Below are positions 1 to 64,000 of a stretch of 64,000 bases of DNA, in pieces; the stretch's first letter is position 1; the number at the start of each line of letters is the position of its first letter. The notes beneath the pieces are model-generated. The model saw only the letters and a list, made by a program, of their open reading frames with translations, was not told the origin of the DNA and searched no databases. The position numbers were made by a program, and so were the translations under genes. The DNA is taken from contig JAHITX010000014.1 of assembly GCA_018817425.1 (NCBI GenBank), forward strand, positions 62,001 through 126,000, in the 5' to 3' direction. Origin of the DNA: Pseudomonadota bacterium (GTDB lineage: Bacteria > Desulfobacterota > Desulfobacteria > Desulfobacterales > RPRI01).

Positions 1-1
1 G

Positions 2-514
2 ATAGAGCAGGAAGCATATGAAAAAGGCTTTGAACAGGGCGAAAAGGACGGGTTGGAACTGGGCCAGGCAAAGGCTACGAAAATTGCTGAAAACATCGAA
101 AGTCTTTTGGAAAAAATCAGTCTTCTAAGTTCAAAGATTCTAAATATTCATGAAAGGGAAATTATTACACTTATTTGTGCTGTTGCAGAAAAAGTTATTG
201 GTTATCAGGTAGAACTTAATGATGCTGTAATCAGAAATACAGTCATAAATGCTATAAATATGGCAACGGAAAAACAATCTATCCGTCTGAAGGTAAACCC
301 GGAAGATTTTGAATATATCGACAATTTAAGACCGGAAATATTTCAACGGTTCAATGAATTAGCATCGGTCGAAATAATTTCAAACCCGGCAATAAAACGT
401 GGTGGTTGTCTATTGGAAACACCATGCGGCGATGTGGATGCAAGAATAGAAACACAGCTTTTAATAATTAGTAAATGTCTACAAGAAGTATTTGGGGAAA
501 ATAATATTGATTGA
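2..514 (+). CDS. fliH: Flagellar export regulator FliH, C-terminal part (5' end outside window)
   Basis: FliH is the stator-like regulator that holds the FliI ATPase at the flagellar type III export gate. The reading frame is open from the left edge and begins inside the typical FliH motif of spaced glycines and glutamates (AYEKGFEQGEKDG), so the true start lies outside the window. The rest matches the FliH C-terminal domain (EREIITLICAVAEKVIG and the closing NPAIKRGGCLLET segment). The frame overlaps the likely fliI start by 8 nt, and fliI, fliJ and motE follow. Upstream neighbours would be expected to be fliF and fliG, as in related clusters; this is inference. Confidence 0.9.
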   Translation: MEQEAYEKGFEQGEKDGLELGQAKATKIAENIESLLEKISLLSSKILNIHEREIITLICAVAEKVIGYQVELNDAVIRNTVINAINMATEKQSIRLKVNPEDFEYIDNLRPEIFQRFNELASVEIISNPAIKRGGCLLETPCGDVDARIETQLLIISKCLQEVFGENNID

Positions 515-1838
515 CATTAGCGTTGATATTAATTGGAACCGTTATATGGAGTCTCTGGATAAATGCCGACCAATGCAGCATCAGGGAAAAATCATTAAGA
601 TTTCCGGTATTATTGCTGAAGCAAACGGACCAGGACTTTGTATCGGAAGTCTTTGTGATATCGAAACTGCTCCGGGTCATGCTATTCGTGCCGAGGTTGT
701 AGGCTTCAAAGATCAAAAACTTATACTGATGCCATTTGGAGAGCTAAGAGGTGTTAAGCCGGGCAGTAAAGTTACTGAAATAATCAACCGGGCAACGGTT
801 CCAGTAGGAAACGATTATATTGGAAGAGTAATTGATGGATTTGGGCAACCTTTAGATGGTAAAGGGGAAATAAATTCGGATGCGGAATACCCCGTGTATG
901 GTAATGTTATCAACCCATTGCAAAGAAGAATTATAACTGAAACCATGGATGTCGGTATCAGAGCAATAAATTCTATGGTTACCGTGGGAAAAGGTCAGAG
1001 AATTGCTATTATGGCCGGATCGGGAGTAGGGAAAAGCGTGTTAATGGGTATGATGGCAAGAAATACAGCTGCAGATGTTTCAATTATTGCATTAATCGGT
1101 GAACGTGGCAGGGAAGTAAAAGAGTTTGTCGAAAAGAAGCTTGGTAAGGATGGAATGAAAAAAGCAATTGTGATTGCATCAACATCAGATACACCGGCAC
1201 TTATAAGAATAAGAGCTGCCTATTATGCTACCGCACTTGCTGAGTATTTCAGGGATCAGGGATTGGATGTTCTTCTCGTTATTGATTCCATAACCAGAGT
1301 TGCCATGTCCTTAAGAGAAGTCGGGCTTGCGGCCGGTGAACCTCCAACAGCAAAAGGATATACACCAAGTGTTTTTACCCAGATGCCGAAGATTCTTGAA
1401 CGCGCCGGTAATCTTGAGGAAAAGGGCAGTATAACCGGTATCTACAATGTATTAGTTGAGGGAGATGACATGAGCGAACCTGTAGCAGATACCGTTCGCT
1501 CCATTGTTGACGGACACATAGTACTTTCCAGAGATATTTCACATAAGGGGCATTATCCTGCAATAGATGTTATGGCAAGCATAAGCAGAGTGATGAAAGA
1601 TATTGTGACACCAGATCACTTTGATTTGGCGAGAAAAGTAATCAAAACGCTTGCAATATATAAAGATGCGGAAGATCTGATTAACATCGGTGCATATCAA
1701 AACGGCAGTGATTCGGAGATAGATTTTGCAAAAAAAATGATCGGGAAGATAAATGCTTTTCTTCAGCAAAAAATTGATGAAAGAACAGATTTTGATAGCA
1801 GTCTTTCACAATTGAAACAGTTGATAGGAACCAAATGA
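507..1838 (+). CDS. fliI: Flagellum-specific ATPase FliI
   Basis: FliI is the hexameric F1-beta-like ATPase of the flagellar export apparatus and works with FliH and FliJ at the cytoplasmic face of the basal body. The protein has about 443 residues, the normal length. It carries the Walker A motif AGSGVGKS, a Walker B region (DVLLVIDSITR) and the family signature GEPPTAKGYTPSVFTQMP. I prefer the TTG at 507 over an earlier TTG at 492: GGGGA at 494-498 is at usable spacing and the overlap with fliH is then only 8 nt. The start remains uncertain within about five codons. Confidence 0.95.
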   Translation: MIDISVDINWNRYMESLDKCRPMQHQGKIIKISGIIAEANGPGLCIGSLCDIETAPGHAIRAEVVGFKDQKLILMPFGELRGVKPGSKVTEIINRATVPVGNDYIGRVIDGFGQPLDGKGEINSDAEYPVYGNVINPLQRRIITETMDVGIRAINSMVTVGKGQRIAIMAGSGVGKSVLMGMMARNTAADVSIIALIGERGREVKEFVEKKLGKDGMKKAIVIASTSDTPALIRIRAAYYATALAEYFRDQGLDVLLVIDSITRVAMSLREVGLAAGEPPTAKGYTPSVFTQMPKILERAGNLEEKGSITGIYNVLVEGDDMSEPVADTVRSIVDGHIVLSRDISHKGHYPAIDVMASISRVMKDIVTPDHFDLARKVIKTLAIYKDAEDLINIGAYQNGSDSEIDFAKKMIGKINAFLQQKIDERTDFDSSLSQLKQLIGTK

Positions 1839-1839
1839 A

Positions 1840-2286
1840 ATGAAAAAATTTAACTATAGGCTGGAAAAAGTATTGCGTTATAGAAAGTATCTTGAAAAAA
1901 AAGCTCAAAAAAGACTGAGCGATACCATATATGAGTATCAAACCAGAGAAAATTTAATCAAAGATATTGAAAACAAGCAAAAAGAGCTTGCCGGTAATTG
2001 CAATAAAGAAAAGCTTAGAGGAATGGATGTTGTGCGGTACCAGAACTATAATCTTTATTCCAGGAAATTATGCGATGATCAGGAAAGAGAACTACTTGCC
2101 TTGAAAGAAACAAATGAGTCGGTTCAACTACACAGAAGCTTGCTTCAAAAAGAATTGATAAGAAAAAAACAACTTGAAAAATTAAAAGAAGTTCAAAGAA
2201 GCAGATATATGCAATTCGCAGAAAAAGATGCACAGAAGCAATCCGATGAGATGCAAATTACCATAGGTAAAAGGGTAAATTTATGA
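1840..2286 (+). CDS. fliJ: Flagellar export chaperone/stalk protein FliJ
   Basis: FliJ is a coiled-coil protein that acts as the gamma-like stalk in the FliI hexamer and escorts chaperones. The 148 residues are almost all helical and strongly charged. The start (KKFNYRLEKVLRYRKY) is the standard FliJ N-terminus, and 147-150 residues is the usual length. The ATG follows the fliI stop by one base, and the gene overlaps motE by 4 nt (ATGA), so all four genes are translationally coupled. Confidence 0.9.
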   Translation: MKKFNYRLEKVLRYRKYLEKKAQKRLSDTIYEYQTRENLIKDIENKQKELAGNCNKEKLRGMDVVRYQNYNLYSRKLCDDQERELLALKETNESVQLHRSLLQKELIRKKQLEKLKEVQRSRYMQFAEKDAQKQSDEMQITIGKRVNL

Positions 2287-2825
2287 AGCCATTAACATAT
2301 ATTTCATTTATTTCTTTGCTTGTACTCAAAATAGTATTTATTTCTTTGTTTATTTTCCAGACTGAATCAAGCAATTTATTATTTAACACAAAGGCAATTG
2401 CTTCAGAAAATATAACTGACGCTCCTGTAGCAACTAAACCCCTTCCGGAAATTGAGGATGAAAATAATAAAGATAATATGGCTTTTCTGCTAAAACAAAA
2501 AGCCGAACTTAAGTCACAGCAAGAAGAACTTGCGGCTATACGAGATGATATCAGCAATAAAATTGAAAAGCTAACCCGGCTAAGAGAAGAAATTAAACTC
2601 GATTTAGCAAAAATCGAAACGATTCAAAATAAAAAAACTAAACATCTGATAAAAGCATATTCTGCAATGAAACCCCAAAGCGCCGCTGAATTGGTAGAAA
2701 AGCTTGACACTGATTTTGCAGTGGAGTTACTTTCACAAATGAAGGGGGAAGCTGTCGGAACTATTTTGTCAAATTTGGATAAAGATAAAGCGGCAAAAAT
2801 TACTAAAGGGCTTGTCGGAAAATAA
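2283..2825 (+). CDS. motE: MotE-like flagellar protein (MgtE N-domain type)
   Basis: This 180-residue protein has an N-terminal membrane anchor (about residues 5-25), a coiled coil (about 80-125) and a C-terminal MgtE-intracellular-N-like segment (MKPQSAAELVEKLD, then LSQMKGEAVGTILSNLD). That layout is the MotE family, usually found at the end of fliHIJ operons and described as a periplasmic chaperone-like factor for stator (MotC/MotB) assembly in some bacteria. It overlaps fliJ by 4 nt. The family call is firm; the stator role is transferred from other organisms. Confidence 0.8.
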   Translation: MKPLTYISFISLLVLKIVFISLFIFQTESSNLLFNTKAIASENITDAPVATKPLPEIEDENNKDNMAFLLKQKAELKSQQEELAAIRDDISNKIEKLTRLREEIKLDLAKIETIQNKKTKHLIKAYSAMKPQSAAELVEKLDTDFAVELLSQMKGEAVGTILSNLDKDKAAKITKGLVGK

Positions 2826-2848
2826 CGATTCAATGCCGTTGAATTAAG

Positions 2849-2873
2849 CCGGTTGTCCGGAGGCTATTTTTTT
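2849..2873 (+). terminator. Probable terminator of the fliHIJ-motE operon
   Basis: About 20 nt after the motE stop there is a short G+C-rich hairpin (AGCC and GG pairing with CC and GGCT, with a small bulge), followed directly by a run of seven T. The stem is imperfect, so this is a moderate call. Confidence 0.45.
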
Positions 2874-3052
2874 ATCTACAGTTTTGTCATACTTTCATAG
2901 ACGTTGTTAAGCCATATCTGATCGCATTTGGTTTTATCAAGATCATCCGGATATGAAAGATGCAAAGTATATAGCAATTGTCATAAATCTATTCCGTTTG
3001 AGACGTTATTAACTAAACTATATATATTCACCAAAAATATGGAACCACCCAT

Positions 3053-3081
3053 TTCCGTCGTTTTGGCGAAAGCCGGAATCA
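3053..3081. repeat. REP-like repeat unit (GGCGAAAGCCGGAATC core)
   Basis: The segment contains GGCGAAAGCCGGAATC, the core of short palindromic repeats that are scattered through many Desulfobacterota and other proteobacterial genomes. A diverged copy occurs at 44935-44962. Its position between decayed fragments at the island's edge suggests a recombination or insertion hot spot, which is inference. Confidence 0.4.
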
Positions 3082-3327
3082 AGTAAATTCAAGAGAAAAA
3101 TCCTGCATGATATTCTTCATATCAAAGGTTTGGGTGAAACTGTGATATGTAATAATATCTCAACCGAAAATTTAAGAAAAATAAGCGTGTTATTGCTTGA
3201 ATTAAAAGAAACTGAATAACTAAAGGGCGTACCGTACAACTCCCCTATGCTGCTACAAACATTTTTGCCCCTAAGGTGAAGTTAAGCCAGAGCGGCCCCT
3301 GTTTCCGCGATCGGCTTTAACGACTTT

Positions 3328-4299
3328 TTAGCCATTTCCTATTAGAGGTGGTTGCAACTGGTTCGGCGGGAGTCCGATCTGCTGATGCTGTGGGGGCCCT
3401 GCCATAATTATTTGCTGCGCTTGTAGTATGAAAGCCATACCGTTTTGATTTTCAATGATTTTAAAGGCGGGTGTACTGGAAAGTGTGTGGAAGTAAATAT
3501 GATGGACAGATAAGACCTTGTCTTGGAGTTCCTGATCTGATTCTAAATCGAACACCTTCAGCCCCATTTCTTTACACTTTTCAGAGGACAAATGCCGATT
3601 ATGCGCAAGGCTCACAGAGTGGTCACCAAGTTCTCGCATAATGTTGTCAACTACAGAATCCGCATCGGCGAGGCTTCTAAACATATTTCTTTTTAGCCAT
3701 GCATGAACCAGGCTATTTGACCACTTAACCGCTTTTTCGCATTCTCCTATGAACGCCGGTGCATATTTCGCAATTATTGGTTGCCATACCGGTATTGTGC
3801 GCGGGTCGGCAACTATCTCATTATATGCACGTTGAAATTCCTCTATGACCCCATGCGCCGGTATTCCATTAAACTGTGGATCAACCGGCCCAAGTGATGA
3901 TTGCTTTCCCATCCAGATTTCACGACATGAACAAGCGATCATTGTCCCAGCTGACATTGCCATTTGTGGAACAAAGCATCTAACATCTCCTGAGAATTTG
4001 CTCCATAGGTAGTCCACAATGGACTCCGTTGCGGCGGTATCACCACCAGGGGTATGCAGAATTAGATCAAGACCCTTTTTCACATCCACCCCGTTAATGG
4101 TTGTCATTAATCCATTCTTGTCTGTGTCATTTACAGCTACCGCTGGACCCAATTCTGGCTTCTGTAGCCACCCACTATAATAGCAAATCACATTTCTCTT
4201 CGTATATTGAGATAGGTCAGCGATGTACTTTCGACGAAGAATATCAAAGGGACTTCCGAGTTGTCCTATTTCTCTTACTAATTCTGACCAATTAGGCAT
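3328..4299 (-). CDS. ClpP-class serine protease, SDH_sah (serine dehydrogenase proteinase) family
   Basis: This 323-residue protein belongs to the SppA/ClpP-fold SDH proteinase family. Family motifs are clear: LHTPGGDTAATESI at about 82-94, the nucleophile-containing AMSAGTM (Ser116), and the conserved SLGPVDPQ at about 135-142. I see no signal peptide or strong membrane segment, so it is probably a cytosolic peptidase. It overlaps the upstream 60-residue gene by 8 nt, and together with the 238-residue gene forms a small unit next to the DarTG-methylase operon. A defence role (for example as a protease effector) is inference from position. It could instead be a passenger. Confidence 0.75.
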   Translation of the reverse strand: MPNWSELVREIGQLGSPFDILRRKYIADLSQYTKRNVICYYSGWLQKPELGPAVAVNDTDKNGLMTTINGVDVKKGLDLILHTPGGDTAATESIVDYLWSKFSGDVRCFVPQMAMSAGTMIACSCREIWMGKQSSLGPVDPQFNGIPAHGVIEEFQRAYNEIVADPRTIPVWQPIIAKYAPAFIGECEKAVKWSNSLVHAWLKRNMFRSLADADSVVDNIMRELGDHSVSLAHNRHLSSEKCKEMGLKVFDLESDQELQDKVLSVHHIYFHTLSSTPAFKIIENQNGMAFILQAQQIIMAGPPQHQQIGLPPNQLQPPLIGNG

Positions 4300-4474
4300 T
4301 TTGCTCCTCCGTTCTTACTAAAGTACGCTCTCCATTGTTCAAAACCACCGTTTCAACAATAAGGCGGCGTTGTGGTTGGCCCAAAGGAAATTGGTCACTC
4401 GCCAACTGCAATAGGTGATTTCGGAGATCATCATTTAACTGAAAACATTCATACTGCTTTGATATGTCATTCAT
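4292..4474 (-). CDS. Small hypothetical protein (60 aa) coupled to the protease
   Basis: A 60-residue frame starts at an ATG at 4474 and ends 8 nt inside the protease gene. It shows no signal peptide, membrane segment or motif that I know. The first half is helical and polar (NDDLRNHLLQLASDQFPLG) and the second half looks beta-rich (RRLIVETVVLNNGERTLV). Overlap with the protease start suggests co-translation, so it could be an adaptor, substrate or inhibitor of the protease; that is inference only. Confidence 0.5.
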   Translation of the reverse strand: MNDISKQYECFQLNDDLRNHLLQLASDQFPLGQPQRRLIVETVVLNNGERTLVRTEEQNA

Positions 4475-4552
4475 GGTTTTCTCTCCTATTTATTGCATGG
4501 CTAAAGTTGCTAATCAGACGCGCATCTTTTTGCGTAGGCTGAATCAGCATTG

Positions 4553-5269
4553 TTATATTTGTCTGACCGCGTAGTTTTCTGCTTTTTTATATGTATCTTG
4601 AAGTGTTTTTGGTAACAAACTCAAAATTGCTTCTTTTAAATAGTTTTTAGCAGCCTCCCCACCCTTGCGGTCACTGAATTGCCATCCATTTGCATTTTCG
4701 TTTGTTGCAGAGTATCGAATAATATCCTCGAAAAATGATCGGACGGATGTAAAAGCTTTATCACGATTCATAATTTCAAGATTGCAGACTATCGCACTAT
4801 TAATATTTAGTTTGTCATCTATAGGCGGGCTTACATCAAGAAGTAGTAACTCATTTTCACCGCTGTACCGCCACGTCGTGGTTTTTTCAAATTCATTTAG
4901 CACATAGACAAAAGCTTGATCACTGTAGTACCATGCCATCCCATCAATTGAAGCAACAACCTGCTGATCTTGGTATAGACCTTCTGGCCAAAAGTTTCCG
5001 TAACCACAACAGAAGAAATTAATATGCTTACCAGATCTATGATGGAAATAATTCAAGTTTAAAAGGATTTCGTTTTTACAAAAAATAGTATTCGGATTAC
5101 AGAATATAACACCAATAAAATTATGACGTTTTACTTTTTTATTAATTTCAGCCATAGCATTTCTTGAAACAGGATCGACTGAATCATAAAAAGTTATTCG
5201 CATTGAAGCCTTTTTAAGGTCATCATTGACTATATTTAAAATGTGTTGAAAAGAAATTGCTTCAATCAC
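4553..5269 (-). CDS. Hypothetical protein (238 aa) of the defence island
   Basis: I do not recognise this protein. It is soluble, with alternating hydrophobic strands and aromatic clusters (FIGVIFCNPNTIF, HINFFCCGYGNFWPEG) and a helical C-terminus (YLKEAILSLLPKTLQDTY). There is no signal peptide. Its DNA is more AT-rich than the helicase-methylase operon just upstream. It is the first gene of a three-gene minus-strand unit with its own likely promoter at 5370-5398, followed after 78 nt by the 60-residue gene. It might be a sensor or effector of the protease module, but nothing in the sequence proves that. Confidence 0.6.
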   Translation of the reverse strand: MIEAISFQHILNIVNDDLKKASMRITFYDSVDPVSRNAMAEINKKVKRHNFIGVIFCNPNTIFCKNEILLNLNYFHHRSGKHINFFCCGYGNFWPEGLYQDQQVVASIDGMAWYYSDQAFVYVLNEFEKTTTWRYSGENELLLLDVSPPIDDKLNINSAIVCNLEIMNRDKAFTSVRSFFEDIIRYSATNENANGWQFSDRKGGEAAKNYLKEAILSLLPKTLQDTYKKAENYAVRQI

Positions 5270-5369
5270 GCAAACCTCATTTTCATAAAATATAACAATA
5301 TATTGAACAGTTTACTTCCAATGCCAGAAAATTCCAAAACTGACGATATCCAATTATAGCATAATGACA

Positions 5370-5398
5370 AATCTATTTAATATAATTGAAATTGTCAA
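5370..5398 (-). promoter_or_regulatory. Likely sigma-70 promoter of the protease unit
   Basis: Read on the minus strand there is TTGACA (5398-5393), a 17-nt spacer and TAGATT (5375-5370), about 100 nt before the start of the 238-residue gene. A perfect but poorly spaced TATAAT lies slightly downstream (5358-5353). The signal suggests that the three-gene unit can be transcribed independently of the helicase operon upstream. Confidence 0.4.
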
Positions 5399-5440
5399 AC
5401 TGGTTCAACATCTATTCTATATTTATTATCTTCTGTCTTC

Positions 5441-8146
5441 TTACCAAGGGACCGAAAGTCGATCCACAACATCCCTCCGTGCCAAAACCCGTGAGCATAA
5501 CTCCCAACGATCTTTATCCGGGTCAATAGTTTCCTGATACCTCATTTCAAATACATTGCGAGCTTGTTGGCGAAGATGGATATATTCGTCCATCATTTCC
5601 TCCAGCTTTTCAATGCTTTCAATCCAGTCGTCTTCGATAGTGTCCGGCAGGCCGCCAAAGATATCATAGCGGTCTTTCATGCGGCGAGAAATAACCTGGT
5701 ACACCTTTTCATCCTGGGTCTCGTGATAAACCAGATTGAGCATATCCACTGTGCGCCGCGCCTGACCGAACCGTTTAATACGCCCCAGCCGCTGTTCCAG
5801 CCGCGACGGATTCCAAGGCAAATCAATATTTATAAGGGTGCCGAGAGTTTGAAGGTTCAGCCCTTCGCAGGCGGCATCGGTTGCCACGACCAGACGAATT
5901 TCACGTTTCTTTACTGCGTTTTTAATTTCCTCTCTTTCGACGGATGCGAACTCGTTTCCGCGAAATATTCCGCTCTTCCCCGTGCCTGCGTAGACACCCA
6001 CTGGCTCGTCAGACAGAGATTTTGCCAGATCCTCGCCTACAGCGTATACGGTATCGTAGTATTGGCTAAAGACAATACAGCCATGCTCAAGCCAGGTCTT
6101 TCCATCTGTGCGATGTTCTGTTAGAAAATACCGAACTGCGGTGAGCTTAGGATCACGGGCTTCGGAACGTGACAGCTCATCCACAATAGTATGAAGATGC
6201 ATTGCCTCTTCAGCCGTGAGCGCACTCAATGTGTCTGCCACCAACCTCATTTGTTCTTCATCCTCAAAAGTTTCGCATCGCAACATTTTTTCCGCCGTAG
6301 ATCGACCCGAAGCAAAACTCGAACAAATCCGCTGCAGGAGTAACGTCTTCATGAATCCGGAAGCCTTTGTCCCTTTTTTATTAAGGGCAGCAGTGAAAGC
6401 TTCGGCTGCTTTGTAAGCAAGATCAAAGGGAAGGTTTGTCAGAAGACCGAGGCCACTAAATCCCACTCTACTATATGCTGTAGCCGAAGTATCCGGGTCC
6501 GGGTAAATATCCACACCGACCTTCTCCAGTAAGCCGGCCTCTTCCAGTGTCTGTCTGCGTCGAAGCACGGTATGACGTACGATGGGATTGTGATCGCGAA
6601 GAAAATCGGGCGCAAGAGCTTGACCGACCGCTTGCCGTTCCAGAAAGCCTAAAGATCCGAATCCACGATCCGTAAAAAAAGTATTATCAGATAGACCAAG
6701 TTGCAGTCGCAGCGATGCAAACAGTGCATCTTCAGTTACCGGTGGAAGTGGATTTTGAAGCCATTCCCAGGCTTCCTTCTCATCTGCCGGAATCTCCGTG
6801 CCTTTTACAATAGGGAGTGCTTTCTCACAATCCAACCAATGACCGAAAGGTTCGCGGCCAAGCACGACATCTGCACCAGCATTGAGAATATGCATAAGAT
6901 CCCAAAGTTCATGCACCTCTGTCTGAATGGGAGTTGCCGTCCCAAGCAAAAGGTTTTTGGTGCGAGGACCGATCTGTAGCATAAAATCAAGCAGTTTGTT
7001 CGGATTATTCTTCTTCTGGCCCAATGTGCCATGACGGCGAGCCTTGTGGGCCTCATCCAGAATAACTGTTCCGTATTTGCGTTCAAGCAGATGCCTACGT
7101 TCTTCAGAACCGTGGACGATCAGACCGGTAGATACGATTGCGATGCGAAAAGGGCAGCGTGCGATGTCTTCGGCCCCGCGCGTCTTTATAATATGCCCCT
7201 TTGGATCAACCCATACTTTCTTCGTTGACAACCAAACCGCGCTCGGTATGCCGAGTTTATCAGTCAGCTCTACTTGCCATTGCAATGTGAGGGTTGAGGG
7301 GCACAGGATAAGCACAGGACCATCTTCCAGGAGTGCAGATAGCATGGCGCTTGCGGCAAGTGACAATGTTTTACCAACACCCACCTCGTCAGCCAGCAGT
7401 AAACGGGCTTTGCCGTAAATTTCCCGGTGCTGTAAAAACATAGTTACAAATGAGCGTTGCCAGGGCTGAAGCTGTTCACCACCGCGATAAATGGGACTTT
7501 CGGCGAGGGCAGCCGCAGCTAATTCTCCAGATTTTGCCTCCTCGAAGCGGATCTCCACGCGATCGGCAACGCGTTTGATTTCTTCTATAATGGCATCCGG
7601 CAGCGGATAACCGTCCTGCCAGAGGGCGGCAAACTCCTCTTCGACCCAGGCAACGCCTTCCGGCGACGGATCTTCCCACAGGATTTCATAGTTCTGATTA
7701 AAAGCACTCTTGGTTTCGTTTATGGAGCCAAGAAAACAGGTTTTACTGCCGTCGGATGCTTCGATAACCCCTGCCTTGCCGTGAACAAAAACCCTGTCTT
7801 TGGGTACGACTCTGATCTCCACGCGGCCACTGGTCAGCAGCTCATGGAGTCGGCGGTAGCGCTCACGGTGCAATAGAGCCTCAACCTCAGCATGGGCCTC
7901 GTTCCAACGCTCCTTGAGCCCTGTTTCGCGCACATGCTTTGACACTGCCACATCGGCCGCGTCAAGCTCACTGTTACAGACAATCTGCACATTAGGGATA
8001 GATGCAATCTCTTCGCCAACCAGCTCAAAAATTGAACTGCGGAAATATCCGGCAATGCGCTTATAGGATTTTGCCCCCCGAAGCCGATCAGCAAGAAAGG
8101 CATGATCGAGCCGCCGGCGGCGAGAGGAAAAACGGTTGATAGTCAT
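5441..8146 (-). CDS. PLD-domain SNF2-type DNA/RNA helicase (last gene of defence operon)
   Basis: A large ATPase of about 901 residues. The N-terminal 200 residues contain a phospholipase D-like HxK motif (His122-Gly-Lys124) followed by FLGSINETKSAFNQNYE. The SF2/SNF2 core follows: DEVGVGKTLS (Lys259), DEAH (364-367), GTATPIQ, TDAACEGLNLQ, and RLEQRLGRIKRFGQ near the C-terminus. Only one HxK motif is obvious, so nuclease activity would need dimerisation or may be lost. I choose the ATG at 8146, not 8170, because it gives a 4-nt ATGA overlap with darG like the other operon junctions. In the defence operon it probably translocates on or remodels invading DNA, by analogy with other helicase-methylase systems. 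Confidence 0.85.
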   Translation of the reverse strand: MTINRFSSRRRRLDHAFLADRLRGAKSYKRIAGYFRSSIFELVGEEIASIPNVQIVCNSELDAADVAVSKHVRETGLKERWNEAHAEVEALLHRERYRRLHELLTSGRVEIRVVPKDRVFVHGKAGVIEASDGSKTCFLGSINETKSAFNQNYEILWEDPSPEGVAWVEEEFAALWQDGYPLPDAIIEEIKRVADRVEIRFEEAKSGELAAAALAESPIYRGGEQLQPWQRSFVTMFLQHREIYGKARLLLADEVGVGKTLSLAASAMLSALLEDGPVLILCPSTLTLQWQVELTDKLGIPSAVWLSTKKVWVDPKGHIIKTRGAEDIARCPFRIAIVSTGLIVHGSEERRHLLERKYGTVILDEAHKARRHGTLGQKKNNPNKLLDFMLQIGPRTKNLLLGTATPIQTEVHELWDLMHILNAGADVVLGREPFGHWLDCEKALPIVKGTEIPADEKEAWEWLQNPLPPVTEDALFASLRLQLGLSDNTFFTDRGFGSLGFLERQAVGQALAPDFLRDHNPIVRHTVLRRRQTLEEAGLLEKVGVDIYPDPDTSATAYSRVGFSGLGLLTNLPFDLAYKAAEAFTAALNKKGTKASGFMKTLLLQRICSSFASGRSTAEKMLRCETFEDEEQMRLVADTLSALTAEEAMHLHTIVDELSRSEARDPKLTAVRYFLTEHRTDGKTWLEHGCIVFSQYYDTVYAVGEDLAKSLSDEPVGVYAGTGKSGIFRGNEFASVEREEIKNAVKKREIRLVVATDAACEGLNLQTLGTLINIDLPWNPSRLEQRLGRIKRFGQARRTVDMLNLVYHETQDEKVYQVISRRMKDRYDIFGGLPDTIEDDWIESIEKLEEMMDEYIHLRQQARNVFEMRYQETIDPDKDRWELCSRVLARRDVVDRLSVPW

Positions 8147-9195
8147 AACGTCTGAGTGTGTTGTAGCCATTCTTTACGTTTCAGGATATCCCAGGCAAGC
8201 CTGATATGCTTTTCCTGAAACATTCGCTTGCGGTTATTCCAACTGTATGTTTTGCTGATTGCCTCATCTGCTGTTGCAGCACCTTCGCGATTTGCTACCC
8301 AGTGGACAGTAGATAAAAGTTCCATGCCGAATGGTGTTTCAAATCCTGAAATGAGATCCACAACACTTTGAAAATGTTTCAGAGTGGAAGGATGATCTTC
8401 AAGAAAACTTTCTGCCTGAGCAAGAACATCGGGAAGCAGATTTATCTGCCGCTCCGGATTATCTTCTGCGTCGCCGTACCCGGTTATGAAGTGTCCTTCC
8501 ATAAGTGACAATACATGGCGCAGGTTCTGCGCATATGGTCCATAAGGTCCTTTGTTGTACTGAAGTTTTAACCCCTCTCCCGCTTCCTGCATAAAATACA
8601 TCAATTTGTGGATCTCCAGAAGAGTCACAAAAGGGTTCATGACCGCCGCAAGATAACGACGCATCAAAACAAGCAGTGCTGCCCGACCGACAGTCAAATC
8701 CGGTGTCTTTTTGGAATGAGCCATTATTTCAGGAAGAGGCGCTCCTTTAGGTTCATAGAGCAAAACCCGCACATCAGTCAAATCCTTAAAAGCCGCCTCA
8801 ATTCTGGCCCGCACATCAGCCCAGTGCAAACCGCCAAGACCGCAACCAAGCGGTGGGATGGCAATGGAATGGATACTCCTTTTACGCACCTCGGTCACAA
8901 GGGCCTGCAACCCAACTTCTATGTCTTCCATCCGGCTTTTGCCTTTCCAATGGCGTTTGGTTGGGAAGTTGACCACATAACGGGGATTATAAAGCCGGTT
9001 GAGATCATAGATGAGCATCTTGCCCGGCTGTAGTTCCTTCTTGTCGCATACCGCCTTATAACGTTTGAAATTATCAGGAAATCTATTCTTGAACTGGAGA
9101 GCAATTCCGCGGCCCATGACCCCGACACAGTTAACGGTGTTCACCAGCGCTTGGGCATCAGCCTGTAGTATGTCGCCTTGTGTCAATTCAATCAT
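8143..9195 (-). CDS. darG: DarG antitoxin: macrodomain DNA ADP-ribosylglycohydrolase
   Basis: DarG reverses and binds DarT. The N-terminal 155 residues are a macrodomain (TQGDILQADAQALVNTVN, then GVMGRGIALQFK and IPPLGCGLGGLHW). The catalytic lysine of DarG proteins is present at Lys80 in NFPTKRHWK, so hydrolase activity is expected. The C-terminal 190 residues match the DarG toxin-binding region (HKLMYFMQEAGEGLKLQYNK, then GPYGPYAQNLRHVL). At 350 residues the length is normal for full DarG. It lies 18 nt after darT and overlaps the helicase start by 4 nt, so the antitoxin is translationally tied to the defence operon and is not a stand-alone pair. Confidence 0.92.
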   Translation of the reverse strand: MIELTQGDILQADAQALVNTVNCVGVMGRGIALQFKNRFPDNFKRYKAVCDKKELQPGKMLIYDLNRLYNPRYVVNFPTKRHWKGKSRMEDIEVGLQALVTEVRKRSIHSIAIPPLGCGLGGLHWADVRARIEAAFKDLTDVRVLLYEPKGAPLPEIMAHSKKTPDLTVGRAALLVLMRRYLAAVMNPFVTLLEIHKLMYFMQEAGEGLKLQYNKGPYGPYAQNLRHVLSLMEGHFITGYGDAEDNPERQINLLPDVLAQAESFLEDHPSTLKHFQSVVDLISGFETPFGMELLSTVHWVANREGAATADEAISKTYSWNNRKRMFQEKHIRLAWDILKRKEWLQHTQTL

Positions 9196-9213
9196 GTGTG
9201 CCTCCTTTTATAT

Positions 9214-9864
9214 CTAAAAATACCATGTTTTTTCAATATCCACAACCGGTTTATGCCGGGCATTTTTGAGAATGGCGTTGACTTGATTGAGAACCTTTTC
9301 ATTCAATACCCCGACCTTTTCCACCAGATGCCAGGGGCATACATCATGGATCAGGAATTCAGCCTGTTTCCCTTCCTGTATCTGCATATCACGAAAATCT
9401 GTTGCCATTACCGCATTCCAGTCAATTTTTTCCAAGTCCGTTAAGTCATTAAAAAAGTCGGCAAGATACCCACCGGCATTCCGGTCGGTAAATGCCCAGC
9501 GTACATTATTTTCATTTGCCCATCGTATGCTTGAGAGCATGTCCATCTGCAAATGCAGAATCGGTTCCTGACCGCCACGATAGCTCATATCCGGGTGATT
9601 ATTCTTGTAAATTATAAATAACATGATTGAACGGGGGCAGAAATAAAACGGTACATATTCACCGACCCTGGTGTGTGGATGACAATGCGCCTCGATCTCA
9701 AATAACCGTCTTCGCTTGATATCGGTCATGCCAATAGATGTCTGGTCACCACCCATCCCGATACGTCGGCCATCCGCTTCTATAAAACCGGCCGCTGCAA
9801 TGGAAGCCAGGTTGTCAACGTGAGTGATATGATAGATTTTCGGTTGGGCCGGTGGTGTTGTCAT
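9214..9864 (-). CDS. darT: DarT toxin: DNA ADP-ribosyltransferase (DUF4433)
   Basis: DarT attaches ADP-ribose to bases of single-stranded DNA and blocks replication; in E. coli, DarTG modules abort phage infection. The 216-residue protein opens with the family start KIYHITHVDNLASIAAAGF. It has the conserved arginine at position 51 (TDIKRRR) and the likely catalytic glutamate at 169 (KQAEFLI), which match the known R51 and E160/E170 residues. No inactivating lesion is visible. It begins 11 nt after the methylase stop. The toxin sits before its antitoxin and inside a six-gene operon, so dosage depends on the whole transcript. Confidence 0.92.
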   Translation of the reverse strand: MTTPPAQPKIYHITHVDNLASIAAAGFIEADGRRIGMGGDQTSIGMTDIKRRRLFEIEAHCHPHTRVGEYVPFYFCPRSIMLFIIYKNNHPDMSYRGGQEPILHLQMDMLSSIRWANENNVRWAFTDRNAGGYLADFFNDLTDLEKIDWNAVMATDFRDMQIQEGKQAEFLIHDVCPWHLVEKVGVLNEKVLNQVNAILKNARHKPVVDIEKTWYF

Positions 9865-9875
9865 GCAATCCTCAC

Positions 9876-12800
9876 TTATCCCAATCGCTGATTTTTGACC
9901 AGCTCCCTGAGCACCCTTGCGGCGCTGGCTTCTTCCGGACGAAGTTCTTCGAGGCGCTTGGCCAGGTAGTCGGCCAGCTCCACTGCCAAATCGCGCTGGG
10001 TCATGTCGCCATAATAGTTTGGAATATTTAAAGTAAGGTGAGACAGAACCTCGCTGCCGTCCATGTTATTCTCCAACTCCATCAAGGCATAGAGCACAGC
10101 ACGTAACACAGACATATACAGTTCCGAGCCCTCACCCATCTCAGACTTGCCGAAATCCATTGCACTCTTGAGGCGCGCATCGTTTGCCTTATAACTGGCC
10201 AGCAGTGGCTTAAAGTCGCGCACTTTGAAGGCCTTAGCAAAATTCTGGTAGTTGTCCAGGGTTTTGGCTCCGCGGGATTCCATGTCTATCATTTTAAGAT
10301 AGAAGCGTTCTGCTCCGCTGAGCTTGTCCCAGTGGTTCTTGGGAATCCCTTGAGGGACCAGGCACTGGTTGGCGGTATCCACTGCAAAGGCTATAAGGCT
10401 ATCCACAAAGGTGGTTTCACCCTTTACACGTGGTCGTATCGCCTCGGTGGTCATATCGTGGCCGTCGATCACGGCGTAACGGGTAAGAACGCGCAGTGCC
10501 GCTGCGTAACCAGCCATCTGGATATCGGCATCTTCGAAAACATTCTCATCGCGGTAGAGGCCTTTAGCTTCCTGATTAAGACCGGTAAGCGACTGCACCT
10601 GTGCTTCAACTTCCTCCTGGATTTCCCAAGCCAGATCATCACGCGTAGTCTTGTGGGAACCCTGGCGTTTTCTGCAGACGAGCAGTACCGTGCCTTTGAT
10701 ATAGTTGGTGTCTTCCTGGATTCGTTTCATTGTTTCTGTCACGACATACCAAGCAGCGGTTACTTGCAGGCCTGAGGCCCAAACGATATTGGCCATATCA
10801 GCCCATATAGAGCCAGACTGGTGGGTAAACATGATGACCTGCAGACCGTTTTCGGCCATATTCTCGGTCATGCGCTTGTAGGAGGCTACCATCCTTCGCC
10901 TAAATTCCTCGTCCTCACCCTTAATGGCGAGCGAGCGACGACTATCCCAGACCCAGTTTGAAAACTCTGGAGGCGGGTTCTTGCGAAGCCAAGCGATAAA
11001 GTACTCAAAGATTTCCTCATACTTCACTGCATCCCCATAGGGTGGATCTGTTATATATATGTCGTTCTCGATTTCAAGCTGATCTGCTGGCAAACAAAGC
11101 ACTTGGTTTTTTACAGACGAGGCAATTGGAAAGAACTTGTGCTCTGTTTTCAGTAGGTTTGCTGCAGATGCAGAAGCTCTACAGGCATAGTTTAACAATG
11201 GGTTGAGCGCTTGGTTGTCAAACACACCAGCTGTTCCACCGCCTCCACCAGCTTGAGGTCGCCATCTCGTCAAACGTGAACAGTTGTTCAGCATCTGGGT
11301 GAGTCCAAACTTCAAACCTGCGTCGCTTAGCTGATTAACCAACCCAGCCAATAACAACTGCCGTGGATTAAACATGTGATGCCAGAATGTCCAGCCACGC
11401 GTGCGAATTGGCTCGTCTGTTTTGTTGCCAGGCTCGATACGCATATCCGGCACCAAACCTTTGTCCTGCCAATCAGTGAGGTGTTCAGCTATAAAATTTT
11501 CGACAACGCTTTCGCGTTTCAAATCGTCGAATGTAACTTCGCGAAACTCGTAGTCATAGCCTTTACCCTTCTTTTTTGGACGCATCCATTGCACACAGTA
11601 AAGGCGCTCCTGGAAGATATCTTCTGGCCGTGGCTTGAAGTCGTGCTTCTCCCAAAGGCGCAAGAGGTTGTCGTTAGTGCCATCATTCTTGCGAAAGTCT
11701 TTGCGCAGTGTCGAGATCTTTGTACGGTATTTAGTTCCATCGACGGTATGGATTAGGTAAGGATCATGCCCGCGTCCGTCGGTGCGTACGGTGCCTTCCG
11801 TAGCATCAGCCAGTTCTTTATCAGTTACCCCAGAATGGATGGCAATGTCATAGCGTTTGTGCTTAGCATCCGGCACCATCTTAGCAACAATACCGTAGGC
11901 ATTGCTCACAATCAGCGTCGGTAAGAGAGGCACCGTCCAACCGCTCTGCGGGCAGCGGACTTCTACGCAGTATAAAAATACCTTGGCGCGCCAGCCCTTG
12001 CCGTCTGTCTCGATGCCAAGCTCGTCCATCTTCAGCTGCACAAGGCTCACGATTGACTGCTGGTCCTTCACTATTTTTTTGCGATTTACTTCAGAACCAC
12101 CGACAATGTTGAAGGCCCCCCAGGTGAGCATGCACGCCACCGGGTTGAGATCAGAGGCATAGACGTCGCAACCAAGTCGAGCTGCCTCAAAAGGGATCTG
12201 GCCAGAGCCGCAGAAGGTGTCAGCCACACGCGGCTTGTGGCCAAAACGCATAATTCCGAGTTGTTCGACTAGATCCTGGAAAGATTGGGCATGTGTGCCG
12301 AGGTGTGCGTTAATCGCATCCCAGATATGGTCATGAACTGTCTCCATTACCTCCTCTGGTCGCTGGGCTTGATTTACACGCTCTATGTAGGATGTTCTTG
12401 GCAACATCTGCACCTCCAACCGACGGCGATCAAGAATGCTGATGTCATTGCGCCACGAAACTTTTACCTTATCGTAATCCGGATTTGACCAGTCTACCGG
12501 TGCAGAATTTGGTAAAATTCCTTCTAAATTAGTAATAAAATAATCGGAGATAGAGGAGATAGATAGAGTACCTATAATTTCCTTTGGCTTGGGTTTGCGC
12601 TTCCAACGTACAGAGAATGATTCGTCGTCCATAGCCATCAGTTTCTCAAAGATTTCCAGGTCACGCGCTGCATCATTAGTTGCCGGCAGCAGGCAGCTAA
12701 GAATGCAGGCCTTGGCTAAAATGAGCGGTTTCCGACCCTTCCAGTAACCCCCTAAAGATACGAGCGTTTGGCCATGACTTGACATCCTTTCAGCATATAC

Positions 12801-12887
12801 CTCAGCTGAGAGTTTCTGAACAGGCAGTAACCGTTCAATCAAGGCCGGGGCATCTTTCAAAGAAAATGGGATTATAGCTTCTCTCAT
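9876..12887 (-). CDS. DUF1156/COG1743 adenine-specific DNA methyltransferase
   Basis: A 1003-residue methylase. The N-terminal DUF1156 region is followed by the AdoMet motif VADTFCGSGQIPFEAARLG (about 221-239) and ASDLNPVA. The catalytic motif DPPY is at 614-617, as expected for amino-group (N6-adenine type) methylation. Long inserts lie between these motifs; one has a CPQSGWTVPLL segment in the place of the family's zinc-ribbon-like knuckle. The gene overlaps the DUF3780 gene by 4 nt and ends 11 nt before darT. It probably marks host DNA so that the other operon products spare it. Whether it modifies DNA alone cannot be seen. Confidence 0.88.
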   Translation of the reverse strand: MREAIIPFSLKDAPALIERLLPVQKLSAEVYAERMSSHGQTLVSLGGYWKGRKPLILAKACILSCLLPATNDAARDLEIFEKLMAMDDESFSVRWKRKPKPKEIIGTLSISSISDYFITNLEGILPNSAPVDWSNPDYDKVKVSWRNDISILDRRRLEVQMLPRTSYIERVNQAQRPEEVMETVHDHIWDAINAHLGTHAQSFQDLVEQLGIMRFGHKPRVADTFCGSGQIPFEAARLGCDVYASDLNPVACMLTWGAFNIVGGSEVNRKKIVKDQQSIVSLVQLKMDELGIETDGKGWRAKVFLYCVEVRCPQSGWTVPLLPTLIVSNAYGIVAKMVPDAKHKRYDIAIHSGVTDKELADATEGTVRTDGRGHDPYLIHTVDGTKYRTKISTLRKDFRKNDGTNDNLLRLWEKHDFKPRPEDIFQERLYCVQWMRPKKKGKGYDYEFREVTFDDLKRESVVENFIAEHLTDWQDKGLVPDMRIEPGNKTDEPIRTRGWTFWHHMFNPRQLLLAGLVNQLSDAGLKFGLTQMLNNCSRLTRWRPQAGGGGGTAGVFDNQALNPLLNYACRASASAANLLKTEHKFFPIASSVKNQVLCLPADQLEIENDIYITDPPYGDAVKYEEIFEYFIAWLRKNPPPEFSNWVWDSRRSLAIKGEDEEFRRRMVASYKRMTENMAENGLQVIMFTHQSGSIWADMANIVWASGLQVTAAWYVVTETMKRIQEDTNYIKGTVLLVCRKRQGSHKTTRDDLAWEIQEEVEAQVQSLTGLNQEAKGLYRDENVFEDADIQMAGYAAALRVLTRYAVIDGHDMTTEAIRPRVKGETTFVDSLIAFAVDTANQCLVPQGIPKNHWDKLSGAERFYLKMIDMESRGAKTLDNYQNFAKAFKVRDFKPLLASYKANDARLKSAMDFGKSEMGEGSELYMSVLRAVLYALMELENNMDGSEVLSHLTLNIPNYYGDMTQRDLAVELADYLAKRLEELRPEEASAARVLRELVKNQRLG

Positions 12888-13462
12888 TTCAAATCCTTGA
12901 ACAAAGGTAACTCAAACAAATCTTCCTGCCGGGGTCTGGGACGGCGTTTCCTTCCGGAAGCCGGTTTCTCGCCATCGGAAAGAGCATGAAATAACGCACG
13001 CCGCCAACCGCGCTGACCATCCTCTGGCAAGCCAGCTTCGGCAACAGTCATGGAAAATAACCACCAGCGCTCCTCGGGACGCAAAGCCGCCCATTTGCTG
13101 CAAATAACACGGATCTGCTCAGAATTAGCGGTTTCCGCAGCCCATGCGAGCACACACAATTCCTTGCCGAGAAGCCGGTCCACCAGGTTTGTGCCTGTAT
13201 GCCAACGACCTACCGAGACTTTCACAGCCTTAAGCCTTGTGTTGAATTCACGACGGGAAATATCGGCAATTGCAGACCAGACCGGACGCTTTAAAACCAC
13301 CCGCTCCTCATCGCGCGGGATACCGGCCTCCTGGCCTTGGTAGCCGTAATCCTCGACAATCACGACGGACTCATTTTTTGCCGCCGGGATTTCAATGCGA
13401 AAGACATGAGCACCGAACTTTTCAGGAGCGCCAAAATCAATAGTTTTGAGCCTTTCGGTCAT
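12884..13462 (-). CDS. DUF3780 family protein
   Basis: A 192-residue soluble protein without membrane or signal sequence. It starts TERLKTIDFGAPEKFGAHVF and contains the segment RPEERWWLFSMTVAEAG, which I assign to DUF3780. That family is found mostly between DUF499 ATPases and DUF1156 methylases. It overlaps both neighbours by 4 nt (ATGA), so the three proteins are probably made in fixed ratio. Its activity is unknown. A linker or specificity role for the ATPase-methylase complex is inference. Confidence 0.75.
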   Translation of the reverse strand: MTERLKTIDFGAPEKFGAHVFRIEIPAAKNESVVIVEDYGYQGQEAGIPRDEERVVLKRPVWSAIADISRREFNTRLKAVKVSVGRWHTGTNLVDRLLGKELCVLAWAAETANSEQIRVICSKWAALRPEERWWLFSMTVAEAGLPEDGQRGWRRALFHALSDGEKPASGRKRRPRPRQEDLFELPLFKDLK

Positions 13463-16400
13463 TGTTCTACATCACCTGGCTTTAGTTCAATACCAAGCTT
13501 GGAAGCAAAATTCTTGAGGTCATGCCCGGAGACAAAGTGAGCCTTGCGAAATGTTAATGTCACCGGAGTTTCCGGTGTAAACTTTTCCAGCACTTTATTG
13601 AGCAATGCCTCAAGAAACGCTGCATCCACTTCAATCTCTCCAACGTTGACAGCAATCATGTGGTTCCCCTGGCCCACGGTGAGAACGATGCCCTCAAGTG
13701 TGGCAGACTTTTCAGCAGCCTGCTTTAAACCCTCAAAGGTCTTGGCGCGCGAGTCCAGTTTGCGTCCGGTTCGGGATATGAGGAAAGCGGGCTTTAACTC
13801 GTCAATCTGTATACCCTTTTTCCCTTTGGCAGGGAAGCGGAAATCGGTCTTGGTTTCGATCCCTCCCGCCTCAGCAAATGCGCGCAGCAAAACATCGCCG
13901 TCACCGATTGGGATCGGGCCTTCGTAAACCGTTCCCTCACGTGGTTCGCTGCCATCGAGGGTATAATTAATCGTTCCTTTGGGTGCGACAAATAATTCTA
14001 CATAACGTTTGCTGTCCTTTTCAGAGAGTTTATTACGCAAAACCAGCTTGTTGGACCAGGTTAACGGATCGCCGGTCTCATACTGGCCTGACGGATCACA
14101 CACCAGAAAGTTCACCTTCAACGCGGCAGTGGTATAAGCCTGGTCTTTAAGTTGCGGACTGGACTCGCTGACCGGTGTGTCTTCGGAAAAGTAAATTTTT
14201 GGCGCCGGACCGGCATTCTGCGGATTGATGCGAAGACGAACCTTGCCTTCGTCATCAGGCTCAGTTTCTGCGATAACCTGAACCGAGGTTCGTTTTCTTT
14301 TTGGTTTTTTTGTAACATAACCATTTCCGAGGTCTTCCCACAGTCCGCGATTACATGCTATGGATTTGAGAGTATCCAGCCCCTTGGGTGGTAGCCATGA
14401 CATACCGGCCTGTTCAAAATATCGGTCAGCTGCATCAGTCCAGCGGGTATCATCCTGATTCTCTGGCCAGAGAAGATCCTGAGCCTTGTCTCTGATAGCA
14501 TCGAATTCCTTTTCTACGTCAAGATAAAGCTTCAGAGGGTTGGACGTAAGTGTCTTTTCAATCTGCTCCTCACCATTAAAGGATTTGGTGGCATCTCGGG
14601 TCATATCCAGAGCTTTGGTGGCAAGCTGGGCACATTTACCCGCCCGATGAATTGGGAAGAGCACCTTATCAAACAAGCCGAGGATAGTGGAATTGAAATC
14701 CTGTTCATAGGTTTGTTGCTTCCGTTCGAGGTCTTCCCTCTGAGGATGACCTTGGGGAATGCGGCCATCGGCCTTTTGCGCGGCAAAAAGCTGGCGTGCG
14801 GCTTTTTCCACACTGCCCATGGCGGTTTTATCACCGGTGAGAACACATAGGTTATTCTTCTGGCTCAGTCCTTCAAAAAATTTCTGGACTTCCTCCGGTG
14901 GAATCTTCGAGTCCGGGCTAACCACCAGCAAAACACGCCCTCTACGGACTCTGTCTGCAACATCTTCCAGCTTCGGCAGAGGCAGGACATCTTCGTAACA
15001 TGTCTTGCGCATTGGTTTGAACATCTCCTTCAAGCGGTGCCGGATGAGTTCTTCGATCTGGTTTTCAGACGCATCGTGAGCAAGGCTTTGAAGAAGTTTA
15101 GTGAGGTTTTCCTGCCGGTCAAAGTAATAGCGGCCTTCCGGAGTGTGATGCACATACCAGGCTACTTTTTCTAATTCTTCGAAGGCTGTCAGAAATTCTG
15201 ACGGTTCCCGTAAAGGCGAAACAAGACATTCAACCATCTCCTCACGGGTAAGACCTTTGACGGCATTAACGGCAGTGGAAAGGCTGGCACTGAGAAGCAG
15301 AGCGCCGATCTGGGTGGCTGCTTCCTTGCCGGTCTGGAGGTCTATTATTTGGGCATGAGCCGATTGCTGCGCATCCCAAAGATCTTTTGCTATGACATCA
15401 CGCATGCCGGAAAATTCGGTCAGCTTGTCGCGAACCTCCTGGATGGAGAGGTCAAAATGCTGGGGACCAATTAGAAACACATCGTTGGCGCTGCGGTCCC
15501 AGACCGACCTGAGCAGGCGTGAGACTAGTTCAATCAGACCACGCGTCTGTTTAAATTGCTCATTTTCTTTGAAAAGTGCAATAATATTCTTAAGCCGCGG
15601 ATGAAAGGGATAGGTTGCCGAGATCTCATCGGATACCGCTTCTGCGCCTCTGCTTGCAGTCTTTGACTTTGCAGCCTCTTCCAGCTTTCGACCGAAGGCC
15701 TCTGCAATGTCCCCGATTTCGGCTTCATCAGGAAGAGACTTGAAAAGACGCTTGCGTAAAATATCGTAAATTTCATTGGCGGCGAGGTCGACCGGCGTGA
15801 TGTTACGTTCCTGGCGGCCAAGTTCGGCACGTGCATCCTGAAGTGCGCGATTGATAAGTTTTCCACCTGTGTCGTAGGCAGCAGTGAGGTCGGAGATAAC
15901 AACGCAAACATTGTTTTTTTTACCGGCAGCTGTCAACAGGTTAGCGAATGCGCGGGTGGCGATGTCAGCAACCGTGCCGTTTCCTACCTTCTGGGTATCG
16001 AGGTAATGGAAGTACGGCGGCATCTCATCAAGTAAAATGAGAACGGGCTGGTCTCCCTCAAAGAGCTTGATCCAGTCCTTTTCGTCAGGGGCCTTGGGAC
16101 CACTCGTCCAGAAGGCCTTGAATTGATCTCCTTTACCAATTTGGTTGGCTATCTCTCCCCAAAAGAAGCTATCCGGATTATTACGGCCATTAAAGGCCCC
16201 AATGCCGGCGGTTTTAAAAGCGGATATGTTCGGAAGCTCTGCACAGTATTTTTTTCGAAGTTCCGAATGCTTGGCAAGAAGACCGAATCCGACCAGAAGG
16301 TGGGTTTTACCACCGCCCATGGCTTGCTTTAGGTGAAAGATGGCCTGAGATGATGTCCCTGTCAGCCTGGCAATGCCTTCATTGATCAGGTCCTGCATGC

Positions 16401-16542
16401 CCTGTGTTATATAGGTCTTTTCGAAAAAAGCCGCACCATTTCCCTCTGCGTTAATCAATTCATCGAGCTGTTCGATCTGGTCGCTGAGCTTAATGGTCAG
16501 TGCATTCGGCTGTAGTTGGCAAGCATCACGAACGGTTTTCAT
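13459..16542 (-). CDS. DUF499/COG1483 AAA-type ATPase (first gene of defence operon)
   Basis: A 1027-residue predicted ATPase. Walker A is AMGGGKTH (about 74-81) and Walker B is PVLILLDEMPPY with Asp172-Glu173. The C-terminal third has a small beta-sandwich-like motif (YTLDGSEPREGTVYEGPI), which resembles chitobiase/FN3-associated C-terminal modules. COG1483 ATPases are known to pair with COG1743 methylases and helicases in defence neighbourhoods. The start is supported by AAGGA eight bases before the ATG. It is the first gene after the island's AT-rich leader and probably acts as the energy-dependent sensor or motor. Confidence 0.88.
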   Translation of the reverse strand: MKTVRDACQLQPNALTIKLSDQIEQLDELINAEGNGAAFFEKTYITQGMQDLINEGIARLTGTSSQAIFHLKQAMGGGKTHLLVGFGLLAKHSELRKKYCAELPNISAFKTAGIGAFNGRNNPDSFFWGEIANQIGKGDQFKAFWTSGPKAPDEKDWIKLFEGDQPVLILLDEMPPYFHYLDTQKVGNGTVADIATRAFANLLTAAGKKNNVCVVISDLTAAYDTGGKLINRALQDARAELGRQERNITPVDLAANEIYDILRKRLFKSLPDEAEIGDIAEAFGRKLEEAAKSKTASRGAEAVSDEISATYPFHPRLKNIIALFKENEQFKQTRGLIELVSRLLRSVWDRSANDVFLIGPQHFDLSIQEVRDKLTEFSGMRDVIAKDLWDAQQSAHAQIIDLQTGKEAATQIGALLLSASLSTAVNAVKGLTREEMVECLVSPLREPSEFLTAFEELEKVAWYVHHTPEGRYYFDRQENLTKLLQSLAHDASENQIEELIRHRLKEMFKPMRKTCYEDVLPLPKLEDVADRVRRGRVLLVVSPDSKIPPEEVQKFFEGLSQKNNLCVLTGDKTAMGSVEKAARQLFAAQKADGRIPQGHPQREDLERKQQTYEQDFNSTILGLFDKVLFPIHRAGKCAQLATKALDMTRDATKSFNGEEQIEKTLTSNPLKLYLDVEKEFDAIRDKAQDLLWPENQDDTRWTDAADRYFEQAGMSWLPPKGLDTLKSIACNRGLWEDLGNGYVTKKPKRKRTSVQVIAETEPDDEGKVRLRINPQNAGPAPKIYFSEDTPVSESSPQLKDQAYTTAALKVNFLVCDPSGQYETGDPLTWSNKLVLRNKLSEKDSKRYVELFVAPKGTINYTLDGSEPREGTVYEGPIPIGDGDVLLRAFAEAGGIETKTDFRFPAKGKKGIQIDELKPAFLISRTGRKLDSRAKTFEGLKQAAEKSATLEGIVLTVGQGNHMIAVNVGEIEVDAAFLEALLNKVLEKFTPETPVTLTFRKAHFVSGHDLKNFASKLGIELKPGDVEQ

Positions 16543-16568
16543 TTCAATTGTCCTTATTAGGATTATCT

Positions 16569-16574
16569 ATTATA
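16569..16574 (-). promoter_or_regulatory. Candidate -10 box of the defence operon
   Basis: A perfect TATAAT on the minus strand lies 27 nt before the DUF499 start, just upstream of its ribosome binding site AAGGA. No good -35 is found at 17 nt, so the promoter may be weak or may depend on an activator. Confidence 0.35.
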
Positions 16575-17123
16575 GCTGGGGGTGGCAGTTCTTTATTAAA
16601 CGTCCTGTGGAACATCCTTCAATAATTAAATAACTCTAATACTTATTTTACCACAGGCATACTCTCGAAAAAGTCATAAAAAACCCCTGCTATTTGGTTT
16701 GAACAACGTGTTTAAATAGCATAGGATCATACAATTCACCTAATATGATGTTTTTATATAAGTTTCGAGTGGAATTCGTATCATGAAAATTATTTTTTTT
16801 CCATCTTTTAATGATCGTAAATTTTGATTGGGTCTATTTTTTTTTAAATCGAGTTTCTTAGCAATAGTTTGAATAAAATTATTTTCAGTTATCTATCATA
16901 GCGTATCTGATAACTACTAATTTTTTTTCAGATATCTTTCCATAACCACAAGGTATCAACCGCTCAGAAAACCTGTGATATGTCTGTATGTACGAAACAA
17001 TGAGAATTGAATCTTGCACACTTGTTTATGACCCTGAAATCTATTCGGGATTGATTTTACTGAGCCTGTTTGTCCTCTTTATATCCAGTTTAATGGACAT
17101 ATCCCAAATGTTTCCATGAGGCA

Positions 17124-17342
17124 TTATTGGGGCATTTCCTTTTTACTTCCATAATGATTGCCCAAAATAGCAAGATAGATATCGCACCGCTCAACCTCAT
17201 TCAGATATATATCGTCGGGCTTGCGGTCTTTGGCAGGAATATCTTCGAACAGAAACACATTGGATATGAACCGGCGAAGAAGAGGATCATGGGCAATGAA
17301 CTCTTTAACCGCACGGCGTTCCTCTGCGAGTTCTTTTTTAGG
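17124..17342 (-). pseudogene. Remnant of a DUF4062-domain protein
   Basis: The minus strand stays open for 73 codons and reads as the core of a DUF4062 domain: KKELAEERRAVKEFIAHD, then FLFEDIPAKDRKPDDIYL and EVERCDIYLAILGNHYG. It lacks the usual N-terminal start (VFISSVQ type) and stops right after HYGSKKEMPQ, where intact proteins continue with further domains such as AlbA/Schlafen or ATPase modules. DUF4062 proteins are common in defence islands. This is a broken relic of an earlier gene on the island's edge. Confidence 0.75.
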
Positions 17343-17498
17343 ATGATTTATTATATTGATTTTTTTTATAATCGGGTATTAGATTTAACACAATATGGCC
17401 ATTATATAGTTGCAGGCGCTCACTCAATACAGCACGGTCATTAGTAAATAAATTGTTTCTTGACTATCAGCATATAATTTAGCCGGTATATAAAGCAA

Positions 17499-18188
17499 AT
17501 GCGAATATGGGATATAAGTCCGGGATATTTAAATAACCAAAGTCTTCTTGGAGAACATCGCGAGCTTCATGCAATCGTTTCTATCATAAGCAATAACAAG
17601 AAGGGCTATGCACGTCATCCGGAAACTTTACGCTGGAAATCATTTGGATGGGCGCTTTCAAAGCGGCATTCTCTTTTAGTTTCCGAAATGAGTTTAAGAA
17701 ATTTTAAGCACCATACTCCGGTTGATCTTCTATCTGCAAAAGACATTTGGCCTGATACTTTTATTGATTCCCCGGGTTCTCAATTTGGTCTTCTAAAAAA
17801 TAAATACATAGACCGCTCCCCCGGAAGAATACCTCTTCCCCGAAATACAAAAGAGTTATGGGCGCATCATAAATATTCCGTTATGGCCAGAAACCCGGGT
17901 TTATATAAATTAATAGGTAAAAAAATATCAAAATTTAAAAAATATGAAGGATTCAATGAGCTTGCTTTAGAATTGACTGAAATACTTCGAATCCGGCCTG
18001 CGACCGGAAATCTGAAAAATACTACAGATCATATGTGGGGGTATGTTTCCGGCAATTTGACCAACAGGGGCACAGACTCTATGAGTTTAAATGAAATACT
18101 ATCGGAAATCCAACGTTTGGCAATTATGTATAAAGAACCGTATTTAATGGCTTCCACGGCGTTGAGCGAATTGAGATCATGGCTATAA
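17499..18188 (+). CDS. Pyrimidine-dimer DNA glycosylase (T4 endonuclease V family) fused to DUF1722
   Basis: The first 105 residues match the Pyr_excise family of T4 endonuclease V. The segment SLLGEHRELHAI carries the Arg-Glu pair that corresponds to Arg22 and catalytic Glu23 of the phage enzyme. Residues about 115-229 match DUF1722/YbgA (ELWAHHKYSVMARNPGLYKL, then RPATGNLKNTTDHMWGYV). The phage enzyme uses the amine of Thr2; here residue 2 is Arg, so the nucleophile may differ or be the processed N-terminus. The fusion suggests base-excision repair of UV damage. It converges with fliW, leaving 14 nt between them, and its composition resembles the flagellar DNA. Confidence 0.8.
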   Translation: MRIWDISPGYLNNQSLLGEHRELHAIVSIISNNKKGYARHPETLRWKSFGWALSKRHSLLVSEMSLRNFKHHTPVDLLSAKDIWPDTFIDSPGSQFGLLKNKYIDRSPGRIPLPRNTKELWAHHKYSVMARNPGLYKLIGKKISKFKKYEGFNELALELTEILRIRPATGNLKNTTDHMWGYVSGNLTNRGTDSMSLNEILSEIQRLAIMYKEPYLMASTALSELRSWL

Positions 18189-18202
18189 ACATTAAGAAAA
18201 GT

Positions 18203-18658
18203 TTATTTTGATTCTGAACATCCCTGACCTTTTCCGGCAAGAGGAAATTTATGGGAGTAAGTATTATTTGAAATTACCATCTGGACCGCCTGATTATTTT
18301 TTATATTGATCAATATGGGACCAAGTAAATTGGCAGTCATTTCTTCCGGCTTTCCTTTGGGGATATTGGCAACCACATACAACTCAAGATCATCTGTTTT
18401 GATATCATCCCAGGACATAGCTTTTGCCGTCTCCTCTGCGTCAACTCCATAAGCAGGCATAAATATAAAAGGACTGGTTATAACAAAGGCAAGTATAGGA
18501 TCATCTACAGACTGGTACCAGAAGAAAGGAGAGTTTTCTTTATGGCGGAACATAATAAAGCGCTTGTTTTCCGGAAAGCCAAGCATACCGAAAGGCATAT
18601 GAATTATTTTATCTTTTTTTGCGTTAATTGTCCCGAATCGAGTTGTTTGTATTTTCAC
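18203..18658 (-). CDS. fliW: Flagellar assembly factor FliW
   Basis: FliW binds flagellin and antagonises CsrA, so that flagellin translation follows export. The 151-residue protein shows family segments [17 protein letters not shown] and [19 protein letters not shown]. Its start overlaps the end of csrA by 4 nt, a pairing that is conserved in many flagellated bacteria. It is the last gene of the flgN-flgK-flgL-csrA-fliW unit. Confidence 0.93.
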
Positions 18659-18906
18659 TTTGACTCACCATCTGGTTTAATTTTATTTAATATGGATGCA
18701 GCTATTGTAAGATCGGATTCATCTACTTCCGCAGCTTTGAGATTCTGCTCTAGTATTTTATCATATATCTCCTGACGATGAATGCTTACGGATTTTGGCG
18801 CTTCAATCCCCAGCTTGACTACAGATCCTTTGACTTCAATTATTGTAACAACAATATCATCACCGATTATAATTTTTTCATCTGCTTTTCGTGTAATTAT
18901 CAGCAT
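18655..18906 (-). CDS. csrA: Translational regulator CsrA
   Basis: CsrA binds GGA motifs in mRNA leaders and represses flagellin (hag-type) translation. The N-terminus [20 protein letters not shown] is the classical CsrA start. At 83 residues it is longer than the 61-residue E. coli protein and carries an extended C-terminus, which in FliW-containing bacteria is where FliW acts. It lies 28 nt after flgL and overlaps fliW by 4 nt. Confidence 0.95.
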
Positions 18907-18934
18907 GATTTTCCCATGGTACTTTCCTGAGTCA

Positions 18935-19801
18935 TTATTTCAAATAGTCTACAAGGCTTAATTGCATTATTTTGCTGGAAGAACTTAAAGCGGCCTGGTA
19001 AGCAACTTCCAATTCCTTAATTTTTATTATTGCGTCCGCTATATCCGCATCTTCGATAACTGAAAGCCGGTCTGTATTAACGATATCCAGATCCTGTAAT
19101 ATCTGCTCTTTAATTTCCATTCTGTTCATCTTTGAACCGATATCGGAAATCGTGTTTGTTGTGTTATTGAAATGTACGGTTAAATCATCGAGACTGCTTT
19201 GAATTCCTCCGATATTGTTGTTTAGTAAATCGTTTTTTAAATCGGTTAAATCGGCAAAGATCGTACCAAATACTTCGCTCCCATCTCTTCCCACGTTCAT
19301 AGTAGTATCCGTACCTATTTTTACGGCAAAAGATTCATTGTTTCCCAAATAGGTTCCGCTCTGGTCAAATGCCTGCGAATCTGTTTTGGTTCCTGAAAAT
19401 ATATATCTTCCACTAACTTCAGTATTGGCCAGCGATAAAATTTCGTCTATTGTATTTTGTATTGTTGTTGCTGCTGAAGCTCTTTCGGAAGCCCCTGATG
19501 TACTGGATGCCATTTGAACACACAAGGATTTTGTATCGGAGATCAAATCCTGTACGCTGGTTAATGCGCTCTCTGAGGCGGCAAGCCATGAGTTTCCCAA
19601 AGACACATTTCTTCCCAACTGGTCTATGCCGGAAATAGCGGATTTAAGTTTTAACGCCTGGGTAAGACCGACAGGGTCATCCGATAGATCCGTGATTCGT
19701 TTTCCCGAAGAAGTAATTTCATTTGCTTTGTTCATTTCTTCAGTTATCTTGCCCAGATTGTATTTAATGGAATCATATACTCCTTTGTTAGTTATCCGCA
19801 T
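18935..19801 (-). CDS. flgL: Hook-filament junction protein FlgL (HAP3)
   Basis: FlgL joins the hook-associated FlgK ring to the flagellin filament. The 288-residue protein has a flagellin-like N-terminus ([39 protein letters not shown]) and a C-terminal D0 helix ([19 protein letters not shown]). It follows flgK by 18 nt. A normal size and gene order support the call. Confidence 0.93.
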
Positions 19802-19819
19802 AATAATGCTTTCCTTAAT

Positions 19820-21574
19820 TTATTTCATACCAAGCAGAGTTTGCAGCATTTCATCCGCAGTGCTTATCAATTTGGCTGCGGCCGAATAAGCATGCTGAAA
19901 CTTGATAAGGTTTGTCATTTCTTCATCCAATGACACCGCCGATATACTGTCTCTGATATCGCTCATACTGCTATAAATCACCTGGTTAAAGGCTTTAGTG
20001 TTTGAGATTCCCGCTGAAACCGTTCCGATTGAACCTACCATTGAATGATAATAATCTTCCAGTGTGCTTGTAGCAGTGCCTTCCGTATTACCATTTATCC
20101 GGTCACATGTCCAGTTAGAGATCGATATGGACTGGTTTTGAATATTAGCTATAGAAATTGCATTACCGTTATCGCCGGAAGCAAAAGTACCATCATTTGC
20201 AACTGTTGCGGCTGCAATAGTATTAATATCCGAACTGATTGCATTGCTTACAGAAATATCACCAGCAGTCGAACCTGTAAAAAAAGTGTTTACACCAAGA
20301 GCAGCCAATACATTGCTTGTGTCTTCGGAAAAGGCAAATGTATAATCTTCGCTATCGGCGCTGATTTTTAAAAAGTTACCGGTAGTAATAGATGCGCTTA
20401 TATTGTCAACAGAATCAATTGCGCTTTTTAAATTTTCAAGAGTTGTTGTAGCATCTATAGTTATGGCAGTTGCACTTCCGCCTACCACGGTTCCTGAAGA
20501 ATCATAAACCCATAAGTTGAATTGGCCGGTGCTAATCTTTGAATTAAAATCAAGCCCTGAATCGATAGTAGTCAATTCTTCATTTATATCTGTGACTGCA
20601 TATGTTCCCGTTACTTCCGATAAAGCACTTAACCCGATACCCTGGCTATGCTGCTGATTTACCGCCCATACGAGTTCTTTGGACATAGAATCCAGATCCA
20701 GTTGGTATTTGGTAATGATCTCATCGCGCATAGTCAGCCAACCACCAAGTTTCCCTTTAGTTATATAGTCTGTAATATCGGTGGTTGATCCGCCTGAGCC
20801 TTGCCATTTTACATTATCTCCGTTTACACCTCCAAGGGCGAGATCGTTGTTGCTATTTCCGTTAACCAATACGCAACCTCTTGCTGTAACAACCGAAATA
20901 GTTCCGTTTTCCTGCTCAAAAGAATTAACATCTATATATTCCGATAACTGCGATAAAAGTTCATTACGCTTATCCCTTAAATCATTGGCTGCACCATCTG
21001 CCTCTATGCCTACGCTTTGAGCGTTGATTTTAGCAATTTCACTTGTAATCTGATTTACCTCGCCCAGCCCTGAACTTATGGCGTTAGTCAAATTTATTTC
21101 CATCTGATCCATACTGGAATTAACAATATTGAACTGTTCCGTAAGTTGAATGCTGTATTCGCAAATAGCAGTGCGCTCGGAAGAACCTGTCGGGTTGTTT
21201 GATATATCCTGCCATAAGTTCCAGTAATCAGATAACATAGCGCTTATGCTGGCATTCGAACTTTCGCTGAATCTCCCTTCAAGAACTTTTATATAGCTTT
21301 CCAGTTCTTCAGAAGAAGACAAATTGGAACCCTGACCCATTAGCTGGTTTTCAATAAACTGATCGGATATTCTTCTTATAGCACTTGTATTTACCCCCCG
21401 GCCAAGTTGCAGTCCGCCGACCGATGCGGGAAGTTTCGTTTCATAAATCGGGCTTTGCCTTGTATATCCTGGGGTATTAACATTTGCTACATTATGAGAA
21501 GTTACCTCAATGCCATAGCGCTGAGCAGCCAAGGCACTGTTTGCAATATCTCCTACCAAACCCAAGCTCGACAT
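19820..21574 (-). CDS. flgK: Hook-filament junction protein FlgK (HAP1)
   Basis: FlgK forms the first junction zone between hook and filament. The protein has 584 residues, with the rod/hook N-terminal motif YGIEVTSHNVANVNTPGYTR and a C-terminal helix ending in ISTADEMLQTLLGMK. The middle part is a variable surface domain rich in Thr, Ser and Asp. It starts 2 nt after flgN, its likely export chaperone gene. Confidence 0.95.
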   Translation of the reverse strand: MSSLGLVGDIANSALAAQRYGIEVTSHNVANVNTPGYTRQSPIYETKLPASVGGLQLGRGVNTSAIRRISDQFIENQLMGQGSNLSSSEELESYIKVLEGRFSESSNASISAMLSDYWNLWQDISNNPTGSSERTAICEYSIQLTEQFNIVNSSMDQMEINLTNAISSGLGEVNQITSEIAKINAQSVGIEADGAANDLRDKRNELLSQLSEYIDVNSFEQENGTISVVTARGCVLVNGNSNNDLALGGVNGDNVKWQGSGGSTTDITDYITKGKLGGWLTMRDEIITKYQLDLDSMSKELVWAVNQQHSQGIGLSALSEVTGTYAVTDINEELTTIDSGLDFNSKISTGQFNLWVYDSSGTVVGGSATAITIDATTTLENLKSAIDSVDNISASITTGNFLKISADSEDYTFAFSEDTSNVLAALGVNTFFTGSTAGDISVSNAISSDINTIAAATVANDGTFASGDNGNAISIANIQNQSISISNWTCDRINGNTEGTATSTLEDYYHSMVGSIGTVSAGISNTKAFNQVIYSSMSDIRDSISAVSLDEEMTNLIKFQHAYSAAAKLISTADEMLQTLLGMK

Positions 21575-21576
21575 TT

Positions 21577-22104
21577 TCAGACCTCCCTGCTCATAAACAT
21601 ACTGTTTCTTGACTGATTATATCTGCATCTTCCATTGTATATAACTTCCTGATGCGCCTGTCCTGTTATGAGTGATATAATTTCATCAAGGAATTGAAGC
21701 GAATGCTCAATTGTATCAGTATTTACTTTGCGCATCATATCAATCTCGCTTTTAATGTTTTGCAGCGTATAATATAATTTCTGAAATCTCGGCCTATCCT
21801 TTTCCTGTATTATTTCTGTAATAAGAGCAGGATATTGTGACCATCTGTTAAAATCGGTGACCTGTTCTGATCCGGCAAAATGCTGTATTTCCAATTCAGA
21901 ACGAATAGCGGAAAAAACTTTTTGCTCTGTGAAATTTATCTTTGCACATACGTTGGTTTTTTCTTTTGATATATCCCAAAGATTATCCAAATCCATATTT
22001 GCCAATACTTCTTTTTCCTTTTTAAAACAGGCAAGAAGCTCATCATAAAGAGATATCCCTTCATACAGGCCATTTTCAAGCAGCTCAATTATAGTATTGT
22101 CCAT
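21577..22104 (-). CDS. flgN: FlgN-type export chaperone
   Basis: A 175-residue helical protein encoded directly before flgK and flgL. The sequence (LYDELLACFKKEKEVLANMDLDNLWDISKEK) fits the FlgN family, which keeps FlgK and FlgL unfolded and guides them to the export gate. The call rests on family-like heptads and on position. It is the first gene after a sigma-28-type promoter at 22126-22152. Confidence 0.8.
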   Translation of the reverse strand: MDNTIIELLENGLYEGISLYDELLACFKKEKEVLANMDLDNLWDISKEKTNVCAKINFTEQKVFSAIRSELEIQHFAGSEQVTDFNRWSQYPALITEIIQEKDRPRFQKLYYTLQNIKSEIDMMRKVNTDTIEHSLQFLDEIISLITGQAHQEVIYNGRCRYNQSRNSMFMSREV

Positions 22105-22125
22105 AAAGCAAATTCTCCAAATTGG

Positions 22126-22152
22126 TTATCGGCAAATCCAGTTTTTTTCTTA
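22126..22152 (-). promoter_or_regulatory. Sigma-28 (FliA) promoter for flgN-flgKL-csrA-fliW
   Basis: On the minus strand a TAAG -35 core, a 15-nt spacer and a perfect GCCGATAA -10 element (22133-22126) match the flagellar sigma-28 consensus. The -10 element ends 22 nt before the flgN start. This places the hook-associated proteins and the CsrA/FliW switch in the late class, driven by FliA (encoded at 30158-30925). Confidence 0.8.
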
Positions 22153-22254
22153 ACAACCTATCTTTATAAAAAGTTATAACTTACAGTATTTATATTATAA
22201 TAATGTATGTTCTTTCCTGGCTCAAACAGCCGGAAGCAAAAATCTCAAAATTTT

Positions 22255-22533
22255 TTATTTTCTATCCATAAGCTGCGCAAAAAGCATGTCTGCAAGACCC
22301 ATCCCACCGCTATCTGCCATCTGTTCACTTAATTTTTCATCAAACATTGCATAAAGCATATTGCTCTCATGGCTCTTTCCTACTGTGCCTGATTCTGTTG
22401 CGCTGGATCTCATTGTCTTTAACATATAAGTCAGAAAAATCGATTCGAAGTCCTGGCATGTTTTTTTAAGTTTTTCCGGTGAATTTTTTTGAATATCTGT
22501 TGAAACAGGAGCCTGCATAATGTCTTTAATCAT
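22255..22533 (-). CDS. flgJ: Rod-binding protein FlgJ (N-domain only)
   Basis: A 92-residue protein that matches only the FlgJ N-terminal rod-capping domain (CQDFESIFLTYMLKTMRSSA). The muramidase domain found in gamma-proteobacterial FlgJ is absent, as in other Desulfobacterota, so another peptidoglycan hydrolase must open the wall for the rod. It follows flgI by 15 nt and ends the flgF-G-A-H-I-J unit. Confidence 0.88.
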   Translation of the reverse strand: MIKDIMQAPVSTDIQKNSPEKLKKTCQDFESIFLTYMLKTMRSSATESGTVGKSHESNMLYAMFDEKLSEQMADSGGMGLADMLFAQLMDRK

Positions 22534-22548
22534 ATCTCTTTACTCCTT

Positions 22549-23724
22549 TTAAATAATTTCCAGTTCAGCCTGAAGCGCTCCTGCTGCTTTGATTGTCTGA
22601 AGGATAGTAATAAGATCTCTTGGCGTAACCCCGATAGCATTAAGAGCACGGACCAGTTCGCCAACAGTTTTTCCACTATTTATTAATACCAGGCTTGTTT
22701 TTTCTTCATCCGCGTTTATTTCAGTATCCGGACTGACAACCGTTGCCCCACCTGGCGCAACTACCGTTCCGTTTGGCATCTGTGCAGGCGCCGCGTTTGC
22801 AGAACGTGATACCCCAAACGGCAGAGGTTGCGAAACTTCTTTTGTCTCTTTTATTTGTATATTCAAGTTACCATGAGCAACAGCAACAATTGAAATTGTG
22901 ACGTTTTCTCCAATAACAACAGTGCCTGTTTTCTCGTTCACTATTACTTTGGCAACATTATCGGGCTTAACATCAAGATTGCCAAGTTTAGCAATCAAGC
23001 CGACAACATCATTTTGGTATGCTTCGGGAACCTTGATTTTAAGAGTGCCCGAATCTAACGGTTTAGCCAGATCTTCTCCGAATTGCGCCTTAATTACATC
23101 TGCAACCCTTGTTGCGGTTTCAAAATCGGGATTATTTAACATAAGAGTTAGATTGTTTCTATTCTCAAGCGACACCAGAACCTCTTTTTCAACTGTTGCA
23201 CCATTTACTATTCGTCCAACTGTAGGATGATTCTTTGTTACACCCCCACCAGCTTCTCCTCCTGAGCTGAAGCCGCCAACAACAATAGGCCCCTGAGCAA
23301 GCGCATATACTTTGCCGTCAACACCTTTTAAAGGGGTAAGCAAAAGTGTCCCGCCCAGAAGGCTTTTGGCATCACCAATAGATGAAACCGTCACATCCAA
23401 ATCTTTACCGATCCTGGCAAACGGCGGCAGTTCAGTGCTTACCATCACAGCCGCAACATTGTTTACTTTCATATCATCCTGGCTCACATGTATTCCCATC
23501 TTTTCAAGCATGTTGGCAAGAGCCTGAATTGTAAAGGTAGTGCCGCTCTTATCGCCGCTGCCGTTAAGACCGATAATCAAACCATAACCAAAAAGCTGGT
23601 TTGAACGGATTCCTTTAATAGAAGACAAATCTTTTATACGGGCAGAAAATCCCCTTGAAGGAATAAACAAGCACAGTAATAATACCAGCAGAAATGCTAT
23701 CTTAAAACGGCCATACATAATCAA
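22549..23724 (-). CDS. flgI: Flagellar P-ring protein FlgI
   Basis: FlgI builds the periplasmic P-ring around the rod. The protein has about 390 residues with an N-terminal signal peptide (FKIAFLLVLLLCLFIPSRGFSA), then RIKDLSSIKGIRSNQLFGYG and LIIGLNGSGDKSGTTFT, both family signatures. The C-terminus (TPRDLITILQTIKAAGALQAELEII) is also typical. It overlaps flgH by about 20 nt; the ATG at 23718 is an equally good start. Confidence 0.95.
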   Translation of the reverse strand: MIMYGRFKIAFLLVLLLCLFIPSRGFSARIKDLSSIKGIRSNQLFGYGLIIGLNGSGDKSGTTFTIQALANMLEKMGIHVSQDDMKVNNVAAVMVSTELPPFARIGKDLDVTVSSIGDAKSLLGGTLLLTPLKGVDGKVYALAQGPIVVGGFSSGGEAGGGVTKNHPTVGRIVNGATVEKEVLVSLENRNNLTLMLNNPDFETATRVADVIKAQFGEDLAKPLDSGTLKIKVPEAYQNDVVGLIAKLGNLDVKPDNVAKVIVNEKTGTVVIGENVTISIVAVAHGNLNIQIKETKEVSQPLPFGVSRSANAAPAQMPNGTVVAPGGATVVSPDTEINADEEKTSLVLINSGKTVGELVRALNAIGVTPRDLITILQTIKAAGALQAELEII

Positions 23725-24418
23725 TAACCCCCATCAGCCATCCAGGCCTTTGCTTATCCGCTACCGGGCCATTCCCGGAATAAGAGATTTTAGCATCGGC
23801 AACATAAGCTGAAGAAACCTCGTTTGCTGTGCTGATATCTTCGGATCTTACTATTCCGGATAGTGTAATATATTGAGTTTCATTGTTTACTTTTACTTCC
23901 CGCTTGCCATTTATAAATAAATTGCCGTTTGGAAAAACCTTTAAAACTACAGCAGATACATATGCTTTGACATGGCCGTCTCTGTTGCTGGAACCTTTTC
24001 CGTCAAATTTTGTGCCAAAAGTTGCATTTATCAGATCATCGCTTCCCGGATTCTGGGCAAGCCGCGGATTTTTTTCAGCCAGAGCCTTCATATAACCTAA
24101 GAATTCCAGTTTTGCGTTCGCAGAAGATGATCTGCTGGAACTAGTGCTGGCACTGAGGTTTGCCTCAGGATCTTCAACAATTCTTACAATAACAATATCA
24201 CCTACCCGCCGCGCTCTTCTGTCAGGGAAAAGTAATGACCCTTCCGATTCAGACCACAAAGATCCTTCTGATACTTGTGGCGGCTGATAAGCATAGGGGA
24301 GCTTGTCAGGACTTTTTATTTCAACCTTTGCAGCCTGTTTAATGTATTGAGAACCAGCCGAACAACCGGTAATCAAACCAAGCAAAATGCATAATGTTGC
24401 AATGTTTTTATAAATCAT
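23702..24418 (-). CDS. flgH: Flagellar L-ring lipoprotein FlgH
   Basis: FlgH forms the outer-membrane L-ring. The 238-residue precursor has a lipoprotein signal with lipobox ITGC (Cys about residue 19), then SLWSESEGSLLFPDRRARRVGDIV, which is the family hallmark, and VKVNNETQYITLSGIVR near the C-terminus. It follows flgA by 7 nt and overlaps flgI. Confidence 0.95.
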   Translation of the reverse strand: MIYKNIATLCILLGLITGCSAGSQYIKQAAKVEIKSPDKLPYAYQPPQVSEGSLWSESEGSLLFPDRRARRVGDIVIVRIVEDPEANLSASTSSSRSSSANAKLEFLGYMKALAEKNPRLAQNPGSDDLINATFGTKFDGKGSSNRDGHVKAYVSAVVLKVFPNGNLFINGKREVKVNNETQYITLSGIVRSEDISTANEVSSAYVADAKISYSGNGPVADKQRPGWLMGVIDYVWPF

Positions 24419-24425
24419 TTTTCCC

Positions 24426-25181
24426 TCAAAAATTTACAGTAACGATAGAGCCGTTAATAACCTTTGCATAAACGCTCTTTTTGCTCATCGCATTCTGAAC
24501 TCTGATATAATCACCCTTATAACCTTTTTCCAGAATTCTTCCGGGTGCTGTTACTTTTATGCTTCCATGCTCCGCAAGTATTGTAACCATATCTCCCTTG
24601 CTGACAATCGGTGTTTTCTTCAGCATCCAATCTTTAAGGCAAGCATTTTCACTTATATCGTGCTTGGCCATAAGACCGATTGCCTGATCTATATCTTTGA
24701 AAGTATCTGATTTAAGACGGGATATGTTTATTCTTTCAAGGTGTATATCTTCTTCAGCAATAATGTCTCCCTTATTTAAATTACTAGAAGCGCACACAAC
24801 AGAATCGAACACATCAACCCAGCCCGAAAGTTTAACTTCCGTTTTTGGTATGTCATCCACACTGACAATGGCAATCAATCGCACATATCCTTTAAGTTCT
24901 TCACTACCTTTCTTGAATAAGTTCAAAGATACTTTTCCGGCTGGCAGCGCTTTGTTGCCGCTTACAGTGAATCTGGACAAAAGAATATCGTCATTTGGTT
25001 TTTTAAGGTGGGAACTGATAAACTTATTATAAGCTTTCCTGAATACGGCTTCGGATATAGTCTGGCTGGAATCATTAGAGATCTTTGCCCCCCGGTGATT
25101 GCCATTTGACCCGGCTTCAGAAATTGCTCCAAAAGCCAAAAGACATATAATGATAATGGTTGCGCGAACAAAGCTGTTCAT
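24426..25181 (-). CDS. flgA: P-ring assembly chaperone FlgA
   Basis: FlgA is a periplasmic chaperone for FlgI. The 251-residue protein starts with a signal peptide (VRATIIIICLLAFGAISEAG). The C-terminal SAF-domain region is clear: NLNKGDIIAEEDIHLE, IGLMAKHDISENACL and GDMVTILAEHGSIKVTAPG. It is located between flgG and flgH, 5 nt after flgG, which is the common order. Confidence 0.9.
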   Translation of the reverse strand: MNSFVRATIIIICLLAFGAISEAGSNGNHRGAKISNDSSQTISEAVFRKAYNKFISSHLKKPNDDILLSRFTVSGNKALPAGKVSLNLFKKGSEELKGYVRLIAIVSVDDIPKTEVKLSGWVDVFDSVVCASSNLNKGDIIAEEDIHLERINISRLKSDTFKDIDQAIGLMAKHDISENACLKDWMLKKTPIVSKGDMVTILAEHGSIKVTAPGRILEKGYKGDYIRVQNAMSKKSVYAKVINGSIVTVNF

Positions 25182-25186
25182 TATAA

Positions 25187-25969
25187 CTACCTCTTGATGT
25201 TGTTTGCCATCTGCAGCATATTGTCTGCAGTTTGAATCGATTTACTGGACACCTCATAAGCTCTCTGGGCCATAATCATAGCCACCATTTCTTCTACTAC
25301 ATCCACATTCGACATCTCTATAAACCCTTGCGCGATTGTGCCCAATCCTTCCGAACCCGGGGTACCTGATATAGCTTCACCGGAGGCATCGGTTTTTCCA
25401 TAAAGATTATGTCCCTTGCTGAAAAGACCAGCCGGATTCGCAAAAGAATATAACTCAATCACTCCAACTACATTTCCTGTTCCGGAGGAGTCAAAAGTAG
25501 TCACCGTTCCGGTCCCGTCAATACTTATTGATATGGCATCGGTAGGGATTGACATTGCAGGCTGTAATTTTTCTCCGTTAGAAGTGCAAACGTTTCCGTC
25601 CTTATCCATTTTGAAATTGCCTGCCCTGGTATAAACTTCTTCGTCATTACTTATAACTTTGAAAAACCCTTTCCCTTCTATGGCCATGTCCAGTTCATTT
25701 TTTGATTCCTTGAAATCCCCCTGTATAAACATTTTTTGAACACTGACCGGCATTGTTCCCATACCGACCTGGATGCCTCCTGGGATCTGATCTCCGGAAG
25801 CAGTTGTTGATCCGCCCTGACTCATAGTCTGATACATAAGATCCTGAAAATCAGGTCTGCTTTTCTTGAACCCTACGGTATTAACGTTGGCAAGATTATT
25901 TGAAATAACATCAATCATCATTTTCTGTGCATCCATTCCGGATGCAGCCGACCACATTCCCCTTAACAT
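25187..25969 (-). CDS. flgG: Distal rod protein FlgG
   Basis: FlgG forms the distal rod. The 260-residue protein has the rod/hook N-terminal motif VISNNLANVNTVGFKKSRP and a C-terminus EEMVAMIMAQRAYEVSSKSI that is diagnostic for FlgG. The length (about 260) is the usual one. It lies 17 nt after flgF in the sigma-54-driven unit. Confidence 0.96.
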   Translation of the reverse strand: MLRGMWSAASGMDAQKMMIDVISNNLANVNTVGFKKSRPDFQDLMYQTMSQGGSTTASGDQIPGGIQVGMGTMPVSVQKMFIQGDFKESKNELDMAIEGKGFFKVISNDEEVYTRAGNFKMDKDGNVCTSNGEKLQPAMSIPTDAISISIDGTGTVTTFDSSGTGNVVGVIELYSFANPAGLFSKGHNLYGKTDASGEAISGTPGSEGLGTIAQGFIEMSNVDVVEEMVAMIMAQRAYEVSSKSIQTADNMLQMANNIKR

Positions 25970-25986
25970 AAATACCCCCTGTTTAT

Positions 25987-26667
25987 TTAAAGCAATTCAG
26001 AATCATTGACCATTTTGCCTGTTGTCTCATCAGTGCTTTGAATTGCTTTTTGAATGGATTCATAAGTTCTGAAGGTTTCTACCATCCTTACCATCTCTTC
26101 AGTCACATTAACATTTGATTTCTCTATATAACCTTGCTTGAGACTGGCTTTCTCCGCACTTTTAATATCTTTTTCGTTTCCTGTATAAATAAAATAATTC
26201 ATCCCTTCTTTTTTCAGAAGTTTTGAATCCTTAATATCAACTATAAATATTTTATCACCAGGGCTGCCGTCTTCGATAATTCGGCCATCTCCCCCGATGG
26301 CAATATCTCTTCCGGTTATAGTTATAGGGCCATTCTCTCCCAAGACCTGATCCCCGTTGCGGTTAACCAGCATCCCGTCTTTGTTAAGACCAAAAGATCC
26401 ATCTCTTGAATATTTAATGCCGTTAGGCGTCTGGATCTTGAAAAAACCCTGATTCTCCAATGCAACATCTAATGAATTACCTGTGTAAACAACAGGGCCT
26501 GAAGATAAATCGATTGCAGATATGTTCTTGGAAAGATTTTGATCAAAAGATACAATATCCTGCTTAAACGCATTTGTATTTATATTGGCAAGATTGTTTG
26601 AAAGAGTATCAAATCTGATTTGCTGTATTAAAGAACCTCCAACCAAATTATAATTACTTGATATCAT
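25987..26667 (-). CDS. flgF: Proximal rod protein FlgF
   Basis: A 226-residue rod protein with TLSNNLANINTNAFKQDI at the N-terminus and EEMVRMVETFRTYESIQKAI at the C-terminus. It is shorter than FlgG and is encoded directly before it, so FlgF is the likely identity. It is the first gene after the sigma-54-type promoter at 26754-26768. Confidence 0.92.
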   Translation of the reverse strand: MISSNYNLVGGSLIQQIRFDTLSNNLANINTNAFKQDIVSFDQNLSKNISAIDLSSGPVVYTGNSLDVALENQGFFKIQTPNGIKYSRDGSFGLNKDGMLVNRNGDQVLGENGPITITGRDIAIGGDGRIIEDGSPGDKIFIVDIKDSKLLKKEGMNYFIYTGNEKDIKSAEKASLKQGYIEKSNVNVTEEMVRMVETFRTYESIQKAIQSTDETTGKMVNDSELL

Positions 26668-26991
26668 TTTTCACTCCACTCCCATTTGTTCCAACCGCAA
26701 AAAGTCTTTTTGCCTGTTTATCATTACTCGAAAGAATTTATTTAATATTAAAAGCAATATCGGTGCCAGAAACATATTGCATCAGGAATATAGTGTTTAT
26801 TTTTTTGTGAAAATACTTGGTTATTATAAGTAAAAAAACAGGAAGCAGGAAGACATACAACTATGCTGATAATATACGAATTATGTATTTTAAAGTGTTT
26901 ATGCTTGTTTACCAAATATCAATGACAGGTCGGGTAGTGAAAAAAGATAATAGAGATTAAGCTGTACCCCGTACAACAGGGAATATTTTTC
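26668..26991. other. Intergenic region between flhX and flgF
   Basis: This gap of 324 nt contains the flgF sigma-54 promoter and its leader. The part near flhX (26800-26990) is AT-rich and shows no gene, RNA or strong hairpin that I could identify. It separates the flhA-to-flhX transcription run from the rod and ring operon. Confidence 0.5.
26754..26768 (-). promoter_or_regulatory. Sigma-54 promoter of the flgF-G-A-H-I-J operon
   Basis: The minus strand reads TGGCACCGATATTGC, a perfect -24/-12 sigma-54 element (TGGCAC, 5 nt, TTGC). It lies 87 nt before the flgF start. Transcription should therefore need RpoN and a flagellar enhancer-binding protein, neither of which is encoded in this window. 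Confidence 0.85.
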
Positions 26992-27270
26992 CTACCCTGA
27001 TAATTTTTTACCGCTTAGTGAATAGACAAATGCAAGGATTTCCGCTACAATCATATATAATTCAGGCGGAATTTCCTGATCCGGTTTAAGTTGTGATAAC
27101 ATCTCAACAAGATCAGGGTCATTGTGAATATGGATATCATTTTCTTTTGCAATCTGGATGATTTTTTCCGCAAGCTTTCCCTTGCCTGTTGCTATAATAC
27201 GCGGCGCTTTCTCACGATCGGGAGTATATCTTAATGCAACTGCTTTATCGGATTCATTACTTGAAGACAT
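26992..27270 (-). CDS. FlhX/FhlB: stand-alone FlhB C-terminal-domain protein
   Basis: This 92-residue protein is a copy of the cytoplasmic C-terminal part of FlhB (APRIIATGKGKLAEKIIQIAKE, then ELYMIVAEILAFVYSLSGKK). It begins just after where the autocleavage site of FlhB would be, and no NPTH is present. Such paralogues can take part in export-gate specificity switching. Its start directly follows the stop of the FliK-like gene at 27271, as in the Bacillus ylqG-ylqH pair. Confidence 0.85.
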   Translation of the reverse strand: MSSSNESDKAVALRYTPDREKAPRIIATGKGKLAEKIIQIAKENDIHIHNDPDLVEMLSQLKPDQEIPPELYMIVAEILAFVYSLSGKKLSG

Positions 27271-28347
27271 CTATCCTACCAGATTAACATTGTTTTCTGT
27301 AGTTTGAATTATATTAAATATGAGTGGTTCATTGATAATTTCCGGCTCTTTAAGCCGGCATTCAATATGCTGTATGTAAAAACCTTTTTCCAAAAGAGTA
27401 TTTCTGAAAGATTCCATACTATTTTCCAGTATTTCTACGGTTTCGGCAACTGCTGCTCCAAACATTCCGTAAAGTGTTTTGCCTTTTAAAGTAAAATCCG
27501 CTTTGATCGGACCGAGGTTTGAAAGTTCAAGAAATAAGGATATCTTCAGGGGGTTTTCATTTTCTTCCGACTCTTCAGGAATATCTTTTAACAGCTTTGG
27601 AAGCTTAAACAGCAATTGAGCAGTACAAAAATGACCATCCGGCAATAAAAGCGGCAGAGGAATAAACATTTTTCTTTCCTGTTCAACGCCTGATATATGA
27701 AGCAATTGCAAACTCTTTATGACTGATAATAATTGTTTTGCATCCTCATCATCTGTTTCTGAGATCAAGCCCAGAAGCATTCCTTTTATATCGTTTTTTA
27801 TGAGCTGCCTGATTTGTTCAGGCTCTAAGGGCTTTGGCCCTATCGCCTGTTTTAGTTTCGACTCTAAGAACAAACCGGACCGGTTTATAATCTCTTTGAC
27901 ATATTCAGTTTTGCCGGATTTCAAAAGCTTTTTAGGCAGACTATCGATAATTTGACTATATGAGATTTCCTCAGGCGTCGAACCTTTGACGGTTGAAATT
28001 TTATCAAATACAGATTTCCATAAATTATCTTTTAAAGCAGAAAGTATAGCTGAAATATTTGCAGCTTCGGGTTTTACAAATTGAATACCAAGCGCCCTTA
28101 ATTCCGGAACCGGAGTTAATTTCTCAACTTTAAAGGTCATTTCCGAACCTACTTTCAATGGAACCTGTGTTCTTGCGCTAAAATCGCGCCCTTTTATATT
28201 GATAAGCGCAGTATTTGAATCAAGAAGTTTAAGAACTCTTCCTTTAATAATTTCATTTTTAATAAACCTGGCCGTATTTGCCGAGCGCGGTTGATCTGAG
28301 TCATAAATCAAAACTCCTGAACTTGGCAGGCCGTTAATTTCTATCAC
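27271..28347 (-). CDS. Second FliK-type protein (flagellar hook-length control-like)
   Basis: The 358-residue protein has an N-terminal region with SGVLIYDSDQPRSANTARF and a C-terminal Flg_hook-like domain (LKISLFLELSNLGPIKADF, then LYGMFGAAVAETVEIL). That C-terminal fold interacts with FlhB in FliK. The true FliK is at 44974-46758, so this is a paralogue. It is immediately followed by flhX, the FlhB-like partner, which suggests that the two interact. Confidence 0.7.
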   Translation of the reverse strand: MIEINGLPSSGVLIYDSDQPRSANTARFIKNEIIKGRVLKLLDSNTALINIKGRDFSARTQVPLKVGSEMTFKVEKLTPVPELRALGIQFVKPEAANISAILSALKDNLWKSVFDKISTVKGSTPEEISYSQIIDSLPKKLLKSGKTEYVKEIINRSGLFLESKLKQAIGPKPLEPEQIRQLIKNDIKGMLLGLISETDDEDAKQLLSVIKSLQLLHISGVEQERKMFIPLPLLLPDGHFCTAQLLFKLPKLLKDIPEESEENENPLKISLFLELSNLGPIKADFTLKGKTLYGMFGAAVAETVEILENSMESFRNTLLEKGFYIQHIECRLKEPEIINEPLIFNIIQTTENNVNLVG

Positions 28348-28413
28348 AACAAACTCCTGTTTTATGACCTTTGCTTAGACTTAACGGCGATTAAGCGTTA
28401 TTCTGAATGACTG

Positions 28414-28893
28414 CTATTTTAAGCCGGGCAGATTTTTATTCAAATCAAGAATTAATTTTACTTCGCCTTTTGGGACCAAAAGCCTGTTTGCAATTTCTTC
28501 CACATCACAGCCTTGACTATCAAGCTTTATTATTTCTTTTTGCTTAAGAAGAATGGACTTTGTATCCTGATTAGACTGGTCATATTTTTTTTCAGTATCA
28601 GAAAGGATTATATTCGCCCTGTTCAGCAACACATTAATACTATCTATGCGCTTGTCTAACTGAGCATTGATCTTTTTTATCATATCGTATTTTGCAGTAA
28701 CCTGCTCAGTGAAACATCCGCTGATCTGACCCGCATCATTTAGCAAAGATTCAAAAAGTTTGATGCCTTCTTCAAATCTTTCTGCTTTTGGCATAGATCG
28801 TATTTTTCCGATCAGATATATGCAGGCAATAATCGCAAAGATATCAATGCTTATTAAGAGAATTACCAGACCTTTAATGTCAAACATCGCCAT
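28414..28893 (-). CDS. DUF2802/SwrB-like membrane-anchored protein
   Basis: The 159-residue protein has one N-terminal membrane helix (LVILLISIDIFAIIACIYLIG, split by no charge), a coiled coil and a C-terminal helix-turn-helix-like DUF2802 segment (LDSQGCDVEEIANRLLV, PKGEVKLILDL). SwrB of Bacillus, which activates flagellar export assembly, has a similar build. It ends 66 nt before the FliK-like gene. A role in basal-body maturation is inference from family and neighbours. Confidence 0.65.
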   Translation of the reverse strand: MAMFDIKGLVILLISIDIFAIIACIYLIGKIRSMPKAERFEEGIKLFESLLNDAGQISGCFTEQVTAKYDMIKKINAQLDKRIDSINVLLNRANIILSDTEKKYDQSNQDTKSILLKQKEIIKLDSQGCDVEEIANRLLVPKGEVKLILDLNKNLPGLK

Positions 28894-28895
28894 AT

Positions 28896-29198
28896 TTACA
28901 CCGTAATATCGATAATGTGTTCATCATCAAAAGGTATTGATTCATTGTCTGCCATATCTTTATCCTTTTGTTTCTGATTTTGACGTTTCTGATTTTTTCT
29001 TTCATTTTCATTCCCGATTTCCACATTCCCGCCGGCATTAGATTCCAGAACCTTTTCTTTATTTTCTTTTTTCTGAATTTCAGAATGCTGTGCAACGTAT
29101 TGCTGGTTTAATTCCAGATTATCTTTCCTGACATTTTGTATTTCCTTAATAGCTGTTCCCTGGCTTAATATACTATTAATGTTTGAAGAGCTGCTCAT
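28896..29198 (-). CDS. Small hypothetical protein (100 aa) in flagellar operon
   Basis: The frame is 2 nt from the DUF2802 gene and follows the same strand. The protein is very polar, rich in Asn, Gln, Lys and Glu, and looks disordered (ENERKNQKRQNQKQKDKDM), with an acidic tail (IPFDDEHIIDITV). No family is recognised. Similar short polar proteins sit in fliA-linked operons of other Desulfobacterota; that comparison comes from memory and is weak. Confidence 0.5.
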   Translation of the reverse strand: MSSSSNINSILSQGTAIKEIQNVRKDNLELNQQYVAQHSEIQKKENKEKVLESNAGGNVEIGNENERKNQKRQNQKQKDKDMADNESIPFDDEHIIDITV

Positions 29199-29303
29199 TT
29201 TATTTATCCATTAACGGATATAATTTCCGTATGGCCTCCTTAAAACTAGTTTTAATGAAACCTCATATTCATTCTTCATCCAATGTGATTTTATGTTCCT
29301 ATT

Positions 29304-30155
29304 TTATAAAGCATGATATTTCGTTATAAATACTTCCTGTATCCTTCCATTTTCAAGCACCGTATTAATTGCCGATTTGATATCATTCTTTATCTCAGCC
29401 ACGGGTGGAAGAGACTTGACGCCTTTAATCTTATCCAGCATCTTGTCATATATTATTTTTCTAAGTTTGTTTTGTTTTCCGGTCATTTCCTCGCGCAATT
29501 TTTTTTCCTGAATATCAAAAGAAATATCAAGCAGCATGTATGTGTAATACTTGTTTTGTTCAAAAGGAACTATAAATGTATCAAATACTAATGCATAATT
29601 ATCATTTCTAACTGATGTTTTCTCTATTGGTATCGGCTTATTTTCAACTTGTGGCTGCCTTATGATAAAAAAATATAAAGTTGTTGTTATAAAACATAGC
29701 ATAATAACTATTGCGGATATTTTATGGACAATCGTAATTTTCTTTATCTTAAATAATGATAGTATTGCATCTACCGAAAATAATATTTTCTTTCTTTTGG
29801 AAGAACTGTTATCTAGCGGTTCTTTGTCTATTATACTATCCGGCTTTTCAGCTTCTGCCTGGATCTTTTGGATATCAGCTTTCGAGTTGTCAAGTTCATT
29901 TCCTGTTAAGCTCCCGTTACTTTGAATTTCATCAAGCTCGCTTCCAGAGAAGTTTTCGTCACTTAGAGTTTCATCAAGCTCGTTTCCAGAGAAGTTTTCA
30001 TCACTTTGTGTTTCATCCAGTTCATTTCCGGCAAATTGTTCGTCGCTTTGTACTTCATCGAGTTCGTTCCCGCTAAACTTTTCATCGCTTTGCACTTCAT
30101 CGAGTTCATTTCCGGTGAATTGTTCTTCATTAATATCACTTTTATTCGGATCCAT
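29304..30155 (-). CDS. FliL-like membrane protein with N-terminal 14-residue tandem repeats
   Basis: The 283-residue protein has three parts. Residues 13-90 are five full and one partial copies of a 14-residue acidic unit (FSGNELDEVQSDEK type). One membrane helix lies at 146-165. The C-terminal 100 residues resemble the periplasmic domain of FliL (DTFIVPFEQNKYYTYMLLDI, then NGRIQEVFITKYHAL). A canonical FliL is encoded at 39664-40182, so this is a second, modified copy. It starts 2 nt after fliA ends. The repeat domain would face the cytoplasm. Its partner is unknown. Confidence 0.65.
   Translation of the reverse strand: MDPNKSDINEEQFTGNELDEVQSDEKFSGNELDEVQSDEQFAGNELDETQSDENFSGNELDETLSDENFSGSELDEIQSNGSLTGNELDNSKADIQKIQAEAEKPDSIIDKEPLDNSSSKRKKILFSVDAILSLFKIKKITIVHKISAIVIMLCFITTTLYFFIIRQPQVENKPIPIEKTSVRNDNYALVFDTFIVPFEQNKYYTYMLLDISFDIQEKKLREEMTGKQNKLRKIIYDKMLDKIKGVKSLPPVAEIKNDIKSAINTVLENGRIQEVFITKYHAL
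29886..30119 (-). repeat. 42-bp tandem coding repeat (5.5 copies)
   Basis: The DNA repeats with a 42-bp period inside the FliL-like gene and encodes units of the form FSGNELDEVQSDEK. The copies differ mostly at third positions and at a few residues (Val/Thr/Ile, Lys/Gln/Asn), so the amino-acid pattern appears to be kept by selection. The array may change in copy number between strains. Confidence 0.85.
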
Positions 30156-30157
30156 GC

Positions 30158-30925
30158 TTAACCTTCAAAATATGCCTTCAGCTTCGTTCTTAATATGATG
30201 ATAGCCTTTGAGTGTATTTGGGATATCCGTGATTCAGTCAATCCCATTATTTCTGCAATTTCTTTCAAGGTCAACTCGTCAAAATAATACAGCGAAACAA
30301 CCAATTGTACCTTTTCAGGCAAATTTTCCAAAGAAGCCGCAATTACTTTTTTAAGCTCACTTTTTTTGATTTTATCAAACGGTGATGGAGTATCTGATTC
30401 CATTTTACTAACCGGTGTAATCGATGTGTTCAAAGAAGGCTCATCAAGGCTTAAAAGGTGTACATTATTCGTCCTGTTTGCCATTTTATAGTAAATTTCA
30501 AGACTGACCCCCAATTCCTGTGCAATTTCTTCATCATCAGGAGTTCTGTCAAGCTTTATCTGAAGTGCTGTTATAGCAGATTCAATTTGTTGAATTTCTT
30601 TTCTTACAGATCTTGGAACCCAATCAAGTTTTCTCATTTCATCCAGAATAGCCCCTCTTATCCTGTAAGATGCATAAGTTTCAAATTTGATCCCTCTGCT
30701 ATAATCAAAATTGTCGATCGCTTCAAATAAACCTATTATGCCGGCGCTGTGCAAATCATCCTTTAAAACATGCGATGGCATTCTAATCGCGAGCCTGTCG
30801 GAGATATATTTAACAAGCGGCGCATATTTTATGATAAGTTCTTCTCTGCGACTTTCCTTTTCTTCTTCAAGGTTAAGTTGAGAAGCTTCAACATATCGAT
30901 TTATTTCAGCGCTTATTGTTAACAT
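30158..30925 (-). CDS. fliA: Flagellar sigma factor FliA (sigma-28)
   Basis: FliA directs transcription of late flagellar genes. The 255-residue protein has region 2 (KYISDRLAIRMPSHVLKDDL, then FETYASYRIRGAILDEMRKLDWVP), region 3 and region 4 (LTLKEIAEIMGLTESRISQI), all typical for sigma-28. It overlaps flhG by 20 nt. The sigma-28 element at 22126-22152 is one likely target within this window. No flgM anti-sigma gene is seen here. Confidence 0.95.
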   Translation of the reverse strand: MLTISAEINRYVEASQLNLEEEKESRREELIIKYAPLVKYISDRLAIRMPSHVLKDDLHSAGIIGLFEAIDNFDYSRGIKFETYASYRIRGAILDEMRKLDWVPRSVRKEIQQIESAITALQIKLDRTPDDEEIAQELGVSLEIYYKMANRTNNVHLLSLDEPSLNTSITPVSKMESDTPSPFDKIKKSELKKVIAASLENLPEKVQLVVSLYYFDELTLKEIAEIMGLTESRISQIHSKAIIILRTKLKAYFEG

Positions 30926-31832
30926 CGGGGGCTCCGCCGATTAGTCGTTTCCAGAAAAATTTTATATTGCCGTCAATTTGCATGTTTTTATCTCTTTTTG
31001 AAATGTGATTAGCTAATAGCCTAAAGCTATTGCACGATTTGGCTTCCGGGTAAGCGCGCATTACCGGTTTTCTGCGTGCAACAGCTTCCCTTAATAAATT
31101 ATCGCGAGGTATAAAGCCGGCGTACTCAATGGAAATTCCTCCCATAAATCTGTTCACAACTTTTACGAATTTGTCATAAACGGATTTTGCCTCCTTTTCA
31201 TCATTCACCATATTCAGTAGTAAGTAAAAATTTTTTACTTCATATTTAAAATATAATATTTTTATCAGAGCATATGCATCAGTTACTGAAGTAGGTTCAG
31301 GAGTTACTACTATCATTCTTTCGTCAGCAGCAAGGGTGAAATACATAACATTAGATGATACTCCGGCGCCGGTATCAACAAGCAATAAATCATACTTACG
31401 ATTCAACATATCAAACTCATTTAAGAGATTTATCTTCTGGCCTTCGGTAAGTTGTGACAATTCCTGAACTCCAGAACTTGCAGGTATAATATCGACGCCT
31501 TCAGGCCCTTTAACAATAATCTCGGAAAGCTCCTTTTCCCCGTTTATGATGTTTTCGATATTATACTTAGGATTGAGACCGAAAATAATATCTATATTCG
31601 CCAAACCCAAATCGGCATCAAAAATCAAAACACGATTGCCGATACGCTGGAAAGCAATAGCGAGATTAACAACTATATTGGTTTTACCAACACCGCCTTT
31701 ACCACTGGCAACGGCAATAACTCTGGGACCTTTAGCGTTTTTACCCGATTCAGCTGTTTTGTCTTTTTTAAGTTTGAAAACGTTTTGAGATTTAATTTCT
31801 ACCATTTGTCTCAAATTTGTCGCTTGATCCAT
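30906..31832 (-). CDS. flhG: MinD-like flagellar number regulator FlhG
   Basis: FlhG (FleN) limits flagellar number and stimulates FlhF. The 308-residue ParA/MinD-type ATPase has the deviant Walker A motif ASGKGGVGKTNIVVN and LIFDADLGLANIDI. The N-terminus reads MDQATNLRQMVE, which is the DQAxxLR helix that activates the FlhF GTPase. It is located between flhF and fliA, the usual order in polar-flagellated bacteria. Confidence 0.94.
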   Translation of the reverse strand: MDQATNLRQMVEIKSQNVFKLKKDKTAESGKNAKGPRVIAVASGKGGVGKTNIVVNLAIAFQRIGNRVLIFDADLGLANIDIIFGLNPKYNIENIINGEKELSEIIVKGPEGVDIIPASSGVQELSQLTEGQKINLLNEFDMLNRKYDLLLVDTGAGVSSNVMYFTLAADERMIVVTPEPTSVTDAYALIKILYFKYEVKNFYLLLNMVNDEKEAKSVYDKFVKVVNRFMGGISIEYAGFIPRDNLLREAVARRKPVMRAYPEAKSCNSFRLLANHISKRDKNMQIDGNIKFFWKRLIGGAPDVNNKR

Positions 31833-31917
31833 TGAAGTAAGCTCCAGTCAAATTATTGATTATATCCCATTGTTCAGACACTTAAACACTATACAAAAAT
31901 TTGGTGCGAGATTTAGA

Positions 31918-32973
31918 TTAATTATTATTAAATAACAGCTTTGCTATCCTGCTTTTCGAAGCTTCCTCTATATCATCCGGAACATTCTGTCCGGTTGTCA
32001 GATATGATATCGGGAGCTGTTTTTTCATTAATTGATTTATAATAGATCCGTACTTTTCTGATTCATCCAGCTTCGTAAATATATATCCCTTGAAGTTAAG
32101 AAGGCTGAAATTTATTACTGTTTTATTCATCTCATCTTCTGAAGTTGCTATATTAAGAAGTAAATGAGATTGTATTTTCAAATCATCTGTCATTATATTC
32201 TTTAACTCTTCTATTCTTTGTCTGTCGTATTGACTCTGACCGGCAGTATCGATTATAATAGCATCCATATTTTCAAGCTTTCCTATTGCCGTTATCAGAT
32301 CTTTCCTGTTAAACGCCGGAAAACAGGGGATTCCCAAAATATTTGCATATGTCTTAAGCTGTTCCATTGCTCCGATTCGGTAACTGTCTATAGAAATTAA
32401 CCCCACCCTTTTTTTGCTTTTTAACGTAAGCTGCGCAGCAAGCTTTGCTATAGTTGTGGTTTTTCCCACACCGGTAGTACCTATCATAGCAGTAATAGTC
32501 TGTTTGCCGTTTATGGTTTCGAAAGGCTTATAAATTCCTATATATTCCATCATAGACTTTATGATTTCCGTTTTAACGGGTTTGAGATTATTCTGTGTTC
32601 CGTTATTCAATGCTCCAGCTTTTGCAAGAAACATTTTTGAATAATTTTCATTAATACCGTTTTTAAGTAATTTCGCATAAATAGATAATGCATCCGGTTT
32701 CGTTATTAATTTATCGGCAATACCTTCCGAATGATTCAAAATATATATCATTTCCTTGATGTTCATAAGCTCTGACTTCATATCTTCATAATAACCGGAA
32801 GAGGAAGCAACTGTATCAGTACTAGATGCTATTGCAGCAATTTCAAAAATTTGGTCATTTAAATTTTCTTTCAGTTTTCTGGAAGACAAAATCATAGCAT
32901 CTGCACCCAGATCTTTTTTAACCAAAGAAATAGCCTCACTAATTGTCTTAGCTTTATATTTATGAATTTGCAC
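31918..32973 (-). CDS. flhF: SRP-like GTPase FlhF
   Basis: FlhF recruits the first flagellar components to the pole. The 351-residue protein has an N-terminal basic-polar region, a central helical domain and the SRP-type G domain: MIGTTGVGKTTTIAKLAAQL, DTAGQSQYDRQR and FTKLDESEKYGS. It overlaps flhA by 14 nt and lies 85 nt before flhG. With flhG it suggests a polar flagellation pattern. Confidence 0.94.
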   Translation of the reverse strand: MQIHKYKAKTISEAISLVKKDLGADAMILSSRKLKENLNDQIFEIAAIASSTDTVASSSGYYEDMKSELMNIKEMIYILNHSEGIADKLITKPDALSIYAKLLKNGINENYSKMFLAKAGALNNGTQNNLKPVKTEIIKSMMEYIGIYKPFETINGKQTITAMIGTTGVGKTTTIAKLAAQLTLKSKKRVGLISIDSYRIGAMEQLKTYANILGIPCFPAFNRKDLITAIGKLENMDAIIIDTAGQSQYDRQRIEELKNIMTDDLKIQSHLLLNIATSEDEMNKTVINFSLLNFKGYIFTKLDESEKYGSIINQLMKKQLPISYLTTGQNVPDDIEEASKSRIAKLLFNNN

Positions 32974-35065
32974 TGTTTAATCTAACCTCTCCTATTGACG
33001 TAAATTTCATATCACTTAATAATTCGCTATGTGACAATACCTTTAATGAAGGAATAAAATATTCCACCATTTTTTTCAGATGCCTGCGTAAAGTAGGACT
33101 TGATAGAAGAATTGGTTGCATATTATGCATCATTGCTTTTTCCGATTGCTCTTTGATTGATTCCAAAAGTTGATCAGCCATATTTGGTTCTACTGCAAGA
33201 TATGATCCATGTTCGGTTTTTTGAATGTTTTTTAGAAGTATATTTTCAATATCAGCTGAAATTGTTATAAGATTCAAGTATCCTTTTTCATCCAGATAAG
33301 GAGAAATAATAGAACGTGCAAGTTTATGGCGGACATATTCCGTCAAAAGTTCGGTGTCTTTTGTCAAAGGTGCATAGTCTGCAAGGGTTTCTACAATGGT
33401 CAGCATGTCTTTTATTCCAACTTGTTCTCTTAACAGATTTTGCAATACTTTTTGCACCCCACCCAAAGAAAGCAGGTTCGGCACCAGCTCTTCAGCTACT
33501 TTCGGATATGTTTTGCTGAGATTATTTAAAAGATTTTGCACTTCCTGCCGTCCCATAAGTTCCCACGCATGCTTTCTGATAATCTCGGTTAAATGAGTCG
33601 CCATTACGGTTACATTATCAACAACGGTATAACCGGCTATATTTGCTTCTTCTTTTTTGGCTTTCGGAATCCAGACGGCAGGCAGGTTAAAGGAAGGTTC
33701 ACAAGTTTCGATTCCTTCAATTTTTCTGGTTGCATCTCCGGGATCCATTGCAAGATAATGGTTTACCATCAAATCAGATCCCGCAATTTTTACGCCTTTA
33801 AGAAGAATTTGATATTCGGAGGAGTTTAGCTGAAGGTTATCTCTGATATGAATAGGTGGAATTACAATTCCAAGCTCAACTGCAAACTGACGGCGAATAG
33901 AGCGGACCTTATCAAGAAATTCGCCTCCCTGCTCTTTATCTACCAGCGCAATAAGACCATATCCTACCTCGAGTTCCATGATATCAACCATAAGAAGATG
34001 TTCAACTACTTCCGGAGCGGCTTCAGTTTCTATATCTTTACTTTCAATTGCCTGCGCATCTTCAGCTGTTTTCATTTTGTTTCTATAGAAATATACTCCA
34101 CCTGCAATAAAAAGGGAAAGTACCATAAAAGAAAAATGTGGCAGCCCCGGTATAAGCCCAAACAAAAAAATTGTGCCTGCGGCTAAATACATCGCTTTAT
34201 GATAGGCAAAAAACTGGGCTCCGAATTCCTTGCCCATTGTATCACTTGATCCCGATCTGCTAAGTACAATACCGGCTGCGGTAGATATCAAAAGTGCCGG
34301 AATTTGTGATACCAGACCATCACCGACAGTCAGCAGTGTATAATTTTGTGCAGCATCAACTATAGGGAGCTGTTTTTGAACCACACCTATGATAAATCCG
34401 CCAAGTATATTGATCAATGTTATAATAATACCGGCAATAGCATCCCCTCTGACAAATTTAGCCGCGCCATCCATGGCTCCGTGGAATTCAGCTTCTTTAG
34501 CTATAACTGTTCTGCGCCTTCTGGCTTCTTTTTCATCTATCATTCCTGCATTTAAATCGGCATCTATGCTCATCTGCTTGCCGGGCATTGCATCAAGGGT
34601 AAATCTTGCTGCAACTTCTGCGATTCTTGAAGCACCCTTGGTAATTACAATAAAATTAACTATGACAAGTATTATAAAAATAATCATACCTACTACAAAG
34701 TTGCCGCCTACCACAAAGTTACCGAACGACATAATAACTTTTCCTGCTGCATTCGTACTTTCATTTCCGTGCAGAAGTATTAACCGGGTTGAAGCCACAT
34801 TTAAAGACAATCTGAAAAGAGTTGTAAGCAACAGCAATGTTGGAAATATTGAGAAATCAAGCGGTGTAAGAGTGAACATGGAAATAAGCATAATGGTAAC
34901 TGCAAGAGTAATATTTATAGCCAGAAGAAAATCAAGCATCATAGGTGGCACCGGAATGATCATTACCAGAAGAATTCCGATAACCCCTGCAGCTGTTAAT
35001 ATTTCACTGCTTGACGCAGCACCTGGTTTTATACCTGCAACTTCTTCCATTACTTTTCGCTCCAC
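32960..35065 (-). CDS. flhA: Flagellar export gate protein FlhA
   Basis: FlhA is the proton-driven export gate, with eight N-terminal membrane helices and a large cytoplasmic ring domain. The 701-residue length is standard. Signatures include DFSIFPTLLLLTTLFRLSLN, the FHIPEP-type segment AEFHGAMDGAAKFVRGDAIA and VPNLLSLGGVQKVLQNLLRE. It follows flhB by 9 nt. Confidence 0.96.
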   Translation of the reverse strand: MERKVMEEVAGIKPGAASSSEILTAAGVIGILLVMIIPVPPMMLDFLLAINITLAVTIMLISMFTLTPLDFSIFPTLLLLTTLFRLSLNVASTRLILLHGNESTNAAGKVIMSFGNFVVGGNFVVGMIIFIILVIVNFIVITKGASRIAEVAARFTLDAMPGKQMSIDADLNAGMIDEKEARRRRTVIAKEAEFHGAMDGAAKFVRGDAIAGIIITLINILGGFIIGVVQKQLPIVDAAQNYTLLTVGDGLVSQIPALLISTAAGIVLSRSGSSDTMGKEFGAQFFAYHKAMYLAAGTIFLFGLIPGLPHFSFMVLSLFIAGGVYFYRNKMKTAEDAQAIESKDIETEAAPEVVEHLLMVDIMELEVGYGLIALVDKEQGGEFLDKVRSIRRQFAVELGIVIPPIHIRDNLQLNSSEYQILLKGVKIAGSDLMVNHYLAMDPGDATRKIEGIETCEPSFNLPAVWIPKAKKEEANIAGYTVVDNVTVMATHLTEIIRKHAWELMGRQEVQNLLNNLSKTYPKVAEELVPNLLSLGGVQKVLQNLLREQVGIKDMLTIVETLADYAPLTKDTELLTEYVRHKLARSIISPYLDEKGYLNLITISADIENILLKNIQKTEHGSYLAVEPNMADQLLESIKEQSEKAMMHNMQPILLSSPTLRRHLKKMVEYFIPSLKVLSHSELLSDMKFTSIGEVRLNSANS

Positions 35066-35074
35066 AAGTATAAT

Positions 35075-36145
35075 TTATTTATTATATTTGCCTTTTAATT
35101 TGTAAATATACGCCAGAACCTCGGCTACAGCCTGAAATAATTCAGTCGGAATTTCACTTCCGATTTCCACAAGCTTGTATATATTTCTGGCAAGCTCCTT
35201 GTTTTCTACCACCGGCACATTATGCTCTGCGGCAAGGCTTTTAATACGTCCGGCAATTTCACCCGCACCTTTTGCCACTAGTTTAGGAGCATTCATATTG
35301 AGACTGTCGTATTTAAGTGCAACCGCAAAATGAGTCGGGTTCGTTATAATCACATCTGCCTCAGGAACTGCCTGCATCATTCTTTTTCTGGCCATTTCCA
35401 TTTGAATAGTTTTTATTCTTGATTTGACCAGCGGATCGCCGTCTGTCTTTTTATATTCATCTTTAATTTCCTGCTTGCCCATTTTTAATTTTTTTTCAAA
35501 CTCCCATTTTTGATAGCCATAATCAAGTACCGCAAGTACTGCCATAGCAATTGAACAACGCAAAAATATTCTGAAAACAATGGAAAAAATATATTGAAAA
35601 ATAGACCCGATTCCCAACTCTCCAAGCATGGAAACATTATCCATTTCATGTATTATTGTTAAATAAGCCGTTACCCCTATTATGATAAGCTTTACGATTG
35701 ATTTGGCCAACTCCATTAATGATTGCATGGAAACCAATCTTTTTAATCCTTTCAAAGGATTTAACTTTGAAAACTTGGGCTTAATCGGCTCTCCCGAAAA
35801 CATGAAACCAACCTGCATTACATTTGACAAAACAGCCCCGATAAAAACAGCAGCAAGCAGAGGACCTATGATCACAAGAAATGAAAAAATAAATTGTTGA
35901 ATAAATTCTAAAACACCGGTAACGCTCTGGTCATTTATCGTTGGATTGGAAAATATTCCTTTCATCAATTCATGGATATTGGAAAGCATAAAAGAACCGA
36001 ATGTTCCCATAGCAAACAGTCCTGAGAAAAGAACAACAACAGAAGAAAGTTCTTTGCTTTTAGCTACCTCTCCTTTATTGCGTGTTTCTTCTCTTTTTTT
36101 AGAAGTAGGTTTCTCGGTTTTTTCTTCGGTTGACTCTTCAGCCAT
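35075..36145 (-). CDS. flhB: Flagellar export switch protein FlhB
   Basis: FlhB controls the change from hook to filament export. The 356-residue protein has four membrane helices and the autocleavage motif NPTH in DVIITNPTHFAVALKYD, so it should self-cleave. The N-terminus (EKTEKPTSKKREETRNKGEVAKSKE, conserved in the family) is clear. It follows fliR by 16 nt. A partner copy of its C-terminal domain is encoded at 26992-27270. Confidence 0.96.
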   Translation of the reverse strand: MAEESTEEKTEKPTSKKREETRNKGEVAKSKELSSVVVLFSGLFAMGTFGSFMLSNIHELMKGIFSNPTINDQSVTGVLEFIQQFIFSFLVIIGPLLAAVFIGAVLSNVMQVGFMFSGEPIKPKFSKLNPLKGLKRLVSMQSLMELAKSIVKLIIIGVTAYLTIIHEMDNVSMLGELGIGSIFQYIFSIVFRIFLRCSIAMAVLAVLDYGYQKWEFEKKLKMGKQEIKDEYKKTDGDPLVKSRIKTIQMEMARKRMMQAVPEADVIITNPTHFAVALKYDSLNMNAPKLVAKGAGEIAGRIKSLAAEHNVPVVENKELARNIYKLVEIGSEIPTELFQAVAEVLAYIYKLKGKYNK

Positions 36146-36161
36146 TATCTATCCTTACAAT

Positions 36162-36944
36162 CTATCCATTGATCAAAAACATCGTCTTTATTAACTGTGT
36201 GTTTAAATTACCCAGATATTTTTCTATAAAATGCAGCATTACCCATAATGATATGCCGAAAAAAATCAGACCCGTTGCTATCTGAACAGGAAACGCCACT
36301 ACCATGACATTCATCTGAGGCAAAAGTCTGGTAATAAGGCCGAATGCAATCTGAATGAATAAAATAGTTGCAATTACAGGTGCACCTATCTGAATCGCTA
36401 TAGAAAACATTTCTCCGGATCTTTTCAAAACCTCAGTAAAGACCTGTTTGTTTATGTGTACCGAACCCGGCTGTATGATTGCAAAGCTTTCTCTGATCGC
36501 ATTAAATATTATATGGTGTCCGTTTAAAATAAGAAAAAGTACTATGGCAAGTAAATAAGCTATATTGGAAAGAATAGAAGACTGAATACCGCTTTGAGGA
36601 TCTAAAACATTTGCTATGGAAAACCCTATTTGCATTCCGGCTATTTGACCCATAATGCGGATACCTTCAAAAAATAGCTGGACAAGCAATCCTAAAATCA
36701 ATCCTATTATCAATTCTCCGATTATCAGGATGCCCATTCCCAATGGTGAGTCGGGATATACTGCCGTGTAAGGACCGCTTACAGGAAAAAGTATAATAGC
36801 CAATATAATCGTCAAACCGGCTTTTACCATAACCGGAATAACTTTGGAACTAAAGAAGGGCATCATAAATAAAATAACCCCTATCCTTATAAGGATAAAA
36901 AGAAATATCTTGATTTCGCTATATTGTATATTAAGCAGATCCAT
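36162..36944 (-). CDS. fliR: Flagellar export protein FliR
   Basis: FliR forms the export pore with FliP and FliQ. The 260-residue protein has about six hydrophobic helices and the family segment FFEGIRIMGQIAGMQIGFSI with the following VLDPQSG. It follows fliQ by 8 nt in the standard fliOPQR-flhBA order. Confidence 0.94.
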   Translation of the reverse strand: MDLLNIQYSEIKIFLFILIRIGVILFMMPFFSSKVIPVMVKAGLTIILAIILFPVSGPYTAVYPDSPLGMGILIIGELIIGLILGLLVQLFFEGIRIMGQIAGMQIGFSIANVLDPQSGIQSSILSNIAYLLAIVLFLILNGHHIIFNAIRESFAIIQPGSVHINKQVFTEVLKRSGEMFSIAIQIGAPVIATILFIQIAFGLITRLLPQMNVMVVAFPVQIATGLIFFGISLWVMLHFIEKYLGNLNTQLIKTMFLING

Positions 36945-36952
36945 ATAGATTG

Positions 36953-37222
36953 TTACCTTATAAAATTCGGTATTTGTTCAATAGCGTTTATTGTAAAAGT
37001 CATGATATGCCCAAACATCCAACCTCCGAAAATCATAATTCCAAAAAATATGGCGAGTATTTTGGGCACGAATGTAAGCGTCATCTCATGAATCTGAGTT
37101 ACAGCCTGAAAAATACTGATTATAAGACCTACCGTAAGCCCGATAAGTAAAATCGGAAGTGAAACCAATATTGTTGTTTTAATTGCTTCCTGCAAATAAT
37201 TTATCACAATGTCAGGCGACAT
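36953..37222 (-). CDS. fliQ: Flagellar export protein FliQ
   Basis: An 89-residue protein with two membrane helices and the family signature LLIGLTVGLIISIFQAVTQI followed by HEMTLTFVPK. Length and position between fliP and fliR are exactly as expected for the FliQ subunit of the FliPQR pore. Confidence 0.95.
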   Translation of the reverse strand: MSPDIVINYLQEAIKTTILVSLPILLIGLTVGLIISIFQAVTQIHEMTLTFVPKILAIFFGIMIFGGWMFGHIMTFTINAIEQIPNFIR

Positions 37223-37234
37223 ATATTCCTCTTT

Positions 37235-38050
37235 CTAAAGAAAACTTTTTACCATGGAGGTTACTATCAGGTTCCATCCATCAACCAAAACGAAAAGCAT
37301 TAGTTTAAACGGCAATGATATCAGAATAGGCGGAAGCATCATCATTCCCATACTCAGCAAAACGCTTGCTACAACCATATCAATAATCAAAAAGGGTACA
37401 AACAAAACAAATCCGATAATAAAAGCGGTCTTAAGTTCGCTTATAACAAAAGCAGGTATAAGTGTTGCCATAGAAATGTCTTCCGGCGTTTTCGGCTTTT
37501 CGGCTTTAGACATTTTTACAAATATTGCCAAATCTTTTTCCCGTGTCTGTTTGAACATAAATTTACGAATTGGAAGCATAGCCTCTTTGATAGCTGTTTC
37601 CTGCGAAATTCTCTTTTCCAGGTACGGTTGCAGAGCATTGTTGTTGATCTCCTGCCATTGCGGCATCATGATAAAAAAAGTCAGAAACATTGAAAGACCG
37701 GCTATTATCTGATTTGATGGAGTCTGCTGGGTTCCAATACTTTGCCTTAAAAAGGAAAATACTATAGCAAGCCTTGTAAATGGAGTCATCATTATCAAGA
37801 TAGCCGGCGCAAGGCTTAAAACGGTCAATAAAAAAAGGATTTGAATCAGTACTGACACCTGTTCAGGATTATCTGCTGACTCAACGCCTATAAGCAATGA
37901 AGGCAATGCAATATCGGCTGCCGCTACGCTTTTTGCTCCCAGTATTAACAGCATAGCAACAATGATAGAACAAAATAATATATTATTTATACCCTTTTTA
38001 CTTGATTGCATAAAAGTTGCGGTATTTATATATTTATTTATCATCTTCAT
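37235..38050 (-). CDS. fliP: Flagellar export protein FliP
   Basis: FliP is the main pore subunit of the export gate. The 271-residue precursor has a long N-terminal signal region, then FLLTVLSLAPAILIMMTPFT and RLAIVFSFLRQSIGTQQTP, and the C-terminal signature MGMMMLPPILISLPFKLMLF. It overlaps fliO by 17 nt. Confidence 0.95.
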   Translation of the reverse strand: MKMINKYINTATFMQSSKKGINNILFCSIIVAMLLILGAKSVAAADIALPSLLIGVESADNPEQVSVLIQILFLLTVLSLAPAILIMMTPFTRLAIVFSFLRQSIGTQQTPSNQIIAGLSMFLTFFIMMPQWQEINNNALQPYLEKRISQETAIKEAMLPIRKFMFKQTREKDLAIFVKMSKAEKPKTPEDISMATLIPAFVISELKTAFIIGFVLFVPFLIIDMVVASVLLSMGMMMLPPILISLPFKLMLFVLVDGWNLIVTSMVKSFL

Positions 38051-38327
38051 TGCTATCCTTTAACCTGGCCAGACAATTTATAGAGTTCGGTGTAATTCCG
38101 ATCAAAAGCCTTTCACCCGATATTTCAATTACCTGAATTTTTTCTTTAGGTGATAGATGCATTGATGAAATAACCTTGATAAGTTGTTCTTTACCGGCCC
38201 CTTTTTGAAAAAACATAAACCTTTTCATAATATAAAGAACCGAAATTAAAACGGCCAGCACGATAGCGAGCATAGCTGCTGTCTTTAAACCCGTACTTAA
38301 TAAATTGACCTCGAAAATTCCGTTCAT
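38034..38327 (-). CDS. fliO: Flagellar protein FliO
   Basis: A 97-residue protein with a single N-terminal membrane helix (AAMLAIVLAVLISVLYIM) and a cytoplasmic tail with the FliO-type ERLLIGITPNSINCL segment. FliO assists assembly of the FliPQR pore. It lies between fliN and fliP. Low family conservation makes position an important part of the call. Confidence 0.85.
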   Translation of the reverse strand: MNGIFEVNLLSTGLKTAAMLAIVLAVLISVLYIMKRFMFFQKGAGKEQLIKVISSMHLSPKEKIQVIEISGERLLIGITPNSINCLARLKDSNEDDK

Positions 38328-38337
38328 TGCAAATCCC

Positions 38338-38673
38338 TTATGCCAAAGATTTAATACGTTCGGTAGGGCTTATAATATTTGTTAGTCGTATAGCGAATTT
38401 ATCTTCCACAACCACAACTTCGCCCTTTGCAATAAGTTTATCGCATATGAATATATCAATAGGATCTCCGATATTCTTATTTAATTCTATAACCGAACCC
38501 TGGCCCAACTGGAGAAGGTCATTTATAAGCATTTTGGCCTGTCCCAATTCCACCCGGATTTCGAGAGGGATATCCATAATAAGATCCATATCATATTTTT
38601 GATTTGACTCTATCTCTTCCATATCCTGTACGTCATTACTATCTGCACCGTTATTATCATTTAATTTATCCAT
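38338..38673 (-). CDS. fliN: Motor switch protein FliN
   Basis: FliN forms the lower part of the C-ring. The 111-residue protein has an acidic N-terminus and the SpoA domain (IPLEIRVELGQAKMLINDLL, QLGQGSVIELNK, AIRLTNIISPTERIKSL). It follows fliM by 3 nt, so the two switch proteins are co-translated. Confidence 0.95.
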   Translation of the reverse strand: MDKLNDNNGADSNDVQDMEEIESNQKYDMDLIMDIPLEIRVELGQAKMLINDLLQLGQGSVIELNKNIGDPIDIFICDKLIAKGEVVVVEDKFAIRLTNIISPTERIKSLA

Positions 38674-38676
38674 TTT

Positions 38677-39654
38677 TTACTCCGAATATACTGTTTCTGC
38701 TATCCTTATTGCCTTCTTATTGTTCATTGACCCAACATAACCTTTAAACTTATTTATATCTTCAACACTTACAAGAACCGGATCATCTACTTTCTGGCTC
38801 GTAAGCAGTACATCATTTGTTTTCATCTCAAGAAGTTCGCGGCCGGTTATTTTTATTCTGCCCAGTGTACATTTTAAGTTGACCTTCAAATCCTTAATTT
38901 TATTTTCTATGTGCGGCCGCCATGTATGGTCTGCCTCAACTTTTTCACTCCGAAAATTATCTTTAAGTTTTTCCCCAATCGGCTCAATCACATCATAAGG
39001 CAGACAGATAGTCATTCCTCCGGTAAAATTACCTACATTTACAGCAAACTTTGTAGCAATAACCATATCTGTGGGTTTAGCGATCCCTGCAAATTGAGGA
39101 TCCATTTCCGTACGTACGCAAACCATCTTCAAATCCTTGATATCAGCCCAGGCCTTTTGCAAATCCGCCAGTATAATATCTACGATCCGGCTTACTAACT
39201 TTTTCTCGATAGCAGTAAAGCCTTTTCCTTCCAGTTTTACATGGCTTAAGCCTTTTCCTCCGAAAAGGGTATCCACAAAAGCAAAAACCAGCCATCCCTC
39301 AAAAACCAGAAGTGCAAACCCCTTAAGGGGTTCCATTTTAAAAATATTAAGACTGGTAGGCACAGGAAGAGACCGGCAAAAATCACCAAACTTGATCGAA
39401 TCAATATCATCAATACTTACATCGGCTGATAAACCAACAGTGTCAGGAAGGCTTTCGTTTATAAGATTAAGAAACCGTTCATTTATCATACCCAAAGCCG
39501 GCAACTTTAAATGATCCGGGCGACTTTTTTGTGCAAAATCATATAAAGGATTTGCCCCGCCTGTTTCCGGAACATCGGTTTCGGTTTCAACACTTCCTTC
39601 GTCTATCCCGCCTAAAAGGGAATCAACTTCATCTTGTGATAATATATTCGCCAT
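38677..39654 (-). CDS. fliM: Motor switch protein FliM
   Basis: FliM binds CheY-P and joins FliG and FliN in the C-ring. The 325-residue protein begins with the CheY-binding-type peptide ILSQDEVDSLLGGIDEG. The CheC-like middle domain and the C-terminal SpoA domain (CTLGRIKITGRELLEMKTND) follow. It is 9 nt after fliL. Confidence 0.95.
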   Translation of the reverse strand: MANILSQDEVDSLLGGIDEGSVETETDVPETGGANPLYDFAQKSRPDHLKLPALGMINERFLNLINESLPDTVGLSADVSIDDIDSIKFGDFCRSLPVPTSLNIFKMEPLKGFALLVFEGWLVFAFVDTLFGGKGLSHVKLEGKGFTAIEKKLVSRIVDIILADLQKAWADIKDLKMVCVRTEMDPQFAGIAKPTDMVIATKFAVNVGNFTGGMTICLPYDVIEPIGEKLKDNFRSEKVEADHTWRPHIENKIKDLKVNLKCTLGRIKITGRELLEMKTNDVLLTSQKVDDPVLVSVEDINKFKGYVGSMNNKKAIRIAETVYSE

Positions 39655-39663
39655 AGCTATTTT

Positions 39664-40182
39664 CTATTGCACTACAAATTCTGTGAAGTATATTTTATAA
39701 ACAACGTTTCCACCCAGAGCCTGATTAATTCTCGCCAAAAGAGTCTGCTTCAAATCCAGTTTCCCCTCAACAGTATATATTTCTTCAAAAGACCGGCTGG
39801 ACAGCAGCATTAAAATAGTATCTTTAAGCTGGGTTTTATAATTTTCCAGTTTTTTCTTTTCCGCTTCTCCCACAACTTCTAGTTCCATGGTTATTTTAAG
39901 ATATTTTTTGCCTGTTCCGGCGTTGTCCATCAGGTTGACTATAAATGATTCAAGCGGGAAAATATGCCGGGCTTCTTCAGTATTCTGTCCATTATGTTTC
40001 GAAGTGCTTTCTGAGGCTTCCGCTTTATGACTATCATCGCCGCCTTTTTTCATAAACATACTCCACCCGAAAAACCCGGCGATCCCTATAACCAATACTG
40101 CCCCGACTATAATCAATAACTTGCCCATTGGTTTTTTCGGGCTTTCCTTTCCTTCATCGCTGTTTTCTTTTTCTTCCGCCAT
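39664..40182 (-). CDS. fliL: Basal-body/stator-associated protein FliL
   Basis: FliL surrounds the stator and stabilises torque generation. The 172-residue protein has a charged cytoplasmic N-terminus, a membrane helix (LLIIVGAVLVIGIAGFFGW) and the periplasmic domain (FIVNLMDNAGTGKKYLKITM, then NVVYKIYFTEFVVQ). It follows motB by 3 nt and precedes fliM. A second FliL-like gene with repeats is at 29304-30155. Confidence 0.93.
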   Translation of the reverse strand: MAEEKENSDEGKESPKKPMGKLLIIVGAVLVIGIAGFFGWSMFMKKGGDDSHKAEASESTSKHNGQNTEEARHIFPLESFIVNLMDNAGTGKKYLKITMELEVVGEAEKKKLENYKTQLKDTILMLLSSRSFEEIYTVEGKLDLKQTLLARINQALGGNVVYKIYFTEFVVQ

Positions 40183-40185
40183 ATT

Positions 40186-40845
40186 TTATACCTCTTTATG
40201 TTTAAATATTATTTCTACTCTTCTGTTTAAAGCTCTGTGCTTTGAGCTGTTATTAGGAAACAATGGACGGGATGCCCCATAACCTCCGACATGAAACCGG
40301 GATTCAGGCAGTTTTTTATTTTTTATGAAATAGTCCAGCACGGAAATACCCCTGTATCCCGCAAGTTCCCAGTTAGATTCGTATTTGCCTGATTTAAGAG
40401 GTAGGTCATCGGTATGACCCATGATCATAATTTCATTTGAACAGGATTCAATTACAGCGGCAATTGAATCAAGAATCCGGTAGTTTTCCTTCCTCATTGT
40501 AAATTTTCCCGTATCAAAAAGTATATTTTCACTAATTGTCACCACAATCCCGCGCTCATCTTCTTTAATGCCGACAGGCTTGTCGATATTTTTAAGTGCT
40601 GCTATAATATTTACATACTCACCATTTTTGACATAACCCGGGTATGTTGTTCCTCCTATTGATTCTTTCAGACAGTTTAAAGTCTCTTTTAAAGATTCCC
40701 GGTTTATAGAAGACATTGTAAGGATCATTACAAAAAAAGTAATGATAAGCATAATAACATCCGAAAATGTTACCATCCACCCATCTTTGTTTATTGCTTC
40801 ATCGCCGTTTGCTGCTATTTGTCTTCTTTTAATATTAGTAGACAT
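40186..40845 (-). CDS. motB: Stator protein MotB (Asp present, OmpA-type)
   Basis: A 219-residue stator subunit. The membrane helix carries the ion-binding aspartate (Asp29 in TFSDVIMLIITFFVM), and the C-terminal OmpA domain that grips peptidoglycan is intact (IMIMGHTDDLPLKSGKYESN and AGYRGISVLDYF). I set the start at the ATG at 40845 since longer frames run deep into the upstream gene. The overlap with the MotB-like gene is 11 nt. Together with MotA it should form the working ion channel. Whether H+ or Na+ is used cannot be read from this. Confidence 0.9.
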   Translation of the reverse strand: MSTNIKRRQIAANGDEAINKDGWMVTFSDVIMLIITFFVMILTMSSINRESLKETLNCLKESIGGTTYPGYVKNGEYVNIIAALKNIDKPVGIKEDERGIVVTISENILFDTGKFTMRKENYRILDSIAAVIESCSNEIMIMGHTDDLPLKSGKYESNWELAGYRGISVLDYFIKNKKLPESRFHVGGYGASRPLFPNNSSKHRALNRRVEIIFKHKEV

Positions 40846-41566
40846 TGAAGTTAAATCTCTTGTAAGTAAAGTTTCCAGAAGGTGTTTCGGAATATACTTT
40901 TTTAACAGGCAAAGCACCTTGAAATATTATCTCGACTCTTCTGTTTTTCTGCCTTGATTCGGATGTATCGTTAGAATCTTTCGGACGCTGGCTTCCGTTT
41001 CCATAAGCTGTTATTCTGTAAGGCTTTATCTTGCATTCTTCTATGAAATATTTTTGTAATTGAACAGCCATCAGAGTAGAAAGTTCCCAGTTGGAACTAT
41101 AACCTTTTTCCTGTGCATCACAATTATCAGTATATCCTATAATCAAAACCGGATAATCTCCCTGATTGATAAAATTTCCCAGTTTTATCAGCAAAGCAAT
41201 TGACTCCGGTTTAAGAACATGTTTGTTTGTATAAAAAAGAGATTTTTCTCCTATTGTAAGTATTTCTATTCCTGTTTTGCCTTTTATTCCGATGTTTTTA
41301 TTTATCTTTTTATCCAGCCCGCTCATAATATTTTCCAAATGTTTCTTTTGATCAATTATTGCAGGAGAAGAAAAAGAATTATCATCAGATCTTCCAAACG
41401 ACTTGCCCAAAGAGTTTATAGCGGTATACTTTTTTTTTTGATTAAGTGTTGCCATTGAATTAAGTAAAATAAAAAATGTCAAAATAATCATAAATAGTGA
41501 GACCGTAATAGCTGTTCCAACGTTTCTTACCGTATCGTTACCGGTGTTATTTTTTGTTATAGCCAT
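40835..41566 (-). CDS. MotB-like OmpA protein lacking the ion-binding aspartate
   Basis: This 243-residue protein has the same build as MotB: one N-terminal membrane helix (TVSLFMIILTFFILLNSMAT) and a C-terminal OmpA domain (LIIGYTDNCDAQEKGYSSNW, then PYRITAYGNGSQRPKDSND). When the TFF motif is aligned to MotB, the place of Asp29 is taken by Ser23, and there is no other acidic residue in the helix. The start at 41566 follows the motA stop by 10 nt; a longer frame from 41599 would overlap motA. It may be a second, inactive or structural stator partner. Confidence 0.8.
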   Translation of the reverse strand: MAITKNNTGNDTVRNVGTAITVSLFMIILTFFILLNSMATLNQKKKYTAINSLGKSFGRSDDNSFSSPAIIDQKKHLENIMSGLDKKINKNIGIKGKTGIEILTIGEKSLFYTNKHVLKPESIALLIKLGNFINQGDYPVLIIGYTDNCDAQEKGYSSNWELSTLMAVQLQKYFIEECKIKPYRITAYGNGSQRPKDSNDTSESRQKNRRVEIIFQGALPVKKVYSETPSGNFTYKRFNFNVY

Positions 41567-41576
41567 AATCGAAACC

Positions 41577-42326
41577 CTAACGGCGGCTAACGGGTACAAA
41601 TGCTTTTAGTTTCTCTTCAAGAATCCTGGGATTATCCCCGTTTGAAAGCGAAATAACTCCCTGAATCACCATTTCTTTCGTCAATATTTCTTCCTTGCTT
41701 CTGGTTTTAAGCTTTCCGGCAATGGGAAGACATACGATATTAGCCATTATAGAACCGTAAAAAGTAGTAAGAAGAGCAACTGACATTGATGGTCCTATTT
41801 TACCGGGATCATCCATAGACTGAAGCATTTGAATCAATCCGATCAATGTACCTATCATTCCCAGGGCAGGCGCGTAGGTTCCCATAGTTGTAAATATTTC
41901 CGCCCCAAGGCTGTGGCGGTTTCTTATAAAATCAATCTCTGTTTCCAGAATATTTTTTATCTCAACAGGCTCTAAACCGTCTATTGAAAGCTGAATTGCT
42001 TTTTTCAAAAACTCGTCATCTAATCCGACAAGTTCTCCTTCCAGTGCAAGCAGCCCTTCCCGCCTGACTTTGTTTGCATAACCGACAAAGGCCCTGATCA
42101 ATCCTTCACTTTCTGTGTTCTTGGAAAAAAATGCATTTTTTACCACTCTGAAAACACCAAGGATTTCACTTAGAGGATAGTTAATCATTGTTGCTCCAAG
42201 TGTACCTCCTCCAACAATCATTAATGCCGGAAAATCTACAAACAGCTTAAGTCCACCGCCAATGAAAATTGCGATAAATACAAGCCCGAATGCTGAAAAA
42301 ATACCCAAGACTGTGGCTATATCCAT
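41577..42326 (-). CDS. motA: Stator protein MotA
   Basis: MotA surrounds MotB and drives rotation against FliG. The 249-residue protein has four membrane helices. Signatures are LFVDFPALMIVGGGTLGATM, the cytoplasmic loop with KKAIQLSIDGLEP and IFTTMGTYAPALGMIGTLIG. It is the first gene of the motA-motB-fliL-fliMNOPQR run and lies behind a sigma-54-type promoter and a palindromic element in its leader. Confidence 0.95.
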   Translation of the reverse strand: MDIATVLGIFSAFGLVFIAIFIGGGLKLFVDFPALMIVGGGTLGATMINYPLSEILGVFRVVKNAFFSKNTESEGLIRAFVGYANKVRREGLLALEGELVGLDDEFLKKAIQLSIDGLEPVEIKNILETEIDFIRNRHSLGAEIFTTMGTYAPALGMIGTLIGLIQMLQSMDDPGKIGPSMSVALLTTFYGSIMANIVCLPIAGKLKTRSKEEILTKEMVIQGVISLSNGDNPRILEEKLKAFVPVSRR

Positions 42327-42343
42327 AATATCTCACAACTGTT

Positions 42344-42485
42344 GAGCCAGTTTCAAAACGCCCCATTTTGGCCGATCTCTGCGTTGGGCTCAAATCTCAA
42401 TCCTCGAAATACTAAATGTATTCCTGTGGTTGAAATTTTCTCCCGCCTTGAGCTTGACCAAACTGAAACGTTTTGAAAGTGGCTC
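42344..42485. repeat. MITE-like imperfect palindrome in the motA leader
   Basis: The element starts with GAGCCAGTTTCAAAACG and ends with the near-exact reverse complement CGTTTTGAAAGTGGCTC. The two arms stay complementary with mismatches almost to the centre (TTTGGCCGATC against GACCAAA, GAAATAC against GTATTCC). It has no open reading frame. A folded copy of this size is typical for non-autonomous mobile repeats or for a structured leader RNA. No clear target duplication is seen. Confidence 0.7.
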
Positions 42486-42520
42486 TGTAATTTAAAATTA
42501 GCTATCGTTTTTGATATACA

Positions 42521-42535
42521 GCAACCTTTATGCCA
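42521..42535 (-). promoter_or_regulatory. Sigma-54 promoter of the motA-fli operon
   Basis: On the minus strand the sequence is TGGCATAAAGGTTGC, with GG and GC spaced exactly 10 nt apart as in sigma-54 -24/-12 elements. It lies about 195 nt before motA. The predicted transcript would begin just ahead of the palindromic element at 42344-42485 and carry it in its leader. Confidence 0.75.
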
Positions 42536-42649
42536 ATATAACACAGCCTGGGGATATATTTGAACGCTTATAATAATATCAATATAACAAGATGTTATAT
42601 ATAAGCAGATGAGGGGATGGGGTTGTGTTTGAAGGAGTTTTCGTCAAAG

Positions 42650-42687
42650 AACAGGGCGGTTGTCAAGATATTGGCAACCGCCCTGTT
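42650..42687 (-). terminator. Strong hairpin after flgE
   Basis: A perfect 13-bp inverted repeat (AACAGGGCGGTTG with CAACCGCCCTGTT) with a 12-nt loop lies 11 nt after the flgE stop. The T tail on the minus strand is short, so it may act as an RNA stabiliser as well as a terminator. Confidence 0.7.
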
Positions 42688-42698
42688 ATGGAATGAAA

Positions 42699-44366
42699 TT
42701 AACGTTTTAAATTAATAAGTTCTGAAAGCATTTGGTCGATAGTCGTAATAATTTTAGAATTTGCCTGATAACCTCGCTGGGTGGTAATCATCCTGACAAA
42801 TTCTGTTGCAAGATCAACATTCGATTGTTCAAGGGAGTTGGGGGAAAGACTTCCAAGTCCGTTACTGCCGGGTTTTCCGGTAATTGGTTCACCGCTTAAT
42901 CGTGTTTGACTGAAAAGACTGCCGCCTTCCTTATACAACCCCTGTTCATTTTGAAATTTTGCCAGCGCCACACGATAAAGAGGAAGTACCTGGCCGTTTG
43001 AATATTCGCCTGTAATAACACCGTCCGTGCCGACTGTTATGCCCTGGAGATCACCGGCTCCGTATCCATCTGCAGATTGAAAGATCGTTGATGAAGCGGA
43101 TGAAAATTGTGTTGTGGATAAGGCATCGTTCGCCCACTCACTTCCATTAAAGCGGCTTCCGAAGTCAAGTTTAATATTCATTGGAGAACCTGCGATAAAT
43201 TCAGGGGTAAATGTAAAATATCCTCCGTTTGCAATAGCATCGGTATTGCTTAAAGTCGTCCATGTGCCGTCCCCACCATTCAATTCACAGGATATACTGT
43301 CGGTAAGTCCGGAAATATCTCCTGATGTTCCATTGAACTCTATGGTTCCTCTGGCCAAAAGCCCTGACTGGGTCGAATCTGTAATTGTTCTTAAATCTTC
43401 TGAAGGATTAACCGTAACAATATATTCCCATACCGGATCGGTGGCTGTTGCACCTTTATCAAAATATATTGTTACATCGTGGGTACTGCCTAGAGAATCA
43501 TATACCTGAAGGGTTGTCTGATATGAATAGTCTGTATCCACTATATATTCGCCGTTAACATCCGACCCGTCCCATACCGAAGAAAGGGCTGTATTTGGTA
43601 AGTTTGAGGTACCGTCTGATATATAAGGATTTACAAATGTACTCCCCACCAAATCGAAAGTGTCCGTGGTAGCGTTTGCAACCGTCCAGGTTCCGTTTGC
43701 TTCTGTTGTTCCAACAACCCCTGATATGGTAACTATATCGCCATCGCTATAACCATGACTTGCTGCCTCAATTTCTATAAGCCCACTACCATTATTAGCT
43801 GTATCGGTTATGCCTGTAGTCGTACCAGTAGTTGTATTATTGGTTGAACTTGAATCAAGATTCATAATCATGCTCAGATTGCTGGTTTCAGCTGGCGATG
43901 AAGTGAATGAAGATAATGTTATATCCATTATTGTGCCCTGATCCTGACCGGTTGCCTCATCCAGTTTCCAGCCCTGTGAAATGAAGCCGGAAGGATTTAC
44001 GAAATTACCGTCTTTATCGAAACTGAATTCGCCTGCTCTGGTGTAATAATTACTATTCTCGGCACCTGGGTCTCTTACCATAAAAAATCCGGCACCGCCA
44101 ATGGCAAGATCTGTGCTTGAATCGGTGGATTCAAAAGATCCCTGGGAAAAACTGCTCGAAATATCAGCAAGTGAAGTACCGCGCCCAACCTGTGCCGAAC
44201 CACCTGTTGTTGCTACGGACTGGCTTAATACATCCTGAAAAGTTACCCTGCTTTCTTTAAAACCTACAGTGTTTACATTGGCGATATTATCTCCGATTAC
44301 CGTCATTGCGTTTCCAAGGGCATTTAGCCCGCTGATGCCGGAAAAAAGTCCGCTAGATATTGACAT
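42699..44366 (-). CDS. flgE: Flagellar hook protein FlgE
   Basis: FlgE polymerises into the hook. The protein has 555 residues, with the N-terminal motif VIGDNIANVNTVGFKESRVTFQ (listed family core NIANVNTVGFKE) and a C-terminal segment ATEFVRMITTQRGYQANSK. It is longer than enterobacterial FlgE (about 400) because of a Thr/Ser/Asp-rich insertion in the outer domain (about 160-260). It follows flgD by 80 nt. Confidence 0.95.
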   Translation of the reverse strand: MSISSGLFSGISGLNALGNAMTVIGDNIANVNTVGFKESRVTFQDVLSQSVATTGGSAQVGRGTSLADISSSFSQGSFESTDSSTDLAIGGAGFFMVRDPGAENSNYYTRAGEFSFDKDGNFVNPSGFISQGWKLDEATGQDQGTIMDITLSSFTSSPAETSNLSMIMNLDSSSTNNTTTGTTTGITDTANNGSGLIEIEAASHGYSDGDIVTISGVVGTTEANGTWTVANATTDTFDLVGSTFVNPYISDGTSNLPNTALSSVWDGSDVNGEYIVDTDYSYQTTLQVYDSLGSTHDVTIYFDKGATATDPVWEYIVTVNPSEDLRTITDSTQSGLLARGTIEFNGTSGDISGLTDSISCELNGGDGTWTTLSNTDAIANGGYFTFTPEFIAGSPMNIKLDFGSRFNGSEWANDALSTTQFSSASSTIFQSADGYGAGDLQGITVGTDGVITGEYSNGQVLPLYRVALAKFQNEQGLYKEGGSLFSQTRLSGEPITGKPGSNGLGSLSPNSLEQSNVDLATEFVRMITTQRGYQANSKIITTIDQMLSELINLKR

Positions 44367-44446
44367 ATATTTCCTCCTTGTTATTTATGAATGTGTATAA
44401 TGGTTTATTTAGAACGGCACAGTAAATTTGCTTTTTATTGAAGCCG

Positions 44447-44875
44447 TTAACTGTTTTGTTGTGTAATCTCAACAATCTGATCAGGTGTTACCTTGTTTTC
44501 CCCTACCTTCAGGTATGCAATACCGCCCTGATAAGTAATGCCTGTAACTTCTCCGGTCGCATCGTTAATGGTTTTAACAGTTTTCCCGATATAATCTAAT
44601 AAGTTATCCTGGTTGCTCGCAGAAAGAGAATTCTGAATTCCTGAAAGTGTTGAGTTCATATTGGTTAGTTGTTCAAGACTGCTGAATTGTGCCAGCTGGG
44701 CTGAGAATTCCTGGCCTTCCATAGGGTTTAACGGATCTTGATATTTTAACTGAGTAACCAGTAAATTTAAAAACTCATCTTTGCCCATTTCTTTTTTCGC
44801 TTGCGTAGATGCCGATGAACTATCTCCGGTGCCACTTAATTGATTATAATATGTTGAGTCTACTATCATACACAC
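44447..44875 (-). CDS. flgD: Hook-capping protein FlgD
   Basis: FlgD is the scaffold for hook assembly. The 142-residue protein has the conserved block EMGKDEFLNLLVTQLKYQDP followed by LNPMEGQEFSAQLAQFSSLE. It is short and lacks the larger C-terminal FlgD Ig-like domain beyond the TG-rich segment (GKTVKTINDATGEVTGITY). The ATG two codons downstream (44869) is an alternative start. Confidence 0.93.
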   Translation of the reverse strand: MCMIVDSTYYNQLSGTGDSSSASTQAKKEMGKDEFLNLLVTQLKYQDPLNPMEGQEFSAQLAQFSSLEQLTNMNSTLSGIQNSLSASNQDNLLDYIGKTVKTINDATGEVTGITYQGGIAYLKVGENKVTPDQIVEITQQNS

Positions 44876-44934
44876 CTCTTTCTCATGTTTTTAAGGTTTT
44901 GCCATATTGTGCTGTTTTGTAAAAAACGGCAAAT

Positions 44935-44962
44935 CGTCATACCGGCGAAAACCGATATCTGG
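44935..44962. repeat. Diverged REP-like repeat copy
   Basis: Between flgD and fliK there is CGTCATACCGGCGAAAACCG followed by ATATCTGG. It resembles the widespread repeat unit whose core is CCGGCGAAAGCCGGAATC, of which a second copy is at 3053-3081. Several mismatches show that it is old. Confidence 0.35.
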
Positions 44963-44973
44963 AACATATATAA

Positions 44974-46758
44974 TTAAGCTGTTAAATTCAGCAGATTATC
45001 TTTGGATGCTTTGATCAAAACGTCAGAAGATATTTCTTCCTTTATATTATCATTTAAAAATAAATTGCCGCCTGTTTCCTGCTGTTGTTTTTGCTCCCGG
45101 CCATATCCCTCATTTAGATCCGTTAAAGCACTGCCAAAATTAGAATCAACCTGAATATCCAGCCTGTCCAGCTTAATGCCCTGGCTTGCAAGTACATTTT
45201 TCAGATCATGCGAATTAGCAAGAAGCACTTCCTTTGCAGAAGCACTTTCTGCTACCATTTTAAGTTGCAAAACACTGTCTTTAATCTCCATAGATAATTT
45301 CACACTGCCAAGCTCGGGTGGAGTTAATTGCAGATTTATAATCCTGTCACCCCTTGCAACAGACTTTGAAATTTGTTTTCCCAAAAGCTCCATAGTATTT
45401 GCCGGCAGGAAACTATTGCCCGAACGACGCTCCAGTGCAGAAGACAAGGATTCAAATTTAACAGCAGGTGCACCTTCCTGAAGAATGTCATTAGATTTTA
45501 ACTGCACGTCTTTGATATTCTTTTCGGGATTAACATCCTTTATATCCGAAATCTTGCCCAAAACATCCTGCCTTGCAGTATCGGTATTTTTAATACCCTG
45601 ATTGCCATAGTCAGTTCTATGAGTTCCTGTCTTTTGTGCAGATTCCGATAATTGGTTATCTCGAAAAATATGACTTGCACTTTTTTTCTTTTCCTTACCT
45701 TGCAAAACTTCCGATTTGAGCTGTGAAAGAGACGGACTGTTTAATTTGAGTTTATAATCTTCATCAGGAGTTACCGATCTTTCGATGATTTTGTCTATAG
45801 ATACTTTTACATCCATTGGTAATTTATCGGCACTGGTTTCTGCTTTTAAAATATTTTCCTTAAACCGGAAATTATTGTTTTTTTCGGCTGTATCAGCATC
45901 AATTATATTACGCATATTATGATTTTGTGATTCTTGAAGAGTTTTAGTTTGCCGGGTTGTTCCGGATATGTCATTTTCGAATTGTTCCAGTGCAGCAATA
46001 AATCTATCTATCGAAACAAGGCCGGTTTCTTTATCGGGAGTAATCTTAAGTCCTAGTTTCTCATGTTTTTCCAAAAATTTGGCAGCAGAAATTTTTTCTT
46101 CCATCTCGCTGGTTTCTTTATTGGGCCTGTTTTCCAATGTTTTTAATTGTACTATAAGCTTATTTAAATCCAGACCGCCGGAAGCTGACCGGGCAGCGTT
46201 CAACACATTATCAGCATCCTTAAGACTCAAGCCTAAGTCTTTTAAAGCGGATTCAATACCTGGCATTACCGATGGCTCCAGGTAGACAGGATGATCAGAT
46301 TTGTTTTTTCCTGAAGAGTCAGAGGCAGAGGAAAGTAAATGCGTTTCAATCTCGGAAAAAATATCAGATAGTTTTATCTTCCCGTCAGGATTATTTTCCA
46401 ACAGTTTATCAATGCATAGTTTTGCATCAGTTTTACTATAACCACATTGTGTTAAAAAAAGATTTAAGGTATGGATATCTGACTCTTTCAAATATATTTT
46501 TTCTAAAGATTTTCCCTTTTCTAAAAGGCCCGTTCTCAATTTCTCAAGATAACTCAGATTGCTATTTTCTTTCTGATTAAGTTTTATTGATTGAGCAGTT
46601 TTTTTGCTTCCATCAGTTTTAAGGAAATTATGCATTGATTTTTTTATTAAGGCTTCAAAATTATTTGCCCCGTTTAACTCTGTCTGCGTTGTTGGGTTTG
46701 TGCTTAAACTGCCAAGTAAATTAAGTATAGATTTGGCTATCATTATATTTGTTATCAT
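44974..46758 (-). CDS. fliK: Hook-length control protein FliK
   Basis: FliK measures the hook and triggers the FlhB switch. The protein has about 594 residues: a long polar Lys/Ser/Asn-rich region and a C-terminal Flg_hook domain (INLQLTPPELGSVKLSMEIK, then ANSHDLKNVLASQGIKLDRL and DIQVDS). The ATG at 46758 is preferred over 46839: it has AAAGG before it, and the sigma-54 element at 46799-46813 would lie inside the longer frame. fliK, flgD and flgE form one unit. Confidence 0.88.
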   Translation of the reverse strand: MITNIMIAKSILNLLGSLSTNPTTQTELNGANNFEALIKKSMHNFLKTDGSKKTAQSIKLNQKENSNLSYLEKLRTGLLEKGKSLEKIYLKESDIHTLNLFLTQCGYSKTDAKLCIDKLLENNPDGKIKLSDIFSEIETHLLSSASDSSGKNKSDHPVYLEPSVMPGIESALKDLGLSLKDADNVLNAARSASGGLDLNKLIVQLKTLENRPNKETSEMEEKISAAKFLEKHEKLGLKITPDKETGLVSIDRFIAALEQFENDISGTTRQTKTLQESQNHNMRNIIDADTAEKNNNFRFKENILKAETSADKLPMDVKVSIDKIIERSVTPDEDYKLKLNSPSLSQLKSEVLQGKEKKKSASHIFRDNQLSESAQKTGTHRTDYGNQGIKNTDTARQDVLGKISDIKDVNPEKNIKDVQLKSNDILQEGAPAVKFESLSSALERRSGNSFLPANTMELLGKQISKSVARGDRIINLQLTPPELGSVKLSMEIKDSVLQLKMVAESASAKEVLLANSHDLKNVLASQGIKLDRLDIQVDSNFGSALTDLNEGYGREQKQQQETGGNLFLNDNIKEEISSDVLIKASKDNLLNLTA

Positions 46759-46798
46759 TTTGAGAAACCCTTTAATAAGTAAGTTTGCAATACATAGA

Positions 46799-46813
46799 GC
46801 AAGCAACGTACCA
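46799..46813 (-). promoter_or_regulatory. Sigma-54 promoter of fliK-flgD-flgE
   Basis: The minus strand reads TGGTACGTTGCTTGC, with GG and GC 10 nt apart, which fits a -24/-12 element with one change (T for C). It lies 41 nt before the preferred fliK ATG and supports that start. Confidence 0.65.
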
Positions 46814-47033
46814 ACTTTTAATATTATTTTATTATTCATTTATTACTTGTAGTTATAAATTATTTGTTTAATTTCTTGCCAAAATAACTGTTTGATAAAG
46901 GGAAAATATATTCCGTGTATAAAAGACAACATAGGAAAAAAATTCCCCATTATCCCATTTCTTGATAAACAAAAAAGTTTCTATTGGATTTAAAAAAAGT
47001 CCTAAAAATTAACTGGCCAGATGATAGAGTTCA

Positions 47034-47062
47034 TTGACATTTAAGACTTCTTTTCTTATCTT
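47034..47062 (+). promoter_or_regulatory. Likely sigma-70 promoter of the lipoprotein/NlpC pair
   Basis: TTGACA (47034-47039), a 17-nt spacer and TATCTT (47057-47062) precede the lipoprotein gene. Transcription would begin near 47069, so the true translation start should lie further down, at 47138 or 47162. The 379-nt stretch 46759-47137 between the two divergent genes contains this promoter and the fliK promoter, and nothing else I could identify. Confidence 0.5.
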
Positions 47063-47137
47063 GAATTCATGGAAAAATATACCCTTATTGATTCAAGCCA
47101 GGATAAAAAAAGAAAACCGGAAAAAGCTGTATCCATA

Positions 47138-48112
47138 ATGTTACAATCCAGTTCCTTATCAATGATATTTCTATCAAAAACATATTGCCTTTTAGCGCTT
47201 CTCATAATCCTGTCTCTATTAGGTTGTGATAACAATGGCTTTAATGAACACAGTGAAAAACCCGTCATATCAGTTGGATGGGGGGCTAAAGCAGGAAAAT
47301 TCGGACTTGCAATTCCTGATGAAGGAGAAATTGTCGGGCCCCGTACATTTAATATAGACGATAACGGATACATTCATATTTTTGATTCTATAAAGAAAAA
47401 TATAAAGGTGTTTAATGGGGAAGGCATCTTTCAGAAAAGTATAGGCTCGGATCTACCGGGATACTCATTTGTTGTCTATCGAGGAAACTATTATCTCCTG
47501 GACGGCGAAAGCATCTATAAATATACCCTTTCCGGAATACCTGTAGAAACTTACCCAATCGCCCCGGAAATAACTCTTTACGAGGGTTATGGCCAATGGA
47601 TGCGTATTGATGGTTATGGTGATCTATATATAAGATCTAAAGGCAAGGCCTATAAAATCCTGAAAGGCATCGGGCGGCAAAATACCGTGCTTTCAGGAGA
47701 GGAACAATTCAAAAGCGAACGCGGTGGTACCCCTGACAAATCAGGATCATTCTGGTTTACTATAGCCAAGGATAACATAAAACGTTTTAAACTCTGCGTG
47801 CATGCTAAAAACGGAAGCTTTATAAATGAATTCCCGATAGAAACAGAAGATATCTTCGGCTCAGTAATATTTCTTGACCAGGATGAAAAAGGAATCATAT
47901 ATCTGGAAACCAAAAGAATTGGCACAAATGGTGTTACCCATCTTGAAATCAGACGGTACCGTAGAAACGGCAGGCTCATCCAGAGCATTGAATTACCTAA
48001 CAAGTACTACACAACCATCTATAAAAAAATAATTATTGATAAGAAAGGGGACATATATCAACTTCAAACAACACCATCAGGGGTGAAAATCATAAAATGG
48101 AACAAATTATGA
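47138..48112 (+). CDS. Beta-propeller (NHL-like) lipoprotein
   Basis: From the ATG at 47138 the protein has 324 residues, with a lipoprotein signal that ends at LSLLGC (lipidated Cys30). The rest has propeller-like strands (GPRTFNIDDNGYIHIFDSIK, LLDGESIYKYTLSGIP, MRIDGYGDLYIRSKG). It is probably attached to a membrane facing the periplasm or cell surface. The frame is open up to 47069, but that would make an over-long 53-residue signal and leave no leader after the promoter. It overlaps the NlpC/P60 gene by 4 nt, so the two act together, perhaps in wall remodelling. Confidence 0.65.
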   Translation: MLQSSSLSMIFLSKTYCLLALLIILSLLGCDNNGFNEHSEKPVISVGWGAKAGKFGLAIPDEGEIVGPRTFNIDDNGYIHIFDSIKKNIKVFNGEGIFQKSIGSDLPGYSFVVYRGNYYLLDGESIYKYTLSGIPVETYPIAPEITLYEGYGQWMRIDGYGDLYIRSKGKAYKILKGIGRQNTVLSGEEQFKSERGGTPDKSGSFWFTIAKDNIKRFKLCVHAKNGSFINEFPIETEDIFGSVIFLDQDEKGIIYLETKRIGTNGVTHLEIRRYRRNGRLIQSIELPNKYYTTIYKKIIIDKKGDIYQLQTTPSGVKIIKWNKL

Positions 48113-48984
48113 CAAGCAGGAATATATCGTTTGCACTGATTGTTTCTGCATGCCTATTTCTCTTGACGGTTTCGGGTTATGCAGAAGACATCACAAGAGA
48201 TGAAATTATGGCGAATGCATTTTCATATTCAAATGTCGAGTGGCTCTGTGCAAAACAAAATGCCCGAAAAGACTATAATCTCTTAATTCCGGGGAAACTG
48301 TACAAAGGAGTGCCATATAACTGGGGCGGCTTTGATTCAACAAACAAATTTATAAATAAAGTTAAAAAAGGGGCTGTCGCCGGAAATTACAAGAAAAAGT
48401 GCGGTAAAAAGCTTTGTGTTCGTGAAGATTTTGCCGGTCTTGATTGCTCCGGCCTGGTTTCCCGCAGCTGGGAAATTAGCAGATACACGACAAAATCATT
48501 TCCCGGCATCTCGATAAGAATTCCTCAGGAACTTCTCCAACCCGGAGATATTTTAAATTCGGAAAACAAGCATGTCATGCTGTTTGACAAATTCGACGAT
48601 GATAACCAGATGTGGGTCTACGAATCCGCTGTCTGGGTAAGAAAGAAAAATGCCCCCCCTGCCGGTGTTGTATACCGGACTGTGGATATCGGCGATGAAT
48701 ACGTGCCCCGGCGGTATTACAAGTTTATCGAAAAGGGAGACCGTGTAAAAACAGATAAAACTATTTTAGCCCTTCGTGAATTAAAAGGTAAGAAAAAGCT
48801 TTACGTTCCTGCCGGAACAATAGGTGAAATACTGCAAGCCCCCAAAATCAGAAGCAATGATCCGAAATTGCATACACCTTTAGATGTCTGGGTTTACGTG
48901 AAATTTGAAAACGGTCAGGAAGGCTGGGTCACAATAAGACATCTGGCCTTGATTAATACAAAAAAGGAAACTGCACAAAATTAA
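48109..48984 (+). CDS. Secreted NlpC/P60-type peptidase with SH3-like C-terminus
   Basis: The 291-residue precursor has a signal peptide (SFALIVSACLFLLTVSGYAE). The NlpC/P60 core has Cys113 in GLDCSGLVSR and His155 in NKHVMLFD, the usual catalytic pair. The C-terminal part (KKLYVPAGTIGEILQAPK, then VYVKFENGQEGWV) resembles a bacterial SH3 domain for wall binding. It is probably a peptidoglycan or other amide hydrolase in the periplasm. The ATG at 48109 overlaps the previous stop (ATGA). Confidence 0.75.
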   Translation: MTSRNISFALIVSACLFLLTVSGYAEDITRDEIMANAFSYSNVEWLCAKQNARKDYNLLIPGKLYKGVPYNWGGFDSTNKFINKVKKGAVAGNYKKKCGKKLCVREDFAGLDCSGLVSRSWEISRYTTKSFPGISIRIPQELLQPGDILNSENKHVMLFDKFDDDNQMWVYESAVWVRKKNAPPAGVVYRTVDIGDEYVPRRYYKFIEKGDRVKTDKTILALRELKGKKKLYVPAGTIGEILQAPKIRSNDPKLHTPLDVWVYVKFENGQEGWVTIRHLALINTKKETAQN

Positions 48985-49113
48985 GGGGTAAACGAACGGC
49001 ATATAAATTTATTTCTAAAAGTGATAAACCATGCTTGCTAATAGTACTACTCCGATAAATCCGGCCCCCCATGCTACAACCACCATAAGAACTGCAGCGG
49101 ACCCGTACAGTCA

Positions 49114-50568
49114 TCAGGTTCCGCAAAAAGTTTTATAATTTTTATCACCGTCTTTGGGCAGGTCTTGATACTCGTTTGTTTGCGGCAGCACTTCATATGG
49201 TGAGCGAAGAACCTGAAGAAGTTTCTCTGCCGATGCGGCCTTGCCTGTCTGCACACAGTCTTTAATAACTTCTTCAACATGATGATTTCTTGGAATTACC
49301 ACTGAATTGTTTTGCCGCATCAGTTCCTGTACTTCTAGTGTAACTACGTCTTGCTCACTTAATCTTTTTTGCCAAAGATCAAAACACTCCTCAAGTTTGC
49401 TATGCATCAAAGATGCTGAATCTTCAGATGTCAAAGATTTAGTTAAATGATCAAAAGTTAACGTGTAGTCTAAGCGCTTTTCCTTGAGCCGGTTTAAAAC
49501 AGTATCTATCAGTTTTTTATCTTCCTGATTAAATGATATCAGGCCAAGCTTTTTTTTCATCATTTTCGTATACTCTTTTTCAAACCGGCCGGGAAATTCC
49601 GATATCATTGGATTTACCTGATCTAAAGCTTTTTTAGTGTCGGGATTAATGAGAGTTAACAGGCATTCAGCGAACCGGGCTATATTCCAGTGTAGAATTG
49701 AAGGCTGATTGCCAAAGGCATATCTACCCATAGTATCTATAGAGCTATAAACGGTTTCGGGATCATAGATTCCCATCATTGCACATGGACCATAGTCGAT
49801 GGTTTCTCCGGAAAGGGTTATGTTATCGGTATTCATGACACCGTGAATAAAACCGACCCTCATCCAATCAACAACTAATTGAATCTGCTTTTCAATGAAT
49901 TTATCAATAAGCATAACATATTGATTTTGTCCTTCTGTAATCAATTCAGGATAGTGACGCTTAATAGTATAGTTACACAGAGTTTTGAGAGATTGAAGAT
50001 CACCCCGGGCTGCGAAGTACTGAAAAGTGCCGATACGTATATGACTTGAAGCAACACGAGTAACGACTGCTCCCGGTACTTGAGTTTCACGAAAAACCGT
50101 TTCTCCGGTAGTTACAACTGCCAGACTGCGTGTTGTAGCAATACCTAAGGCTTTCATGGCTTCACTCATAATAAACTCCCGTACAGCCGGACCAAGGGCA
50201 CAACGCCCGTCTCCTCCTCTTGAAAATGAGGTGCGGCCGGAACCTTTAAGCTGAATGTCAAGCCTTTGCCCGAATTGATCTAATACTTCTCCGAGAAGAT
50301 GCGCTCTTCCATCTCCGAGTTGGGGAACAAAACCACCAAACTGATGGCCTGCATACGCTGTTGCAATGGGTTCCGATCCGGGCAGTATTTGATTTCCTGA
50401 AAAAACTTGTGCCAGGGTATGCGAATCATTTTTCAATTCATCCGAAATCATTAGCTGCTTAGCCAGGGTGGAATTCCACAAAAAGAGTTGCGGATCACGA
50501 ACAGGTGCAGGCCGTATCTTTTCGTAAAAAACCCCATCTAATTTTGCGTAAGAATTTATAAAATTCAA
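49114..50568 (-). CDS. selO: SelO (YdiU/UPF0061) protein AMPylase
   Basis: SelO is a pseudokinase-fold enzyme that transfers AMP to proteins in redox control. The protein has 484 residues with family blocks [35 protein letters not shown] and [20 protein letters not shown]. It ends in KTFCGT with a C-terminal cysteine in the place of the selenocysteine of animal SelO. I choose the TTG at 50568 because GGAGG lies six bases before it; the ATG at 50607 has no such site. Two genes on the same strand (hydrolase and nagZ) precede it. Confidence 0.92.
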
Positions 50569-50694
50569 TTTAAACCTCCACGAGGAAAATATAACGTATA
50601 TGGGCATCCACCAGTTGCTTGGAATGTCTTTATGCTGCTATAATTATTTAATGATGCGATCCAAATTGACCTAAAGTATACCATTTGTCTTATT

Positions 50695-51534
50695 TTAAGA
50701 AAGATTTTTTGTGAGAAAAGATATAACGGCAGATGTAAACGCATCATTGCGATCACCGGCAATCATATGCCCTGCTTCCTTAACATCAACATACTCGGCA
50801 CTTGGCACTGTCTTTAAGAAGGCTTGTGCACCGGCTTTGCTCACCACATCGCTCATTCGGCCGCGAACAAGCATAATAGGTACATCGATAGTCAAAGCTG
50901 CGCGCTCATACCGTTTTGTATCGAATTTATCATTGACTTGTTCATCATCGGATATGATGGCTGGATCCCAGTGCCATCTATATCGACCATCAAAACCAAG
51001 TCGCAGGTTATTCTCCAAACCGCTAAGATCATCCGGACGTGATCGATAAGGAAGATAGCCTGAAACGGCAGAGGCAGCCTCTTCAAGCGATATGAAACCA
51101 TCAGGGTAACTGCGCATGAACTCAAGAATGCGCTCCCGGCCCACCTGCTCAAGTTGTGGCGCAACGTCAACCAGGATCAAGGCGCTACATACAACTTGCG
51201 GTGCTTCTCCTGCCGCTATAAGCGATGCCAAACCGCCAAGCGATGCGCCAACCAAAGCTACGGGCTGCCCGATGAGATCCACCACGGTGCGCAGATCTTT
51301 CGCATAGGCATCGATAGAATAATTACCATCAGCTGCCCAGTCGCTATAACCGTGGCCACGAAGATCAAGATTGATAGCCAGAAACCCGGCTTCACCGAGC
51401 ACACTCATTGTATTGCCCCAGGAATATCTGGTTTGACCACCGCCGTGTAAGAGCAGCACCGGCTTACCGTTCCACAATCCCTCTACATCCGCGGATAATT
51501 CAAATGAATCCCCAACTAAAAAACGTACAGCCAT
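50695..51534 (-). CDS. Alpha/beta-hydrolase fold enzyme
   Basis: The 279-residue protein has the oxyanion segment LLHGGGQTRYSWG, DLRGHGYSDW and the nucleophile elbow LVGASLGGLASL (Ser about 97), and a late His in EAGHMIAGDRND. All triad elements are present. The substrate is unknown; haloperoxidase- or esterase-like hydrolases are close in pattern. It starts 8 nt after nagZ and could be in one transcript with selO. No signal peptide is seen. Confidence 0.85.
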   Translation of the reverse strand: MAVRFLVGDSFELSADVEGLWNGKPVLLLHGGGQTRYSWGNTMSVLGEAGFLAINLDLRGHGYSDWAADGNYSIDAYAKDLRTVVDLIGQPVALVGASLGGLASLIAAGEAPQVVCSALILVDVAPQLEQVGRERILEFMRSYPDGFISLEEAASAVSGYLPYRSRPDDLSGLENNLRLGFDGRYRWHWDPAIISDDEQVNDKFDTKRYERAALTIDVPIMLVRGRMSDVVSKAGAQAFLKTVPSAEYVDVKEAGHMIAGDRNDAFTSAVISFLTKNLS

Positions 51535-51542
51535 TTATTACC

Positions 51543-52571
51543 TCATTCGGAATCGTTATTTACAGTGTACGATAAATATTTCTCTTTATACAAAAGTATA
51601 CGGCTTACTGATTTTTCAGCTTCCACCTCTATCTCGTTAAAATCGCGCATATTCTTTTTTATTTCCTCAAAGGCGTATTCAATATTTGGTCCTGCATGGC
51701 ATATCAGCGCCATATCGATTCCGGCATAAAGAATTTGTTTTATAACTGTTTTAATATCAAAATTATTTATTATAGCCCCCATGTCCAGGTCATCGGTCAT
51801 AACAATACCATTGTAACCCATTTGTTCGCGCAAAAGCTTTTTTGCTATCTTTTCGGAAAGGCTTGCCGGCCATTTTTCATCGATGTTTGAATAAAGTATG
51901 TGAGAAAGCATTATTGCCGAAACATCATGTCTTATAGCTGCATAAAACGGTATAAGATCAAAAGATTCCAGATCACTAAGTCCAATATCAAGAACAGGCA
52001 GTTCAAGATGGGAATCAGGAACAGTTCTTCCTATACCTGGAAAATGTTTGGCCACAGCCATTAATTTTCTTGCCTGCATGTTCTCTATGACTGCAACACC
52101 CATTTTTAAAACCCAGTATGGATCAGAACCAAAAGCCCTGCCGGACATTATGCTGTTAATGCCTTCCGGAGCAACATCCAGAACAGGAGCCATATCCATA
52201 TTAATTCCAACCCCAAGTAATTCATTTGCAATTGTCTGTGCAAAAATAAAGGCATCATTTTCGTTTTTTATCTCAGGATTTCCAGAAAATCGGGTAAAAA
52301 AAGGCTCTTTGAGCCTTGCAACCTGACCGCCTTCCTGGTCAATAGAGATTATCAGGGGAGGTTGATTACATGATCTTGCATAAGCCTGAGCTGAATCACA
52401 AAGATTTTTTATCTGTTCGGGTGTTTGTACATTTTGTGAAAAAAGTATTAACCCCCCGACTTTCACAGTATCTATAAGAAACATCAGCTCATGAGATAAT
52501 TGTGTTCCGTTAAAACCTGCCATGAGACGCTGACCCGCAATCTGTGCAATAGAAAAATCGGAAATATTCAT
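51543..52571 (-). CDS. nagZ: Beta-N-acetylhexosaminidase, glycoside hydrolase family 3 (NagZ-like)
   Basis: NagZ removes N-acetylglucosamine from anhydro-muropeptides during wall recycling. The 342-residue protein has the GH3 NagZ signature AKHFPGIGRTVPDSHLELP with the catalytic Asp-His dyad, and VMTDDLDMGAI with the nucleophile Asp. No signal peptide is present, in agreement with a cytosolic enzyme. The start at 52571 is the only good ATG. Confidence 0.88.
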   Translation of the reverse strand: MNISDFSIAQIAGQRLMAGFNGTQLSHELMFLIDTVKVGGLILFSQNVQTPEQIKNLCDSAQAYARSCNQPPLIISIDQEGGQVARLKEPFFTRFSGNPEIKNENDAFIFAQTIANELLGVGINMDMAPVLDVAPEGINSIMSGRAFGSDPYWVLKMGVAVIENMQARKLMAVAKHFPGIGRTVPDSHLELPVLDIGLSDLESFDLIPFYAAIRHDVSAIMLSHILYSNIDEKWPASLSEKIAKKLLREQMGYNGIVMTDDLDMGAIINNFDIKTVIKQILYAGIDMALICHAGPNIEYAFEEIKKNMRDFNEIEVEAEKSVSRILLYKEKYLSYTVNNDSE

Positions 52572-52748
52572 TGTCTATTCCTGCATAACTATATAAGTAT
52601 TTATAAAAACTTAATGATTTTTATCTGAGTCCCTATGGTTGACTTAAATCATACAATGCAAAAAATCAACTTAAACTCATATTACATTCAAAATCCCAAA
52701 ATCCTTTCCAATAATTCACAATTTCCTGAAAAATAGTTTCTTTTATAC

Positions 52749-52777
52749 TTGACATGAATTTTTATCTTGACTATAGA
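52749..52777 (+). promoter_or_regulatory. Sigma-70 promoter of rsbRD-dsrMKJOP
   Basis: TTGACA at 52749-52754 is followed by a 17-nt spacer and TATAGA at 52772-52777. It lies about 100 nt before the rsbRD start and is the best promoter match on this side of the window. Confidence 0.65.
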
Positions 52778-52782
52778 ATTTG

Positions 52783-52814
52783 CGCCAAGTGGCGTTATTC
52801 CAAGGTTTTTGGAA
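52783..52814 (+). promoter_or_regulatory. Two dyads in the dsr operon leader
   Basis: Directly after the -10 box are a CGCCA/TGGCG dyad with a 2-nt centre (52783-52794) and a TTCCAA/TTGGAA hairpin with a 5-nt loop (52798-52814) followed by an A run. Their place at the transcription start suggests a repressor site or a leader RNA structure. No regulator can be named. Confidence 0.35.
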
Positions 52815-52875
52815 AAAATACTATAATAAATGAATATTATCTGATATGTCAAAGAGTTGAGGTTGGTTTTTATAT

Positions 52876-53415
52876 ATGAAACTGGAAGAGCTGTTAGCCC
52901 AAAAGAAAAAAGTTATTATCGATAAATGGTTTGATGCTGTTGTCAACACCTATCCTTCCGATACTTCCAGATTTATCAAAAGTCAGAAAAATCCTTTTGC
53001 CAATCCTGTAGGAAGTACAACCCATAAAGGTCTTAGCGTTTTGATGGATGAACTTCTTGGTGAAATGAATGCTGATACAATAAATTCATTTCTTGACCCG
53101 ATTATAAGGATCAGGGCTATTCAGGATTTTACACCATCAGGAGCGGTTTCTTTTGTATTTTCTTTAAAAGATATAATAAAAGACCAATTTAAAGATAAAG
53201 AATTTAATGATCATAGCATGTTAATAGAAGTAATGCAGTTTTATAGTAAAATTGATTTAGTCGCAAAGATAGGTTTTGACATTTATATGAAATGCAGAGA
53301 GAAAATTTATCATATAAAGGCAAACGAAGAAAAAAACAGAACCTTCAGAGCGTTTGAAAGAGCCGGTTTGATTAAAGAGATTCCGGATAATGAAACGGAA
53401 TCTCAATTGATTTAA
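52876..53415 (+). CDS. RsbRD N-terminal-domain protein upstream of dsrM
   Basis: The 179-residue helical protein matches the RsbT co-antagonist RsbRD N-terminal domain family (KKKVIIDKWFDAVVNTYP, then IIRIRAIQDFTPSGAVSFVF). Genes of this type commonly precede dsrMKJOP in sulfate reducers. It has no STAS domain and no catalytic motif. It lies 83 nt before dsrM in the same direction and may sense a signal for the Dsr complex. The role is not known. Confidence 0.8.
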   Translation: MKLEELLAQKKKVIIDKWFDAVVNTYPSDTSRFIKSQKNPFANPVGSTTHKGLSVLMDELLGEMNADTINSFLDPIIRIRAIQDFTPSGAVSFVFSLKDIIKDQFKDKEFNDHSMLIEVMQFYSKIDLVAKIGFDIYMKCREKIYHIKANEEKNRTFRAFERAGLIKEIPDNETESQLI

Positions 53416-53432
53416 CAATGATTAATATTAAA

Positions 53433-53477
53433 GCTTAAGTGGCTGACTATTGTATTGATAAAGCGGCTGTCTTAAGC
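53433..53477 (+). promoter_or_regulatory. Inverted repeat before dsrM
   Basis: GCTTAAG and CTTAAGC (perfect 7-bp arms, 31-nt spacer) lie between rsbRD and dsrM. It may be a processing or attenuation site that adjusts dsrMKJOP levels. No T run follows. Confidence 0.3.
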
Positions 53478-53498
53478 CATGGAGCGAGGTAATGTTAA

Positions 53499-54500
53499 AT
53501 GGTTAAGTGCATGTTCTCACTCACTGTAGTAGTTATTTTATCGGTGCTTGCCTTTGTGGGGGTAGAGACGTCCGGTTACACAGCGCAATTTGTTTTCGGG
53601 ATTGTAATACCGTACGCAGCTTTTCTTGTCTTTGTTATTGGAGTAATAAACCGTGTAGTCGGATGGGCGCGGTCTCCGGTACCTTTTGCAATTCCAACTA
53701 CTGCCGGTCAGCAAAAATCTTTGCCGTGGATTAAACATGCAAGTCTGGATAATCCGACCACAACCAAAGGGGTTTTCGGCAGAATGTTTCTGGAAGTATT
53801 TCTTTTCCGTTCCTTATTTAGAAATACGAGAACCCAGTTAAGCGATGGACCCAGGATTTCTTTTAATCTTGAGATTCTTCTCTGGCTTGCCTCTCTGGCT
53901 TTTCACGCATCTTTTTTCACGGTTTTAGCAAGACATTTAAGGCTTTTTACTGATCCTGTGCCATCTGCTATACAACTACTTGAAAAAGTTGACGGGATGC
54001 TGCAACTTGGTGTGCCGGGAATATTATTGTCGGGCTTTGTTCTTCTTTTGGCTGTTTCTTATCTTCTTCTCAGAAGGATTGTCGAACCTCAGGTAAAATA
54101 CATTTCACTCACCCAGGATTATTTTCCTCTGTTTTTGATTATAGGAATAGCTGTAAGCGGAATATTGATGCGTCACGTATTCAAAGTAGATATTATAGGC
54201 GCAAAGCAGCTTGCAATGGGTCTTGTCACATTTCATCCTATAATTCCTGAGGGTATCGGCGGTATTTTTTATGTGCATCTCTTTTTTGTAAGCACATTAC
54301 TTGTCTATTTCCCGTTCAGTAAGCTTATGCACATGGGTGGTATTTTTATGAGTCCTACAAGAAATCTGCCGTGCAACACCCGGGCGGTCAGGCATGTAAA
54401 TCCATGGAATTATCCTGTACATACTCATACATATGAAGAGTATGAGGACGATTTCAGGGAAAAAATGATAGATGCTGGACTGCCGGTTGAAAAGGAGTAA
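53499..54500 (+). CDS. dsrM: DsrM, membrane cytochrome b subunit
   Basis: DsrM is the NarI-like haem b protein that exchanges electrons with menaquinone. The 333-residue protein has five to six membrane helices and several paired His residues (LAFHASFFTVLARHLRLF, GILMRHVFKVD, YFPFSKLMHMGG) that fit haem ligation. A GAGG site precedes the ATG. It is followed 3 nt later by dsrK, its physical partner. Confidence 0.94.
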   Translation: MVKCMFSLTVVVILSVLAFVGVETSGYTAQFVFGIVIPYAAFLVFVIGVINRVVGWARSPVPFAIPTTAGQQKSLPWIKHASLDNPTTTKGVFGRMFLEVFLFRSLFRNTRTQLSDGPRISFNLEILLWLASLAFHASFFTVLARHLRLFTDPVPSAIQLLEKVDGMLQLGVPGILLSGFVLLLAVSYLLLRRIVEPQVKYISLTQDYFPLFLIIGIAVSGILMRHVFKVDIIGAKQLAMGLVTFHPIIPEGIGGIFYVHLFFVSTLLVYFPFSKLMHMGGIFMSPTRNLPCNTRAVRHVNPWNYPVHTHTYEEYEDDFREKMIDAGLPVEKE

Positions 54501-54503
54501 CTA

Positions 54504-56123
54504 ATGTCAGACCTTCCAAAAGATAACAATGAACTGATAGAAAAAATAAATTACAAGCCTACTAGTAAAGATTGGATGGATGTACCCGTAGAAATCAGAA
54601 AGGGTATGTACTGTTATGCTTCAAATCCCAAAAGCGTGGAATATCTTAGCCTGCCTAACGCACGTGCATGGAATCCGCTTGATGAGGACTGGAAACTTCC
54701 TGTAAACTGGAAAGAGATAGTCCATAATGCTTTCAAGGAACGGCTTGATAAATTTCGTTCTTTTAAAGTTTTTATGGATATATGCGTAAGATGCGGAGCA
54801 TGCGCCGATAAATGCCATTTCTTTATAGGTACGGGTGATCCTAAAAATATGCCGGTTTTAAGAGCCGAACTTCTTAGATCGGTTTACAGAAACGATTTTA
54901 CCACGGCAGGAAAACTTTTAGGCAAGATTGCCGGAGCGCGCGAGCTTACTTTGGATGTTTTAAAAGAATGGTGGTACTATTTCTTTCAATGCACCGAATG
55001 CCGACGCTGCTCAGTGTTCTGTCCTTACGGCATTGATACCGCGGAAATAACAATAATGGCCAGGGAGATATTTAATCTGCTTGGGCTAAATATAGACTGG
55101 ATCGCAACTCCCGTTGCAAATTGTTATCGTACAGGAAACCATCTTGGAATCCAGCCGCATGCTTACAAAGAAATGCTGGAATTCTTTGTAGATGATATAG
55201 AAGAAAAAACCGGAGTGGTGGTAAAGCCTTCATTTAACAGGAAGGGCGCAGATATATTATTTATTACCCCATCCGGTGATGTTTTTGCCGATCCTGGTAC
55301 GTATACTGCCATGGGTTATCTGATGCTCTTTCATTATTTAGAGGAGCAGGGTCTTAATATTACATGGAGCACCTACGCTTCAGAAGGTGGAAACTTCGGT
55401 TTTTTTACTTCCCATGAGACGATGAAGCGTCTTAACGCAAAAATGTATGCCGAAGCAAAACGGCTTGGTGTTAAGTGGATACTCGGTGGTGAGTGCGGGC
55501 ATATGTGGCGTGTTATAACCCAGTATATGGATACAATGAACGGTCCTGCGGATTTTCTTGAAAATCCGGTTTCTCCTATTACCGGTACAAAGTTTGAAAA
55601 CGCCAACTCAACAAAAATGGTACATATTTCCGAATTTACGGCCGATCTTATATATCATGGGAAACTAAAACTTGATAAAAGCCGTAATGATAATCTCAGC
55701 GTAACTTTTCATGATTCATGCAATCCGTCCAGAGGCATGGGGATGTTTGAAGAGCCAAGGTATGTTATAAAAAATACCTGTAATAAATTTTACGAAATGC
55801 CGAGTAATACAATCAGAGAGCAGACTTTCTGCTGCGGCAGCGGTTCCGGTCTTAACGCCGGTGAAGACATGGAGTTAAGGATGTGCGGCGGTCTTCCAAG
55901 GGCCAATGCGGTAAAGCATGTTCACGATCAATTTGGTGTAAATATGCTTGCTACTATCTGCGCAATTGACAGAGCGGCTCTTCCGCCTCTTATGGATTAC
56001 TGGGTTCCTGGAGTAGATGTAACCGGAGTTACCGAGTTGGTTGCAAACGCCTTGATAATGCCGGGAGAGAAAGAAAGAACTGTTAACCTTCGCGATGAAC
56101 CGCTTCCAGGAATGGAGGAGTAA
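54504..56123 (+). CDS. dsrK: DsrK, HdrD-like iron-sulfur subunit
   Basis: DsrK is the cytoplasmic catalytic subunit that is thought to reduce DsrC-trisulfide. The 539-residue protein has two [4Fe-4S] binding motifs (Cys94, 97, 100, 104 and Cys163, 166, 169, 173) and HdrD-type CCG elements (FHDSCNPSRGMG, TFCCGSGSGLNAG) for the non-cubane cluster. It lies between dsrM and dsrJ with nearly no gaps. Confidence 0.95.
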   Translation: MSDLPKDNNELIEKINYKPTSKDWMDVPVEIRKGMYCYASNPKSVEYLSLPNARAWNPLDEDWKLPVNWKEIVHNAFKERLDKFRSFKVFMDICVRCGACADKCHFFIGTGDPKNMPVLRAELLRSVYRNDFTTAGKLLGKIAGARELTLDVLKEWWYYFFQCTECRRCSVFCPYGIDTAEITIMAREIFNLLGLNIDWIATPVANCYRTGNHLGIQPHAYKEMLEFFVDDIEEKTGVVVKPSFNRKGADILFITPSGDVFADPGTYTAMGYLMLFHYLEEQGLNITWSTYASEGGNFGFFTSHETMKRLNAKMYAEAKRLGVKWILGGECGHMWRVITQYMDTMNGPADFLENPVSPITGTKFENANSTKMVHISEFTADLIYHGKLKLDKSRNDNLSVTFHDSCNPSRGMGMFEEPRYVIKNTCNKFYEMPSNTIREQTFCCGSGSGLNAGEDMELRMCGGLPRANAVKHVHDQFGVNMLATICAIDRAALPPLMDYWVPGVDVTGVTELVANALIMPGEKERTVNLRDEPLPGMEE

Positions 56124-56124
56124 A

Positions 56125-56541
56125 ATGTCTCACGAAAAAGAAGATAAAAAGATGTATAATAAAGGTGAAGTGATAACCGGAATTGTTATATTTTTAATTA
56201 TTTTCACTTTTCCCTTCTGGTATAACATGGGAAAAGCAACCCCGGTTCCTGAACCTGTACTTACCGAAAAAGCCAAGGCTGCGGTTGAGTGCGTTGAGCC
56301 AAAAGCTTACATGAAAACCGAGCATATGCAGGTTTTAGATAGCTGGAGAAGTTCGGTTGTAAGGAATACAAACAGAATTTATATAAACAAAAGTGGCAAC
56401 AAGGAATTTGAAATGAGTTTATCCAATGGTTGTCTGGATTGCCATTCAAATAAGGCAGAATTTTGTGATAAGTGTCACACCTATGCATCGGTAAGTCCTT
56501 ACTGCTGGGATTGCCATATCGATAATCCGAAGGAGAAATAG
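56125..56541 (+). CDS. dsrJ: DsrJ, triheme cytochrome c
   Basis: The 138-residue protein has an N-terminal membrane helix that also acts as export signal (ITGIVIFLIIFTFPFWY) and three CxxCH haem sites (starting at Cys103, Cys114 and Cys127). Cys56 is in the region where DsrJ has its unusual cysteine haem ligand. The ATG at 56125 follows GGAGG inside the end of dsrK; a longer frame from 56095 would start within dsrK. It is the periplasmic electron carrier of the complex. Confidence 0.94.
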   Translation: MSHEKEDKKMYNKGEVITGIVIFLIIFTFPFWYNMGKATPVPEPVLTEKAKAAVECVEPKAYMKTEHMQVLDSWRSSVVRNTNRIYINKSGNKEFEMSLSNGCLDCHSNKAEFCDKCHTYASVSPYCWDCHIDNPKEK

Positions 56542-56543
56542 TG

Positions 56544-57332
56544 ATGGAAAACAGCAGAAGAAATTTCTTAAAGATAGCTGGAATTTCAGCACTGGGCCTG
56601 ACTACAACCCCTGTTTTGGATGCTTTTGCAGTAGATATAGATACCCTGCTTGTTAAACCGATTGATGCAGCTCCAAAAGAGAATGCTCTTACTGCCAAAA
56701 GATGGGGAATGGTCATTGATACCAGAAAGATTAAATCGGAACATGATCTTGAACCAATGATTGCTGCCTGCAATAAAATTCATAATATTCCGGTTCTGGA
56801 AAATAAGCGGCATGAAATAAAGTGGATATGGGAAGAAGAATTCAAACATGCTTTTCCCACTTTAGAGCATGAATTCGTAAATGAGCGTATAGAGCATTTG
56901 CCTTTTCTGGTTCTTTGCAATCAATGTAAAGATGCCCCATGTGTCAGGGCCTGTCCGACAAAGGCAACTTTTAAACGTGAAGATGGAATTGTTATGATGG
57001 ATTTCCATAGGTGTATCGGTTGCCGTTTTTGCATGGCTGCTTGTCCTTATGGATCAAGAAATTTCAATTTCAGGGATCCAAGGCCTTTTATAAAAGAAAC
57101 AAACAAAAAATTCCCGACAAGAATGAAAGGCGTTGTTGAAAAATGTAATTTTTGCGCCGAGCGTCTTGCTGTAGGGTTACAACCGGCCTGCGTAGAAGCA
57201 TCCAACGGCATTATGATTTTTGGAGATCTGGAAAATCCGGAATCTCAAGTCAGACATTTATTGAAAACTAACTATACAATTCGACGCAAAGTGGCTCTTG
57301 GTACCGGGCCTTCTATTTATTACATCGTATGA
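56544..57332 (+). CDS. dsrO: DsrO, periplasmic ferredoxin-type subunit (Tat)
   Basis: The 262-residue protein starts with a Tat signal (SRRNFLKIAG). Several four-cysteine motifs follow (CNQCKDAPCVRACP, CIGCRFCMAACPYG, CNFCAERL), which fit multiple [4Fe-4S] clusters. It connects DsrJ to DsrP. The ATG at 56544 has AAGGAG before it, and the dsrJ stop codon touches the start. Confidence 0.95.
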   Translation: MENSRRNFLKIAGISALGLTTTPVLDAFAVDIDTLLVKPIDAAPKENALTAKRWGMVIDTRKIKSEHDLEPMIAACNKIHNIPVLENKRHEIKWIWEEEFKHAFPTLEHEFVNERIEHLPFLVLCNQCKDAPCVRACPTKATFKREDGIVMMDFHRCIGCRFCMAACPYGSRNFNFRDPRPFIKETNKKFPTRMKGVVEKCNFCAERLAVGLQPACVEASNGIMIFGDLENPESQVRHLLKTNYTIRRKVALGTGPSIYYIV

Positions 57333-57339
57333 GGTGGTT

Positions 57340-58500
57340 ATGCTTGAATTAGCACTTAAAGGAAGTAAAAAATATTATGGATGGATTGCAGTCCTGCTTA
57401 CCATTATCGGCATAGGAGTAGGTTGTTATTTATGGCAGCTAAGCTTCGGCCTCGGTCTTACCGGAATGAGCAGAGATGTATCATGGGGGTTTTATATTGC
57501 TCAGTTTACATTTCTTGTCGGTGTTGCCGCATCAGCCGTAATGCTGGTTTTGCCTTATTATCTGCACCATTATAAGGCCTTCGGTAAAATTACAATTCTT
57601 GGGGAATTTCTGGCTGTATCTGCAGTAAGCATGTGTCTCCTTTTTATCATAGCAGATCTTGGGCAGCCCATGCGTGCCTTGAATGTAATTTTGTATCCTA
57701 CGCCCAATTCGATTCTTTTCTGGGATATGATAGTATTAAACGGTTATCTGTTTTTAAATATAATAATTGGCTGGCAGGTTCTTCAGGGAGAAAGAAACGG
57801 TGTTGCTCCACCTAAATGGGTAAAAATTCTGATTTATATATCAATACCCTGGGCAGTCAGTATTCATACCGTCACAGCGTTTTTATACTGCGGTCTTCCC
57901 GGCAGAGGTTTCTGGCTTACAGCAATACTTGCTCCAAGGTTTCTTGCTTCGGCATTTGCAGCAGGCCCGGCCTTTTTGATTCTTCTTTGCCTTCTTGTAA
58001 GAAAACTTACAAAGTTTGATCCGGGAAAAGAGCCGATTCAGACCCTTGCTAAAATTGTAACTTACGGTATTCTATTAAACGTATTTTTCTTGCTATGTGA
58101 GGTTTTTGTAGTATTTTACAGCAAAATCCCCGAACATATGGATCATATGACTTATCTGTACGCTGGATTGCATGGACATGGAGTTCTTGTGCCGTGGATG
58201 TGGGCATCTGTCGCTCTGATGGTGATTTCCATTATCCTTCTTATAAATCCTGCTACAAGGAAAAAAGAGGGGATACTTATGATAGCATGTATCTGTGTAT
58301 TTTGCGGTACATGGATTGATAAGGGACTTGGCATGATTTCAGGAGGCTTTGTACCATCTCCGTTGCATCATATTACCGAATACGTTCCATCAATGCCGGA
58401 GATAGCCATTACATTAGGCGTTTATGCTGTAGGATTTTTAGTACTGACAATCCTTTATAAAATAGCTACAACGGTTAAGGAGCAACTGCAAGGCGTATAG
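57340..58500 (+). CDS. dsrP: DsrP, NrfD-like membrane quinone subunit
   Basis: DsrP has 386 residues and about ten membrane helices, as in NrfD/HybB proteins. It opens with LKGSKKYYGWIAVLLTIIGI, and the segment FWDMIVLNGYLFLNIIIGW is typical of the family. It is the second menaquinone-reactive membrane subunit of the Dsr complex. The ATG at 57340 sits just behind a GAGGTGG site; a longer frame from 57298 would overlap dsrO. It ends the operon before a good terminator. Confidence 0.95.
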   Translation: MLELALKGSKKYYGWIAVLLTIIGIGVGCYLWQLSFGLGLTGMSRDVSWGFYIAQFTFLVGVAASAVMLVLPYYLHHYKAFGKITILGEFLAVSAVSMCLLFIIADLGQPMRALNVILYPTPNSILFWDMIVLNGYLFLNIIIGWQVLQGERNGVAPPKWVKILIYISIPWAVSIHTVTAFLYCGLPGRGFWLTAILAPRFLASAFAAGPAFLILLCLLVRKLTKFDPGKEPIQTLAKIVTYGILLNVFFLLCEVFVVFYSKIPEHMDHMTYLYAGLHGHGVLVPWMWASVALMVISIILLINPATRKKEGILMIACICVFCGTWIDKGLGMISGGFVPSPLHHITEYVPSMPEIAITLGVYAVGFLVLTILYKIATTVKEQLQGV

Positions 58501-58534
58501 AAAATATACGATAAGCTAAATCAAAAAAAAGATA

Positions 58535-58570
58535 AGGGGGTTATCCAAATCAGGGGTAGCCCTCTTTTTT
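58535..58570 (+). terminator. Rho-independent terminator after dsrP
   Basis: A 9-bp stem (AGGGGGTTA with TAGCCCTCT, including two G-T pairs) with a 13-nt loop is followed by six T. It lies 35 nt after the dsrP stop and closes the dsr operon. Confidence 0.8.
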
Positions 58571-58712
58571 ATTTCCAATAGATGTCTTTAGTCATAATCT
58601 TTTGATTTTTCGTACTTAATGTTTTATAAGAAATGCCTGCCAGCAAAGTTGATCGTTTAAAACCCATTAAATACGGGTTAAGTGCATTGATTATTCGGTG
58701 TAAATAAATGCT

Positions 58713-59564
58713 ATGACTATTGAAGAAAACAATAAAACCTCATCTCCAACAGATGATACAATGAAAAAAATCTGTGTTCTTTTGCGGACGCAAACAGGCC
58801 ACGATTTTTCCCAGTATAAAGATATTACCCTGATTCACCGTATAAAACGTAGGATGGCTTTACACCAGATCAGAAAGCCGGATCAATATTTTAGATTTAT
58901 GTATCAAAATAAGGTGGAATCGGATGCTCTCTTTCACGACACCTTTATCGGTGCTACAACTTTTTTCCATGATCCGGTTGCTTTCGAAATAATTAAAAAA
59001 AAAGTAATCCCTAAACTTTTTTCAAATGAAACATCCGAAGGAGTTATACGGATCTGGGTCTGCGGTTGCTCCACCGGCGAGGAAGCCTATTCCATTGCAA
59101 TTCTGGTTCAGGAATATATGGAATCCATTAAAGAGTCGTATAAAGTGCAGATTTTTGCCACTGATATTGACAAGTATTCTATTGAACAGGCCCGAAGCGC
59201 AATATTTCCCTCAAACATCGATATTGATGTATCCCCTGAAAGACTGGCTCGTTTTTTTATCCATGATTCCAAAGAAGGCTTCTATCATATCCGAAAATCT
59301 ATCCGGGATCTTCTTGTTTTTTCCGAACATGATGTGACTAAAGATACCCCATTTTCAGAATTGAATCTGATAAGCTGCCGCAATACGCTTCTTTATATGG
59401 CCAGAGATCTTCGTTCAAAGTTGATTCCACTTTTTCATTATGCGATTAAACCTGGCGGTTTTCTTTTTATGGGAACATTAGAAACGGTGGAAGAATTTGT
59501 GACGACATTTGAAACTGTCGACAGCAAATGGAAAATTTACCACCGTAAGGATATTCATTCTTAG
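58713..59564 (+). CDS. cheR: CheR-type chemoreceptor methyltransferase
   Basis: CheR adds methyl groups from AdoMet to glutamates of chemoreceptors. The 283-residue protein has the N-terminal helical domain (FSQYKDITLIHRIKRRMALH) and the methylase domain with RIWVCGCSTGEEAYSIA and SCRNTLLYMARDLRSKL. No other chemotaxis gene is adjacent; the gene stands alone between the dsr operon and a decayed region. A small hairpin (58661-58679) lies just before it. Confidence 0.9.
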   Translation: MTIEENNKTSSPTDDTMKKICVLLRTQTGHDFSQYKDITLIHRIKRRMALHQIRKPDQYFRFMYQNKVESDALFHDTFIGATTFFHDPVAFEIIKKKVIPKLFSNETSEGVIRIWVCGCSTGEEAYSIAILVQEYMESIKESYKVQIFATDIDKYSIEQARSAIFPSNIDIDVSPERLARFFIHDSKEGFYHIRKSIRDLLVFSEHDVTKDTPFSELNLISCRNTLLYMARDLRSKLIPLFHYAIKPGGFLFMGTLETVEEFVTTFETVDSKWKIYHRKDIHS

Positions 59565-60008
59565 CTAACAGCACATGGCAAGTCATAGTAAATTTTTCCT
59601 GGTGATGGAAATAGTCTTAACATCCCTAAAATGTCTCCGAAGACTGTTTTATTGACATGTTTTTTTTCCAGTGTAATAATAACAGCAATATATGTAAATA
59701 AATTCTATTCCGGCTAAAGCATATAACTATACTTTTTAAAAACAGACTTTTTCCATAGACTAGTTATATAGCTTGAGCAAATAACAAATTAAACCACATC
59801 AGATGTTGTCGACGATAAAAATTTTCACGTATTCTCAGTATTATTGAATTTGCCGATATTAAAAGATAATGCGAGTATGGGGAATTTGCGATGGATGACG
59901 GCTATCGGCTGCTACGCACTTCATACTTGATCGAGGACTTTTCAAGGGTATCATACATCATTTACGGACGTATGGATATTATGTAAAAAGAGAGGCCGCT
60001 CTGACAAG
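59565..60008. other. Intergenic region before the DUF1302 remnant
   Basis: This stretch of 444 nt is AT-rich to about 59880 and then becomes more balanced. A 31-codon frame from 59891 (starting MDDGYRLLRTSYLIED) is too short to support a call. No RNA, promoter or clear repeat was found. Confidence 0.45.
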
Positions 60009-60661
60009 ATGAAAACTACTCGAAGCGTAGCTCTGTCACGTCACCGATATTTAATAATCATCATTATTTTATTGGGATCCATAGGTATGATGGTATCGTT
60101 TACACAACCGATCTACGCTTTTCCAATTTTAACCGACTTAGAGGATATGAAAATAAACTGGAACAATTCTCTGCGATACAACTGGGGTTTGAATGGCGTC
60201 CAAATCGCATCCCGGAAGGGGGCACCTATTTTGGAGTCGATAGTGTGAATGAAGGCCCCAATGTGAACCGTCTTTCCGCTATTGAAGGTGAGTGGGGCGA
60301 CGTGGGAGTAGGACTGAAGTGACGTACGGCTTGGCTGGACGGCACTATCGGGTTTTATGCGCGTCACTTTAATGATAAAAGTGGATGACTGGCGCAAGCG
60401 GCCGGTGGCGGTAAGACACGGGCGGTATATGCCAGGAAAATCGGGCTTCTTGGGGTGACACTGGCGAAGAATATCGCCGGATCTTCCATTGGCACTGAGG
60501 TTTCCCATCGCAGCAATGGCCCTTTGATCAGCAACAGTGCGGCCGCCAGGCAATCGAACGGCTATAAAGGAGCCAGGGGAGATACCTGGCATGCCCTGAT
60601 CAACAGCGAAATAAGTTTCGGGCCCAGCCCATTGTATCATTCTGCTCAGTTTGCTTTCTGA
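60009..60661 (+). pseudogene. Broken DUF1302 outer-membrane protein gene
   Basis: The first 58 codons encode a signal peptide and the DUF1302 start (FPILTDLEDMKINWNNSLRY). The frame then shifts near 60185. In the new frame the sequence reads GGTYFGVDSVNEGPNVNRLS, IEGEWGDVGVGLK, then a TGA stop, AWLDGTIGFYARHFNDK, a second TGA, and VYARKIGLLGVTLAKNIAGS, and ends early at PSPLYHSAQFAF. Intact DUF1302 proteins have more than 500 residues, so half or more is missing. The gene is dead, while its usual partner DUF1329 next door is intact. Confidence 0.88.
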
Positions 60662-60675
60662 TGAGAGGAGATTAT

Positions 60676-62067
60676 ATGTCTATAGTGAAATATTTATCTA
60701 TCGTATTATTATTTCTTTTTCTGGGAGGAACTATATACTTCAACAATGCCCGGGCCGGGGTCAGCGTTCCCGAAGCACTCCAGCTCGGCACCTCTTTGAC
60801 TCCTTTCGGCGCAGAAAAAGCGGGTAATCGTGATGGCACCATCCCCCCCTACACTGGCGGCCTCACGGAAACGGACATTCCCGCAGACTTCAAAAAGGGG
60901 TCAGGACGTTGGACCGATCCTTTCCCCAAGGAAAAACCGCTTTATTCGATTTCCAGCCGGAACATGGCCAAATATGACAAAAAACTCAGCGAAGCCAGCA
61001 AAGCCTTGTTAAGGAAGTATCCCTCTTATCGCATGGATATTTATCCCAGCCATCGCAGCGTTGCCTATCCGTCCTGCGTTTTGGAGAACTCGCGCAAGAA
61101 TGCCACCAGAGCCCGCCTAATCAATGGCGGCCTTACTGTAGATGGTGCTATCGGTGGCGTTCCCTTCCCTATCGTGAAGAACGGCAATGAGGCGATGTGG
61201 AACCATCTGCTGCGTTACAACGGCCATGCCGTCAAGATGCGTGCCTCCACCTGGTTTGTAACTACCAAGGGCGTGGCGATCAATTCCGCCGACATTAACG
61301 CCCACTGGCAAAATCCCTACTACAATCCGCAGTGGACACTGGCGGACTTGAAGAAGAATGGTAACTATTACGATCAAGCCGCATACAACTTCATCGGCCC
61401 TCCCCAGGCCTTCGGCAATGCCTCGTTGACCACGGACAGCCTCGACCCGGTTAAACAGCCGCGCCGCGTGTGGACGTATTCCGCCGCCAGCCGACGCATC
61501 CGCATTGCCCCTGATTTTGCCTATGATACTCCGGTGGCATCGGTCGGCGGAGTTGTCACCTATGACGAACGCACACTGTTCATCGGCAAACTGGACATGT
61601 TCGATTTTAAGTTGCTTGGCAAACGGGAGATGTTCATCCCCTACAATAATTACAACCTGCTGTTTCAGGCCACCTCGTCCCAGTTTCTTACGCCCAGGCA
61701 TATCAATCCGGATTTCGTGCGCTGGGAATTGCATCGCGTTTGGGTGGTGGAGGCAAATCTTAAAAAGGGCCAACGCCATGTCATTGGCCGGCGCGTCTAT
61801 TACTTTGACGAGGACTGGGGCGGCGGCGGCATGTGCGATGCGTATAACAACATGGGCCAGCTCGTCAAGGGTCTGTTCAACATGTTTACCCAACTCTACG
61901 ATATCCAAACTCCAAATGCGCGCAACTATTGGGCCTATGACCTTATGTCGGGCATCTACTCCTTTTCCTTACACCTTGGCGATCCGGGCATGGGACTCTG
62001 GCCGCAGCCGGAAGGATTCCCGAATCTGCTCTTTACACCCGATGCGTTGCCGAACCGGATGAGGTGA
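60676..62067 (+). CDS. DUF1329 family outer-membrane/periplasmic protein
   Basis: The 463-residue precursor has a signal peptide (VKYLSIVLLFLFLGGTIYF, ending near ARAG) and family blocks GVSVPEALQLGTSLTPFGAE, SYRMDIYPSHRSVAYP and GGVPFPIVKNGNEAMWNHL. DUF1329 proteins have an LolA-like beta fold and usually accompany DUF1302 proteins in lipid, sterol or aromatic degradation clusters. I place the start at the ATG at 60676 behind GAGGAG; the ATG at 60661 has none. The DNA is G+C-rich relative to neighbours, which suggests transfer. Confidence 0.85.
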   Translation: MSIVKYLSIVLLFLFLGGTIYFNNARAGVSVPEALQLGTSLTPFGAEKAGNRDGTIPPYTGGLTETDIPADFKKGSGRWTDPFPKEKPLYSISSRNMAKYDKKLSEASKALLRKYPSYRMDIYPSHRSVAYPSCVLENSRKNATRARLINGGLTVDGAIGGVPFPIVKNGNEAMWNHLLRYNGHAVKMRASTWFVTTKGVAINSADINAHWQNPYYNPQWTLADLKKNGNYYDQAAYNFIGPPQAFGNASLTTDSLDPVKQPRRVWTYSAASRRIRIAPDFAYDTPVASVGGVVTYDERTLFIGKLDMFDFKLLGKREMFIPYNNYNLLFQATSSQFLTPRHINPDFVRWELHRVWVVEANLKKGQRHVIGRRVYYFDEDWGGGGMCDAYNNMGQLVKGLFNMFTQLYDIQTPNARNYWAYDLMSGIYSFSLHLGDPGMGLWPQPEGFPNLLFTPDALPNRMR

Positions 62068-62070
62068 TTT

Positions 62071-64000
62071 ATGACCTGGCTTCCATCTCGTTTATGGACT
62101 CGATTGCATTTAACTATCCGATTGATGATCATTGTGGCCTTAAGCATGATGGCTGTGGCAATAGGTGCCTCATATCAAGCCTCCCGGCACATTGTCCAGA
62201 AAACAAAGACCGAGTTAACAAAGCGATGCAATCAGCAAATGGATATGTTGGAGTCCATCGTTCTTGCCACCTCATTTGCTGAAAAAAAAAGCGGGCGTAA
62301 TTTCGGCTTTGAGGAACTGGTAAACATTCTCGGTAAATTCAACTATGGTCCCGATGTAAGTCAGGTCAGTTTTCGCGAAACCTCGGATGTGGCTGCCTTT
62401 AACCAGGATATCACTATTAAGCTTGAAGCCCCTTTGTTCTTCTCCCGCTGGTGCGGACATTATACAATTAAGTTCAATCGACCCATTATTATTCAAGGGG
62501 AATATTACGGGCTCCTGACCCTCTCCATGTCGCCCAATCGCTTTATTAACGAAGCTTGGGAAAACTACGAGTATCTGTTGCAGGTCATACTCATTTCCCT
62601 TTTGATAGTTTTGTCCATCATATGGGTTGTTTTGCGTAAATCATTACGCCCGTTGAGAACTTTGGCTAAAGCCAGCAAGTCCCTTGCCAAGGGTAATTTG
62701 TCTATCCGTGTCCCGGTAATAGGCAGCCCTGAGTTGCGGACTGTTATTGTAACCTTCAACCAGATGGCCTCAAGTTTCCAGTCAACACTAACTGCGCTTC
62801 AGGAGAGTGAGGAAAAATATCGAACCATTCTTCAAACTATGGAAGAAGGTTATTATGAAATTGACCTTGCAGGCAACGTTACCTTTGTCAATGATGCCAT
62901 GTGCAGAATTATGGGTAGCCCAAAAGTTGAGTTGATAGGGATTAATTATTGCCAATACATTTCGCCGGAGACAGCTAAAGAAGTGCATGAAGTATTCAAC
63001 AAGATTTACGCCACTGGTGAACCGGTAAGAAGCCATGAGTGGGATATTATAAGACCGGATAACACAAAAATATATATAGAGTCTTCTATAGCCACAGCGA
63101 GAAGTTCAGAAAACCAGGCCACCGGTTTTCGGGGGGTTGTTATAGATATTACGGAGCGCAAACAGGCCGAGGCCGAAAAAGAGACGTTGCAGGCCCAATT
63201 TCTGCAGGCTCAGAAAATTGAATCAATAGGCCAATTGGCTGGAGGCGTAGCACACGACTATAACAACATATCAACTGTCATAATCGGCAATGCTGAAATT
63301 GCTCTGCAAAAGGTGGACGAGAATGATCCTCTGCATGAAGATCTCGTAGAAATTCTCACGGCAGCAAAACGCGCGACGGATATTACCAAACAATTGCTGG
63401 CTTTTGCCCGTAAACAAACCATTGCTCCCAAGGTGCTCGACCTGAATGTTTTTATTCAAAACATGATCAAAATGCTCCGGCTGCTTATCGGGGAAGATAT
63501 TGATCTTGCCTGGTTGCCCGGAGAAAAAGTATGGTCGGTTAAAATTGATCCTTCCCAGATTGATCAAATCATGGCAAATCTCTGTGGTAACGCCCGAGAT
63601 GCTATATCAGATATTGGCAAGGTTACCATCGAAACGCGAAATATCAGCTTTGATGAGGACTACTGTGCTGATCATGCAGGGTTTGTTCCCGGAGAGTATG
63701 TTTTGCTCGCTGTAAGCGATAATGGCTGTGGGATAGCACAGGAAACCCTGGACAAGATTTTTGAACCGTTTTTCACCACCAAGTCCATTGGCTATGGTAC
63801 AGGAATGGGCTTGGCTACCGTTTATGGCATTGTCAAACAGAACAATGGTTTCATCAACGTTTATAGTGAACCGAATAAAGGAACGACCATCAAGGTTTAT
63901 CTGCCAAGGCATACAGGCCAGGCTGTCGATACATATAGTGAAAACACCTTAGAAATTCCGTTAAGCCGGGGTGAGACAGTATTGATAGTTGAAGATGATA
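62071..64000 (+). CDS. Hybrid sensor histidine kinase (3' end outside window)
   Basis: One frame runs from the ATG at 62071 (behind GAGGTGA) to the right edge without a stop: at least 643 residues. Order: membrane helix (LTIRLMIIVALSMMAVAIGA), a sensor segment (about 35-170), a second helix (LQVILISLLIVLSIIWVVL), HAMP, a PAS domain (EEKYRTILQTMEEGYYEIDL), HisKA with His395 in GGVAHDYNN, HATPase (NARDAI, SDNGCGI, GTGMGLATVYGIV) and the beginning of a receiver domain (GETVLIVEDD). The stop codon of the DUF1329 gene precedes it by 3 nt, so it may sense a ligand of that system. Confidence 0.9.
   Translation, partial: MTWLPSRLWTRLHLTIRLMIIVALSMMAVAIGASYQASRHIVQKTKTELTKRCNQQMDMLESIVLATSFAEKKSGRNFGFEELVNILGKFNYGPDVSQVSFRETSDVAAFNQDITIKLEAPLFFSRWCGHYTIKFNRPIIIQGEYYGLLTLSMSPNRFINEAWENYEYLLQVILISLLIVLSIIWVVLRKSLRPLRTLAKASKSLAKGNLSIRVPVIGSPELRTVIVTFNQMASSFQSTLTALQESEEKYRTILQTMEEGYYEIDLAGNVTFVNDAMCRIMGSPKVELIGINYCQYISPETAKEVHEVFNKIYATGEPVRSHEWDIIRPDNTKIYIESSIATARSSENQATGFRGVVIDITERKQAEAEKETLQAQFLQAQKIESIGQLAGGVAHDYNNISTVIIGNAEIALQKVDENDPLHEDLVEILTAAKRATDITKQLLAFARKQTIAPKVLDLNVFIQNMIKMLRLLIGEDIDLAWLPGEKVWSVKIDPSQIDQIMANLCGNARDAISDIGKVTIETRNISFDEDYCADHAGFVPGEYVLLAVSDNGCGIAQETLDKIFEPFFTTKSIGYGTGMGLATVYGIVKQNNGFINVYSEPNKGTTIKVYLPRHTGQAVDTYSENTLEIPLSRGETVLIVEDD

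What the first reader, a model, noticed from the sequence alone, without database searches (positions are those of the whole stretch)
5441..16542. A complete DarTG toxin-antitoxin pair built into a methylase-ATPase-helicase defence operon
Six genes on one strand are tied by 4-nt overlaps or gaps of at most 18 nt: DUF499 ATPase, DUF3780, DUF1156 methylase, DarT, DarG, PLD/SNF2 helicase. COG1483-COG1743-helicase loci are known from defence surveys, and DarTG is a known phage-defence module. Here DarT (Arg51, Glu169) and DarG (Lys80) both keep their key residues and are located between the methylase and the helicase, so they are part of the same transcript. A possible logic is that the methylase marks self DNA, the ATPase-helicase detects foreign DNA, and DarT is a DNA-modifying effector that DarG restrains until infection. 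The logic is inference.
Basis: partly seen in the sequence, partly recalled or inferred. Interest (0 to 1): 0.88.

Follow-up and report, generated by a model that had tools for sequence, protein, structure and literature searches.

The report
Toxin pair inside a restriction-like operon
A DNA-tagging toxin and its antidote sit between the methylase and helicase genes of a known restriction-like phage-defence operon, in a slot where related bacteria keep other weapons; this layout recurs and arose more than once, but what wiring it implies is untested.

Summary
The six-gene operon is real and its genes are intact. Its core (DUF499 ATPase, DUF3780, DUF1156 methylase, PLD-SNF2 helicase) matches the published "Type-2 BREX-Related" (BR) system; the insert is a full-length DarT-DarG pair. 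On the DarT tree these positions fall in three separate places, so recruitment happened at least three times. Both internal junctions are cargo slots: other loci carry Schlafen-like proteins, PIN toxins, MNT-HepT, GmrSD or AbiJ there. DarTG also sits inside Hma operons (in one, DarG is fused to the methylase) and, as published for EPEC, inside Type I R-M operons, including that of a close DarT relative. Best reading: DarTG is an exchangeable second-layer, abortive effector expressed with an R-M-like core. That the core triggers DarT is not shown. DarTG embedded in Type I R-M was known; DarTG in BR operons was not found in my searches, which could not reach preprints or supplements. New variant of a known kind.

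The parts
13459..16542 (-). DUF499 AAA+ ATPase, 1027 aa; Walker A (GGGKT at residue 76), Walker B-like LLDE at 170; Fn3/CHB_HEX_C_1 domain at 844-895
   Evidence: NF042962 1509 bits; PADLOC DUF499 1643 bits; Pfam; motifs
12884..13462 (-). DUF3780 protein, 192 aa, the gene specific to Type-2 BR systems
   Evidence: NF042961 245 bits; PF12635; PMC12839542 passages
9876..12887 (-). DUF1156 N6-adenine methyltransferase, 1003 aa; FCGSG at residue 225 and DPPY at 614; middle part diverged between otherwise close operons
   Evidence: NF042963 1294 bits; motifs; sliding identity
9214..9864 (-). DarT toxin, 216 aa, DNA ADP-ribosyltransferase; Arg52, Arg53 and Glu169 kept; slot B, 11 nt after the methylase
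   Evidence: NF048013 224 bits, PF14487 full length; alignment to 7omv
8143..9195 (-). DarG antitoxin, 350 aa; macrodomain with Lys80 plus C-terminal part that matches the DarG chain of 7yk3; AGGAGG ribosome site before its ATG
   Evidence: NF048014 462 bits; Lys80; sequence around 9196-9210
5441..8170 (-). PLD-like nuclease plus SNF2 helicase, 909 aa; HxKx4E at residue 130, DEVGVGKT, DEAH
   Evidence: NF042964 1237 bits; Pfam PLDc_2, SNF2, Helicase_C; motifs
17148..17339 (-). remnant of the N-terminal (DUF4062-type) part of a Schlafen-type cargo gene, upstream of the operon; same family as the commonest slot-B cargo elsewhere. Not claimed as a working part
   Evidence: 58-62% identity to seven slot-B cargo proteins, E down to 4e-25; DUF4062 named in one of them, L048

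Best explanation
A Type-2 BREX-Related, R-M-like system whose methylase-helicase junction is a cargo slot filled by a DarTG toxin-antitoxin pair. Inferred: the methylase marks self DNA, and the ATPase and helicase-nuclease attack unmarked DNA. DarT is made from the same transcript and held by DarG. When infection upsets that balance (loss or titration of DarG, shut-off of host expression, or an excess of replicating single-stranded phage DNA), DarT ADP-ribosylates DNA and stops replication, as an abortive second layer behind restriction. Shown: gene order, intact residues, recurrence at three positions, separate DarT lineages, purifying selection. Not shown: co-transcription, defence activity, any trigger.
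For: Core identity matches the published Type-2 BR definition. DarTG at the same junction in L022, L023, L046, L047, L049, L052; between DUF3780 and methylase in L039, L132, L133, L134, and before the methylase in L273, whose upstream part is cut off; after the helicase in L072. Separate places on a 67-row DarT tree. Inserts of 600 nt or more: 29 of 86 readable at methylase-helicase, 19 of 113 at DUF3780-methylase, 2 of 122 at DUF499-DUF3780. Alternative cargo identified is largely toxin or nuclease modules. Median dN/dS among seven slot-B loci: DarT 0.12, DarG 0.09, core genes 0.04-0.085. DarTG of this kind is embedded in Type I R-M too, and the EPEC example protects against phages as a whole island.
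Against: All slot-B cases are in Desulfobacterota-type genomes and one DarT group, so they are one recruitment with later spread. darT is not strictly tied to the core: the DUF499 tree puts the window with L046 and L047, the DarT tree with L022. dS is close to saturation (median pS 0.59-0.75). Nothing here separates an independent second layer from coupling or addiction.
Confidence: 0.6

Rival explanations
1. Guard coupling in the manner of PrrC: the BR complex itself keeps DarT or DarG in check, and DarT is released when a phage inhibits the complex. DarT would then be a trap for anti-restriction proteins.
For: PrrC is silenced by the physically associated, genetically linked EcoprrI and activated by phage T4 Stp (PMC2610378, passages). 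DarTG sits in comparable positions in Type I R-M, Type-2 BR and Hma. In one Hma operon a DarG-type macrodomain with a DprA-like domain is one reading frame with the methylase (L203, 1425 aa).
Against: DarTG works alone as a toxin-antitoxin pair (known from the literature); six plasmids carry copies without R-M genes directly beside them, and 13 of 27 DarT loci examined in the order show no such genes. The fusion is one genome. The insertion position varies, so no fixed neighbour is needed.
Confidence: 0.2
2. Addiction cargo: DarTG mainly makes loss of the operon costly and is retained for itself.
For: L198 lost DUF3780 and most of the methylase by an in-frame deletion, with a shortened helicase, but keeps DarT and DarG full length. 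L049 has a stop in its aligned helicase stretch with DarTG open. PIN/VapBC-like and MNT-HepT pairs occupy the same slots elsewhere.
Against: L202 shows the opposite, a decayed DarTG with no BR genes recognised nearby. Much cargo in the slots is not a toxin-antitoxin pair (Schlafen-type, GmrSD, DUF1016). Both broken loci could be assembly errors.
Confidence: 0.17
3. One reading: DarT is the main effector and the ATPase-helicase is its sensor.
For: Position inside the operon; DarT acts on single-stranded DNA, which a helicase could expose (recalled).
Against: Most core operons seen lack DarTG, and the helicase carries a PLD nuclease-like domain of its own.
Confidence: 0.03

Closest known systems
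Type-2 BREX-Related (BR) systems (Rakesh and Krishnan 2026, PMC12839542; outline, passages, section 35 part 1 of 2 and section 40 seen)
   Same: DUF499 ATPase, stand-alone DUF3780, DUF1156 N6-methylase, HKD-SNF2 helicase, Fn3-like domain in the ATPase
   Different: Its main text has no match for DarT, DUF4433 or ADP-ribos; the auxiliaries it describes in the parts I read are nucleases; its supplements were not read
RRDM island of EPEC: DarTG2 embedded between hsdS and hsdR of a Type I R-M system (PMC12255303, abstract and passages)
   Same: DarTG between a modification gene and the restriction/translocase gene; the slot holds another gene pair in four genomes
   Different: Core here is Type-2 BR, not Hsd; no RptR repressor recognised; no experimental data here
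PrrC-EcoprrI (PMC2610378, passages)
   Same: A toxin gene linked to an R-M operon as a second defence line
   Different: PrrC is a tRNA nuclease without a separate antitoxin (recalled); control by the R-M enzyme is shown there, not here
Guilt-by-embedding / Hma-embedded candidates (Payne et al. 2024 preprint, not held; seen only as cited in PMC12255303 and PMC12988326)
   Same: Defence modules embedded in other defence operons, Hma included
   Different: I could not see whether DarTG or DUF3780 operons are listed there

Membership tests
Type-2 BR system | DUF499 ATPase, DUF1156 methylase and helicase in one locus | tested here: met
Type-2 BR system | stand-alone DUF3780 gene in the core | tested here: met
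   245 bits, NF042961
Type-2 BR system | HKD/PLD nuclease domain at the helicase N-terminus | tested here: met
   PLDc_2 at 29-184; motif reads HxKx4E, with E also in 57 of 87 helicases scanned, D in one
Type-2 BR system | Fn3-like domain before the ATPase C-terminus (53% of taxa in the paper) | tested here: met
   CHB_HEX_C_1 and Fn3_assoc at 844-895
Type-2 BR system | C-terminal RRM fold in DUF499; no TUDOR in helicase | not tested
   no structure was predicted
Type-2 BR system | phage restriction | not testable with these tools
   needs plating assays
DarTG | full-length DarT domain with conserved Arg and Glu | tested here: met
DarTG | DarG macrodomain with Lys80 and C-terminal part | tested here: met
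   residues 168-336 match 7yk3 chain B
DarTG | DNA ADP-ribosylation reversed by DarG | not testable with these tools
   biochemistry needed; a thymidine (DarT2-type) target is inferred from closeness to 7omv and the PF14487 name
RRDM-type island (Type I R-M plus DarTG) | HsdM, HsdS, HsdR flanking DarTG | tested here: not met
   flanks are DUF1156 and PLD helicase
RRDM-type island (Type I R-M plus DarTG) | upstream RptR repressor of 79 aa | tested here: inconclusive
   no minus-strand ORF of 80 aa or more from 16543 to 18202, a limit that would miss it
PrrC-type guard | toxin silenced by the R-M complex, freed by its inhibition | not testable with these tools
   needs interaction and activation assays

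The most novel reading that the evidence does not exclude
Embedding is a general rule, not a set of accidents: DarTG is repeatedly wired into modification-based defence (Type I R-M, Type-2 BR, Hma, and perhaps Type III and a methylase-S-SMC-HerA operon) as a guard that senses failure or inhibition of the modification/restriction complex, with DarG or its Hma counterpart physically tied to the methylase, so that disabling restriction releases DNA ADP-ribosylation.
Probability: 0.22. Interest if true: 0.82.

Novelty: new variant of a known kind. Interest (0 to 1): 0.56.

Why it matters
It adds a non-nuclease, DNA-modifying effector to the repertoire of BR systems, shows two exchangeable cargo slots in their operon, and links BR and Type I R-M through related DarT toxins in equivalent positions. 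If the core controls DarT, it would resemble PrrC: a restriction system that guards itself with a latent toxin, and phage inhibitors of BR systems could then be found by screening for DarT release.

Tried and rejected
One-genome accident: rejected by recurrence. A pseudogenised insert: rejected, frames open and residues kept. Downstream genes (238-aa ORF 4553-5269, SDH protease 3328-4299) and the upstream Pyr_excise gene as parts of the system: rejected, no relative of them in any other locus held. A DarG-methylase fusion as a general feature: sought in IMG/VR with the L203 DarG part; of five relatives none shows an Hma methylase with my queries, though L267 is only 1386 bases long; it stays a single case. 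Promoter and terminator scan: chance level. Phage records: one DarT relative, in a Thermus phage, of 50,697 records, not followed.

Caveats on counts: the 80 genome-contig loci are the best of 251 relatives, so they lean towards the window's own kind. Only exact copies over a 250-base stretch of DUF3780 were removed; near-identical IMG/VR loci remain among the 131. Many loci are cut off by contig ends. Context of 15 of the 42 DarT matches was not examined, and context of non-BR DarT loci was read by tblastn with a few query proteins, so 'none recognised' is not 'none present'. No control with another toxin family was run, so part of the R-M link may be ordinary clustering of defence genes. The DUF499 tree is a quick one with long-branch warnings; its counts are minima and cannot tell gain from loss. 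Searches used aligned tblastn stretches, not curated gene starts. Rows dropped: four DarT stretches with internal stops (L156, L170, L201, L174), stretches under 450 bases, and copies (99 down to 67); loci with incomplete DUF499 or unreadable slot B (131 down to 75); saturated pairs (usable 9 to 21 of 21 by gene), and the helicase figure includes pairs with L049, whose stretch has a stop.
Full report
What is there. Six minus-strand genes fill 5441-16542. Pfam, PADLOC and NCBIfam name them DUF499 ATPase, DUF3780, DUF1156 methylase, DarT, DarG and PLD-SNF2 helicase, all above NCBIfam equivalog cut-offs. Junctions are two 4-nt overlaps, gaps of 11 and 18 nt and one 28-nt overlap. ATPase, methylase and helicase motifs are present. 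DarT aligns almost end to end (3-216) with the solved chain 7omv, and DarG's two halves with solved DarG chains. Glu169 and Lys80 are right; the conserved arginines are window 52 and 53 rather than 51. The window lies on a 171,804-base contig of a 5.12-Mb genome. A genome of the same order, G057, has DUF3780 on a 108,571-base contig at the place where the plasmid of Desulfosarcina sp. BuS5, of the same length, has it, so I take the order to be Desulfobacterales (the placement of that genus is recalled).

The core is known. A 2026 survey (PMC12839542; outline, passages, section 35 part 1 of 2 and section 40 seen) defines Type-2 BREX-Related systems by these four genes, in 1120 taxa. Its main text has no DarT or ADP-ribosylation; the auxiliary effectors I read of are nucleases. 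An earlier paper notes COG1743-DUF499-SNF2 operons near PIN-GNAT-EVE toxins (PMC7641849, passages).

How often DarTG is inside. DUF3780 was found in 24 of 389 genomes of the order; 23 of these 24 loci were fetched, of which 14 show the methylase-helicase junction, and three of these, the window, L022 and L023, carry DarTG there. In a phylum sample 7 of 395 genomes have DUF3780, all fetched; the window and L039 carry DarTG, L039 between DUF3780 and the methylase. A scan of GTDB contigs gave 251 relatives, best 80 kept; six carry DarTG at the methylase-helicase junction (L046, L047, L049, L052, and L053 and L119, which repeat L023 and L022) and one, L072, 62 nt after the helicase. IMG/VR gave 28 DUF3780 loci, three with DarTG between DUF3780 and methylase (L132-L134). 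After removal of five exact repeats, 131 loci with DUF3780 remain; 86 have both internal slots readable, and 11 of the 86 (window included) hold DarTG in one of them.

Slots. Inserts of at least 600 nt occur in 29 of 86 readable methylase-helicase junctions, 19 of 113 DUF3780-methylase junctions and 2 of 122 DUF499-DUF3780 junctions. Thirty cargo proteins were scanned with Pfam. The commonest cargo is a BLAST cluster of twelve proteins of 476-573 aa, eleven of them at the methylase-helicase junction; the three scanned have Schlafen-AlbA or DUF4062 plus HATPase_c_4 domains. Others: PIN toxins with small partners, MNT-HepT, DUF1016 (YhcG), GmrSD, AbiJ, DUF3800, an OLD-like ATPase; also less weapon-like inserts (an IS1 transposase, a second methylase set in L043, Uma2, AAA_14/DUF4143) and three with no family. 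L049 carries PIN/VapBC-like genes and DarTG together; L023, mostly above 90% alike in DNA, has only antitoxin-like scraps in that slot. A fragment of the Schlafen-type cargo family lies upstream of the window's own operon (17148-17339).

Separate recruitments. On a 67-row DarT tree the seven methylase-helicase DarTs form one supported group (99/99) with the deletion derivative L198 and the orphan remnant L202; the four DUF3780-methylase DarTs then in hand another (97/97); L072 lies elsewhere. So at least three recruitments into Type-2 BR. The next branches below the window's group are L223 (G112) and L222 (G239). L223's context (L258) is HsdM-HsdS-DarT-DarG-HsdR, the last cut off by the contig end; L222's (L259) shows none of my query genes. 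So a close relative of the window's DarTG occupies the equivalent slot of a Type I system. On a quick 75-row DUF499 tree, DarTG presence needs at least 4 changes and slot-B cargo states at least 21.

Maintenance. Among seven slot-B loci median dN/dS is 0.12 (DarT), 0.09 (DarG), 0.08 (DUF3780), 0.085 (DUF1156), 0.06 (helicase), 0.04 (DUF499), on the pairs that were not saturated. Window and L047 are mostly 77-89% alike in DNA, but 55-73% in the methylase's middle part; their darTG stretch is 72-85%, lowest in darT. In L046 a part of the helicase also differs (67-76% to the window). darT is not strictly tied to the backbone: the DUF499 tree puts the window with L046 and L047, the DarT tree puts it with L022, so some exchange within the group is likely. 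The pair stays in place while methylase specificity, cargo and even darT alleles change.

Other operons. With DarG alone as query, 14 IMG/VR loci were found: four are Type-2 BR with DarTG before the methylase (three already known; L273 is new, its upstream part cut off, 93% alike in DNA to L132), four are HsdM-HsdS-DarT-DarG-HsdR (the HsdM of L269 is cut off), six show none of my query genes, four of them cut off close to DarTG. Of 27 DarT loci examined in the order (of 42 matches), 14 lie in or beside modification-restriction operons: four Type-2 BR (one a deletion derivative), three Hma, three Type I (one partial, one adjacent), three with Methylase_S, SMC and DndE/HerA-like genes (L197 by Pfam, L196 and L201 by likeness to it; L201 keeps only a scrap of the S gene and no recognised methylase), one beside Type III mod-res. 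In the other 13 none was recognised beyond a 35-residue HsdR scrap in L191. The three Hma operons have DarT with an HD domain and DarG with a DprA-like domain between HmaA and HmaB (Pfam on two of the three, the third by 94-99% identity); in L203 DarG-DprA and HmaB are one 1425-aa frame whose methylase part starts with HmaB's own conserved start. In L207, compared with L204, HmaA, DarT, DarG and HmaC are 94-99% identical but HmaB only 76%.

Mechanism. Three readings fit: an independent second layer, a guard released when the core is inhibited, and addiction cargo. Interchangeability of cargo and the many DarTG-free operons favour the first; embedding in three kinds of methylase operon and the L203 fusion leave the second open; L198 and L049, which keep DarTG after damage to the core, speak for some addiction, and L202, where DarTG decayed, against. 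PrrC-EcoprrI is the known example of a guard (PMC2610378, passages); EPEC's DarTG2-in-Type-I island restricts phages as a whole (PMC12255303, passages).

Novelty. Paper searches: DarTG with DUF1156, none; DUF3780, one paper, PMC12839542; DarTG with embedded, operon and others, nine, listing only; DarT, DarG, restriction-modification and BREX, three, two of them opened for passages; HmaABC or DUF499, six, two opened; DarTG, type I restriction or hsdS, 373 of which 15 listed; DUF4433 with methyltransferase, helicase and operon, one, not opened; embedding terms, 13, PMC12988326 opened for passages, with no DarT; DarTG, embedded and Hma, six, only PMC12255303 opened. No passage that I saw reports DarTG in DUF499-DUF3780 operons. 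The library lacks preprints and most subscription journals, and supplements were not read, so this is 'not found', not 'absent'. The concept of embedding is known. Hence a new variant of a known kind.

Noticed in passing
L203:1893-6170 (-), with L204, L207, L211, L212: Hma operons carry DarT fused to an HD domain and DarG fused to a DprA-like domain between HmaA and HmaB; in L203 DarG-DprA and the methylase are one 1425-aa frame.
   Followed up: partly
window 17148-17339 (-): Remnant of the N-terminal part of a Schlafen-type protein of the family that fills the methylase-helicase slot in other BR operons; hints at cargo turnover around this operon.
   Followed up: partly
L198:3629-9378 (-): A Type-2 BR operon with an in-frame deletion: DUF499 N-terminal part joined to the methylase C-terminal part in one 527-aa frame, DUF3780 gone, helicase 818 aa, DarT and DarG full length.
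   Followed up: partly
L196, L197, L201: Shared operon: N6-methylase with HSDR_N, Methylase_S, DarT, DarG, small ORFs, SMC-like ATPase, DndE/HerA-like ATPase; in L201 only a scrap of S and no methylase was recognised. May be another modification system with DarTG inside.
   Followed up: no
L188:1516-8672 (+): Type III mod and res genes followed by DarT and DarG on the same strand.
   Followed up: no
window 9876-12887; L207 versus L204 HmaB: The methylase's middle part differs sharply between otherwise close operons, both in Type-2 BR and in Hma, while DarTG stays in place.
   Followed up: partly
window 9214-9864: DarT and DUF499 trees disagree about the window's nearest relative (L022 against L046/L047), which suggests exchange of darT alleles within the slot-B group.
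   Followed up: no
window 5441-8170: The PLD motif of the helicase reads HxKx4E rather than HxKx4D; E in 57 of 87 relatives scanned, D in one.
   Followed up: partly
L023 and L049, slot between DUF3780 and methylase: Two operons mostly above 90% alike in DNA differ here: open PIN/VapBC-like genes in L049, only antitoxin-like scraps in L023. L049 also has a stop in its aligned helicase stretch.
   Followed up: partly
L202:4336-6291: Orphan DarTG remnant close to the window's (69% and 86%), DarT shortened and DarG split, no BR genes recognised nearby.
   Followed up: partly
L152:13773-15325: Slot-B cargo with an HTH/MqsA-like and a SecB-like protein (weak Pfam scores), which suggests a toxin-antitoxin-chaperone set.
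   Followed up: no
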